Of a stretch of DNA of 45,309 bases, positions 1-45,309 are shown in pieces. Each line of letters starts with the position of its first letter. The stretch's first letter is position 1. The DNA is from Actinomycetota bacterium (lineage in GTDB: Bacteria; Actinomycetota; Actinomycetes; S36-B12): positions 1 through 45,309 of the forward strand of contig VGBL01000015.1 in assembly GCA_016870515.1 (NCBI GenBank), in the 5' to 3' direction. The notes beneath the pieces were generated by a model that saw only the letters and a list, made by a program, of their open reading frames with translations, did no database searches and was not told the DNA's origin. Both the position numbers and the translations under genes were made by a program.

Positions 1-1
1 G

Positions 2-274
2 CTCTTCCTGGTCATCGCGGGTTCGGTGGTGGCCTTCAGTTCCTTCACATGGCTAATCAACAAAGCGCCCATATCGCTCGCATCGACGTACGCCTATGTC
101 AATCCCGCGGTCGCGGTCGTGCTGGGTCTTTTCCTCTATGCGGAGGCGATCACCAGCGATGTGGTGGTGGGCCTGACGATCGTGCTCGGTGGAGTCATCC
201 TCGTGGTGAGCGGGGAGAGCCTGGTGCAACGTCGATCCCGCGCGACCGGACCCCCGGAGACACCGGTCACCTAG
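2..274 (+). CDS. EamA/DMT-family transporter, C-terminal part
   Basis: The reading frame is open from the window edge, so the 5' part is missing. The visible 90 residues form the last three membrane segments of a drug/metabolite (EamA, 10-TM) transporter: a hydrophobic helix, the family-typical stretch around ASTYAYVNPAVAVVLG, a short loop with a glutamate (AEAIT), and a final helix ending in a charged cytoplasmic tail (QRRSRATG). EamA proteins are inner-membrane exporters or importers of small metabolites. The substrate cannot be told from this fragment. The stop is TAG at 272-274. Confidence 0.85.
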   Translation, partial: LFLVIAGSVVAFSSFTWLINKAPISLASTYAYVNPAVAVVLGLFLYAEAITSDVVVGLTIVLGGVILVVSGESLVQRRSRATGPPETPVT

Positions 275-365
275 CGGCTTTGGCGATTCCCACACGACAG
301 ACGTCGTATGAGGACAGACTCCAAGTCCTGACCTCACCCACCCGGCTCACTGCTGGGGAGCGTGA

Positions 366-584
366 ATGCGCACATCCTTCAAGCACTACACTGGTGCAGC
401 CGGTGCCCTCGGCAGCCCCTTCAAGCGTGTCATTGCCGCGGCCGGCGGCCCCTCCGTCTTAGCCGCTGCCTCGATCATGGCCGCTCCCACCGCGCACGCC
501 GATGGGGACTACTACGGCACCTGGACCCTCACCACCATCAAGACGAGGCGAATCCGATGCCCGTCCGGCTGCCTGCGCCCGTGA
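366..584 (+). CDS. Small secreted peptide, possibly truncated
   Basis: A 72-residue frame. Basic residues at the N-terminus are followed by an alanine-rich hydrophobic stretch ending in APTAHADG, which reads as a Sec signal peptide with an AxA-type cleavage site near residue 45. The mature part would be only about 27 residues (start DGDYYGTWTL), very short for a secreted protein. The sequence after about position 545 loses character, so the gene may be truncated or frameshifted. An upstream GGGGAG at about 355 could serve as ribosome binding site. No family is recognised, and it could be a remnant of a longer secreted protein. Confidence 0.4.
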   Translation: MRTSFKHYTGAAGALGSPFKRVIAAAGGPSVLAAASIMAAPTAHADGDYYGTWTLTTIKTRRIRCPSGCLRP

Positions 585-623
585 TCAGGGCTACACGAGT
601 AGTCAGGTCGAGGGACGGATGCA

Positions 624-1982
624 TCATCCCACTAGTCGGTGAACGGCCTCGGCAAAGAGTGTCGTGTGCCGGTCGACATCGGCCGATGTCGTTGTCGGGC
701 ACATCAGCGCCATGTTGTGGAAGGGGGTCATCAGCACTCCGCGGTTGGCCATGAAGAGATGGAGGTATTGATCGAGTGCGTCATCCTCGGCGTGCGCCGA
801 CTCGGTACCGGTGCGCGGGGCGGGCCTAGCGAATCGATACTCCGCGCGCGCACCAAGCTGGGAGATCGACCACGGCACGTCGTATCGCTCCAGAGCCTGC
901 TCGACCCCTTTTGTGAATCGCGTAGCGAGCGCAATCATGTGGTCAAAGGCCGCGTCTGTCAGCACGTCACAAAGGGTGGCGCGCATGGCGGCGGTAGACA
1001 GCACATTGCCCGCCAGAGTGCCGCCGACTCCCCCCACGTCGATGAGATCGGCGTCGGGATACTCAGCCACGCGCCGGGCAATGTCGTGAGTGATTCCGTA
1101 AGCGCCAGTGGGTATGCCTCCACCAATGCTCTTACCAATGACAAGGATATCCGGGTCCAGGCCCCAGGCCTGCGTGCAGCCGCCTGGGCCGGCTGAGATG
1201 GTGTGAGTCTCATCGATGAGCAGAAGTGTGCCGTGCTTGCGGCACAACTCAGTGACTCCCTCGAGGAAGCCGGGCTCGGGCAGCACGATGCCGATATTGG
1301 TGAGCGCGGGCTCGGTGATGAGGACGGCCACGTCGCCATGCGCGAGTGCCCGCTCCACCGAGTCGAGGTCGTTGAACTCCACCGCGCGCGTGGTCTGGTC
1401 GATGGGCGAGGGGGCACCGACGTTGCCGTCACGGATCACGGTCTCGCCACCGGGACCCATCTGCACGAAGGTCTCGTCGACTGACCCGTGATAGCAGAAG
1501 GAGAAGGCGCCCACCTTGGGCCTGCCCGTCACCATGCGTGCCAGGCGCAGGGCCCAGCGATTGGCGTCGGTCGCGGTGAGCGCGAAGGACCACAGCGGCA
1601 GGCCGAAGCGGCGGGTGAGATCGGCAGCGACCCACTCGGCGTCGGCGCTGGGCATCATGGTTGTGATGCCACCTTCGACGCCGATGCGCTCCTGCACCGC
1701 CTTGACGGTGGCCTCCGGCGAGTGTCCCGCCATCGCACCGGTGTCTCCCAGGGCGAAGTCGACGTACTCATGGCCATCGACGTCGGTGATGCGGTTGCCG
1801 TGCGCGGTGGCGAGGTAGAGCGGGTAGCCACCCGACCACTTGTTCATCCATGTCATAGGGACGCGTCCGAAGAGATGGTCGGCTTCCTCGTAGAGGGCGC
1901 GCGATCTGGGCGAGCGGGCGGCGTAGGCCGCGCGTTCCTCGTCGAGAAGTCCAGCCAGACGCACGCGATCGATCGTCGCCAT
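624..1982 (-). CDS. Class III (glutamate-1-semialdehyde aminomutase-like) PLP aminotransferase
   Basis: A 452-residue PLP enzyme of fold type I, class III aminotransferase family. The family fingerprint runs in order: the YPLYLATAHGNRITDVDG N-terminal strand, a GHSPEAT small-domain motif, LLIDETHT (the cofactor aspartate), and VIGKSIGGGIPTGAYG with the Schiff-base lysine at about K284. An ATG 11 codons inside the longest frame was chosen because AGGAG sits four bases upstream. The GSA-aminomutase similarity is strong, but this is unlikely to be hemL, since there are no heme genes nearby. Catabolic or beta-amino-acid transaminases have the same look. It starts 7 bp after the stop of the upstream MFS gene, so the two probably form one transcript and may handle the same compound. 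Confidence 0.85.
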   Translation of the reverse strand: MATIDRVRLAGLLDEERAAYAARSPRSRALYEEADHLFGRVPMTWMNKWSGGYPLYLATAHGNRITDVDGHEYVDFALGDTGAMAGHSPEATVKAVQERIGVEGGITTMMPSADAEWVAADLTRRFGLPLWSFALTATDANRWALRLARMVTGRPKVGAFSFCYHGSVDETFVQMGPGGETVIRDGNVGAPSPIDQTTRAVEFNDLDSVERALAHGDVAVLITEPALTNIGIVLPEPGFLEGVTELCRKHGTLLLIDETHTISAGPGGCTQAWGLDPDILVIGKSIGGGIPTGAYGITHDIARRVAEYPDADLIDVGGVGGTLAGNVLSTAAMRATLCDVLTDAAFDHMIALATRFTKGVEQALERYDVPWSISQLGARAEYRFARPAPRTGTESAHAEDDALDQYLHLFMANRGVLMTPFHNMALMCPTTTSADVDRHTTLFAEAVHRLVG

Positions 1983-1989
1983 GACGCTC

Positions 1990-3282
1990 CTAGTCGGTGG
2001 TGTTACCCCCCACAATAGGGGTGCCTCGTGGCGGCCTCACACGTCGACCGGCCACCAGCAGTCCGACAACAACGGCGATGATCTCGATAACGGCGGATCC
2101 CCCGAGGAGCACACGCCACCCCAGGGGCACCAGGACAGCCGCGATGAGGGATCCAACGGCGAAGGCCGAGGTCTTCAGGGAGGCGGCTGCGCTGAAAACC
2201 AGGGCGCGAGCGTGCTTGGGTGCCTCACGGTCACGTACCTGCATGACCGCCGACAACTGCGGTGCCTGCGTGAAGCCGACGACAACCGCGACCGGAATCG
2301 CCCACCACATGCTGGGCGAGACCGCCAGCAGGGTCAGGGCTACCGCCAGGGCCAGGGTCGAGATGACAACGAGAGTGCCGGGACCCACGCGTGGCGGTCG
2401 GTGGATCATGGCAATGGAGCCCATCAGCGCACCTACCGCTACGACGGCCAGAAGCAAAGCGCCGGTGCCCGAGTCACCGGCAAGGTCAGCGCCCAGAAGC
2501 GGGGCGGAGACAACGAGTCCGGCGATACCGATGTAGGCGAGTGTGCTGACCGTGGTGGATCGCCGCAGCGATACTGACTTCCACAGGACCGCTGCGTAGC
2601 GAAGAGTGGTCGCGAAGGGCGCAGGCGGTTGGTCATGGGTCTCACTGCGACGAGGGACGCGAACCAGCAGCAGGGCGACAAATGCCGCGATGTAGAGCAG
2701 GCAAACGACTTCGAGTGAAGCCGCACCCGGTGTCCTTGAGTCCGCGATGTAGGCAAGACCCACGATGGCGGGGCCTGCGATAGCCGCCACGTTGTAGGTG
2801 CTCACGTCAACCGAGTATGCGCGGGTGGGCGGGACGCCGGGAGCGATGCGCGGGAGCTGGGCGCTCCACGCACCAAAGAAGAGGGGGTGTGCCATGCCCG
2901 CGATCCCGGCCACGACGATCAGCAGTCCACCCGGGATGTCGTTGAGCGCCAAAGCCAAGATGCCTGCGTAGATCGCAAGAATCGCGGCTGCGACGAGATA
3001 GCCGCGCCGCGGGTGCTCAAGGCGATCCACCGCTGCACCAACGAATGGGCCGCAGAGCCCCGACATCGCGGTGAATGCGGCGATGAGGAGTGATCCGTCA
3101 GATACAGAACCGCCGGCCGCCAGGACCCCCAGGATCACGGCGGAGGGAAGGCCGGCACCCGCGCCCCGCGATAGCACCGCCACGACGGCGTAGGGGGCGA
3201 GCCCGCTCCGACCACCGCCTCGCCCCACATGCACACCGTAGGTGATGCGCCACCGATCGAGTCTCACGGGTGATCGTGACAC
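1990..3282 (-). CDS. Major facilitator superfamily transporter
   Basis: A 430-residue integral membrane protein with about 12 hydrophobic segments and a short basic loop in the middle (VRVPRRSETHD). The N-half motif AAVDRLEHPRRGYL resembles MFS motif A (G-x-x-x-D-R-x-x-R-R). It starts at GTG 3282. MFS members of this type move drugs or small metabolites by proton coupling, and the substrate is unknown. The downstream aminotransferase begins 7 bp after its stop, suggesting a two-gene operon. It diverges from the SHOCT-type membrane protein, with about 63 bp between them for both promoters. Confidence 0.85.
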   Translation of the reverse strand: MSRSPVRLDRWRITYGVHVGRGGGRSGLAPYAVVAVLSRGAGAGLPSAVILGVLAAGGSVSDGSLLIAAFTAMSGLCGPFVGAAVDRLEHPRRGYLVAAAILAIYAGILALALNDIPGGLLIVVAGIAGMAHPLFFGAWSAQLPRIAPGVPPTRAYSVDVSTYNVAAIAGPAIVGLAYIADSRTPGAASLEVVCLLYIAAFVALLLVRVPRRSETHDQPPAPFATTLRYAAVLWKSVSLRRSTTVSTLAYIGIAGLVVSAPLLGADLAGDSGTGALLLAVVAVGALMGSIAMIHRPPRVGPGTLVVISTLALAVALTLLAVSPSMWWAIPVAVVVGFTQAPQLSAVMQVRDREAPKHARALVFSAAASLKTSAFAVGSLIAAVLVPLGWRVLLGGSAVIEIIAVVVGLLVAGRRVRPPRGTPIVGGNTTD

Positions 3283-3345
3283 CGAGCACTAGGTCACGGA
3301 TGCCCTAGGGTGAGCCCGGCAAACACGTCCAATGGATTGGGAGAC

Positions 3346-3720
3346 ATGAAGTTCAGAGAGTTTCTATGGAGCTTGCTGCTCATCTTCTTCATGATCATGT
3401 ACTTAATAAGCTTGTTCAGCGTGGTCATCGATCTCTTCCGTAATCACCAGATGAGCGGTGTGGTCCAAGCAATTTGGATCCTCTTCCTGATCTTCATTCC
3501 GCTGATCTCACTGCCTGTATACGTGATCGTCTACGGCCGCGGAGTGGCCACTGGCCAACAGGATGCCGTCGCGCAGGCGCAGAGGAAGCAGGCGGCCTAC
3601 ATCAAGCAGGTGGCCGGCACCAGCCCCGCGGAGCAGATCGCCCAGGCGCAGCAATTGCGGCAATCAAGCGTCATCTCGCAGCAGGAGTTCGACTCGATCA
3701 AGGTCAAGGCACTCAGCTGA
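3346..3720 (+). CDS. PLDc_N/SHOCT small membrane protein
   Basis: A 124-residue protein with two N-terminal membrane segments (about residues 6-28 and 38-62), the arrangement of the PLDc_N (cardiolipin-synthase N-terminal) domain. A glutamine- and alanine-rich probable coiled coil follows, then a C-terminal SHOCT motif (IAQAQQLRQSSVISQQEFDS). No catalytic phospholipase HKD motif is present. ATG 3346 was preferred over GTG 3310 because GGGAG lies just before it and it opens directly into the MKFREFLWS helix. SHOCT proteins are thought to be oligomerisation or membrane-associated accessory proteins, and no specific function can be assigned. Confidence 0.7.
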   Translation: MKFREFLWSLLLIFFMIMYLISLFSVVIDLFRNHQMSGVVQAIWILFLIFIPLISLPVYVIVYGRGVATGQQDAVAQAQRKQAAYIKQVAGTSPAEQIAQAQQLRQSSVISQQEFDSIKVKALS

Positions 3721-3779
3721 GCGCTCCCTCTGGCGCAGCTCCCTCCCTCGGTGGGAGGGAGCTCGTCCGTGTCGTCGCT

Positions 3780-5006
3780 TTGGCCATCGCGCTGGGCGTA
3801 CTAGCGGCCATCGGGTCCGCCGCCTTCCTCGTTGTCATGGCGCAGGGCACCGACCTGCTGTGGGAGTGGCTGCCCAGCACGCTGGGACTGTCCGAAGTGC
3901 CGTGGTGGTGGGTCGTCCTGCTGCTCCTGATCGGCGCCTTCCTCATCATGGCCGCGTGGCGTTTCGGCGAGGGCATGGGCGGCCCGCTCGAGGGCTTTCA
4001 CTTCGACGTCGGCCCGTCGCATGCCGTGGCCGCACTATCCGTGGCCCTGGCGACCTTGATCTTTGGCGGTGTGCTCGGCCCTGAGGCGCCGCTCATCGTC
4101 GTCGGCACCGTGATCGGCGGATTCGTCACCCGCAAGCAGAGCCCCCAGGTGCAGCAGATGGCGATGGCCCTGGGCGGCATCGCCGCGATCAGCACGATCC
4201 TCGGCAATCCTTTCGTTGCCGCCTTCTTCGTGCTGGAGTTCGCCGCCCTGGGAGCAATGCCCCGCCAAGTACTGGTCCCGATGTTCATCGCCATCGGCTC
4301 GGGTTACCTCGTCTTGACGGGGATCGGCCCCTTCGCCGGCCTGGGTGAGGTGGGCCTCGCCGTCCCCGGCATTACTGCAGTCGACAAGCTGACGTTCATT
4401 GACCTTGGGGTCGGCCTCGCCGTCGCCGTCGTCGCTGGCCTCGCCGTCCTGCTCTCGCGCACCATCGGCTACGCGACATTGCGTATCGCCAAGAAGCACC
4501 CCGCACCCACGATCATCGGCGCCTCACTCGTCATCGGCATTCTCGGCACCGTTGGCATGATGGTCTTCGACCTGCCCTACGACATCGTGCCATTCTCAGG
4601 CGAGACCGCGATGCCCACGCTGGTCGCTGAGGGAAACGTCTTCGCCGCTCTCTTCATCGTTGTTGCCAAGGCCATTGCCTACGGTGTTTCCCTCGGTGGC
4701 GGCTACCGCGGTGGGCCGATCTTCCCCTCCACCTTTATCGGTGTTGGCGTGGCAGTGCTGATCGGTCTCCTCCTGCCGTCGTTATCCATAAGTGCCCTGA
4801 TAGTCGCGGGCATCGCGGCCGCATGTGCAGCCATGCTGAAAATGCCCTTCTCCAGTGGACTTCTCGCCGTGGTCCTTGGCGCAGGAGCCGGCATGATCGT
4901 CACCCCGATGGCCATCATCGGTGCGATCGTCGGTGTGCTGATGCGGCTGGCCTACGACAAGGCCACGGGGCGCGAGACTTCATTCCCCGCCCCCGCTGCG
5001 TCTTAG
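3780..5006 (+). CDS. ClC-family chloride channel/antiporter-like protein
   Basis: A polytopic protein of at least 408 residues. Two landmarks of ClC proteins are visible: GGVLGPEAPL, corresponding to the selectivity/gating G-x-E-x-P loop with its glutamate, and GGGYRGGPIFPSTFIG, corresponding to GGIFxPxLxxG. Both are divergent from textbook ClC but typical of the short actinobacterial branch without CBS domains. The start is uncertain. There is no ATG, GTG or TTG in frame between 3477 and 3779. TTG 3780 opens inside the first helix, while the frame upstream still looks like helix-A sequence. CTG 3717, overlapping the preceding stop codon and preceded by AAGG, is an alternative. Such proteins move chloride, fluoride or other anions. 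Confidence 0.75.
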   Translation: MAIALGVLAAIGSAAFLVVMAQGTDLLWEWLPSTLGLSEVPWWWVVLLLLIGAFLIMAAWRFGEGMGGPLEGFHFDVGPSHAVAALSVALATLIFGGVLGPEAPLIVVGTVIGGFVTRKQSPQVQQMAMALGGIAAISTILGNPFVAAFFVLEFAALGAMPRQVLVPMFIAIGSGYLVLTGIGPFAGLGEVGLAVPGITAVDKLTFIDLGVGLAVAVVAGLAVLLSRTIGYATLRIAKKHPAPTIIGASLVIGILGTVGMMVFDLPYDIVPFSGETAMPTLVAEGNVFAALFIVVAKAIAYGVSLGGGYRGGPIFPSTFIGVGVAVLIGLLLPSLSISALIVAGIAAACAAMLKMPFSSGLLAVVLGAGAGMIVTPMAIIGAIVGVLMRLAYDKATGRETSFPAPAAS

Positions 5007-5018
5007 TCACCCGGTGGA

Positions 5019-5567
5019 CTACGGCGTGATCGGGTTGGCCAGTCCGTCCACGATGTGCGCGCCGGGTGCAACCGAGAGCAATGAGCCCGGCAGGACGATC
5101 TTGGATCGACGTACGCCGCTGCCAATCACGACCACCGGCGCAACCATGACCCGCGGATCGATGATAACCGGCCAGTCGCTCGGTAAGCCAATGGGCGTGA
5201 TGCCGCCATACTCCATCCCCGTCAGTGAGACCGCCTCGTCCATGGGGGCGAATGAGATCTTGCGGACGTCGAGCCAACGTCGAGCCACGTTGTTGACGTC
5301 GGCCCGCGTCGTCGCGAGCACCACGCACGCCGCCAAACGCACCTGACCTTCGCGCTTGCCGGATAGCACGACGCAGTTGGCCGAAGCACCAAGCGGCACG
5401 TCGTACGCCTCGCAGAAGGCGGCCGTGTCGGCCAGGTCGGGGTCGATCGAGGCGACCCCGACCTGGTTGCGCTCAGACCACGCTCCGAGGGCGGTGGCCG
5501 TCGACGAGGCCAGGAGGTCGGGACGATCGACAGCCGAGACGATCTCAAGGGTGCCTAGTTGCAGCAT
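5019..5567 (-). CDS. YbaK/prolyl-tRNA deacylase-like protein
   Basis: A 182-residue protein of the YbaK/EbsC/ProX editing-domain family, which hydrolyses mischarged aminoacyl-tRNAs (typically Cys- or Ala-tRNAPro) in trans. Recognisable elements are ASANCVVLSGKR (core strand and the conserved lysine region), a block around RADVNNVARRW, and EYGGITPIGLP, matching the family G-x-x-P-x-G motif near the active site. ATG 5567 was chosen. It runs convergent to the ClC gene with 12 bp between the stops, and diverges from the microprotein gene at 5644. The amino-acid specificity is not readable from sequence. Confidence 0.8.
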   Translation of the reverse strand: MLQLGTLEIVSAVDRPDLLASSTATALGAWSERNQVGVASIDPDLADTAAFCEAYDVPLGASANCVVLSGKREGQVRLAACVVLATTRADVNNVARRWLDVRKISFAPMDEAVSLTGMEYGGITPIGLPSDWPVIIDPRVMVAPVVVIGSGVRRSKIVLPGSLLSVAPGAHIVDGLANPITP

Positions 5568-5643
5568 GCCGAGATCCCACCACACACCCCTGCCGTCAGC
5601 ACGGCCTACAGTAGATCCGGCACACCGCCAGAGGGGAGTCGGC

Positions 5644-5760
5644 ATGTGCAGTCCCGCGCAGTGTCCGCCATGCGGCAAGGTCACCTGGACCGGCTGCGGC
5701 GAACACGCCGAAATGGTGATGGCATCGGTCCCCAAAGACCGTCGCTGCACCTGCCAGTAG
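5644..5760 (+). CDS. 38-residue Cys-rich conserved microprotein
   Basis: A short frame starting MCSPAQCPPCGKVTW with GGGGAG seven bases upstream. Cysteines and histidine are spaced C-x4-C-x2-C, then GCGEH, and finally CTC at the C-terminus, a pattern suggesting a single zinc-binding knuckle. From memory, near-identical tiny proteins (M-C-x-P-x-x-C-P-x-C-x-x-x-T-W-x-G-C-G-x-H) are widespread in actinobacteria and fungi but uncharacterised. It ends 3 bp before the DeoR-type regulator, so it is probably co-transcribed with it. Function unknown. Confidence 0.75.
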   Translation: MCSPAQCPPCGKVTWTGCGEHAEMVMASVPKDRRCTCQ

Positions 5761-5763
5761 CCC

Positions 5764-6558
5764 ATGCCCTCCAGGCCTGCCGACGCAGCTCTGCGCGGCG
5801 AGCGCATGGCCAGCATCCTGGTCGAACTGCGCAAGCACGGAGAGGTGCACGTCACCGAACTCGCTGAGACATTCGGGGTCTCGCAGGCGACGCTGCGACG
5901 CGATCTGGCGATCCTCGAAGACCAGGGCCTGTGCAAGCGTCGTTATGGCGGCGCCGTTCCCACTGACAGCAGTACCGAGCTCCCCGTCGCTTACCGCGAT
6001 CGTCGATCCAAGGCGGAGAAGCGGGCGGTGGCCGAGACCGCGGCCAAATTGCTTCCTCGCGGACCACAGACTGTGGGATTCACGGGTGGATCCACCACGA
6101 GCGAGATCGCGCGTGTGCTGTCATCTCGCGTCGACCTGGTCGTCGTCACCAACGCGTTGAACATTGCCGCTGAGATGGCGGCGAAGCCCCGCATACGCGT
6201 CGTCGTCTCCGGCGGCGTCGCGCGCTCGCAAAGCACGGAGCTCGTGGGCCCCTGGGCCGAGGCAGCCCTGGCGCAGGCCACCATCGGGACGGCATATGTG
6301 GGCGTCGACGGCCTCGACATCGACGGCGGCCTGACCACTCATGACCCGGTGGAGGCGCGCACCAATGCCGTGCTACTCGAACAAGCGGGTCGGGTGATCG
6401 TTGTGGCCGATGCCAGCAAGTTTGGTCGCGTCCTGCCAGGTCGCATTGGCGGGGTGCAAGCCGCCGACGTAGTCGTGACCGATAGCGGCGCCGACCCCAC
6501 AGTGCTCGAAGACCTGAGGGCCCGCGGCATCCAGGTCGTCATCGCGTCTCCTGCCTAG
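5764..6558 (+). CDS. DeoR/GlpR-family transcriptional regulator
   Basis: A 264-residue regulator. The N-terminal DeoR-type helix-turn-helix is at about residues 25-60 (VTELAETFGVSQATLRRDL, then CKRRYGGAV). The C-terminal DeoRC sugar-phosphate sensor domain shows TVGFTGGSTTSEIA and VVVADASKFGR. Family members repress sugar or nucleoside catabolic operons and are released by a phosphorylated sugar. The start gives the usual basic RGER lead-in to the first helix. No sugar operon is adjacent: the next gene is an amidase beyond a long inverted repeat, so its target is not evident. Confidence 0.9.
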   Translation: MPSRPADAALRGERMASILVELRKHGEVHVTELAETFGVSQATLRRDLAILEDQGLCKRRYGGAVPTDSSTELPVAYRDRRSKAEKRAVAETAAKLLPRGPQTVGFTGGSTTSEIARVLSSRVDLVVVTNALNIAAEMAAKPRIRVVVSGGVARSQSTELVGPWAEAALAQATIGTAYVGVDGLDIDGGLTTHDPVEARTNAVLLEQAGRVIVVADASKFGRVLPGRIGGVQAADVVVTDSGADPTVLEDLRARGIQVVIASPA

Positions 6559-6572
6559 GGCGCCTTCCGCGT

Positions 6573-6630
6573 CGAGTGTGCGCTCGCGTGCGGCCAGCGG
6601 GCCCGAAACGCGCACGGCAGCGCACACTCG
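6573..6630. terminator. 12-bp perfect inverted repeat between deoR-like and amidase genes
   Basis: CGAGTGTGCGCT (6573-6584) is matched by its exact reverse complement at 6619-6630. An inner six-base pairing (6587-6592 with 6611-6616) would extend the stem. No T-run follows. It can be read as an actinobacterial-style terminator for the regulator gene or as a cruciform or operator element. Placed 15 bp after the DeoR stop, terminator is the simpler reading. Confidence 0.5.
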
Positions 6631-6665
6631 CGACGTGAAGGGCCGGCTCCTGCCAGACTGCGCAC

Positions 6666-8066
6666 ATGGACCTGACGCAGCAGACGGCGACCCAGCTCAT
6701 CGATCTCTACCGCACGGGCGATGCGTCACCGGTCGAGGCACTGCAGCAGGTCCTCGACCGGCTCGAGCGACTCGAGCCGACGTTGAATGCATTCGTCATG
6801 GTCGACGCTAATGCGGGAATGGCGTCGGCACGACAGAGCGAGGAGCGCTGGGCGGATTACAGGTCTGGTGGTGCGCCCGTTGGCGATCTCGAAGGCGTGC
6901 CCGTGTCAATCAAGGACATTCTTCTCACGAAGGGGTGGCCCACGCTGCGTGGCAGCCGTGCGATCGACCCTAGCCAGCCCTGGGATGTCGATGCTCCCTG
7001 CGTGGCGCGCATTCGCGAGGCGGGCGGTGTCATGTTTGGCAAGACAACCACTCCTGAGTTTGGGTGCAAGGCCGAGACCAATTCCCCTCTCCGAGGGGAG
7101 ACGCGCAACCCCTGGGATGCGTCGAAGACCCCCGGTGGCTCCTCTGGCGGCACGGCTGCCGCGGTGGCCGCGGGCATTGGACCGCTGAGCGTGGGCACCG
7201 ACGGGGCAGGGAGCGTGCGGATCCCCGCCGCCTTCTGCGGCAATGTCGGCCTCAAGCCCAGCTTCGGCCGCATCCCTGCCTATCCGCTGTCGCCTTTCGG
7301 CACCGTCGCCCACCTGGGACCGCACTGCATGAGTGTCGCCGATTGCGCGCTCCTCATGAATGTCCTCGCCCGACCCGACCCACGCGACTGGATGTCGCTG
7401 CCCTACGACGGCGTCGACTACCTCACAGACCTCGACGGTGGCATCCGCGGGCTTCGGATCGCCTACTCCCCCGACCTCGGCTACGCGACCGTCGACCCCG
7501 AGGTGTCCGCGCTGGTGGCATCAGCCGTCCGCGAACTCGAAGCGCTCGGTGCAGCGGTCGAGCAGGTGGATCCCGGATTCGATGATCCCCTTGATATCTC
7601 GACAGGCCTGTGGTTCGTGTCGTCCAAAACCGTCTACGACTCCCTCGGGCCCGCCGGGCAGGCCATGACCGACCCCGATTTCGCGTCTCAGGCCGAGCAG
7701 GGAGCAGCGTTCACCGCACAGGACATCCAACTTCTCAGCCTGAAGCGAAATGTCCTCGGCACGCTCATGCGCGACTTCATGACCCGCTACGACCTTCTCG
7801 TCACCCCAGCGGTGGCCGTGCCCGCCTTCGATTCCCGACCCGCCGGCGCCGTGCCGATGACACCGGAGACCATGCTGTCGTGGACGCCGTTCTCCTACCC
7901 CTTCAACCTCACTCAACAGCCGGCGATCACCATTCCTTGCGGCCTGACGTCTGCTGGGCTCCCGGTGGGTCTGCAGTTCGTCGGACCAGCCCATGGCGAT
8001 GCCCTGGTGATCCGCGCGGCTCGTGCCTACGAAACCGTTCGTCCGGTGGCTCGCCCCACGATGTGA
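6666..8066 (+). CDS. Amidase signature family hydrolase
   Basis: A 466-residue amidase-signature enzyme, full length for the family. The Ser-cisSer-Lys catalytic triad is visible: lysine in VPVSIKDI, the Gly/Ser-rich GGSSGGTAAAVAAG, and the nucleophile region VGTDGAGSVRIPA, then GLKPSFGRIP. These cytoplasmic enzymes hydrolyse amides; the same fold includes GatA. It is not gatA, because gatC and gatB are absent and the C-terminal region is of the general amidase type. The substrate is unknown. It is preceded by the 6573-6630 inverted repeat, so probably transcribed from its own promoter. Confidence 0.9.
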   Translation: MDLTQQTATQLIDLYRTGDASPVEALQQVLDRLERLEPTLNAFVMVDANAGMASARQSEERWADYRSGGAPVGDLEGVPVSIKDILLTKGWPTLRGSRAIDPSQPWDVDAPCVARIREAGGVMFGKTTTPEFGCKAETNSPLRGETRNPWDASKTPGGSSGGTAAAVAAGIGPLSVGTDGAGSVRIPAAFCGNVGLKPSFGRIPAYPLSPFGTVAHLGPHCMSVADCALLMNVLARPDPRDWMSLPYDGVDYLTDLDGGIRGLRIAYSPDLGYATVDPEVSALVASAVRELEALGAAVEQVDPGFDDPLDISTGLWFVSSKTVYDSLGPAGQAMTDPDFASQAEQGAAFTAQDIQLLSLKRNVLGTLMRDFMTRYDLLVTPAVAVPAFDSRPAGAVPMTPETMLSWTPFSYPFNLTQQPAITIPCGLTSAGLPVGLQFVGPAHGDALVIRAARAYETVRPVARPTM

Positions 8067-8167
8067 ACTACGCCTCTGCCATGAATCGGTCAGGAACGGG
8101 GCTGCCCTGGCCTCGGCCCTTGACGTTTGACATCGTAGAGGCCCTCAAGGGGGACAGGGAGGCCACG

Positions 8168-9394
8168 ATGGTGCGCAGGGGGCTTAGCGCGGCAACTGCC
8201 GCCGCCCTGGTGCTGTCTGGCTGCGGCGGCACCATTGCCGTCGAGCTTCGCGCCACAACAGCCGCACCCACGCCCAAGGCCAGCGCGAGCGTCGCACCCG
8301 CCACGCCGGCCGCACCAGCGCCGCCGCCACTGGCCGATACCGTGCACTTCACCGTCAAGGGCAAAGGCGACCTGAAGCCCACGAAGGCACTCGCTCCCGG
8401 CACCAAGGTGTCGGTCGAGGATGTCCCGGCGGGGTCGGTAATCGAACTCAGCGAGATGTCGATGACCGGCAGCCCCATAGTGGTCGACTCGTTTCGAGCG
8501 ACCACCGGATCATGGCGCACGGGGGCACTGCCACCGTCCACCGATTTCCAGCTTGCCGTCCTCGCACCCGACGGTTCGGAGCGCGTCGCGCAGTTCACCA
8601 CCAAGGGGGCCGGGGAGCGAGCGACGGCGACGATCACTCCAGCAGAAGGCACCTACGGCGTGGGCATGCCGATCGTGATCGAGTTCGCTACGTCGGTGAA
8701 GTCACGCAAGGCTATCGAGGAGAAGCTCGAGGTCAGCACCTCACGTGACATCGGCGAGGCCTCGTGGTTCTGGCCCGATCTCGACACGGTCATGTTCCGC
8801 CCCAAGGACTACTGGCCCGCGCGCACGACGGTGCGGGTCACCGCCGACCTCTCCGACGTCGAGGTCTTCCCCGGCGTGTGGGGCAAGGACGAATCGACCC
8901 AGTTCCGTATCGGGGCCGAGGTGATCATGAAGGCCTCACTCACCGACTACACCCTGAAGTACTTCAAAGACGGGAAGAAGATCGAGACATTCGCGATCTC
9001 AGGAGGCAAGCCGGGCTGGGAAACCCTCAATGGGGTGAAGATCGTGCACGAGGCCTACACCATGAAGCGCATGATCAATACCGCGCCGGGCGCCAACTAC
9101 GACGTGCAGGTTCCCTACGCGATGCGGCTTACATACACCGGTGAGTTCATGCACGCGGCTCCGTGGAATGGAGTCATCGGCTACGCCAACACCAGTCACG
9201 GCTGCACCAACATGTTCTACGACGACGCCGTCTGGATGTACAACCACACGCACTGGGGCGATGTCGTCGACTTCAAGGGTGGCGCCGCCGGGTCAGTGAC
9301 GTTCGGCGACGGTCTCGGTGGAGTGTGGAGCGTGCCATGGCAGCAGTGGGTCGAGGGCTCGGCCCTCTACGAGAAGGACTCGACGGCGTTCTAA
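8168..9394 (+). CDS. L,D-transpeptidase lipoprotein (LdtMt2-like)
   Basis: A 408-residue exported enzyme. The N-terminus ends in LVLSGC, a lipobox, so it is probably a lipid-anchored surface protein. An Ala/Pro/Thr-rich linker follows, then two Ig-like domains (the second around TYGVGMPIVIEF), as in mycobacterial LdtMt2. The C-terminal YkuD catalytic domain has HAAPWNGVIGYANTSHGCTN, with the nucleophile at about C346. It forms 3-3 cross-links in peptidoglycan. ATG 8168 was chosen because AGGGAGG lies just upstream and it starts the signal peptide; the frame is open further upstream without meaning. It runs convergent to dnaB with a single base between the stops. Confidence 0.92.
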   Translation: MVRRGLSAATAAALVLSGCGGTIAVELRATTAAPTPKASASVAPATPAAPAPPPLADTVHFTVKGKGDLKPTKALAPGTKVSVEDVPAGSVIELSEMSMTGSPIVVDSFRATTGSWRTGALPPSTDFQLAVLAPDGSERVAQFTTKGAGERATATITPAEGTYGVGMPIVIEFATSVKSRKAIEEKLEVSTSRDIGEASWFWPDLDTVMFRPKDYWPARTTVRVTADLSDVEVFPGVWGKDESTQFRIGAEVIMKASLTDYTLKYFKDGKKIETFAISGGKPGWETLNGVKIVHEAYTMKRMINTAPGANYDVQVPYAMRLTYTGEFMHAAPWNGVIGYANTSHGCTNMFYDDAVWMYNHTHWGDVVDFKGGAAGSVTFGDGLGGVWSVPWQQWVEGSALYEKDSTAF

Positions 9395-9395
9395 C

Positions 9396-10754
9396 TCACT
9401 GCGCCATATCGACGAAGCGTGAGTAGTGGCCCTGAAATGCGACCGTGATGGTCGATGTCGGGCCATTACGATGCTTGGCCACGATGAAGTCAGCCTCGCC
9501 TGCGCGCGGTGACTCCCGCTCATACGCATCTTCGCGGTGCAGCAAGATCACCATGTCTGCATCCTGCTCCAAAGAGCCCGACTCGCGAAGGTCAGCGAGG
9601 AGTGGACGCTTGTCGGTGCGCTGCTCTGGGCCGCGATTGAGCTGGCTGACGGCGATGACAGGAACGTCGAGTTCTTTGGCCAGGAGCTTCAAAGAGCGCG
9701 AGAAATCCGACACCTCCTGCTGACGGCTCTCGACACGCTTGCCGCTGGTCATGAGCTGGAGGTAGTCGACAACCACCAGGCGCAGGTCATGGCGCTGCTT
9801 GAGACGGCGACATTTGGCGCGAATCTCCATCATCGTGAGGTTGGGCGAATCGTCGATGAAGAGGGGTGAATCGCTGACCGTACCCATCTTGCCGGCGAGC
9901 CTGGTCCAGTCGTTGTCGCTCATGTTGCCACTGCGCATGTGATGAAGAGCGATCTGTGCTTCCGCCGAGAGCAGTCGCATGAGGATCTCGTTGCGACCCA
10001 TTTCCAGGGAGAATATGACACTGGTGAGACCGTGCCGGATGCTTGCTGATCGCGCGATATCCACGGCCAGGGTCGACTTGCCCAAGGCCGGCCTCGCCGC
10101 AATGATGATGAGCTGGCCGGGATGCAGTCCGTTGGTCAGCGAGTCGAGGTCGGTAAACCCCGTGGGCACACCCACCATCTCACCGCCGCGATTGGCGATG
10201 GCCTCGATCTCAGTGAGCGCCCCATCCATGAGCTCGCGCAGAGGGAGGTAGTCCTCCGCGGTGCGGCGTTCGGTGACCTCGTAGACCTCGGCCTGCGCGC
10301 GATCCACGACATCATCGACATCGCCCTCGCCGGTATAGCCCAACTGCACGATGCGTGTGCCTGCCTCGACAAGTCGCCGCAGGATCGCGCGCTCCTTGAC
10401 GATGCGCGCGTAGTAGCCCGCGTTAGCAGCAGTGGGTACGAGGGATACGAGGGTGTGGAGGTATGACGCTCCACCGACCCGAGCAAGCTCGCCGGTGCGA
10501 GTGAGCTCGGCCGCCACCGTGACGGCATCGGCAGGTTCGCCGCGGCCGTAAATCTCTATGATCGCGTCGTAGACAGTGGCGTGCGCCGGACGGTAGAAGT
10601 CGCCCACCCGCAGGTCTTCGACGACATCGGCGATGGCGTCTTTGCTCAGCATCATCGCGCCGAGGACGGATTGCTCGGCGGCAACGTCTTGCGGTGGCAT
10701 GCGATCGGAGGGAGGACCCTCGTCGTAGGGGACGGGGAGCTCGGAGACGCTCAC
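9396..10754 (-). CDS. dnaB: Replicative DNA helicase DnaB
   Basis: A 452-residue hexameric replicative helicase. The N-terminal DnaB domain begins PPQDVAAEQSVLGAMML. The RecA-like domain has Walker A ARPALGKST, then SLEMGRNEI, the Walker B region LVVVDYLQLM, and the DLRESGSLEQDAD motif. No intein interrupts it. GTG 10754 was chosen because AGGAGG lies four bases upstream. In most actinobacteria dnaB follows rplI directly. Here 2.3 kb of unrelated genes separate them, so dnaB must have its own promoter in 10755-11246. Confidence 0.96.
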   Translation of the reverse strand: MSVSELPVPYDEGPPSDRMPPQDVAAEQSVLGAMMLSKDAIADVVEDLRVGDFYRPAHATVYDAIIEIYGRGEPADAVTVAAELTRTGELARVGGASYLHTLVSLVPTAANAGYYARIVKERAILRRLVEAGTRIVQLGYTGEGDVDDVVDRAQAEVYEVTERRTAEDYLPLRELMDGALTEIEAIANRGGEMVGVPTGFTDLDSLTNGLHPGQLIIIAARPALGKSTLAVDIARSASIRHGLTSVIFSLEMGRNEILMRLLSAEAQIALHHMRSGNMSDNDWTRLAGKMGTVSDSPLFIDDSPNLTMMEIRAKCRRLKQRHDLRLVVVDYLQLMTSGKRVESRQQEVSDFSRSLKLLAKELDVPVIAVSQLNRGPEQRTDKRPLLADLRESGSLEQDADMVILLHREDAYERESPRAGEADFIVAKHRNGPTSTITVAFQGHYSRFVDMAQ

Positions 10755-11246
10755 GCCACCTCCTGTCTTGGGCTCACCCGTCGTGGATACCAGGGGGGGC
10801 CGACAGGGCCTGGTTCCTGGCTCCGCCACGGCCTCCGCCGAGGAACCTATGGGCCTCGAGCACCCCTGTCGATGGGCCCTGTGGATGGCCCTGTGGATGA
10901 CCGGGGGGAAACCCCCTGCGGCACGTTCACAGCCTGGGGACAGGTTGGGGGGAGGGCAAGAATCTTCCGTCACAAGTGGGCTCTGACGTGCGGAAACACT
11001 TTCCCCGGGCTGGGGATAAAAAGTTCTTGGAGCCCCCGGATACCGTCACGGTGTCGCCACCCTCGGCATCGCTTCGGGCAACCCACTCGGCATCGTGGTG
11101 GCCCCTTTGGCCGAGCCGCGCGTTTGTGCCTGCCGCCTGGTTTGTGCGCGACCTCAGTCTCACCGTCACCGCACCGTGGTGGGCGCTCGGCTGGTCACTA
11201 CTCGCGCGCGATCGTGCTTCGCTGGCGCGCGCGGGGCAGCGCCTGG
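10755..11246. other. 492-bp intergenic region upstream of dnaB
   Basis: No convincing gene is seen here: the long plus-strand frames overlap dnaB or the next gene antisense and have no family signature. It should hold the dnaB promoter. A tandem 12-base repeat, GCCCTGTGGATG twice (10876-10899), contains two DnaA-box-like sequences: TGTGGATGG at 10880-10888 and TGTGGATGA at 10892-10900. A short ACCGT-C-ACGGT palindrome lies at about 11042-11052. Confidence 0.5.
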
Positions 11247-12047
11247 CTAGTGCCCGGCGCCATTCGCTAAGCGCTCAGCAATGGAGCGCCCCAGGGAGTG
11301 CATCAAGTCCACCGGATTCGCTGACGGTTCCAGGTCGACCGGCCACGTCGCTATCGCCGCGTAGGCAAGGGATCGCTCCCCGCCCCACGCAACCCCGATG
11401 TCCGCGCGGACCTCGTGGTCGAAACCCGTCTTGCTCCACACCATGGGGTCGTCCGATAGATGCGCCAGGGGATCGAGCTGCAAGGGTGCGGCCACCAGCG
11501 AGAGATCGACCCCGACTAGAAGCCAGCGCTCCACCATCAATGCCGCGGTTGGTGTGATCCCCCCAACGAGGACTCCTGCTGCGCCGGCATGGATGCGGCG
11601 TGCGACCTCGGCCAGCTCGCGCGCGGTGCCCTCCGACAGCGTCGGAGGGTGCTCCGGTCGACGGTCATCACGGACGTAGTCGTGAAGTTCGCTGCACTCA
11701 CAGCCCAGCATTCGGGCGCGCATGCGCACAGCATCGATCCCGATAAGGTCGAGCAGCGTGTTGGTCGCCCAGTTATCGCTTACAGCACCGATCAATTGGC
11801 ACACATCGGCGACGGGCAATTGCTGCTGCCACAGGTGCTGCCACAGCCCTGAACCCGCCACCTGCAGCCCGGGTTCCCGCGTGAGCAGTCGACCCGGATC
11901 GAGCTGGCCAGACACAATGAGTTCGGCAGCCTCGCACAGAAGAAAGACCTTGCCCACGCTGGCGGTCGACTGCACGCGGTCGGCATCGCACTCATCAACG
12001 ACGGCACCAGCCGCATCGAGGACACAGTAGGACCAGGCCACGGACAC
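11247..12047 (-). CDS. Serine hydrolase with class A beta-lactamase fold
   Basis: A 266-residue protein with the three beta-lactamase/PBP active-site motifs correctly spaced: SVGK (S30-K33), SDN (S90-N92) and KTG (K205-G207). The N-terminus runs straight into strand 1 (VAWSYCVLD) with no signal peptide, so it is predicted to stay in the cytoplasm. That argues against a resistance enzyme and for an esterase or peptidase-like role. I cannot locate the omega-loop glutamate with certainty. GTG 12047 is 50 bp from the divergent amidotransferase, implying a shared promoter region. Function uncertain. Confidence 0.75.
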   Translation of the reverse strand: MSVAWSYCVLDAAGAVVDECDADRVQSTASVGKVFLLCEAAELIVSGQLDPGRLLTREPGLQVAGSGLWQHLWQQQLPVADVCQLIGAVSDNWATNTLLDLIGIDAVRMRARMLGCECSELHDYVRDDRRPEHPPTLSEGTARELAEVARRIHAGAAGVLVGGITPTAALMVERWLLVGVDLSLVAAPLQLDPLAHLSDDPMVWSKTGFDHEVRADIGVAWGGERSLAYAAIATWPVDLEPSANPVDLMHSLGRSIAERLANGAGH

Positions 12048-12097
12048 GGGCGAAGTCTAGGGTCGTCACCTCGACCGGCTAGTGGCACAATTCCCGC

Positions 12098-12778
12098 GTG
12101 CCCACCGCAGCCGTGATCGCCAATCCCAAGGTCGGCGCCGAACTCGGCCACCTAGGCCCATGGCTGGCAGCACACGACTTTGCCGTGACGCGACTGGTCC
12201 GTGACGAGATCCTGCCCGTGACCGCGGCCGACGATGCTGATCTGGTCATCATCCTCGGTTCCGTCTGGACCATGACCCGCACCATGGATGCGCCCACGGA
12301 TCCACCCCACGCGGCGGCCGCGATTGCCGCAGAGGTCGCACTCGCGCAGCATCGTGTCGCGCAAGACCGCCCACTGCTGGGCCTGTGCTTTGGCGGTCAG
12401 CTTCTTTCGAAGGCGCTCGGCGGCGAGGTGACCCAGCAGGACCGCACCGTGATCGCATGGGAGACGCCCGACACCGACATCCCCGAGATGCGTGCGCCCT
12501 GGATGTTGCTCCACCAAGATCGCTTCACTCTGCCCGACAACGCCGAACTCCTCGCGGAGGCCGGGCATGCCACGCTGGGCTTCCGATACGGGCGCGCCTG
12601 GGGTCTGCAGTTCCACGCGGAGGTGGACGCACACGGGCTTCAAGGGATGTTCGAGGACCTCCAGATGCCGCAGTGGCAATGGCAGCAATACATCGATGCC
12701 CTCGATGCGCGCACAGACGAAAATCGCTTCCAGGCCCATGCCCTGTTTGACACATTCTGGTCCGAGGTGAGGGCGTGA
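12098..12778 (+). CDS. Class I glutamine amidotransferase (GMP-synthase-like)
   Basis: A 226-residue stand-alone GATase1 domain. The nucleophile elbow GLCFGGQLL places the catalytic cysteine at C97, and QFHAEVD supplies H173 and E175, so the hydrolase triad is complete. Such proteins release ammonia from glutamine or, as stand-alone forms, act on gamma-glutamyl compounds. No synthetase partner is adjacent. Its TGA overlaps the GTG of the following phosphatase pseudogene (GTGA), a leftover of a former coupled operon. Confidence 0.8.
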   Translation: MPTAAVIANPKVGAELGHLGPWLAAHDFAVTRLVRDEILPVTAADDADLVIILGSVWTMTRTMDAPTDPPHAAAAIAAEVALAQHRVAQDRPLLGLCFGGQLLSKALGGEVTQQDRTVIAWETPDTDIPEMRAPWMLLHQDRFTLPDNAELLAEAGHATLGFRYGRAWGLQFHAEVDAHGLQGMFEDLQMPQWQWQQYIDALDARTDENRFQAHALFDTFWSEVRA

Positions 12779-13029
12779 CGTTCACCGTTACCACGATGTG
12801 CCTGGGCAATATCTGTCGATCGCCGATGGCCGAGGCCATCATGCGGGCTCGGGTCGATGACGTCGACCTGAGCCGTCAGGTCGTTGTCAATCCGGCGGTG
12901 GCCGGGATCCCGGACGCCGATCCGCGGCTCGACGTCCCCGACCCGTGATTCGGTGATGTCGACGGGTTCACCGGCGTGCTGCGGATGCTGCAGTCAGCGG
13001 CCGACGGCCTCGTCGCCCGACTCCCCATC
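12775..13029 (+). pseudogene. Decayed low-molecular-weight tyrosine phosphatase (internal deletion plus TGA)
   Basis: Translation from GTG 12775 gives the LMW-PTP active-site loop CLGNICRSPMAEA (C-x5-R-S), runs to SRQVVV, then jumps to NPAVAGIPDADPRLDVPDP, which in intact enzymes lies about 75 residues further on. The general-acid DVPDP motif is followed at once by TGA (12946-12948), where the family has W or Y. The same frame then continues with FGDVDGFTGVLRMLQSAADG, the normal C-terminal helix. I read this as an in-frame internal deletion plus a nonsense mutation. The protein cannot fold as a phosphatase. The end coordinate is approximate. Confidence 0.8.
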
Positions 13030-13065
13030 CTGATGCAACGCCCGTGGCCCCCGAGGGACTGGGCC

Positions 13066-13509
13066 TTACTGGGCCACGACGGTGAAGTTGACCGCAGCAG
13101 TGACCTCGGGGTGCACCTTGACCTTGGCCTTGTGCGCACCGATCGCCTTGACGGCGCCCACATCGACACTGCGCTTATCGAGCAGGGGGCCGCCTGCCTT
13201 GCGGACGGCCGCGACGACGTCGGCGTTGGTCACCGAGCCGAAGAGCTTGCCGCTCTCTCCAGCGCGCGCGGGCACGACGACCTGGAGGCCCTCTAGCTGC
13301 GCCTTGATCTCCTTGGCGTGGGTCAGGTCACGGACCTCGCGGGCGTCCTGCGCCCGCTTGATCTGGGTGATCTGCTTCTCGCCGCCCTTGGTCCACAGCA
13401 TGGCCTTTCCGCGCGGCACGAGGAAGTTGCGGCCATAGCCGTCCTTGACCTCGACCACGTCTCCGGGCACGCCGAGACCGCCGACCTCCTGAGTAAGGAT
13501 GAGCTTCAT
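13066..13509 (-). CDS. rplI: 50S ribosomal protein bL9
   Basis: A 147-residue large-subunit protein. The N-terminal domain signature is intact (MKLILTQEVGGLG, then GYGRNFLVPRGKAM), followed by the long connecting helix and the C-terminal rRNA-binding domain. It is the last gene of the rpsF-ssb-rpsR-rplI operon, 9 bp downstream of rpsR. Its 3' end meets the phosphatase pseudogene coming from the other strand. GTGGCCC (13044-13050) pairs with GGGCCAC (13071-13077) across its stop and could contribute to termination. Confidence 0.97.
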   Translation of the reverse strand: MKLILTQEVGGLGVPGDVVEVKDGYGRNFLVPRGKAMLWTKGGEKQITQIKRAQDAREVRDLTHAKEIKAQLEGLQVVVPARAGESGKLFGSVTNADVVAAVRKAGGPLLDKRSVDVGAVKAIGAHKAKVKVHPEVTAAVNFTVVAQ

Positions 13510-13518
13510 GTCGGTCTC

Positions 13519-13788
13519 CTAGCGAACCGTGGCCGTGTAGGGCAGCAGAGCCATCTCCCGCGCGTTCTTCACAGCGGTCGCGATCTCGCGCTGGTGCTGC
13601 GTGCAGCAGCCCGTGACGCGTCGAGCGCGGATCTTGCCGCGATCGGAGATGTACTTGCGCAGCATGCCGGTTTCCTTATAGTCGATCGGCTGTGCGTCGT
13701 CCTTGCAGAAGATGCATGCGCCCGGCTTGGGGATGCGCTTGAGTTCGGCGCGCTTGTTGCTGCGCTCCTTCTTGCGGTCGTTCGCCAT
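13519..13788 (-). CDS. rpsR: 30S ribosomal protein bS18
   Basis: An 89-residue small-subunit protein. The start [10 protein letters not shown] is preceded by AGGAG ten bases upstream; the longer in-frame extension overlaps ssb and has no family similarity. Cysteines in CIFC and GCC are those of the zinc-binding form of S18. The S18 core [16 protein letters not shown] and [11 protein letters not shown] is complete. It is co-transcribed with rpsF, ssb and rplI. With bS6 it forms the heterodimer that binds the 30S platform. Confidence 0.97.
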
Positions 13789-13825
13789 GGGTTGTTCACT
13801 CCTGAAGTCGAAGGGTCGGTAAGTC

Positions 13826-14311
13826 CTAGAAGGGGGGCTCGTCAAAGGAGGCGCCACCGCCGCCTTGGGCCCAGGGATCGTCTGCCGGGGCGCCTCCACC
13901 GGAGCCGCCGCTGTAGCCACCGCCCCCGCCGCCACCCTCACCACGCTGGGTGCGGGTGACCTTGGCGGTCGCGTAGCGGAGCGCCGGGCCGACGTCGTCG
14001 ACCTCCATCTCCACCACGGTGCGCTTCTCGCCCTCGCGGGTCTCGTAGGAGCGCTGCTTGAGGCGACCCGTCACGACGACGCGCATGCCCTTCTGCAGCG
14101 ACTCGGCGACATTTTCGGCGTACTGGCGCCACACGCTGCAACGCATGAAGACGGTGTCACCGTCCTTCCACTCGTTGGTCGCCTTGTCGAGGTAGCGCGA
14201 ACTGGAGGCCACCGTGAAGGAGGCCACCGCAGCACCGCTCGGGGTGAAGCGAAGCTCGGGATCGTTGGTGAGGTTGCCCACCACCGTCACGTTGATGTCG
14301 CCGGCTGCCAT
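13826..14311 (-). CDS. ssb: Single-stranded DNA-binding protein
   Basis: A 161-residue SSB. The OB-fold (residues 1-115) begins [20 protein letters not shown] and includes [19 protein letters not shown] Gly-rich flexible linker follows, ending in the acidic interaction tip DEPPF, which recruits replication and repair proteins. It starts 1 bp after rpsF and lies 37 bp upstream of rpsR, the usual actinobacterial operon order. Confidence 0.97.
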
Positions 14312-14312
14312 C

Positions 14313-14603
14313 TCAGGTCCCTGCCGAGCGCGTGACCTTGGTGCGGATCACGGCCTCGTTGAGGTTGAGCTGGCGGTCGAGCTCGGCGACGGCCGCGGGG
14401 CTGGACGTGACCTCCAGGACGGCGTAGATGCCCTCGGGCTTGTGGTTGATCTCGTAGGCCATGCGGCGACGGCCCCAGATGTCGACCTTGTCGACCTGGC
14501 CGCCGTCCTGCTTGACCACGTTGAGGAATGTCTCGAGAGACGGCGCAACGGTGCGCTCTTCGAGATCGGGGTCCAGGATGACCATGACTTCATATCGGCG
14601 CAT
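14313..14603 (-). CDS. rpsF: 30S ribosomal protein bS6
   Basis: A 96-residue protein with the S6 pattern [16 protein letters not shown], then [25 protein letters not shown] 14603 was preferred over the longer frame because GAGGAGGT precedes it and the family begins with M-R-x-Y-E. It is the first gene of the rpsF-ssb-rpsR-rplI operon. The 138-bp leader contains hairpins that may carry the S6:S18 autoregulatory site. Confidence 0.97.
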
Positions 14604-14741
14604 GCAGTCGCCGACCTCCTCTGGACTCAAGGGCCCCGGACTCTCCGGAGCAGGAGGTGGGGGATTGCTCCCCGGTGCGTCCTCCCGGCGGGAGGGCCTC
14701 GTAGAGAGTACGCCGTGCCGCCGCGATCGGCCTAATCGGGC
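14604..14741 (-). promoter_or_regulatory. rpsF operon leader with hairpins (possible S6:S18 autoregulatory RNA)
   Basis: Between the trpG stop and rpsF lie two short hairpins: CCTCCC-GGC-GGGAGG (14681-14695) and, nearer rpsF, a GGGG/CCCC stem with a CACCG trinucleotide context on the minus-strand RNA. Many bacterial rpsF leaders bind the S6:S18 dimer through a bulged CCG. The present match is only suggestive. The region must also hold the operon promoter. Confidence 0.3.
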
Positions 14742-15362
14742 CTAGCTGCCCACCACGGGAGCCAGGCCCTCGCAGCGGCGTACCGCGTCAGCATCGCCGC
14801 ACGTTGACAGCCAGTTGGCCAGTAGCCGATGACCACCCTCGGTGAGCACGGACTCGGGGTGGAACTGCACGCCCTCGACCGCCAGTTCGCGATGCCGCAG
14901 GGCCATGACGACCCCCGAGTCGGTCGCGCCGGTGACCTCAAGCGCCTTCGGCACGGAGTCGGGGAGTACGACGAGCGAGTGGTAGCGGGTCGCCGTGAAC
15001 GGCTCGGGCAGCCCGGCCAGCACGCCTTCGCCGTGGTGATGCACCAGCGAGGTCTTGCCGTGCAGGAGCTCGGGCGCGCGATCGACGATGCAGCCGTAGA
15101 CGGCAGCGATCGCCTGGTGCCCCAGGCATACGCCGAGGATCGGGACCTCACCCGCGCATCGGCGTACGACCTCCATGCACACGCCGGCGTCTTCAGGCGT
15201 GCCTGGCCCGGGCGAGAGCAGTACGCCGTCGTAGTCGAGTGCCTGCTCGGGCGTCACCTCGTCGTTGCGACGTACGTCGACCTCGGCCTCCAACTGCCAG
15301 AGGTATTGGACGAGATTGAAGACGAAGGAATCGTAGTTGTCGATGACCAGGATGCGGCTCAT
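14742..15362 (-). CDS. trpG/pabA: Anthranilate/aminodeoxychorismate synthase component II (glutaminase)
   Basis: A 206-residue class I glutamine amidotransferase subunit. The start MSRILVIDNYDSFVFNLVQY is diagnostic of the TrpG/PabA family. The nucleophile is C79 in GVCLGHQ, and VQFHPESV supplies the histidine and glutamate. It provides ammonia to TrpE or PabB for tryptophan or folate synthesis; which one cannot be told here, as no partner is encoded in the window. In actinobacteria a trpG/pabA next to crgA near the origin is the usual arrangement. It starts 13 bp after the crgA stop. Confidence 0.92.
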   Translation of the reverse strand: MSRILVIDNYDSFVFNLVQYLWQLEAEVDVRRNDEVTPEQALDYDGVLLSPGPGTPEDAGVCMEVVRRCAGEVPILGVCLGHQAIAAVYGCIVDRAPELLHGKTSLVHHHGEGVLAGLPEPFTATRYHSLVVLPDSVPKALEVTGATDSGVVMALRHRELAVEGVQFHPESVLTEGGHRLLANWLSTCGDADAVRRCEGLAPVVGS

Positions 15363-15375
15363 ACGCTTGACGCTC

Positions 15376-15651
15376 TTACCGCCACTTAGTCGAGATCACG
15401 AATCCGGCGGTGATGAAGGCGAAACCAATGGCCACATTAACCAAGGCGTTGTAGGTGCCGCCGATGGAGTTCATGAAGGGGACGTCGGGACCAGCGATGT
15501 AGAAGACCACGATCCAGAGCAGGCCGAAGACGAAGCAGGCGACCATCACGGGGGCCACCCACGCGGCTGAGCTGAACTTGACCGGCTTGCGGTCGGTCTT
15601 GTCCGGCGGGGGGACGTAGTCGTCGCGCTTGCGGCCCTTTGACTCCGGCAC
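15376..15651 (-). CDS. crgA: Cell division protein CrgA
   Basis: A 91-residue actinobacteria-specific membrane protein. A basic N-terminal region (ESKGRKRDDYVPPPD) precedes two membrane helices separated by a short loop around PDVPFMNSIGG, and it ends in STKWR. CrgA localises to the division site and interacts with FtsZ and septal peptidoglycan enzymes. GTG 15651 was chosen because AGGAGGAG lies five bases upstream. Confidence 0.93.
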   Translation of the reverse strand: MPESKGRKRDDYVPPPDKTDRKPVKFSSAAWVAPVMVACFVFGLLWIVVFYIAGPDVPFMNSIGGTYNALVNVAIGFAFITAGFVISTKWR

Positions 15652-15996
15652 GGTGCTCCTCCTGCTTGCATCTGGCTCGGTCAGCGTAATGGTTGGGTGC
15701 ACGAGCGGATACGTCGCGGCTCACTTGCCGTGTGCCGCGCACTCCGGGCCGCCCGTGACCTGTCCTTCGGGCATGGTGTCAAGGCACTGCGATTGGGCCG
15801 CTCGGGTGAGGGCACCCGCCGCAGCCGTGGCGGGCCTTGCCCTACCCGCCACCGGCATCGCCGGCGCGAAGGTGCCCAACGGCTGCGCCACAAGGCGGGC
15901 GCACAGTGCCCCGGCGCCGACCTCACCCGCCTCGACATGACCGACGACTCACACTGATGTAGTTCTCCCCACCCGTGGACAACCTGTGGATAGGCG
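15652..15996. other. 345-bp gap between crgA and rhomboid gene, with paired DnaA-like boxes
   Basis: No intact gene is recognisable. A minus-strand frame ending near 15720 with the tail MPEGQVTGGPECAAHGK looks protein-like but has no in-frame start and no family match. It could be a decayed gene. CGTGGACAA (15974-15982) and TGTGGATAG (15985-15993), two bases apart, each differ by one base from DnaA-box consensus forms. Confidence 0.4.
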
Positions 15997-16878
15997 CTAA
16001 CTCACTGCCGATGCGAGCGCTACCAACTCCCCCGTGCGCCACATGGTCACCGCCAACAACACTCCCAGGATGGCAAGGACCCCGAGCCATTGCCACAGCG
16101 CACGCGACGCCTTCAGCGGCGGCGGCGTCCACACGAACACCCCGGCTACCACGGCACCCACCACGAGCCCCCCGAAGTGAGCCCGCCAGTCGACGTCAGG
16201 GCTCAGGAAGCCGATGACGACGTTGATGCCCAGGAGCACGAGCACCTGGGTGATATCCCACTTCAGGCGCCGACCGGCCACGATCAGCGCGCCCATGAGC
16301 CCGAAGATGGCTCCGGATGCTCCGACCGACACGGTGCGCGGATCAGAGAACGTGTATGAGGCCACGCTGCCGCCTAGCGCTGCCACGAGGTAGAGCACCA
16401 GGAATCGCACGTGTCCGAGCACCCGCTCCAATGTCGGGCCGAGAGCGAAGAGCACATACATGTTGAAGGCAATGTGCAGGAATGATCCGTGCAGAAACGC
16501 GGCAGTCAGCAGCCGGTACCACTCCCCAAAGAGAGCGATGCCAAACGGCCACATCCCAAACTCGTTGGCGAGCTCGCCAATGCCAACGAGCAACTGGACG
16601 CTGAACACGGCGGCCGTAATGCCAATGACCGTGTAGGTGACGTAGGGGCGCGCGACGAGAGATCCCCCGCTCACGGTGACGGGCTGTCTGACGTTGCGGG
16701 CCGCCTCGCCGACGCACTCGGGGCACTGGAAGCCCACGGGCGCCGACCGCATGCACTCCGGGCAGATGCTGCGATTACAGCGTGTGCAGCGGATGTAGGT
16801 CTGCCGGTCAGGATGCTGCAAGCAGGTGCCGGGAGGGGTAGGACCCGCCGGAATCGGTGGCGGGCTGGCCTCGCTCAC
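15997..16878 (-). CDS. Rhomboid family intramembrane serine protease with N-terminal zinc finger
   Basis: A 293-residue protein. The N-terminal B-box-like zinc finger (C-x2-H, C-x2-C, C-x2-C pattern in CLQHPDRQTYIRCTRC, CPECMRSAP and CPECVGEA) is followed by six or seven membrane helices. The rhomboid catalytic serine is in GASGAIFG and the histidine in AHFGGLVVG; HGSFLHIAFNM is the loop-helix signature. GTG 16878 overlaps the cyclophilin stop (GTGA), showing translational coupling. It cleaves substrates within the membrane; the substrates are unknown. Confidence 0.92.
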   Translation of the reverse strand: MSEASPPPIPAGPTPPGTCLQHPDRQTYIRCTRCNRSICPECMRSAPVGFQCPECVGEAARNVRQPVTVSGGSLVARPYVTYTVIGITAAVFSVQLLVGIGELANEFGMWPFGIALFGEWYRLLTAAFLHGSFLHIAFNMYVLFALGPTLERVLGHVRFLVLYLVAALGGSVASYTFSDPRTVSVGASGAIFGLMGALIVAGRRLKWDITQVLVLLGINVVIGFLSPDVDWRAHFGGLVVGAVVAGVFVWTPPPLKASRALWQWLGVLAILGVLLAVTMWRTGELVALASAVS

Positions 16879-17402
16879 CCGCGCGTGACGGTGATGCCCG
16901 TGATCTCCACCGGGGTCACCGGGCAATCCTGCGCACCGGTCGGCACGGCAGCGATCGCATCCACCACGTCACGTGACGGCTGGTCCGCCACCTCGCCGAA
17001 GATCGAGTGCTTGAAGTTCAGCCACGACGTCGGGGCCACGGTGATGAAGAACTGGGAGCCGTTGGTGTTGGGGCCGGCGTTGGCCATGGCCAGCAGATAG
17101 GGCCGGTCGAACTGCAGTTCGGGGCTGAACTCGTCGTTGAAGCGGTAGCCGGGACCACCCATTCCGGAGCCAAGCGGATCACCACCTTGGATCATGAAGC
17201 CGGGGATGATGCGGTGGAAGATCGTGCCGTCGTAGAGCGGCTTGGTCGTCTTGGTGCGTGCCTGCGGGTCGGTCCACTCCTGGGTGCCCTCGGCGAGCCC
17301 GACGAAGTTCTTGACGGTCTTGGGCGCCTGGTCGGGGTAGAGGATGACGTTGATGACGCCCATCGAGGTGTGCAGCGTGGCCTTGGTGGTGGAGTCGGGC
17401 AT
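16875..17402 (-). CDS. Cyclophilin-type peptidyl-prolyl cis-trans isomerase
   Basis: A 175-residue cytoplasmic cyclophilin without signal peptide. Core motifs are TVKNFVGLAEG, FHRIIPGFMIQGGD, FNDEF, LAMANAGPNTNGSQFFIT and FGEV. ATG 17402 was preferred because the family begins shortly before the ATLHTSMG strand, and AGGA is upstream. It is the counterpart of the origin-proximal ppiA of mycobacteria and is coupled to the rhomboid gene downstream. Confidence 0.95.
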   Translation of the reverse strand: MPDSTTKATLHTSMGVINVILYPDQAPKTVKNFVGLAEGTQEWTDPQARTKTTKPLYDGTIFHRIIPGFMIQGGDPLGSGMGGPGYRFNDEFSPELQFDRPYLLAMANAGPNTNGSQFFITVAPTSWLNFKHSIFGEVADQPSRDVVDAIAAVPTGAQDCPVTPVEITGITVTRG

Positions 17403-17531
17403 GCGGGGATCCTGTCGTGTTGGGGTCGGCATCATCGTACGCACAGACCCGCACCGGAGCTGCTGCACGGTTCGACGGCGTGAGGACCGGGACAAACGGT
17501 GGGTTTGGACCCTTCCGGCGGCTCATTTCAA

Positions 17532-17560
17532 CCGTTTCTCCCACATTGTGGGAGAAACGG
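17532..17560. promoter_or_regulatory. 29-bp perfect palindrome upstream of the cyclophilin gene
   Basis: CCGTTTCTCCCACA (17532-17545), one central T, then the exact reverse complement TGTGGGAGAAACGG (17547-17560). It lies 130 bp upstream of the cyclophilin start and 26 bp past the end of the FrnE pseudogene. It could be an operator for a dimeric regulator or, as RNA, a 12-bp stem with a five-base loop acting as terminator of the dead frnE gene. There is no T-run in either direction. Confidence 0.6.
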
Positions 17561-17585
17561 GAGGGGGTGCGGGTTGGGTTGGGCG

Positions 17586-18014
17586 TTAGCGGGCGGGGGC
17601 TTGGGCCTGGTCGGGCGCGCTGAGGAAGACATCCAGCGGCTGGGCTCCGGAGACGCCGGGGTCCGGTCGACGACGCAGAACGACACGCCGGAGGCACCGA
17701 AGGTGCGTGCGAGCACCTGGTCCTGGACCACCTGATCGAGATACGCCGTGCCCGCTGAGCATCTCGCCAGCCGTATCAGCGTCGAGCCCGACCTCGCACG
17801 CCAAACCCACAAGGTCATCGACGCGGAAGACGCCGCAGGATGCTCGATCGTCGGCTCAGTCGTGGTGCTAGCCATCGGACCTAGCTGGAACGCGCGATGC
17901 ACGATCTCCACCTCGTTGGCGATGCCCCCGCTCCGCGAGCGCACTCTGCAAGCGGCGCTTGCCGATGCAGCACCAGGGACAGACGACATCGGCCTAAACG
18001 TCGATCTGTATACG
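17586..18014 (-). pseudogene. Decayed FrnE/DsbA-family oxidoreductase abutting tRNA-Ala
   Basis: Read on the minus strand from the base after tRNA-Ala, the frames can be stitched into a FrnE-like protein: RIQIDV, a TAG stop where Trp is expected, ADVVCPWCCIGKRRLQSALAE (with the CxxC redox motif), a frameshift, NEVEIVHRAFQLGP, TEPTIEH, a gap lacking the middle of the protein, DDLVGLACEVGLDADTAGEM, a shift to TAYLDQVVQDQVLA and FGASGVSFCVVD, and a shift back to GVSGAQPLDVFLSAPDQA, then stop at 17586. At least one nonsense mutation, three frameshifts, a large deletion and loss of the start codon are visible. Intact relatives are about 220-240 residues. Confidence 0.85.
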
Positions 18015-18087
18015 TGGAGGCTAGGGGACTCGAACCCCTGACTTCTGCCTTGCAAAGGCAGCGCTCTACCAACTGAGCTAAGCCCCC
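18015..18087 (-). tRNA. tRNA-Ala(UGC)
   Basis: A 73-base cloverleaf. The acceptor GGGGGCT pairs with AGCCTCC and contains the G3-U70 wobble pair, the main identity element for alanyl-tRNA synthetase. The anticodon loop is TTTGCAA with anticodon TGC, and the T-loop is TTCGAGT. CCA is not encoded: after discriminator A73 the sequence goes straight into the frnE pseudogene. Confidence 0.97.
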
Positions 18088-18204
18088 GGAGGACCATCCG
18101 ATGCTACGGGATCGGGTCCATGGCGCCCGACCGGCACCACATCCCCCGGCAGTGTCCGGGCCACGGAGCCGTGGCGCGCATGATGGCGCACCACATGGGC
18201 CGGT

Positions 18205-18390
18205 GGCGGGGCGCATCAATAGCAGCGCGAAAAGCGCGGACACTGCAGCGATGATGACCGCGACCATGAGGCTGCTGGTGATGACGTAGGACACGTAGGT
18301 CAAGGCCAGCATTGCCACGGCCGAGCCGAAGTTGCTAACGGTTTAGACGGCCACCAACACCTGGACGCGCGGATTCCCGCGAAGTACTCC
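18205..18390 (-). pseudogene. Membrane-transporter remnant between the tRNAs
   Basis: On the minus strand one frame reads VLRGNPRVQVLVAV, an in-frame TAA (18343-18345), TVSNFGSAVAMLALTYV and a second hydrophobic stretch ending LLLMR. Two membrane helices with a GNPR lead-in resemble the first helices of MFS transporters. The stop, and the lack of any continuation before tRNA-Ala, mark it as a fragment. Family assignment is tentative. Confidence 0.4.
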
Positions 18391-18408
18391 CGTGGGGCTT
18401 CGCCTGGC

Positions 18409-18438
18409 GCAGCGTCAGCGCTTAGGCGCTGACGCTGC
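18409..18438. terminator. 13-bp stem hairpin downstream of DLW-39 gene
   Basis: GCAGCGTCAGCGC (18409-18421) pairs perfectly with GCGCTGACGCTGC (18426-18438) around a four-base loop TTAG. It sits 5 bp past the stop of the DLW-39 gene on the minus strand, the expected position for a terminator of the tRNA-Ile/DLW-39 transcript. No long T-run is present. Confidence 0.75.
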
Positions 18439-18443
18439 TGTAA

Positions 18444-18569
18444 CTACGTGAGGTCCGGGACCGAGGTCGCCTCGGTCCACAGGTCGTCCTCGGCGCGGCT
18501 CGCCATGACCTGGCGATAGACGAGGTAGCCGATACCGGCCAGGGCGACGACGAGCAATAGTTTCTTCAT
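18444..18569 (-). CDS. DLW-39 family small protein
   Basis: A 41-residue protein: MKK, a single hydrophobic helix (LLLVVALAGIGYLVYRQV), then ASRAEDDLWTEATSV with the DLW motif that names this small actinobacterial family. It is probably a single-pass membrane protein of unknown function. Its ATG begins one base after the 3' end of tRNA-Ile, leaving no room for a ribosome binding site on a processed transcript. A strong hairpin follows 5 bp after the stop. Confidence 0.88.
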   Translation of the reverse strand: MKKLLLVVALAGIGYLVYRQVMASRAEDDLWTEATSVPDLT

Positions 18570-18570
18570 G

Positions 18571-18645
18571 TGGGCCTAGGTGGACTTGAACCACCGACCT
18601 CTTCCTTATCAGGGAAGCGCTCTAACCGAGCTGAGCTATAGGCCC
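18571..18645 (-). tRNA. tRNA-Ile(GAU)
   Basis: A 75-base cloverleaf. The acceptor GGGCCTA pairs with TAGGCCC, the D-arm is GCTCAGCTCGGTTAGAGC, the anticodon loop is CTGATAA with anticodon GAT, and the T-arm is GGTGGTTCAAGTCCACC. No CCA is encoded. It lies downstream of DUF3566 and the membrane aminopropyltransferase-like gene, as in other actinobacterial origin regions. Confidence 0.97.
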
Positions 18646-18687
18646 CAAGCAGCCAACGTAGAGTACACAGCGACGGGGACGTTTGCT

Positions 18688-20736
18688 CTAGATTCTACGA
18701 ACCGGAGCACCCGACAGGTGACGGCGACCGACGAGCACGGCGGCGAGGTAGATCACGGCCGCGACGATGAGCAGGAAGCGGTAGCCGGTCAGCAGCGAGA
18801 GGTACTCCAGGCAGCCGCCGATCATGGCGCCGAAGAGATTAGCGGCGAAGGCGGCCGTCGGGTTGGCCGCCCCCTTGAACCGGGACGTGAAGTAGAGGTT
18901 GGCGCAGAAGATGGGGGCGAATGCCAGGATCACCGCCGCCAGTAGGCGCAGCGGCACCGGCAGGGTCAGCAGCCAGGCGTTGGGGATAAGCCAGGCAACG
19001 GCCAAGGAGATGAAGAGGCCCGCGATTATGGGGGCTCGCGGCACGGTGAAGCGGCGCGTCACCTCGATGGCACACAACACGGCGATCAAGACTCCAGCGA
19101 AGACAAGGGCGTTGACCAGCCACGTCGTGCCGAAGAGCAGCGCGAACGTCGTGATCGATCGCGTCTCGAGGAGCAGGAACGCCATGCCCATGAGGAACAG
19201 ATCCGCGTAGCCGCGCATTTGCCTCAGCGGACCCCCGACGACGCGAATCGCGATCAGGCAGACGCCCAGGATCAGCGCGATCACCAGCAGGTAGAGCCCG
19301 GGGATGGACGCGTTCTTGAGGTAGAGGAAGGGATGGTCATCTGCCGACGGCACGGGGATGTCCTCGCCGAGGGCGACGATTGCGTCACGTTCCCACACGG
19401 CCCCCGGCGCGCACACGGCATTGTCCGCAGACTTGCCGACCGCGATCACGGCCAGCGACTGCACGGCGGTGAATCGATCCAGGCAGGGTGCGTGACCGAA
19501 GACGCCCTCGACGGTGCCCGCCAGGCGATTGATGAGCCAGTCCTCGCGGTAGTAGTTGTACATCGCGAAGACGCCGTCGGGGCTGAGGTGGTCGTATGCC
19601 TCCTGGATCGACTCCCGCGTGAAGAGGTAGGACTCCAGTCGCAGCTGGCTCGCGCCCGAGACGAGGGTCAAGGAGTCCGGCAGGGCGAAGAGGATGAGGT
19701 CGTACTCGTGGTCCGTGCGCGAGAGGAACGCGCGGCCATCGTCGATGTAAACACTGACCCTCGGGTCGGCGTAGGGCTGGTTGGGGTTCTTCTCGACGCC
19801 GATCTGCTGGATGCGCGGATCGATCTCGACGGCATCGACGCTCTGAGCCCCTCGCTTCAGCGCCAGCGCGACATCGGTGCCGGTGCCCGCCCCGATGATG
19901 AGCACGCGGCCCAGTGGATTGTCGACAGCGCGCTCGTAGGGGCGCCCATACATCGGCTCCATATCCAGGCGCTTATTCGCATCGAGCACGTTTTGGTGCG
20001 GGATGCCATTGACCTGGATGGCCGTCCACGGACCCGACTCCTCGCTCACGTAGTCCTGGGTCGTCACCTTGTAGTACGGCGACCACGAGACACCTGGTGC
20101 GACCGACTCCAGCACCAGGATGACGATGATGGCGGCACTCGCGATCCACGACAGCACGGGCAGTCGGCGGCCATAGAGCAGGATCAGCGTGACGAGCATG
20201 ACCGATGGCCAGACCCATGACGGCGCACGCAGGAACGAGATCACGGTGAAGAGCAGGGTGCCGCCGATCGAGCCAACGATGTCCCAGCGATAGGCATCGA
20301 GGGCGGTGAACTCGATGAACGCGCGGCCCGTGATCTCACCGAGACTGGTCATGGCTAGGGCCACGACCACGAAGACCAGTGGCAGCGTGACCCACGTGGG
20401 CAGGCCCGTAGGTCGCACCTCGGTGAAGAAGATCAGGTCGGTGGACGACCCCTCGATCTTCGCGGGGAAGACGGTGATGAAGGCGACGAGGACGAGCACG
20501 GTGATCGGCGCGTAGCGGCCGAAGTCGAAGGAACGACGAGCCCGCAGGAATCCCAACCCGATGCCGAGGAAGGCCGCCAGCAGGATCAGATTGGAGAAGT
20601 AGGACAGGTGGACGAGGTTTGCCCCCGACCATCGGATGAGGGCAAGTTGCACAAATAGCATGAGGCCGCTGGCAGCAACGAGACGGACACGGGCCGGGAG
20701 AAGGACCGCGCGCGGCGTCGTTCCGGTCGCGGTCAC
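18688..20736 (-). CDS. Membrane protein with spermidine-synthase-like domain
   Basis: A 682-residue protein. The N-terminal third has about seven membrane helices. The middle third is a Rossmann methyltransferase/aminopropyltransferase-like domain with LIIGAGTGTDVALALKRGA (motif I), VDAVEIDPRI and VSVYIDDGRAFLSR. The C-terminal third is again membrane-embedded (five or six helices). GTG 20736 was chosen; the longer frame overlaps the DUF3566 gene without similarity. Membrane-fused spermidine-synthase-like proteins are widespread but poorly characterised, so polyamine synthesis is not proven. It is 22 bp downstream of the DUF3566 gene. Confidence 0.8.
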   Translation of the reverse strand: MTATGTTPRAVLLPARVRLVAASGLMLFVQLALIRWSGANLVHLSYFSNLILLAAFLGIGLGFLRARRSFDFGRYAPITVLVLVAFITVFPAKIEGSSTDLIFFTEVRPTGLPTWVTLPLVFVVVALAMTSLGEITGRAFIEFTALDAYRWDIVGSIGGTLLFTVISFLRAPSWVWPSVMLVTLILLYGRRLPVLSWIASAAIIVILVLESVAPGVSWSPYYKVTTQDYVSEESGPWTAIQVNGIPHQNVLDANKRLDMEPMYGRPYERAVDNPLGRVLIIGAGTGTDVALALKRGAQSVDAVEIDPRIQQIGVEKNPNQPYADPRVSVYIDDGRAFLSRTDHEYDLILFALPDSLTLVSGASQLRLESYLFTRESIQEAYDHLSPDGVFAMYNYYREDWLINRLAGTVEGVFGHAPCLDRFTAVQSLAVIAVGKSADNAVCAPGAVWERDAIVALGEDIPVPSADDHPFLYLKNASIPGLYLLVIALILGVCLIAIRVVGGPLRQMRGYADLFLMGMAFLLLETRSITTFALLFGTTWLVNALVFAGVLIAVLCAIEVTRRFTVPRAPIIAGLFISLAVAWLIPNAWLLTLPVPLRLLAAVILAFAPIFCANLYFTSRFKGAANPTAAFAANLFGAMIGGCLEYLSLLTGYRFLLIVAAVIYLAAVLVGRRHLSGAPVRRI

Positions 20737-20758
20737 CCCGGCACGGTAGCGCGAACGA

Positions 20759-21328
20759 CTAGAAGGCGTCGGTAAACGTGACCTCGACACCGCCGGTAAT
20801 GCCGACCGTGAGGTTATAGAGCACGGCGAATATGCCGGCCAGGATCGACACGAGGACGATCTCAAATGCGGCCACGACGACGGCGATCCCCATGACGCGG
20901 TCGAATGCGAGCACTGCCTCGAGGTCGAAGGTCGTCGTGCCCGAACCGATCACCTCGTCGACATTGCGCGCCATCGTGGCGATGACCCCGCTGTAGTCGA
21001 GGAGGTACCAGGCACCGGCCACAGCGGACACGATGACGATCGCCATTGCCACCGACAGCATGAATGCGACCTTCATCACCGACCACGCGTCGAGGCGATA
21101 GACGTAAAGTCGCGCGCGCCTGGGAGCGCCTCGCGCCTTGCCGCGCAGTGCTGCCTTTGGTGCGTGACTGACCACGGGCGGCGAAGGCGGCGGCGCCTCG
21201 AGCACAGGCGGGATTCCCACTACCGGGGTCGCGTCGCGACTGCTCACCTTGTCGAGGGTGCGCCCTATCGGCGTAGGCGACACGGGCCCCTCGGCGGGGG
21301 TACCGGTCACCGCGCTGCTGGACACCAA
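20759..21328 (-). CDS. DUF3566 transmembrane protein
   Basis: A 189-residue protein. A Pro/Ala-rich cytoplasmic N-terminal half (residues 1-65) precedes RRARLYVYRLDAWSVMKVAF, the DUF3566 entry motif, and two membrane helices separated by an extracytoplasmic loop, with FAVLYNLTVGITGGV near the C-terminus. It is the direct counterpart of the protein encoded after gyrA in mycobacteria and streptomycetes. The function is unknown. It starts 30 bp after the gyrA stop and is probably co-transcribed. Confidence 0.92.
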   Translation of the reverse strand: MVSSSAVTGTPAEGPVSPTPIGRTLDKVSSRDATPVVGIPPVLEAPPPSPPVVSHAPKAALRGKARGAPRRARLYVYRLDAWSVMKVAFMLSVAMAIVIVSAVAGAWYLLDYSGVIATMARNVDEVIGSGTTTFDLEAVLAFDRVMGIAVVVAAFEIVLVSILAGIFAVLYNLTVGITGGVEVTFTDAF

Positions 21329-21358
21329 GCCCTCCCGATCGTGCGTGAAGCCACCAGA

Positions 21359-23902
<2,544 letters not shown>

Positions 23903-23920
23903 GTCGAGACTCCCGGGTCA

Positions 23921-25876
23921 TCAGATGTCGAGGAAACGCACGTCGCGTGCGTTGCGCTGGATGAAGTTGCGACGGGACTCCACGTCCTCCCCCATGAGGA
24001 CGCTGAAGGTCTCGTCGGCCTGGGCCGCGTCGTCGAGGGTGACCTGCAAGAGGACGCGGCGAGCGGGATCCATGGTGGTCTCCCAAAGTTCGTCGGCGTT
24101 CATCTCGCCCAGGCCCTTGTAGCGCTGGATGCCCTCTTCCTTGGGTAACTTCTTGCCCGCAGCGAGGCCAGCCTCAAGGAGCGCATCGCGCTCTCGGTCG
24201 GAGTAGGCGTATTCGGGGGTTTCCCGCTGCCACTTGAGCTTAAAGAGCGGCGGCTGCGCGAGGAAGACGTAGCCCTCGGTGATGAGCTTGGGCATGAACC
24301 GGAAGATGAGGGTGAGCAGCAGCGTGCGGATGTGCTGGCCATCAACGTCGGCGTCGGCCATCAACACGAGCTTGTGGTAGCGCAGTCGGTTGATGTCGAA
24401 GTCGTCGTGGACGCCGGTGCCGAGCGCCGAGATGAGCGCCTGCACCTCGTTGTTTTGCAGCACCTTGTCGATGCGTGCCTTCTCGACGTTGAGGATCTTG
24501 CCGCGAATGGGCAGGATCGCCTGCGTGCGCGGGTCGCGACCCTGGCGCGCGGAACCGCCGGCCGAATCGCCCTCGACGATGAAGACCTCGCACTCCTCCG
24601 GCTCGCGGCTGGAGCAGTCGATGAGCTTGCCGGGCATGCCCGCACCGCCGAGGAGTCCCTTGCGATTGCGGGCCAGGTCGCGCGCCTTACGGGCTGCGAT
24701 GCGCGCGGTGGCGGCGTTAACAGCCTTGCGGGCGATGTCCTTGCCTTCGGCCGGGTTTTGCTCGAGCCACGCACCGAGTTGATCGTTGACGACCTTCTGC
24801 ACGAATGTCTTCATTTCGGTGTTGCCGAGCTTGCCCTTGGTCTGGCCTTCGAATTGGGGCTCCTTGAGCTTTACGCTAACGATCGCGGTGATTCCCTCGC
24901 GCACGTCTTCACCCGAGAGGTTGGCGTCCTTCTCCTTGAGGATGCTCCACTCGCGCGCGAACTTGTTGAGCAGCGAGGTCAGGGCCGCACGGAACCCTTC
25001 CTCGTGCGTGCCCCCCTCGGTCGTGTTGATGGTGTTGGCGAAGGTGTGGACTGCCTCGTTGTAGCCGGCATTCCACTGCATGGCGATCTCCGCCTGAAGA
25101 CCCTTCTTGTCATCCTCGCCCGCGAGTTCGATCACCGATGGATTCCCCACGCCCTTGCTGGAGTTGAGGTGGCGCACGAAATCAGCGATGCCGCCCTCGT
25201 AGTGATAGGTCACCTCGGCGATGTCGTCGCCGCCGAACTCCTCGACCAGGCCCGGGCGACGACGCTCGTCGATGAGGGTGAGGGTGAGGCCGCGATTGAG
25301 GAATGCCATCTCCTGGAACCGGCGTGCCAGAGTCGCGGTGTCGTACCAGGTTGTCTCGAAGATATTGGTGTCCGCCCAGAATGTCACCGTCGTGCCGTGC
25401 TCGTCAGTCTTGGCACCCTTCTTCAGTGGCGCCGTGGGTACGCCGTGCTCATAGGTCTGCGTCCACACGAAGCCATCGCGCTTGATCTCGACATCGAGCC
25501 GAGTGGATAGCGCGTTGACAACCGACACTCCTACTCCGTGGAGGCCGCCGGAGACGGAGTAGCCACCGCCGCCAAACTTGCCGCCGGCGTGCAAGACGGT
25601 GAGCACGACTTCGACGGCGGGCTTCTTCTCTACGAGGTGCTCATCGACCGGGATGCCGCGACCGTTGTCGGTGACGCGCACGCCGCCATCGGCCAGGAGT
25701 GTGACGGTGATGTGGGTGGCGTAGCCGGCCATTGCTTCATCGACGGAATTGTCGACGACCTCGTAGACGATGTGGTGCAGGCCACGCTCGCCGGTCGAGC
25801 CGATGTACATGCCGGGGCGCTTGCGGACGGCGTCGAGGCCTTCGAGCACGGTGATGGCGCTGGCGTCATACGACAC
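23921..25876 (-). CDS. gyrB: DNA gyrase subunit B
   Basis: A 651-residue GyrB. The ATPase domain shows [19 protein letters not shown] and [15 protein letters not shown]. The TOPRIM domain has EGDSAGGSA and DADVDGQHI. The C-terminus ends [17 protein letters not shown] 25876 was chosen because AGGAGG lies ten bases upstream; the 24-codon upstream extension has no family similarity. It is the ATP-driven partner of GyrA in the same transcription unit. Confidence 0.98.
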
Positions 25877-26081
25877 GGGCGGGCTGCCTCCTGGTCTGCG
25901 GTCGACGGCCGGGGGGCCGCCAGATCGGGGGATATGGCGGATCTCCACCGAAGTCTCATCCTAACGACCAAACCCCACCCACGTATGCCCGGGACGGGCC
26001 CTGGGGACGGCTTGGAGCAATCAGCAGGGGGGGTCACAACCATCATGGTGCCCCCCGGCCTCGAATCGCTCTGCGTAGCGC

Positions 26082-26627
26082 TCAGCCGTAGGTGTCCCGG
26101 GGGCCAGGACCGGGGACTCGCCGGGTGCCCGTCGCCCGTCGCGGGGGTGCCGGACCCACGACCTTGATGCGGTCGACGATGCCGATTCCCAGGGTCTGCG
26201 TGATGCGTTGCGAGATCTGTGGGATCAGGGTGCGCACCTGGGTTGCCCAGGCCGTCGACTCGGCGCGCAGGAGGAGTTCCCGGCCGTTCTCGGTCTCGGT
26301 GACGGCGTCGGGGACCACGTGGTCGGCGATGTCCGGGCCCACGATCTGGGTCCAAAGAGCCGCTAGGCCGCCCGCGCCGATCTCGGCTTCCACGCCCTGG
26401 TCGCGCACCCATGTGCGCAGGACATCGTCGACGCGCTGCGGATCGCGGTCGTCGGTGTGCGCGCTTGAGTAGGGGCTCTGCCGTCGTCCGGCGTCGCTTG
26501 ACCAGGTTTGTTTCGGTGCATTCTTGGCCGACCATTTCGCTCGAGCAATGAGTGCGCGAGCTAGGTCCGGGCCCGCCGAGACGGCTAGGCCGTCCCTGTC
26601 GGGTGGGGTGGGGTTGCCATCAGCCAC
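26082..26627 (-). CDS. dciA: DUF721/DciA family helicase-operator protein
   Basis: A 181-residue protein. The DUF721 core is [33 protein letters not shown] and [15 protein letters not shown], then LIPQISQRI. DciA loads or activates the DnaB helicase in bacteria lacking DnaC/DnaI, consistent with no dnaC being seen here. GTG 26627 overlaps the recF stop by 8 bp, indicating coupling. The residues before position 70 are low-complexity and poorly conserved, as usual in actinobacteria. Confidence 0.88.
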
Positions 26628-27756
26628 AGCGTTCCACCGTCCCGTCCATGACGTCGAAGCGTGCACCCTCCAGGAGGGCGGGCACATCTTCCGCAACAGC
26701 CGCCGTGATCAGCACCTGGGGGGCCTGCGCCACGCGCCCGGCAAGGTGGGCTCGGCGTGATGCATCGAGTTCTGCGAAGACATCGTCCAGCACGAGCACG
26801 GGCGGTGCCGCCTCCTCGGTGAGTAGGTCGTAGCACGCCAAGCGCAGGGAGAGTGCCGCCGACCAGGACTCGCCGTGCGATGCATAGCCCTTGACGGGGG
26901 CTGGCCCAAGGGTGAGGAGAAGGTCATCGCGATGCGGACCCACGAGCGTCACCCCCCGATCGAGCTCGTCACGCCGCCGCTCGGCCATGGCGGCGAGAAG
27001 GCCCTCACGCGCCGCGACGATGTCTGTCGTCGCCAGATGGGGGACGCTCGTCTCATAGTCAAAGTCGATCGTATCGCCGCTGTCGATGAGTTCGGCGTAC
27101 GCCGACGCCGCACGTGGGCGCAGGAGGTCGGCGAGTTCACGTCGGCTGACGGTTATCTCCGCTCCCAGCGACGCGATCTGGTCATCCCATACCTCGAGAG
27201 TGCGGGTCACATCCTGCGGATTAGTCCGCCTTGCCGCCCCGGCTGACTTGAGCAGCGCATTGCGTTGCTTCAGCAATCGGTCGTAGTCGGCACGCGTGCC
27301 CGCCAGCCGTGGGTGGCGCTGGACAAGCAGGTCATCGAGGAATCGGCGGCGCTCAGCAGGATCCCCCTTGACCAGAGCGAGATCTTCGGGGGCGAAGACC
27401 ACCGTGCGGACGATGCCGAGGATCTCACGGGTGCGTGGCACGGGTGACTTGTTGATCCGGGCCCGGTTGGCCTTGCCGGCCGTGATCTCGACCTCCACCT
27501 GCAGTGAGCGGTCGTCGCGCACGACATCGGCGCGGATCAGGGCGCGCTCGGTTCCTCTTCGCACGAGGGGAGCGTCTGACGCCACGCGATGGCTGCCCAG
27601 TGTGGAGAGATAGACGACCGCCTCGATGAGATTGGTCTTGCCCTGCCCGTTGCGCCCAACAAACGACGAGATGCCTGGCTCGAGGGACACCTCGAGATGC
27701 TCGTAGTTGCGGAAGTCAGCGAGCGAAATGTGCCGGACGATCGCGGGCGAATCCAC
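26620..27756 (-). CDS. recF: DNA replication and repair protein RecF
   Basis: A 378-residue SMC-like ATPase. Motifs are [15 protein letters not shown], Walker [10 protein letters not shown], the signature region [10 protein letters not shown], and Walker [17 protein letters not shown]. It loads RecA at gaps with RecO and RecR. GTG 27756 lies 5 bp after the dnaN stop, and the gene is followed by the overlapping dciA, giving the standard dnaN-recF-dciA-gyrB order. Confidence 0.97.
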
Positions 27757-27761
27757 GGGCG

Positions 27762-28886
27762 TCAGCCCGCGAGGCGCACCGGCATGAGCAGGTAGCGGTA
27801 GTCGTCCGCCGGTGCGCCATCGGCTTCGGTAAGGCCACTGAGGACGGCCGGACGCGTGGACTGGGTGAAGGACAACCTCGTGAACGCGGCATCGAGTGCG
27901 CCCAGGCCGTCGAGGAGGTACTGCGGGTTGAAGGCGATCTCGAGGCCGTCGCCCGGGAGGTCGCACTCCACCGATTCGGTCGCCTGCGCTTCGTCAAATG
28001 TGCCGGCTGCCAAGACGACTTCGCCGTCGGCAAAGGTAAGCCGCACGGGAGCGTTGCGCTCTGCGACAAGGGATACGCGCTTGACGGATTCGATCAACGC
28101 AGTAGTGCTGACCGTGGCTTCGGACAGCGTCTCACTAGGCAGCAGCGATCGGTACTTGGGGAACTCGCCGTCGAGAAGTCGAGTGGTCGTGCGTCTCCCG
28201 CCGCCTTCGAACCCCATCAGGCCTTCGCCACCTTCGGCCAGGGAAATGTTGACGGTCTCAGCGCCCGCGAGCGACTTGGCCGTCTCGGCGAGGGTGCGGG
28301 CTGGGACCAGGGCATTCACCGACAGGGATGGGGTCGCCGGTGTCCAGGTGAACTCGCGCATTGCCAGCCGATAGCGATCGGTTGCCGCGAGGGTGATCGT
28401 GGCGCCCTCGACCTCAACGCGTATACCGGTCAGGGTGGGGAGTGTGTCGTCACGACCCGCCGCGATCGCGACCTGGGCCACTGCTGAAGCAAAGACGTCT
28501 CCAGGGACGGTGCCGGAGGACGACGGCATGGCCGGTAGAGCCGGATAGTCCTCGACAGGGAACGTCGGTAGCGTAAATGATGACTTGCCACACACCACCG
28601 CAACACGCGTGCCATCGAGGGCGATGTTGACCGGTTGAGCTGGGAGTGCCCGCCCAATGTCGGCTAGAAGGCGGCCCGAGACGAGCGCTCTACCTGATTC
28701 GCTCACATCAACGGCGACTTCGGCGCGGGATGAGGTTTCGTAGTCGAAACTCGACACGACCAGACCGGTGCTGTCAACCTCCAGGAGTAGACCAGCCAGA
28801 ATCGGAAGCGACGGACGACTCGGGAGTGTGCGGGCCGCCCAGGCGACTGACTCGGCGAGCACATCACGCTCGACTCGGAACTTCAC
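27762..28886 (-). CDS. dnaN: DNA polymerase III sliding clamp (beta subunit)
   Basis: A 374-residue clamp with three repeated DNA-clamp domains. It begins [20 protein letters not shown], includes [14 protein letters not shown] and [13 protein letters not shown], and ends in [10 protein letters not shown], the usual clamp C-terminus that forms the protein-binding pocket. GTG 28886 has AAGGGA upstream. It is transcribed away from oriC toward recF. Confidence 0.98.
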
Positions 28887-29352
28887 CTCGCGTTCCCTTC
28901 CTCTCACCTAGGCGCGTCATCCTGCCACCGCCAATGTGTAGCGGCTAGAGGGGTGTGACCTGTCCACATTGAATCGGCAGATGGATGTGATTTGACATCT
29001 TGGATTTCTCATTAGCGTCATCGTCATAGGTCCGGTGGATAGTGGGGATAGCGGGCGTTCGCCCACGTCAACTGCTACTAGGGCTTGTCGGAAAGGCTGT
29101 GGATAACTACTCCTGAGTTGTGGATGACCGTGGAGGGGCGTCGAGTGCGCGCGAGGAGTCCCCATGAACGGGTGGAGTTATCCACAGAAGATGTAGAAGG
29201 GGGCAGTGGTGTGAAGGGACTGTCCACAGGTAGTCCCCAACTGGGGATCTGGCGACACCTCCCCGTTACCTGGGGTCCCCGCGTTTTCCGTGCCAAACCG
29301 CTCAGCGGGTGGGGTGGTCGGCACGCAGAAGGGGTGGGTGGCCGACCGGGCC
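28887..29352. other. oriC: Chromosomal origin oriC (dnaN-dnaA intergenic)
   Basis: A 466-bp noncoding gap between dnaA and dnaN. DnaA boxes: two perfect TTATCCACA boxes (29098-29106 in reverse, 29178-29186 forward), TCATCCACA reverse at 29119-29127, and CTGTCCACA forward at 28960-28968 and 29220-29228. An AT-richer block at about 28970-29035 next to dnaN is the likely unwinding element. GGGCG-TT-CGCCC (29053-29064) is a small hairpin. Boxes in both orientations on either side of 29140 are typical of actinobacterial origins. Confidence 0.92.
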
Positions 29353-30777
29353 TCAGCCGCGGGATTGGGACTTGATGCGGGCCGTGAGATCGGCGACCTG
29401 GTTGTAGAGGCTGCGGCGCTCGCCAATGAGCTGGCGGATCTTTCGATCGGCGTGCATCACGGTCGTGTGGTCGCGGCCGCCGAATGCCTGGCCGATCTTG
29501 GGCAGCGAGAGGTCGGTGAGTTCGCGGCACAGGTACATAGCGATCTGCCGGGCCGTCACCAGCACCCGCGAGCGCGATGTGCCGCAGAGGTCATCGACGC
29601 TGACCCCGAAGTAGGCGGCGGTCGTCGTCATGATCTGCGCGGACGTGATCTCCGGGCCGGCATCGGTGGGGAAGAGGTCCTTGAGCACGAGTTCGGCGAG
29701 GGCGAGGTCGACGGGTGCGCGATTGAGAGAGGCGAAAGCCGTGACGCGAATGAGGGCACCCTCTAGCTCGCGGATGTTGTTGGAGACCTTGGATGCGATG
29801 AACTCGAGCACGTCTGGGGGCGCCTGCAAACGCTCCTGGGCGCTCTTCTTGCGAAGGATTGCGATACGGGTCTCGAGGTCGGGGGGCTGGACGTCGGTGG
29901 TCAGACCCCACTCGAAGCGCGAGCGCATGCGGTCTTCGAAGTCCTGCAGCTGCTTGGGCGCGAGGTCAGACGTGATGACGATCTGCTTATTGGCGTTGTG
30001 CAGCGTGTTGAACGTGTGGAAGAACTCCTCCTGCGTCTGCACCTTACCCGACAGGAACTGGATGTCATCGACCAGGAGCACGTCGACGTCGCGGTAGCGG
30101 CGCTGGAAGGCCGCGGCCTTGTCGTCGCGGATGGAGTTGATGAACTCGTTGGTGAATTCTTCCGAGCTGACATAGCGCACGCGTGTGCCCTTGTAGAGCG
30201 TGCGCGCGTAGTGCCCGATGGCATGCAGCAGGTGGGTCTTGCCCAGTCCGGAGCCTCCGTAGACGAAGAGAGGGTTGTAGGCCTTGGCCGGCTGCTCGGC
30301 GACCGCGATGGCCGCGGCGTGCGCGAAGCGGTTGGACGAGCCGATGACGAAGGTGTCGAAGGTGTACTTGGCATTGAGACGGCCGTCTTCGGCACGTGAC
30401 CCGGGCGACCCGCTGCCGCGGCGATCGACGGGTCCTTCCGGCTCCAGATCGGGCAACTCCTCCTGGTACGTCGCATCCGCGAGCGCATCGACCTCGTCCT
30501 CATCGGATGTGGAAGCGATGCCGGGATCGACGGTGACGGCGAGGCGCACGTCGCGGCCGAGCTGCGCCGAAAGCGCGGCGGTGACCACGGGCCGCAGGCG
30601 TGTCTCGAGCACGTCCTTGGTGAAGTCATTGGGGGCCGCGATGAGGGCGGTGTCCTCGACCAGGCCCAGGGGGCGGGTCAGTGAGACGAATGCCCGCTGC
30701 TGCGGGGTCAGCGACCCGTCGGTGAGGGAGTCCAGGGCAAGGGTCCACACCTCTGTCAGCTCAACGGTGGTCTCCAC
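29353..30777 (-). CDS. dnaA: Chromosomal replication initiator DnaA
   Basis: A 474-residue initiator. Domain I begins [16 protein letters not shown] short variable domain II is followed by domain III ([17 protein letters not shown], Walker [12 protein letters not shown], Walker [11 protein letters not shown]) and domain IV with [20 protein letters not shown] and [16 protein letters not shown], the DNA-binding signature. GTG 30777 was chosen because AAGGGGA precedes it. DnaA boxes on both sides, in the upstream gap and in oriC, suggest autoregulation. Confidence 0.98.
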
Positions 30778-31027
30778 GGCGTCCCCTTCCCCTGTTGTCA
30801 CGCTCGTCCCACGGTTCCCACAAGGTTGTCCACAGGTGTGGATGACGCATCCAGGGCCGTCGGGCAAAGCGGGCGCTTGGTCATCAGCGCATGTACGGCG
30901 ACCCTAGCCCTGTATCTGTGGATGACTCAATAGCGGGGAGGAACGGATGTGGACAGGGACGGCGTGTCGCGATCGAGTGCATGGCACAAGGTGCTTTACT
31001 ACGCCACTTCTCAGCAAGTGACCGGCC
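30778..31027. promoter_or_regulatory. dnaA upstream region with DnaA boxes
   Basis: Noncoding DNA upstream of dnaA. DnaA-box-like sequences occur at 30826-30834 (TTGTCCACA, the actinobacterial consensus), 30837-30845 (TGTGGATGA), 30917-30925 (TGTGGATGA) and 30948-30956 (TGTGGACAG). This could be the second half of a bipartite origin or the autoregulatory site of the dnaA promoter. Confidence 0.7.
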
Positions 31028-31210
31028 ACAGGGGCTCGTCGGTCCGGCCCCCTCCAGACGGAAGACATTGACCCGCAGGATGGTGCCGTCGCGGATCGGG
31101 ACGGGCACGTCCCACTCGGTGATCACGCCTGTGGGGGCCGGGAGGACCGTGACCCGGGATCGCCGGGCGTTCATGGGACGGCTGCGCGCGGAGAGTTTGC
31201 GTCGGTTCAC
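31028..31210 (-). pseudogene. N-terminal fragment of a CocE/NonD-family (S15) hydrolase
   Basis: The minus-strand frame from 31210 contains GVITEWDVPVPIRDGTILR and VNVFRLEGAGP, which closely follows the first strands of CocE/NonD hydrolases (pattern DVPVPMRDGTxLRADVxRPEG). After about 60 residues the similarity stops, and there is no room for the roughly 500-residue remainder before dnaA. I read it as a truncated remnant in the dnaA-rpmH gap. Confidence 0.6.
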
Positions 31211-31271
31211 GACCGTCCCTCAGATGGTCCAGGGTGCGGGCAGTACCGCAGGCCCCACCCACGCCCCGAAT

Positions 31272-31300
31272 TTGATCCACGCAAGGAGCCTCTGTACCCT
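31272..31300 (+). promoter_or_regulatory. Predicted promoter of the rpmH operon
   Basis: TTGATC (31272-31277) and TACCCT (31295-31300) are separated by 17 bp, a good sigma-70-type match, 42 bp upstream of the rpmH start. It would drive rpmH and probably the following rnpA-yidC-jag-rsmG genes. Confidence 0.55.
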
Positions 31301-31341
31301 CATAGGGCCCTGATCGAAGGGCATCGCACCCGGGAGAGACC

Positions 31342-31479
31342 ATGTCCAAGCGCACCTTTCAGCCCAACAACCGTCGTAGGGCGCGAACCCATGGCTTTCG
31401 TGCGCGCATGCGCACCCGTGCCGGCCGCGCCATCCTCGCCGCCCGCCGCGGCAAGGGCCGCGATCGCCTGTCGGCGTAA
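31342..31479 (+). CDS. rpmH: 50S ribosomal protein bL34
   Basis: A 45-residue, highly basic protein beginning [20 protein letters not shown] and continuing [18 protein letters not shown], the standard L34 signature. GGGAGAGACC lies just before the ATG. It is the first gene of the plus-strand origin-proximal operon, 25 bp before the RnpA-YidD gene. Confidence 0.97.
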
Positions 31480-31504
31480 TAGCCGACTTACGCCGTAGGC
31501 CCAC

Positions 31505-32248
31505 GTGCTGCCGGCGCCCTACCGCATCCCCCGCGGCTCGGACATCTCCGAGACGGTTCGTCGCGGCCTGCGAACCCGTCGTGGCGGCCTCGTCGTTCAT
31601 CTGGTCATCGACCCCACCGCGCACGCCACATCCGCGCAGGCGGCCTTCGCGGTCGGCAAGACAGTCGGCAATTCCGTCACGCGTCACCGGGTTTTACGCC
31701 GTCTTCGCGCACTCATGCCACCTCTGCTCGACGAACTTCCGCCTGGCAGTCGCGTCGTCGTGCGCGCACTCCCGGAGGCGGCCTCCGAGTCCGCTGATGA
31801 CCTCAAGCGCGACCTGGAGTCGGCACTCGCCCGCGCACAGCGTCGCGATCGTGACCCAGTGCCGCCTCTCGATGGCAGTGCGGTGGAGGCGCAGGTCGTT
31901 CCCGCGCCAGCCACCGAGCGGTTGGGACTAGCGCGCATCGGATGGACCGTCGGCACGCCGTTTCGCTGGCTGCTGCTGGGCCTGGTGTGGGCGTATCGCC
32001 ACACGATCTCGCCGATCCTGCCACCGACGTGTCGCTATCACCCGAGCTGTTCGGCGTACGCCTTCGAAGCCCTGCAGGTGCATGGCGCGGGCAAGGGTTT
32101 CGCCCTCGCCGTCTGGCGCGTGCTGCGCTGCAATCCCTTTACGCTCGGGGGCCTCGACCCGGTGCCGCCTCATGGCAGCTGGCGGCCCGACGTCCTGCCG
32201 GACGGGCGCCCGAGGACCCCGGCGCATGCGGTCGGCGGACCCGCCTAA
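31505..32248 (+). CDS. rnpA-yidD: Fusion of RNase P protein (RnpA) with membrane insertion factor YidD
   Basis: One uninterrupted 247-residue frame from GTG 31505. Residues 1-115 are RnpA: MLPAPYRIPRG, FAVGKTVGNSVTRHRVLRRL (RNA-binding helix, variant of RNxxKRRLR) and LPPGSRVVVRALP. A hydrophilic linker (about 116-145) leads to YidD at about 150-225: LVWAYRHTISPILPPTCRYHPSCSAY, split here as WAYRHTISPILPP and CRYHPSCSAY, then GFALAVWRVLRCNPF and LDPVPPHG. In most bacteria these are two adjacent or overlapping genes. I see no stop or frameshift between them and no ATG with a ribosome binding site for a separate yidD; an internal GTG start cannot be excluded. RnpA acts with the RNase P RNA, while YidD assists YidC, encoded next. 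Confidence 0.88.
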   Translation: MLPAPYRIPRGSDISETVRRGLRTRRGGLVVHLVIDPTAHATSAQAAFAVGKTVGNSVTRHRVLRRLRALMPPLLDELPPGSRVVVRALPEAASESADDLKRDLESALARAQRRDRDPVPPLDGSAVEAQVVPAPATERLGLARIGWTVGTPFRWLLLGLVWAYRHTISPILPPTCRYHPSCSAYAFEALQVHGAGKGFALAVWRVLRCNPFTLGGLDPVPPHGSWRPDVLPDGRPRTPAHAVGGPA

Positions 32249-32296
32249 TACTCTTCCTGGGCGGTGCAGTGCCGCCTTCCCATCCCCGGAGCGCGC

Positions 32297-33304
32297 GTGT
32301 TCATCATCGATTGGATCGGGACCGGCGTCAGCTGGATCCTGGTGCAGTTCCACGCGGTCTTCACCCTGATCGGACTCAACCCCGCGAGCGGCTGGACCTG
32401 GGCCTTCTCAATCGTGGGTCTGGTCATCGTCATCCGCATCCTGCTGATCCCGCTCTTCGTCAAGCAGATCAAGGCTCAGCGCAATCTGCAGATCATCCAG
32501 CCCAAGATCAAGGAGATCCAGAAGAAGTACGCCGGCGACCGCGAGAAGCAGTCGCAGGAGATGATGAAGATCTATCGAGAGACCGGCACCAATCCCCTCG
32601 CGTCATGCCTGCCGATCCTGCTTCAGGCCCCGATTTTTTTCGCGCTCTTCCGCGTACTGCAGGGCATCGCGATGTACAACCCCGACGATCCGGGTTACGT
32701 GGCGCCGGGTGTCTTCGCATGGCAGCAGTACGCCGTGTTGCTGCCCCAGGCGCACGAGGCGTCCATCTGGGACGTGCCCCTCTACGGCTACTTCATGGGC
32801 GCCAATAACGAGAACCTCATCGCGGGCGGTTTCTCACCCCTCCATACCCAGATCCTCACCATGGTCCTCATCATTTTCATGACGGCCACGACGTTCCTCA
32901 CGCAGCGTCAGCTCATCGTGAAGAACTCCGCCCCCGACAACCCGATGGTGCGTCAGCAGAAGATCCTGCTCTACGTCTTCCCGGTGATCTTCGCTGTCGG
33001 TGGCATCAACTTCCCGATGGGCGTGCTCATCTACTGGCTGACCACCAACCTCTGGACGATGGGCCAGCAGTTCTACGTCATCCGCAACAACCCGCAGCCG
33101 GGCACACCGGCCTACGACGCCTGGGAGCAGCGCAAGGCGGCGAAGGCGGCTCGCAAGGGCGGCCCCTCGCCTGCTCCGCAGGTGACGGCGCAGGAGGAGG
33201 CGCCGGCGGCGCCCGTGCGTATGCAGCCAAAGAAGGTGCCGCGCAGCAAGCGCGGCAAGGGCTCCTCCGGTGGCGGGGCCGCAACGAAGGGATCATCGAC
33301 GTGA
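32297..33304 (+). CDS. yidC: Membrane protein insertase YidC/Oxa1
   Basis: A 335-residue insertase of the Gram-positive type, lacking the large periplasmic domain. The first helix follows VFIIDWIG. The conserved core is VIRILLIPLFVKQIKAQR (with the membrane-embedded arginine), KEIQKKYAGDREKQSQEMM and NPLASCLPILLQAPIFFALF, then two helices ending PMGVLIYWLTTNLWTMGQQ. The basic C-terminal tail (KKVPRSKRGKG) probably contacts ribosomes. GTG 32297 was preferred because GGAG sits six bases upstream. Its stop overlaps the jag start (GTGA). Confidence 0.96.
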   Translation: MFIIDWIGTGVSWILVQFHAVFTLIGLNPASGWTWAFSIVGLVIVIRILLIPLFVKQIKAQRNLQIIQPKIKEIQKKYAGDREKQSQEMMKIYRETGTNPLASCLPILLQAPIFFALFRVLQGIAMYNPDDPGYVAPGVFAWQQYAVLLPQAHEASIWDVPLYGYFMGANNENLIAGGFSPLHTQILTMVLIIFMTATTFLTQRQLIVKNSAPDNPMVRQQKILLYVFPVIFAVGGINFPMGVLIYWLTTNLWTMGQQFYVIRNNPQPGTPAYDAWEQRKAAKAARKGGPSPAPQVTAQEEAPAAPVRMQPKKVPRSKRGKGSSGGGAATKGSST

Positions 33305-33816
33305 GTACCGAGACCGAGACGACCGAGGCCACCGACAAGGAGGCTCCGCCGGCGGACCTGCTCGAGAAGGAGGGGGACGCGGCCGCGGATTACCTCGAAG
33401 GCCTGCTCGACATCTGCGACCTCGATGGTGACATCGACATCGATGTCGAGGGGGATCGCGCCCAGGTCTCGATCGTCGAGGTCACCAAGGGCGAGCTCCA
33501 GACGCTGGTCGGCACCGATGGCGAGGTGCTCGATGCATTGCAGGACCTAGCCCGCCTCGCCGCTGCGCAGGCGACGGGTCATCGTGCGCGCCTCATGCTC
33601 GACATCGCGGGTCATCGACTCGATCGTCGCAAGGAGCTCGAGCAGATCGCGCAGGCGGCTATCGAGGAGGTGCAGTCCTCGGGTGAGCCGGTGCGTCTGG
33701 CTGCGATGAATGCGTTCGAGCGTAAGGTCGTCCACGACGTTGTCACGAACGCCGGGCTGGTGAGCGAGTCAGAGGGTGTCGACCCCGATCGGCGCATCGT
33801 CGTACGCGCTTCCTGA
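33301..33816 (+). CDS. jag: Jag/KhpB RNA-binding protein
   Basis: A 171-residue protein. An acidic N-terminal region is followed by a KH domain (VTKGELQTLVGTDGEVLDAL) and an R3H domain (AAMNAFERKVVHDVVTN). Members bind RNA and influence cell division and envelope regulation. The GTG start overlaps the yidC stop, so translation is coupled. The usual yidC-jag-rsmG order is kept. Confidence 0.93.
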   Translation: MSTETETTEATDKEAPPADLLEKEGDAAADYLEGLLDICDLDGDIDIDVEGDRAQVSIVEVTKGELQTLVGTDGEVLDALQDLARLAAAQATGHRARLMLDIAGHRLDRRKELEQIAQAAIEEVQSSGEPVRLAAMNAFERKVVHDVVTNAGLVSESEGVDPDRRIVVRAS

Positions 33817-33823
33817 CATCCCC

Positions 33824-34489
33824 ATGAGCGTCGGCGAGCTTCCCCCGGCTCCGGCCGAGGTGGCCTTGGTCGCGGGCGACGACTTGGCGCGTGAGCGACT
33901 GCAGTCCTACGCCGAGTTCCTCGCGGGTGCGGGGGTCGAGCGCGGGCTCCTCGGGCCTCGCGAGGTGCCGCGCCTGTGGGACCGGCACCTGCTCAACTGC
34001 GCGGTGGTCGCGCCGCTCGTGCCGCAGGGCGCGCATGTCATCGACGTGGGTTCGGGTGCCGGACTCCCCGGCTTGGTGTGGGCGATAGTGCGCCCCGACA
34101 TCACGCTCACCTGCCTGGAGTCGCTGCAGCGCAGGGCGACGTACCTCGACGAGGCGATCGCGGCTTTGGGCCTGGGCGATCGGGTCGCTGTGGTGCGCGC
34201 CCGGGCCGAAGACGTCGCGCGCGGGCGCGCGATCGAAGGGTCTTTGCGCGCAGACGTCGTGACCGCACGCGCGGTCGCGGCACTCGACAAGCTCGCGGGG
34301 TGGACGGTGCCACTGCTGACCCCGGGCGGGGAGTTGCTCGCAGTCAAGGGCCAGTCGGCGACCGAGGAGGTCGAGTCGGCGCGCGCCATCATGGATCGGC
34401 TCGGTATCAAATCGATCGAGATCGTGCAGTGCGGCGTGGGCATCGTCGATCCGCCGACCACGGTGGTGCGCGCGCGCAAGGCCCCCTAG
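33824..34489 (+). CDS. rsmG: 16S rRNA (guanine527-N7)-methyltransferase
   Basis: A 221-residue SAM-dependent methyltransferase. It shows RLWDRHLLNCAVVAPLVP, SAM motif I VIDVGSGAGLPGLVWAI, LESLQRRATYL, VVTARAVAALDKL and GGELLAVKG, all typical of GidB/RsmG, which methylates G527 of 16S rRNA. ATG 33824 starts 8 bp after the jag stop. Its TAG lies in a CTAG shared with the stop of a small minus-strand frame. Confidence 0.96.
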   Translation: MSVGELPPAPAEVALVAGDDLARERLQSYAEFLAGAGVERGLLGPREVPRLWDRHLLNCAVVAPLVPQGAHVIDVGSGAGLPGLVWAIVRPDITLTCLESLQRRATYLDEAIAALGLGDRVAVVRARAEDVARGRAIEGSLRADVVTARAVAALDKLAGWTVPLLTPGGELLAVKGQSATEEVESARAIMDRLGIKSIEIVQCGVGIVDPPTTVVRARKAP

Positions 34490-34617
34490 CCCAGCGGTGT
34501 GACGACAAAGCAGCCGAGCGACACCAGGGCGGCTAACGCTAGGACGATTCGCGACAGTCGAACCGCTTGGTCATGGGTCAGGCGCTGTCGCGGGAGCGAG
34601 CCGATGCTGGTGCCCAC
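34486..34617 (-). CDS. Small hydrophobic protein or transporter remnant (hypothetical)
   Basis: A 43-residue frame from GTG 34617 (open a little further upstream without a standard start): VGTSIGSLPRQRLTHDQAVR, then a hydrophobic helix LSRIVLALAALVSLGCFVV. The pattern resembles the last helices of TauE/SafE-type exporters, so a decayed transporter is as likely as a real small membrane protein. An IdeR-like box lies about 30 bp upstream. The stop overlaps that of rsmG in opposite orientation. Confidence 0.35.
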   Translation of the reverse strand: MGTSIGSLPRQRLTHDQAVRLSRIVLALAALVSLGCFVVTPLG

Positions 34618-34648
34618 GAGCAGGCAGCCGACCCCGTTGTGGGAGATG

Positions 34649-34667
34649 TCCAGTTAGGCTTACCTAA
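34649..34667. promoter_or_regulatory. IdeR/DtxR iron-box-like sequence
   Basis: TCCAGTTAGGCTTACCTAA matches the DtxR/IdeR consensus TWAGGTWAGSCTWACCTWA at 16 of 19 positions; the right-hand 14 bases match completely. It lies in the rsmG-parA gap, upstream of the small hydrophobic frame on the minus strand and about 240 bp before parA. No iron gene is adjacent. Confidence 0.5.
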
Positions 34668-34684
34668 GTTGCTCGTGGAGCAGG

Positions 34685-34693
34685 TTCTCCACA
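34685..34693 (+). promoter_or_regulatory. DnaA-box-like sequence upstream of parA
   Basis: TTCTCCACA differs by one base from the TTGTCCACA DnaA box. Alone it would be weak, but it lies near the parS sites, and two perfect boxes follow parA. Confidence 0.35.
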
Positions 34694-34778
34694 GGTGCGC
34701 CCCAGCACTGCCGGCAACTCTGCCGCTCCCCTGTCGGACCGCGCATACGCCGTGCAGAATGTCCCCGTGACCACCCCC

Positions 34779-34907
34779 ATGACCGGACTCGGCTGGCCCG
34801 TTTCACGTGAAACCGAGCCCGCGGATGTTTCCCGTGAAACGCCCATCAGCGGACTGGGCTGGCCCTCAAAGCCCCCTCGGCTCCCCGCCCCGGGAGCCGC
34901 CGAATGA
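34779..34907 (+). CDS. parA leader ORF containing both parS sites
   Basis: A 42-residue frame starting MTGLGWPVSRETEPADVSRE and ending PRLPAPGAAE. The two VSRET repeats are the translation of the two parS sequences, and GLGWP also occurs twice. The frame ends in TGA overlapping the parA ATG (ATGA). In several actinobacteria ParA has an N-terminal extension carrying VSRET-P. Here that extension sits in a different frame from ParA, so it is either a coupled leader peptide or an extension split off by a frameshift. GTG 34767 is an alternative start. Confidence 0.5.
   Translation: MTGLGWPVSRETEPADVSRETPISGLGWPSKPPRLPAPGAAE
34800..34813. promoter_or_regulatory. parS: parS site 1
   Basis: GTTTCACGTGAAAC is a perfect match to the 14-bp core of the bacterial parS palindrome bound by ParB. 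It lies about 90 bp upstream of parA, within the leader ORF, and 5.6 kb from oriC. Confidence 0.95.
34826..34841. promoter_or_regulatory. parS: parS site 2 (one mismatch)
   Basis: TGTTTCCCGTGAAACG matches the parS palindrome except for one C in place of A in the left half. It is placed 12 bp after site 1. Paired parS sites next to parA are normal in actinobacteria. Confidence 0.85.
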
Positions 34908-35689
34908 CACGGATCCTGGCGGTTGCCAACCAGAAGGGCGGGGTCGGCAAGACCACGACCACGGTCAACCTGGCCGCCGCCCTGGCCACCCAGGGGCGCC
35001 AGGTGCTCGTCATCGACCTAGACCCCCAGGGCAACGCCTCGACCGCCCTGGGCCTGGAGCACCACAGCGGGGTGGCCAGCACCTATGAGGTGCTCACCCA
35101 GGACTTCCCCCTGGCAGACATCGTCCGCGGTTGCGAGGAGGGCAACGGCCACCTGTGGGCAGCCCCGGCCACCATCGACCTGGCCGGAGCGGAGATCGAA
35201 CTCGTCTCCCTCGTGGCCCGTGAGGGGCGCCTCGATCAGGCCATCCAGGCCTACCTGCAGGCCCACGAGGCCCGGGAGGGCCGCCCGCTGGACTTCGTCA
35301 TCATCGACTGTCCGCCCAGCCTCGGGCTGCTCACGCTCAATGCCCTGGTGGCCGCCCAGGAACTCATGCTCCCCATCCAGTGCGAGTACTACGCCCTGGA
35401 GGGGGTCTCCCAACTCCTGCGCACCGTCGATCTGGTCAAGAAGCACCTCAACCCTCAGCTGCGGATCGGGGCGGTGCTGCTCACGATGTACGACGGGCGC
35501 ACGCGACTGTCATCGCAGGTGGTCCAGGAGGTACGCGCCCACTTCGGCGAGGTCGTGCTGCCCACGCTCGTCCCCCGCTCGGTGCGCCTGTCGGAGGCGC
35601 CGTCCTACGGGCAGACGATCTTGGCCTACGACCCGGGCTCCAGCGGCGCCCTGGCCTACCTCGAGGCAGCCAAGGAACTCGCTGGATAG
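34904..35689 (+). CDS. parA: Chromosome partitioning ATPase ParA/Soj
   Basis: A 261-residue ParA. The deviant Walker A is in ANQKGGVGKTTTTVNLAAAL, then VIDLDPQGNAST, FVIIDCPPSLG (Walker B) and LPIQCEYYALEGV. ParA binds DNA nonspecifically as an ATP dimer and moves ParB-parS complexes. The short form begins MTRILAV without the N-terminal extension seen in some relatives; that sequence is in the overlapping upstream frame. It ends 39 bp before parB. Confidence 0.97.
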   Translation: MTRILAVANQKGGVGKTTTTVNLAAALATQGRQVLVIDLDPQGNASTALGLEHHSGVASTYEVLTQDFPLADIVRGCEEGNGHLWAAPATIDLAGAEIELVSLVAREGRLDQAIQAYLQAHEAREGRPLDFVIIDCPPSLGLLTLNALVAAQELMLPIQCEYYALEGVSQLLRTVDLVKKHLNPQLRIGAVLLTMYDGRTRLSSQVVQEVRAHFGEVVLPTLVPRSVRLSEAPSYGQTILAYDPGSSGALAYLEAAKELAG

Positions 35690-35709
35690 TTATCCACAGG
35701 TTATCCACA
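35690..35709 (+). promoter_or_regulatory. Two perfect DnaA boxes in the parA-parB gap
   Basis: TTATCCACA occurs at 35690-35698, starting directly after the parA stop codon, and again at 35701-35709, in the same orientation with an 11-bp period. They fill most of the 39-bp gap before parB. Boxes one helical turn apart are arranged as in cooperative DnaA sites. Confidence 0.8.
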
Positions 35710-35728
35710 CGATTAGGACAGAGCGGAT

Positions 35729-36688
35729 ATGGGAGAAGCGCGCAGGGGACTAGGCAGGGGGCTGGGCGCCCTCATCCCCACTGAGGCACCCGTCGAATCA
35801 GCGCCTAGCGCCGAAGACCCGGCCAAGACGGCGGCGAGTGCTCCCACCACGGTTGCACCCGTCGAGGGAGCGGTCTACGTCGAGGTCGCGCCCACCGACG
35901 TCATGCCCAATACGCGGCAACCACGTCAGGTCTTCGACACCGAGGCACTCGCCGAACTTGTGCACTCGATCCGCGAGGTGGGGCTCTTGCAGCCGATCGT
36001 CGTACGCCGTCGACCGCATGCGAAGAAGAAGGAACCGCACTACGAACTCGTGGCAGGCGAGCGCCGGTGGCGCGCGTGCCAGGAGGTCGGGATGGAGCGC
36101 ATCCCGGCGATCGTTCGCGATGCCGCCGACGACGAGATGCTGCGCGATGCACTGCTGGAAAACCTCCACCGCGCGCAACTGAATCCGCTGGAAGAGGCCG
36201 CTGCCTATCAGCAGTTGCTCGCGGACTTCGGGGGCACGCAGGAGGAACTCGCCCAGCGACTCGGCCGATCGCGCCCCCAGGTCGCCAATACCCTGCGGCT
36301 GCTCAAGCTCCCGCCGGCCGTGCAGCGCCGGGTCGCCGCCGGAATCATCAGCGCCGGCCATGCTCGTGCGCTCCTGTCACTCGACGACCCTGCCGCGATG
36401 GATGCCCTCGCCGATCGGGTGGTCAAGGAGGGTCTGTCGGTGCGCATGGTCGAGGAGATCGTGCTGATTGGTGACGACGGCGAGCGCAAGAAGCGCACCC
36501 CTCGGCCTCGCGGCGGTGCGTCACCGGAGGTGGTGGCAACGACCAAGGAGATCGCCGAGCGTCTGGGTGATTCACTCGACACCCGCGTGAGAATCGAGGG
36601 CGTACGCACGGCGCGCAGTAACGGGCGCCTGGTCATCGACTTCGCGGACCTGGAAGACCTGCAGCGCATCGCCGACGAGATCGGCTAG
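35729..36688 (+). CDS. parB: Chromosome partitioning protein ParB
   Basis: A 319-residue ParB. The N-terminus RRGLGRGLGALIP (ParA-contact region) is followed by the CTPase/ParB N-domain with NTRQPRQVFD and YELVAGERRWRACQEVG (the GERRxR motif). The helix-turn-helix includes LAQRLGRSRPQVANTLRLL and SAGHARALL, and a C-terminal dimerisation domain ends the protein. It spreads from parS as a CTP-dependent clamp. A strong hairpin (36733-36767) follows. Confidence 0.97.
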   Translation: MGEARRGLGRGLGALIPTEAPVESAPSAEDPAKTAASAPTTVAPVEGAVYVEVAPTDVMPNTRQPRQVFDTEALAELVHSIREVGLLQPIVVRRRPHAKKKEPHYELVAGERRWRACQEVGMERIPAIVRDAADDEMLRDALLENLHRAQLNPLEEAAAYQQLLADFGGTQEELAQRLGRSRPQVANTLRLLKLPPAVQRRVAAGIISAGHARALLSLDDPAAMDALADRVVKEGLSVRMVEEIVLIGDDGERKKRTPRPRGGASPEVVATTKEIAERLGDSLDTRVRIEGVRTARSNGRLVIDFADLEDLQRIADEIG

Positions 36689-36732
36689 TTCGTCCTCAGG
36701 GTGAGGAACTCCTCGGTGCTTTAATGCGTGTG

Positions 36733-36767
36733 GCGCTCCGAGCGCCTGCTCTGGGCGCTCGGAGCGC
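36733..36767. terminator. 14-bp stem hairpin after parB
   Basis: GCGCTCCGAGCGCC (36733-36746) pairs exactly with GGCGCTCGGAGCGC (36754-36767) around a seven-base loop. It sits 45 bp after the parB stop, and is a probable terminator of the origin operon. The rest of the 36689-36920 gap has a minus-strand frame with protein-like text (RALSTLALAQYLALRQDPQR) overlapping parB, perhaps a remnant, with no family identified. Confidence 0.7.
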
Positions 36768-36920
36768 TGCGAGAGCACGGCGCCCATGAGTTCGCCATGC
36801 ATGTCGAGTGCGCGCTGCGGGTCCTGTCGTAGCGCCAGATACTGCGCGAGGGCCAGGGTCGACAGCGCCCGGGGGGAGTGCACGTCGTAGCCTTCAGCCA
36901 GCCGCGTGGGAGGAGTCGCA

Positions 36921-38198
36921 GTGCGTACGGTGATCGTCGGAGCCGGGATTCTCGGCCTCACATTGGCCTACGACCTTGCTCGCCAGGGCGCTGAGATTGA
37001 GGTGCTCGACGCGCGCGAGTCAGGCCTCGGCGCATCCGCGGTGAATGCCGGTTGGGTCGTGCCGTCGGAGGCCGCGCCGGTGCCAGGGCCCGGGCTGATC
37101 TTGAAGTCTATGAAGTGGATGACACGCAAGGACTCCCCGCTCTACATCCGCCCCTCCGCCGATCCCTCGCATGTGCGATTCATGCTCGGCATGTGGCGCC
37201 GCTGCAACGCGCGCGACTTCCGCTCCGGATTCCAGGCACACCTGGCGCTGTGCGAATCGACCAACGACATCCTCGACGACTACTCGCGCGACGGACTCAC
37301 CTACGAGTCGCACGCGCAGGGCCTGCTCATGGCCTTCCGTGACGCAGACAACCTCCACCACCACTGCGCTGACCTCGACCTGCAGAGGTCCTACGGCCTT
37401 GACCCGCAGATCCTCGAGGGCGACTCGATCCAGCAGGCCGAGCCAGTTATGCGCAGTGGCCTTGCCGGCGGCATCTTCTTCCCGCACGAGCGGCACCTTG
37501 ACTCCGCGTCGCTCACGGCGAGCCTGCGCAAGCGCATCGTCAAGTTGGGCGGCGTCATCACCGAGCATGCGCAGGTCGATCGCGTCGAGCGTGTGGGCGA
37601 GACGATCGTGGCCGTACGCAGCGGCGAGCGCCGCTTCACTGCCGATTCGTTTGCCATCGCGGCGGGTGCTTGGACGGGTCGCGTCACCGATCTCTTTGGC
37701 GTGCCCCTCCCGATTCGCCCGGGCAAGGGCTACTCGATCGACCTCTCCCCCGCGCCCATCCAGATGAGCACGGCGGTCAATCTCTCGGATGCCAAGGTCG
37801 CGATGACGCCGTACGACGGACGCCTGCGACTGTCAGGCACGATGGAGTTCGCCGGCCTGGACGAGGACGTCAACCGCGCGCGTGTCGCGGCGATCCTGCG
37901 TTCGCCCGCGGCCTATGTGCAGGGATGGGTGACGCCGGCGAGTGCGCCGCAGGCCAAGGCCGGCATGCGGCCGATGACTCCCGACGGCATGCCGATCATC
38001 GGCCGGCTGCCGGGCACGACCAACGCCTATGTCTCCAGCGGTCACGGGATGCTCGGTGTCACGCTCGGCCCGGGCACGTCACGGGCGCTTGCCGACCTCA
38101 TGTTGGGCCACGGTTACCCGCCGCGGCTGCTGCCCTTCGCTCCCAACCGCTTCGTCCGGCGTGTGAAGGCTATGCCGGCCCTAACCCCCGCTTCCTGA
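36921..38198 (+). CDS. FAD-dependent D-amino-acid dehydrogenase (DadA-like), probable D-hydroxyproline dehydrogenase
   Basis: A 425-residue DAO-superfamily flavoprotein. The Rossmann start RTVIVGAGILGLTLAYDLA is followed by ASAVNAGWVVPSE (FAD covering, DadA-like) and GMRPMTPDGMPIIGRLPG, then YVSSGHGMLGVTLGPGT, the C-terminal FAD signature. DadA-family enzymes oxidise D-amino acids to imino acids. With a DapA-family lyase and a proline-racemase-family enzyme immediately downstream, oxidation of cis-4-hydroxy-D-proline is the best inference. GTG 36921 has GGAGGAG six bases upstream. The next gene starts 12 bp after its stop. Confidence 0.85.
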   Translation: MRTVIVGAGILGLTLAYDLARQGAEIEVLDARESGLGASAVNAGWVVPSEAAPVPGPGLILKSMKWMTRKDSPLYIRPSADPSHVRFMLGMWRRCNARDFRSGFQAHLALCESTNDILDDYSRDGLTYESHAQGLLMAFRDADNLHHHCADLDLQRSYGLDPQILEGDSIQQAEPVMRSGLAGGIFFPHERHLDSASLTASLRKRIVKLGGVITEHAQVDRVERVGETIVAVRSGERRFTADSFAIAAGAWTGRVTDLFGVPLPIRPGKGYSIDLSPAPIQMSTAVNLSDAKVAMTPYDGRLRLSGTMEFAGLDEDVNRARVAAILRSPAAYVQGWVTPASAPQAKAGMRPMTPDGMPIIGRLPGTTNAYVSSGHGMLGVTLGPGTSRALADLMLGHGYPPRLLPFAPNRFVRRVKAMPALTPAS

Positions 38199-38209
38199 TC
38201 AGAGATCTC

Positions 38210-39091
38210 GTGGCCACCACCGGCGTCCTCACCGCGCTCGTCACCCCATTCCACGCCGACGGTTCCATCGACGACGCCGGCATCCAGCGCCACGTCGATC
38301 GCCAGGTCGCTGCCGGAATCCACGCAGTGGTGCCACTGGGCACGACCGGTGAGTTCACGACCATGACCCATGACGAGCGCAAGCACGTCACCGAGGCCGT
38401 GATCGAGGCGGCGGCTGGACGCATCGGCGTCTTCCCGCACACCGGAGCGCAGTCCACCGCGGAGACGATCGAGCTCTCGGTGCATGCGCAGAAGGCCGGA
38501 GCAACGGGCCTGATGATCGTGCCGCCGTACTACGACCCGTTGAGCATCCCCGCGCTCCACGCGCACCTCACGGCCGTCGGAGAGGCGGTCGACATCCCCA
38601 TCGTCTACTACAACGTGCCGGGCGCCACGGGCATCCGTCTCGACGCCGAGGAGCTCGCGGCGCTGGGTGACATCAAGAACGTCGACTACATCAAGGACAC
38701 CAGCGGCGACTTCACGACCGTGACCGCGATGCTCATTGGCAACGCCGACCGCATCACCCTCTTCAACGGCTGGGACACCCTCACCTTCGGTGCACTCGCG
38801 ACCGGCGCCAAGGGTTCGGTGTGGGGCATGGGCAACCTCCTGCCCGAGCAGGCCGTGCGGCTCTTCGAGGCACTCGCCATCAAGGGCGACCTCATTGAGG
38901 GGCGTCGCCTGTGGAAGGGACTCTGGAAGGTCAACAGCCTGCTGGAGTCCACCAACTACGTGGCTGCCATCAAGGGCGGGCTCGAGGACCTCGGCTTCAG
39001 TGCCGGTCCGGTGCGCGCACCGCTCCAGCCCGCGTCCGCGGAGTTCCGGGCGGAGCTTGCTACTGCGTTGAGGGCAGCCCTGGTGCTGTGA
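38210..39091 (+). CDS. DapA-family lyase, probable pyrroline-4-hydroxy-2-carboxylate deaminase
   Basis: A 293-residue class I aldolase of the DHDPS/NAL family. It shows VPLGTTGEFTTMTHDER, the tyrosine in YYNVPGATGIRL (about Y134), and the Schiff-base lysine K162 in DYIKDTSGD. The position between a D-amino acid dehydrogenase and a hydroxyproline-epimerase-like gene fits the hydroxyproline pathway, in which a DapA homologue deaminates pyrroline-4-hydroxy-2-carboxylate to alpha-ketoglutarate semialdehyde. A biosynthetic DapA role is less likely here but not excluded. GTG 38210 was chosen; its stop overlaps the next start (GTGA). Confidence 0.82.
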   Translation: MATTGVLTALVTPFHADGSIDDAGIQRHVDRQVAAGIHAVVPLGTTGEFTTMTHDERKHVTEAVIEAAAGRIGVFPHTGAQSTAETIELSVHAQKAGATGLMIVPPYYDPLSIPALHAHLTAVGEAVDIPIVYYNVPGATGIRLDAEELAALGDIKNVDYIKDTSGDFTTVTAMLIGNADRITLFNGWDTLTFGALATGAKGSVWGMGNLLPEQAVRLFEALAIKGDLIEGRRLWKGLWKVNSLLESTNYVAAIKGGLEDLGFSAGPVRAPLQPASAEFRAELATALRAALVL

Positions 39092-40164
39092 CGCTCCGGC
39101 TCACCTGCATCGAGGCCCACGCGGAGGGCGAGCCCGGCCGCGTGATCGTCGACGCGGATGCGCTCGTGCCAGGCGACACCATCCAGGATCGCTTCGACTA
39201 CGCCGCCCGAGAGTTGCACGGCCTACGTCGTCTCGTGCTTCATGAGCCGCGCGGCTACCCCGGCCTGTGTGCGGTGCTTGCGCTCACCCCGTCGGATTCG
39301 CGCGCCGACGTGGCCATCATCGTGATGGAGCAGGGCGCATTCACTCCGATGTCGGGGAGCAACACGATCTGCACGGTGACGGCCCTGCTGGAGACCGGTC
39401 GTATCCCGATGGTGGAGCCGGTCACACCCGTAACCATTGAGACTGCCGTTGGGCTCGTCGGCGTGGAGGCTCGATGCGAGGGCGGCAAGGTGCTGGCGGT
39501 GACGATCGCCAACGTGCCGGCGTTCGCCACACATCTTGGCGTGCCCCTCACGCTGCCCCCCGATCCGAGATTCGACCCGCCAGGCGACAGCCTCACCGTG
39601 CCCGTCGACGTCGCGTTCGGCGGCCAGTTCTTCGTCCTCGCGCGCGCGGAGGATCTGGGCGTCGGTCTAGGGCCTGATGACGTGCCGCGCCTGCAGTCCC
39701 TGGGTGCACGCCTGAAGCTCGAGGCCAATCGGCACTATCCCGTCGTGCACCCGCTCAATCCGGGAATCAACCTGACCAACCTCGTGATGATCACCGGCGA
39801 TTCGCCTGGTCCCGGGCTCGACGGCCGCAACGCGATGATCATGGTGACCGACAAGCTGAGTGATGATCCGGCCACGTGGACGGGCGCGCTCGATCGCTCG
39901 CCCTGCGGTACGGGCACCTGCGCGCGCATGGCGTGCATGCACGCGCGCGGTGAGTTGCCACTCGATCAGCCGTTCGTGCACCAGGGCATGCTCGACACGA
40001 CCTTCACCGGACAACTCGTCGGCGAGACGACGGTGGGCGACTACGCCGCGGTGCTGCCGACGATTACCGGCCGTGGCTGGGTGACCGGACGCACCGAGTG
40101 GGTGCTAGATGACACCGACCCGTTCCCCGAGGGCTACACGATCGGTGACATCTGGCCGGCGTGA
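39088..40164 (+). CDS. Proline-racemase-superfamily protein, probable 4-hydroxyproline 2-epimerase (Ser/Cys type)
   Basis: A 358-residue enzyme of the proline racemase superfamily. The first catalytic position is serine (S89 in PMSGSNTIC) instead of the cysteine of true racemases. The second is cysteine (C273 in DRSPCGTGTCARMA). Known superfamily pairs are Cys-Cys, Ser-Cys and Cys-Thr; the Ser-Cys group includes 4-hydroxyproline 2-epimerases, some with trans-3-hydroxyproline dehydratase activity. Start overlap with the lyase gene shows tight coupling. The pathway would be trans-4-hydroxy-L-proline to the D-cis form, oxidation, then deamination. The semialdehyde dehydrogenase is not in the window. 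Confidence 0.85.
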   Translation: MTLRLTCIEAHAEGEPGRVIVDADALVPGDTIQDRFDYAARELHGLRRLVLHEPRGYPGLCAVLALTPSDSRADVAIIVMEQGAFTPMSGSNTICTVTALLETGRIPMVEPVTPVTIETAVGLVGVEARCEGGKVLAVTIANVPAFATHLGVPLTLPPDPRFDPPGDSLTVPVDVAFGGQFFVLARAEDLGVGLGPDDVPRLQSLGARLKLEANRHYPVVHPLNPGINLTNLVMITGDSPGPGLDGRNAMIMVTDKLSDDPATWTGALDRSPCGTGTCARMACMHARGELPLDQPFVHQGMLDTTFTGQLVGETTVGDYAAVLPTITGRGWVTGRTEWVLDDTDPFPEGYTIGDIWPA

Positions 40165-40239
40165 GGGCAGTGGTGACCCAGTGACCAGGAACCTCTCCGG
40201 GGATGATGACGTCCAAGTAGCAACTACTGGGGAGGCATC

Positions 40240-40683
40240 ATGGGTCGATTTGCCGTGATCGTTACGGGCCTGGCTGCAGGCGCCCTGGCATTGATGGCCT
40301 GCGGAGGTGGAGGATCGAGCGCGGGTGGCGACCCCGAGGTCCTCATCGACGCGTCGTACGACGTCACGAGCTTCACCGTCGGTGAAGCCCAGCGCCAGGT
40401 GCAGGGGCCTGTGACGATCACCTTCACGGCTGACTCCGTCAGCGTGGACACCCCATGCAACGACATGGGCGCGACCGTCGAGTATTCACCGACCACTCTC
40501 ACGGTCGGCCTAGTGGTCGCGACCGAGATGGCGTGCGAGCCCGTGCTCATGGAGCAGGACCGACTCGTTGCCGGCGTGCTCGCAGGCAATCCGACGTGGA
40601 CGGTTGCCGACGATGTCCTCACCCTCACCTCGGGGTCGACTGTCATCACCGCCGACGCCTCCGCGGATGGTGTCACGCCCTGA
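40240..40683 (+). CDS. META-domain lipoprotein
   Basis: A 147-residue lipoprotein. The signal peptide ends in LALMACGGGG, a lipobox with cysteine at about 21. The remainder matches the META/HslJ domain: VTSFTVGEAQ, PCNDMGATVEYSPTTL, TEMACEPVLMEQDRLVAGVL and WTVADDVLTL. META domains are small extracytoplasmic beta-folds, some linked to stress or antibiotic tolerance. GGGGAGG lies just before the ATG. The exact role is unknown. Confidence 0.82.
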   Translation: MGRFAVIVTGLAAGALALMACGGGGSSAGGDPEVLIDASYDVTSFTVGEAQRQVQGPVTITFTADSVSVDTPCNDMGATVEYSPTTLTVGLVVATEMACEPVLMEQDRLVAGVLAGNPTWTVADDVLTLTSGSTVITADASADGVTP

Positions 40684-40724
40684 ACCCGCCGTATCCTGAA
40701 GTGGCGAGCCGAGGAGGAGCGGGC

Positions 40725-41453
40725 ATGCAAGTAGGCGGTGTCAGCCCGATTGCCCCTCCGCTCGACGGCCCCGCCCTCTTCGACCAGGACTGGCTCTCAC
40801 TTTTCTTCCTTCACTGGGCCGTTGATCCGGCAGACGTCGCGCCGCTTCTTCCGACTGGCACGCGCCCCGATGTCTTCGACGGAGCGGCCTACGTCGGCCT
40901 GGTGCCCTTTCGCATGGTCGATGCCGGTCTGGGCCGTCGGCATCCGACGCCCTACCTGGGCACCTTCCTGGAATGCAATGTGCGGCTCTACTCCGTCGAC
41001 GACGAGGGTCGCCACGGTGTCGTCTTCCGCAGCCTCGAGGCGACGCGGTGGTTCACCGCGATGTCGGCGCGCTGGGGCTATCGGCTGCCCTACACGTGGG
41101 CGCGCATGCACGTGAAGCAGCGAGGCGAGCGCTGGTGGTGGCGATCGGATCGGCGCTATCCCGGTGGCGGTGGATCATTGCGACTCACCGTCGATGTCGG
41201 CGAGCGGGTGGAGCCGACGGATCTCGAGGTGTTCTACACCGCGCGCTGGGGGTTGCACTCGACGCTTGCCGGACGCACGGTGTGGACACCCAATGAGCAC
41301 AAGCCATGGCCGCTGTACGCCGCCCACGTCGTCGAGCTCCAGGAGGATCTCGTCGGGCGAGCCGGACTGCGTGTGCCTGGCGAGCCGACTGAGCGGGTGC
41401 TCTACTCCCCCGGGGTGCACACGACATTCGGCCTGCCCGCGATCATCGCGTGA
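40725..41453 (+). CDS. DUF2071 (YqjF-like) protein
   Basis: A 242-residue protein. It shows LFFLHWAVDPADVAPLLPTG, the DUF2071 entry pattern, VGLVPFRMVDAGLG, TPYLGTFLECNVRLYSVDDE and GVVFRSLEATRW, and a C-terminal FYTARWGLHS. The family is structurally related to acetoacetate decarboxylase-like folds, but no reaction is established. ATG 40725 has GAGGAGGAG eight bases upstream. It lies 41 bp after the META lipoprotein, so they may be co-transcribed. Confidence 0.85.
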   Translation: MQVGGVSPIAPPLDGPALFDQDWLSLFFLHWAVDPADVAPLLPTGTRPDVFDGAAYVGLVPFRMVDAGLGRRHPTPYLGTFLECNVRLYSVDDEGRHGVVFRSLEATRWFTAMSARWGYRLPYTWARMHVKQRGERWWWRSDRRYPGGGGSLRLTVDVGERVEPTDLEVFYTARWGLHSTLAGRTVWTPNEHKPWPLYAAHVVELQEDLVGRAGLRVPGEPTERVLYSPGVHTTFGLPAIIA

Positions 41454-41510
41454 TCGGGCGAATCGCCTGAACTCTTGCAACCCGGGCCAGGTGAGGCGCA
41501 CAATCGCCAC

Positions 41511-42767
41511 GTGAAGCGTGCCCTGGCCCCCCTCGCTGCCCTCGTGTTGGCGGCTACTGCCCTCCCCGCGGCGTCAGCCAGCGTGGCTCCCACCGAGGGC
41601 CGCAATGTGCCCAGTGCCACGGCATCGCTGCCACGACAGGGTGACATGGACACCCTGCAGGAGCTTCCCAACTGCCCCACGGGCGCCAAGGCGAACCAAC
41701 TGCTCACGCGGTTCCCCTTGAATGCCAGTGATCATGGCGGCATCATTCCCCTCGGCAACCTCATGCCGACCTCTCATACCCTGCCGACCGCGCACATGTA
41801 CGTGGCCATTGCGGGTACGACGTATCTGCCGCAGATTCCCGGGCAACCACCCGAGGTAGCTCCCGGAAACGACAAGAAGCTGTACGCGCCGGGGCGAATG
41901 TGGATCGTCCAGCTCAACACCTTCGACACCCTCTTCGATGACGGCACTGTGCGCCATGAGTTCGACTACTGGTTCGGTCTATGCAACCAGGTCACGGGAA
42001 GGTTCGGCCACGTCTCGGGGATCAGCAGCAAGCTCGCCAAAGCCATCAAGGGTCTCAAGCCGGACTGCTTTGAGTACTCGATCCCGACGCAGTGGCCGGA
42101 CCGCAGTTTCCGCTCCTGCGCCTACAACAATCTTAAGATCGCCCTCACAGCGGGCGAGCTAATCGGGGATGCGGGCGGCCACAACGGCAACCTGGACTTC
42201 AAGCTGGTCGATATGCGCAGGCCGGATGCGAAGTTCGCCAACCAGTCACGCTGGCTGCCCGAGGTCGCGCGTGCGGTCTGCTTCCTGGACTACTACCCCG
42301 CCAAGTTGAAGAAGAAGTTCTACGGCTTCCTCGGCAACCACGACCTTTCCATCAAGCGCACGGTGGAACCACGATGCGGTCAGATCGCACAGGACGTCGC
42401 GGGGACCGCGAAGGGAGCCTGGCTCTACCAGGTGACCGGGTGGTTCTTGGGCAGGGAGGACGACCAACTCGCGCTGGTGAATGACAACATCGAGCCGCAG
42501 TATCAGGTCGTCTCCATGGGTGCGGCAGGACTCAGCAAGGGCATTCCCTCGGGTAGTTGGCGATTCATCCCGCAGAAGTCGGGACAGGTCAACCGTGACT
42601 TCAGCCAGGTCAAGCCTGACGGCAAGGTGTACTGCTACGACGACGGTCGGCAGGAGGCCAAGATGCTCATCACCATGCCGAGCGCCACGAAGGTGCGTGT
42701 GGGCACGACGACGGGCTCGTGCACGGGGACGCTGACGATAGGCGAGTACGTCGAGTTCGATCGCTGA
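41511..42767 (+). CDS. Secreted protein, M23-like motif, uncharacterised
   Basis: A 418-residue protein with a clear Sec signal peptide (VKRALAPLAALVLAATALP, cleavage near ASA). The mature N-terminal part has IIPLGNLMPTSHTLPTAHMY, reminiscent of the GN-x-P-x-x-H-T-x-P-T-x-H-x-Y pattern seen in some M23-like peptidase-fold proteins. No further catalytic motif is recognised. Six or more cysteines (CPTG, FGLCN, PDCFEY, SCAY, VCFLDY, PRCGQ and others) suggest disulfides in the extracytoplasmic space. GTG 41511 was chosen because the signal peptide begins there. A hairpin (42775-42803) follows. Confidence 0.7.
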   Translation: MKRALAPLAALVLAATALPAASASVAPTEGRNVPSATASLPRQGDMDTLQELPNCPTGAKANQLLTRFPLNASDHGGIIPLGNLMPTSHTLPTAHMYVAIAGTTYLPQIPGQPPEVAPGNDKKLYAPGRMWIVQLNTFDTLFDDGTVRHEFDYWFGLCNQVTGRFGHVSGISSKLAKAIKGLKPDCFEYSIPTQWPDRSFRSCAYNNLKIALTAGELIGDAGGHNGNLDFKLVDMRRPDAKFANQSRWLPEVARAVCFLDYYPAKLKKKFYGFLGNHDLSIKRTVEPRCGQIAQDVAGTAKGAWLYQVTGWFLGREDDQLALVNDNIEPQYQVVSMGAAGLSKGIPSGSWRFIPQKSGQVNRDFSQVKPDGKVYCYDDGRQEAKMLITMPSATKVRVGTTTGSCTGTLTIGEYVEFDR

Positions 42768-42774
42768 TCGACAG

Positions 42775-42803
42775 CGCGTCCGGATGCTGATCCAGCGGAC
42801 GCG
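42775..42803 (+). terminator. 8-bp inverted repeat after the secreted-protein gene
   Basis: CGCGTCCG (42775-42782) is repeated inverted as CGGACGCG (42796-42803), beginning 8 bp after the stop codon. It is a plausible weak terminator, ending 15 bp before the next start. Confidence 0.45.
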
Positions 42804-42818
42804 ACGTACCGTGACCCG

Positions 42819-44423
42819 GTGAGCGTCACGGTTGTCGAAGAGCAGCGCACGTCCAGCCCGACGTGGCTCTTCGCGCTCTTCGGGTTCCTTGCCGCCGGGT
42901 TCGCAGTGGCGGTGGGCACCCTGGTGGCGGCCTTCGTCGATCCGGCGTACTCACCCATCGAGGTCGTGGCATCCACGGCCATCGACCTGCCGCCGCAGGC
43001 GGTGAAGGAGTGGGCCACGTCGACCTTCGGTACGGCGTCGAAGTCGGTCGTCGTCGGTGTGGTGGTAGTCGCCGTCATCGCGATCTCGGCATGGGCTGGT
43101 GTGGCATCGCGGACGAGACCGCGGCTCGGCATCCAGGTGATGCTCATCGCCGGTGTGGTCGGCGCCGTCGCGGCCCTGCTGCGTCCGGTGGATGCCCTGC
43201 TCGCGCCCGTGCCCTCGCTCGTCGCAGGTGCCTCAGCGGCCCTTGCGCTGTGGTGGCTGCTGCGCATGGCGTGGCCTCCTCAGCCGGCGACCTTGGGGAA
43301 TCCGAGCGAGGTCTTCGCACCTGATGTCCCGACGTTCGACGCGACAGTGGAAACTCCGAAGGAGGTCAGCCGGCGCGGAGTGCTGCTCGGCATCGGCGGT
43401 GTGGTCGTCATCGGTGGAGCTGCACTCGCATCCGCACGCTGGCTCACCACGCGTGCGAGTGCCGTCGCCTCCCGCGTGGGTGCTGTGCTCCCCCGGCCGG
43501 TCGAGTCGCTCGCGCCACTGCCCGCGAGTGTGCAGGCCCCGGTGCCGGATATGAGACCTTTCATCACTCCCAATGCCGACTTCTATCGCATCGACACCGC
43601 CGTCATCGTGCCCCAGGTGATGGCGGAGGAGTGGACCCTGAGCTTCGACGGCATGGTGCGCCGGCCCTTCACCATCACCTACGCCGACCTGCTCAGCATG
43701 CCGATGGTGGAGCGCGACATCACGATCATGTGCGTCTCTAACCCCATCGGCGGCGACCTCATCGGCACCGCCCGCTGGCTCGGCACCCCTCTCATGCCCC
43801 TGCTAGAACGCGCGGGGCTGGAGCCGGGCGCCGATCAGTTGCTCAGCACCTCCGTCGACGGGTGGACCTGCTCGACGCCGCTCGACGGACTCGGGGAGGC
43901 CGAGCCGCTGCTCGCGATCGGCATGAACGGCGAGCCGCTGCCCATCGACCACGGGTTCCCGGTGCGCATAATCATCCCCGGCCTCTACGGCTTCATATCC
44001 GCCACCAAGTGGGTGACGCGCATTCAGGCGACGACCTATGCCGCGGAGCCGGCCTATTGGACAGTGCGCGGCTGGGCCACCGACGCGCCCGTGCTCACGG
44101 GCAGCCGCATCGACCTGCCCAGGGGCGACGTCGCGGTGGGACCGAGCGTCATCGCCGGCGTCGCCTGGGCAATGGCCGGCGACGGCATCTCGCGCGTGGA
44201 GGTCAGCATCGACGAGGGCCCGTGGCAGGAGGCCAATCTCGCGGAGCAGCCGACACCGCGCACCTGGCGCCAATGGTGGCTCGACTGGGAGGCGACACCG
44301 GGCCGCCACGGGATCGTCGTCCGTGCGACCAACGCGCTCGGAGATACCCAGACCAGCGAGGTCCGTGATGTCGTGCCCTCGGGCGCGACCGGCTACGACG
44401 CGCGCGTCATCGACGTCGTGTAG
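42819..44423 (+). CDS. Membrane-anchored molybdopterin oxidoreductase, sulfite oxidase family
   Basis: A 534-residue protein. The N-terminal 160 residues contain three or four membrane helices. A further hydrophobic segment begins at about 180 with SRRGVLLGIGGVVVIGG, which has a twin-arginine-like look. The SUOX/YedY Moco domain follows (PNADFYRIDTAVIVPQV, then ITIMCVSNPIGGDLIGTARW with the Mo-ligand cysteine, and DHGFPVRIIIPGLYGFISAT). A C-terminal Ig-like dimerisation domain contains IAGVAWAMAGDGISRVEV. The active domain is expected outside the cytoplasm. The substrate is unknown; YedY-like reductases repair methionine sulfoxide, while others oxidise sulfite. GTG 42819 is the start. Confidence 0.88.
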   Translation: MSVTVVEEQRTSSPTWLFALFGFLAAGFAVAVGTLVAAFVDPAYSPIEVVASTAIDLPPQAVKEWATSTFGTASKSVVVGVVVVAVIAISAWAGVASRTRPRLGIQVMLIAGVVGAVAALLRPVDALLAPVPSLVAGASAALALWWLLRMAWPPQPATLGNPSEVFAPDVPTFDATVETPKEVSRRGVLLGIGGVVVIGGAALASARWLTTRASAVASRVGAVLPRPVESLAPLPASVQAPVPDMRPFITPNADFYRIDTAVIVPQVMAEEWTLSFDGMVRRPFTITYADLLSMPMVERDITIMCVSNPIGGDLIGTARWLGTPLMPLLERAGLEPGADQLLSTSVDGWTCSTPLDGLGEAEPLLAIGMNGEPLPIDHGFPVRIIIPGLYGFISATKWVTRIQATTYAAEPAYWTVRGWATDAPVLTGSRIDLPRGDVAVGPSVIAGVAWAMAGDGISRVEVSIDEGPWQEANLAEQPTPRTWRQWWLDWEATPGRHGIVVRATNALGDTQTSEVRDVVPSGATGYDARVIDVV

Positions 44424-44541
44424 TTCTGCGGCGATCGACGCACACGCGGCGGACGACGTCGACCCGGGAACTTGTCACCTTGCGCCGCCTGCGGAGCCTT
44501 GGCAAACGCGGTGCGGGGAGACGAACCTCGGGGCAGCCGCG

Positions 44542-45309
44542 CTACACGCGGGCGGTAGCCCGGTCGACCAGGGTCGCCATCTGGGCGCCCATATCGATCC
44601 CTGCCGCGGCCAGCGCCTGCGGCACCAGCGATGTCTCGGTCATGCCGGGCGCGACGTTGACCTCGAGGAAGAGCGCCTTGCCATCGGCGTCGATGATGAG
44701 ATCGGAGCGCGACCAGTCGCGCAGCCCCAGCGTGCGATGCACGCTGAGCGCTGCGGCTGCCGCTGCCTCGGCAACCGTGTCGTCCAGCCGCGCGGGGACG
44801 TAGAACTGAGTCGTGCCCGCGGTGTATCGCGCCGAGTAGTCGTAGAGGCCACCGTCGGGCACGATCTCGACCGCCGGCAGGGCCACCGCCCCGTCAGCCG
44901 TCTCGATGACCCCTACCGCGACCTCGGTGCCGTCGAGGAAGCGCTCAAGGAGCGCGACATCGCCGTAGGCAAACGCGCCAACCATCGCGGCGGGAAGCTC
45001 CTGGGGAGCCTGCACCACGCTGACGCCGAGCGCGGAGCCACCTCGCGTGGGCTTGACCACGAGCGGGAAGCCGAGCCCGCGCTCTAGCGCGGCCATCACG
45101 GCCGGCGCGCCGAGCTCGCGGAATGTCGCGTGCGGCAGCGCCACCCACTCGGGAGTGGCGACACCGGCGCGACGTACGAGCGTCTTGGCCACCGCCTTGT
45201 CGAAGGACAGGCGGCAGGCGTTGGGGCGCGAACCCACATAGGGCAGGTCCAGGCATTCGAGCACATCACGCACGGCCCCGTCTTCGCCGGCGGCTCCGTG
45301 CAGGAGTGG
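44542..45309 (-). CDS. ddl: D-alanine-D-alanine ligase, C-terminal part
   Basis: The gene enters from the right edge, and 255 residues are visible. It begins in the substrate-binding loop (LLHGAAGEDGAVRDVLECL, then LPYVGS) and contains the ATP-grasp elements LGFPLVVKPTRGGSALGVS, FLDGTEVAVGVI, YDYSARYT, RSDLIIDADGKALFLEVNVA and PGMTETSLVPQA. It makes the D-Ala-D-Ala dipeptide of peptidoglycan. It is convergent with the sulfite-oxidase-family gene; the 118 bp between them show no strong hairpin. The N-terminus lies outside the window. Confidence 0.93.
   Translation of the reverse strand, partial: PLLHGAAGEDGAVRDVLECLDLPYVGSRPNACRLSFDKAVAKTLVRRAGVATPEWVALPHATFRELGAPAVMAALERGLGFPLVVKPTRGGSALGVSVVQAPQELPAAMVGAFAYGDVALLERFLDGTEVAVGVIETADGAVALPAVEIVPDGGLYDYSARYTAGTTQFYVPARLDDTVAEAAAAAALSVHRTLGLRDWSRSDLIIDADGKALFLEVNVAPGMTETSLVPQALAAAGIDMGAQMATLVDRATARV

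Follow-up and report, generated by a model that had tools for sequence, protein, structure and literature searches.

In human and insect mitochondrial DNA, the 5' end of an mRNA directly abuts the 3' end of a tRNA, an arrangement named tRNA punctuation, and the enzyme that acts there is ELAC2/RNase Z. The classical position of the RNase Z cut lies directly after the discriminator base. Bacteria also have operons of tRNA and protein genes, such as those of tufB and metY-nusA, in which the downstream genes possess leaders and Shine-Dalgarno sequences. The term tRNA punctuation for the mitochondrial case is found in the reference list of PMC4633059. For mycobacteria, an ATG or GTG at the 5' end has been described as sufficient for leaderless translation (PMC6448022). 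According to RNA maps of Cutibacterium (P.) acnes, cuts within the 3' CCA triplets of tRNAs are always located between the Cs, no obvious tRNase Z is present in this organism, and the responsible enzyme, which was left unidentified there, might also cut CCA-less tRNAs (PMC3848588). In S. coelicolor, too, the cut lies between the Cs in most of the 12 tRNAs with an encoded CCA (PMC4681348). A search of titles and abstract openings, which covered part of the literature, returned no report of a bacterial mRNA start that is made by a tRNA 3' cut.

The tRNA-Ile/DLW-39 locus

The window, i.e., the whole analysed stretch of 45,309 nucleotides of an actinobacterial contig, carries on its minus strand gyrB, gyrA, a DUF3566 gene, a spermidine-synthase-like gene, tRNA-Ile(GAT), DLW-39 and then tRNA-Ala(TGC), which is followed on the same strand by a cyclophilin, a rhomboid, a CrgA and a TrpG/PabA-type gene (Table 1). 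The order tRNA-Ile, DLW-39, tRNA-Ala is conserved, and in the window 356 nt separate the DLW-39 stop from tRNA-Ala (ARAGORN coordinates). The tRNA-Ile(GAT) is the sole copy among the 40 tRNA genes located in the genome. On the minus strand the junction reads TAGGCCC-A(18571)-C(18570)-ATG(18569-18567). Rfam places tRNA-Ile at 18645-18571 and ends it with the discriminator A, while the span of ARAGORN is 18570-18645 because this program adds the following C. The first-pass annotation had placed the discriminator at 18571 and the DLW-39 ATG at 18569-18567, and these coordinates are exact by sequence and by Rfam. Besides the -10 candidate listed in Table 1, an alternative one, TACGTT, is located 9 nt upstream of tRNA-Ile. 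The spermidine-synthase-like gene (18688-20865) between the DUF3566 gene and tRNA-Ile is large and has hydrophobic stretches; it ends 42 nt before tRNA-Ile, and the candidate tRNA promoter is inside this gap.

Table 1. Features at the tRNA-Ile/DLW-39 locus (positions in the window).
Feature	Position	Strand	Basis or remark
tRNA-Ile (anticodon GAT), positions 1-73	18571..18645	-	Rfam RF00005, 73.5 bits; ARAGORN
C74, the one base that separates discriminator and start codon	18570	-	most likely belongs to the tRNA as the encoded first C of its CCA
DLW-39 family small protein, 41 aa, proposed leaderless frame	18444..18569	-	NCBIfam NF038356; purifying selection
Candidate -10 box TACTCT for tRNA-Ile/DLW-39, 14 nt upstream of the tRNA	18660..18665	-	consensus match only
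13-bp GC-rich hairpin just past the DLW-39 stop; possible terminator	18409..18438	-	fold; without U run or 3' protection
tRNA-Ala (TGC), next tRNA downstream	18015..18087	-	ARAGORN, Rfam; own -10-like TAGCAT

The 41-codon reading frame matches the NCBIfam model of the "DLW-39 family protein" with an E-value of 1.4e-15 and 56.9 bits (cut-off 24). From its sequence, the protein has a short hydrophobic N-terminal segment, a conserved DLWxEAT motif and a charged tail. Among relatives with the same junction the median dN/dS is 0.10, with values below 1 in all 75 usable within-genus pairs (two further pairs gave no usable dS), and therefore the DLW-39 gene is real. The hairpin after the stop codon folds with 13 pairs at -30.5 kcal/mol and a z-score of -5.56. 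It had been taken for a strong terminator that closes a two-part unit. The hairpin itself is real, but this claim is weak, as a U run is absent, a terminator scan at the hairpin gave 0 sites, and of the six congeners with foldable downstream sequence (window not counted) just two, G417 and G426, show a comparable hairpin.

Spacing and recurrence of the junction

The search of the order for the DLW-39 family comprised 166 genomes, 118 of them with the gene, and 120 places were read, of which 119 have a readable start; the one dropped is an incomplete second DLW-39 copy without a start (G403, L149). At 42 of these 119 places, in 13 genera and two families, the discriminator is followed by C and directly by ATG or GTG. 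This junction is present in nine of the 13 gene-bearing genera of the window's family and in all four genera of a second family, f86. Counted per genomes with the gene, it occurs in g1 (8/8), g247 (3/3), g248 (2/2), g249 (1/1), g250 (5/5), g251 (2/2), g256 (8/8), g259 (4/4) and g255 (2/12), and within f86 in g271, g275 and g276 (1/1 each) and in g277 (4/4). The other genera of the order have a larger spacing or lack a tRNA-Ile within reach. A tRNA-Ile is located upstream at 101 places, with a distance past C74 of zero at 42, of 1-21 nt at none and of at least 22 nt at 59. Since the interval of 1-21 nt is empty, the spacings point to two working states and not to drift. From this distribution and from the independent occurrences described below, the one-base junction is judged not to be a product of chance.

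Two genomes assigned to different genera, G401 and G415 (L034, L036), are identical in their DLW-39 region and almost so in gyrA. Either metagenome-assembled genomes (MAGs) may have been cross-contaminated or one genus misassigned, and g249 may therefore be a contamination. At one locus (L129, G468:C18) DLW-39 is present twice, with some 1.6 kb between the copies and a tRNA-Ala after either one. In some members of g247, g251, g255 and g256 and in one f86 genome, only 6-19 nt lie between DLW-39 and tRNA-Ala, and -10-like hexamers precede several of these tRNA-Ala genes. A tricistronic unit that extends into tRNA-Ala is unsupported for the window, and in g256 -10-like boxes are found ahead of tRNA-Ala in seven of eight cases.

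Outside the order, the junction was absent from all 92 further places of the class or phylum, which derive from the phylum sample with follow-up (32) and from class genomes (60) and include the probable false matches L030 and L031; it is thus not required for DLW-39 function. The 60 class genomes were sampled from at least 264 with a match. None of them has the junction, 58/60 have a Shine-Dalgarno sequence, and no spacing is shorter than 25 nt; the retrieved sequence included a tRNA-Ile in 21 of these 60. The first-pass annotation had proposed to compare the spacing across actinobacteria. In the order the one-base spacing indeed recurs (42/119), but outside the clade the distance is at least 22 nt, with a Shine-Dalgarno sequence or an own leaderless promoter, and therefore the link between tRNA-Ile and DLW-39 is lineage-specific with independent recurrences and not general to actinobacteria.

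Moreover, an exact-pattern scan for the junction in about 85,000 species (genome_contigs) gave 43 matches, all 43 of which open DLW-39 proteins. Most are MAGs titled Nanopelagicales or Actinomycetota, and three lie outside: Nocardioides sp. SYSU D00038 (L315), N. flavescens YIM 123512 (L340, Propionibacteriales) and a Bifidobacteriaceae MAG (L313). The junction proteins of Nocardioides and Bifidobacteriaceae score 36.8-55.9 bits against NF038356, and all three loci have the gyrA/tRNA-Ala neighbourhood as far as the contigs reach. Both Nocardioides junctions are at contig ends, which calls for caution, yet they come from two assemblies. Four MAGs titled Bifidobacterium breve (L300, L302, L338, L341) have a DLW-39 and a junction identical or nearly identical to those of g259 in the window's family and look mislabelled. 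On a gyrA tree of 30 genomes, in which many forks are unresolved, the junction state needs five changes, two of them forced by well-supported branches, and a single evolutionary origin is thus rejected.

Initiation signals, base 74 and the processing enzyme

A Shine-Dalgarno sequence was called from a canonical tetramer or a duplex of -6 kcal/mol or better, and a TANNNT 5-8 nt before the start codon was taken as the -10 box of a leaderless promoter. Neither signal is present at any of the 42 junction places (0/42 each). The median Shine-Dalgarno duplex is -1.8 kcal/mol there compared to -7.7 kcal/mol at the other 77 places, 57 of which have a Shine-Dalgarno sequence and 22 a TANNNT box, with both in seven and neither in five cases. 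The start codons at the junctions are exclusively ATG (20) and GTG (22). The cases with an own -10 box are confined to g252, g255, g257 and the f87 genus g283, and the first three of these genera (e.g., L052, L103, L137) are neighbours of junction-bearing ones. Since such boxes are found in g252, most of g255, g257 and g283, a leaderless DLW-39 mRNA made by a promoter is a likely state in this clade, and g255 contains the own-promoter as well as the tRNA-abutting state. The DLW-39 start thus appears to be organised in three ways in the clade: with a leader and a Shine-Dalgarno sequence, with an own and probably leaderless promoter, or abutting a tRNA. Ahead of tRNA-Ile, a TANNNT is located 5-25 nt upstream at 28 of the 42 junction places, compared to 14% in mononucleotide shuffles, and a promoter-like -10 is missing there at the remaining 14 of 42. 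Inside the tRNA-Ile gene of the window, a simple sigma-70 scan returned no promoter-like site.

T-loop matches served to locate the 40 tRNA genes of the genome (window and L154-L193). Base 74 is C in all 40, CCA is encoded in only six, and base 75 is mixed (C 14, G 12, A 8, T 6). An ARAGORN bias as the cause of C74 was discarded, since the program recovers every one of the 40 when this position is changed to A, G or T. Across the order, C74 is present in 102 of 102 tRNA-Ile and 109 of 109 tRNA-Ala genes. In seven other genomes of the class (seven of 14, among the matches listed), it is present in 132 of 150 T-loop matches with a base 75 other than C, and the 18 exceptions are T-loop matches that may not all be tRNAs. 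The genome also encodes a CCA-adding enzyme of the actinobacterial type (757 bits). An encoded N73-C74 makes sense, because a cut after C74 would leave the rest of the CCA to this enzyme. As C74 is encoded in 40/40 genes and the published cuts fall between the Cs, C18570 is probably part of the tRNA; with a cut between the Cs in this genome too, the A of AUG would be the first base of the DLW-39 mRNA. The leader is thus probably zero and not one base long, and the one-base leader of the first-pass annotation is probably wrong. A possible second tRNA-abutting gene is located at L172:150-411 (G000:C8), where an ATG two bases past C74 of a tRNA-Ala(GGC) opens the frame MAHLLVIGDSLAFHGPEKAV..., for which no Pfam match was obtained over the 62 aa available.

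RNase Z, which had been named as an example of the processing enzyme, is unsupported in this role. The best matches of the genome to TIGR02651 reach 26.2 and 20.6 bits against a cut-off of 292.95 and are weak metallo-beta-lactamase (MBL) matches: an MBL segment in an 879-aa reading frame and a 243-aa MBL frame that scores highest against lactamase-type models. In the order, RNase Z exceeds the cut-off in 0/85 genomes, as judged by one model and at 96.7% completeness, and an RNase Z of divergent sequence may therefore exist; in the control, matches were obtained in 14 of 14 known genomes and exceeded the cut-off in nine. Two better matches in relatives score higher as the cyclic nucleotide phosphodiesterase NF041851, itself below the cut-off of that model. 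Canonical RNase Z was rejected as the processing enzyme on these grounds, and this detail of the first-pass annotation is probably wrong as well.

Proposed mechanism, rival explanations and known systems

Read from the DNA, the junction is exact, it is conserved in this group of freshwater-type actinobacteria and recurs in some distant relatives, it lacks other initiation signals, and C74 is present in every located tRNA gene of the genome. It can be assumed with fair confidence that tRNA-Ile and DLW-39 are co-transcribed and that the tRNA 3' cut after C74 frees a leaderless mRNA that starts at AUG or GUG. Both genes would be transcribed as a single short unit, and the 3' end of the tRNA would be matured by an endonuclease that cuts after C74. 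The nucleotidyltransferase would then complete the CCA on the cut tRNA-Ile. The downstream product would be a leaderless mRNA with the start codon as its first three bases, on whose 5'-terminal AUG or GUG ribosomes would initiate as known for actinobacterial leaderless mRNAs. DLW-39 synthesis would thereby be tied to the production and maturation of tRNA-Ile. As tRNA-Ile(GAT) is the sole copy among the 40 tRNAs, this model would couple DLW-39 mRNA rigidly to the supply of tRNA-Ile. Co-transcription, the cut and its position, leaderless initiation and the coupling are inferences from the DNA. It would speak against them if the 3' ends of tRNAs were generated solely by exonucleases, since these would destroy the mRNA and not free it. 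The leaderless tRNA-mRNA unit of the first-pass annotation has thus been retained, given the fixed junction, the lack of a Shine-Dalgarno sequence and of a -10 box (0/42 each) and the -10 ahead of the tRNA in 28/42, but the leader length, the enzyme and the generality were changed. A wider proposal, which is possible but put forward tentatively, is that tRNAs of actinobacteria are cut after C74 by an endonuclease that has yet to be named, and that several lineages convergently set the DLW-39 start at this cut. This would be a bacterial counterpart of mitochondrial tRNA punctuation, with one leaderless mRNA for each maturation of the sole tRNA-Ile(GAT). The dosage of DLW-39 would then depend on tRNA-Ile synthesis, and the cleavage position of the enzyme could be told from the junction in the DNA alone.

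Alternatively, an RNase Z-like or RNase E-like enzyme might cut between the discriminator 18571 and C 18570 and leave a one-base leader, which we regard as unlikely. A cut after the discriminator would agree with the classical RNase Z position. Furthermore, M. smegmatis RNase E cleaves on the 5' side of the cytidine in RN|CNU (PMC10641625), and the corresponding letters of the junction are A|C-A/G-U; leaders of up to 5 nt count as leaderless in M. smegmatis (PMC6448022). However, a C74 encoded in 40/40 tRNA genes is hard to explain if it is always removed, and the encoded CCA of two other actinobacteria is cut between the Cs (PMC3848588, PMC4681348). The RNase E motif, moreover, wants a purine two bases before the cut, where C72 stands in all 42 junctions, and for RNase Z no genome of the 85 exceeds the cut-off. 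Translation might also proceed from an uncut or otherwise processed co-transcript, with tRNA maturation and DLW-39 translation just competing. Co-transcription alone would indeed yield the RNA, and many actinobacterial leaders have no Shine-Dalgarno sequence (PMC6448022), but the start codon would be located beside the folded acceptor stem, a Shine-Dalgarno sequence is found in 0/42, and the exact spacing and the empty interval of 1-21 nt would stay unexplained, which makes this very unlikely.

It is even less probable that tRNA-Ile and DLW-39 abut just as a consequence of genome compaction, with no function attached. The genomes of the clade are small (mostly about 2-3.6 Mb), but f87, the family of the order with the strongest reduction (1.0-2.1 Mb), has retained a distance of 22-58 nt together with a Shine-Dalgarno sequence in almost every case. 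Compaction would also predict a spread of short spacings, of which 1-21 nt are never seen, and the junction recurs in Nocardioides and Bifidobacteriaceae. Least likely, by a small margin, is an own DLW-39 promoter inside the tRNA gene, by which the leaderless transcript would be a primary one and the tRNA would merely happen to supply the promoter. The sister genera g252, most of g255 and g257, together with g283 of f87, do have a -10 box of their own at 5-8 nt ahead of the start codon (22 places), but TANNNT at this distance is found in 0/42 junction places, the letters of the acceptor stem vary (TAGGCC, TGGGCC, TATGCC) and follow the pairing of the tRNA, and the sigma-70 scan gave no site. 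With no -10 box and an empty scan, this promoter was discarded as the main reading, although an own DLW-39 transcript made by a promoter of unusual type retains a small probability.

If a cut after C74 makes the DLW-39 mRNA, a processing step of stable RNA would create the translation start of a bacterial mRNA, tRNA maturation would be linked to the output of a conserved small membrane protein, and tRNA punctuation would not be peculiar to organelles. Which enzyme makes actinobacterial tRNA 3' ends without RNase Z, and where it cuts, is a question on which the 5' end of the DLW-39 mRNA should report, and the junction is present in a named strain, N. flavescens YIM 123512. The observation of the first-pass annotation is correct, and as a tRNA/mRNA junction that recurs with exact spacing and predicts where the cut would fall, it is more interesting than first stated.

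Like in mitochondrial tRNA punctuation, the DLW-39 start abuts a tRNA 3' end at the DNA level, and the tRNA 3' cut would make a leaderless or nearly leaderless mRNA. Unlike in mitochondria, a single bacterial small-protein gene with a putative own upstream promoter is concerned, the tRNA on its 3' side is non-adjacent in the window, and for ELAC2/RNase Z, which acts in mitochondria, a clear counterpart is missing in this order. With tufB and metY-nusA the locus shares the predicted common transcript of a tRNA and a protein gene, but it leaves no room for a leader or a Shine-Dalgarno sequence. Similar to the leaderless mRNAs of M. smegmatis, M. tuberculosis, S. coelicolor and P. acnes, AUG or GUG would be located at or near the 5' end without a Shine-Dalgarno sequence; these known mRNAs have a promoter -10 box just before the start, whereas the 5' end of the DLW-39 mRNA would come from RNA processing. 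The cut maps of P. acnes and S. coelicolor concern CCA-encoding tRNAs and, in the available parts of these papers, make no mention of a resulting mRNA (PMC3848588, PMC4681348). Nevertheless, cuts between the Cs of CCA as in these two organisms would explain the encoded C74 and predict a cut exactly before the DLW-39 start codon.
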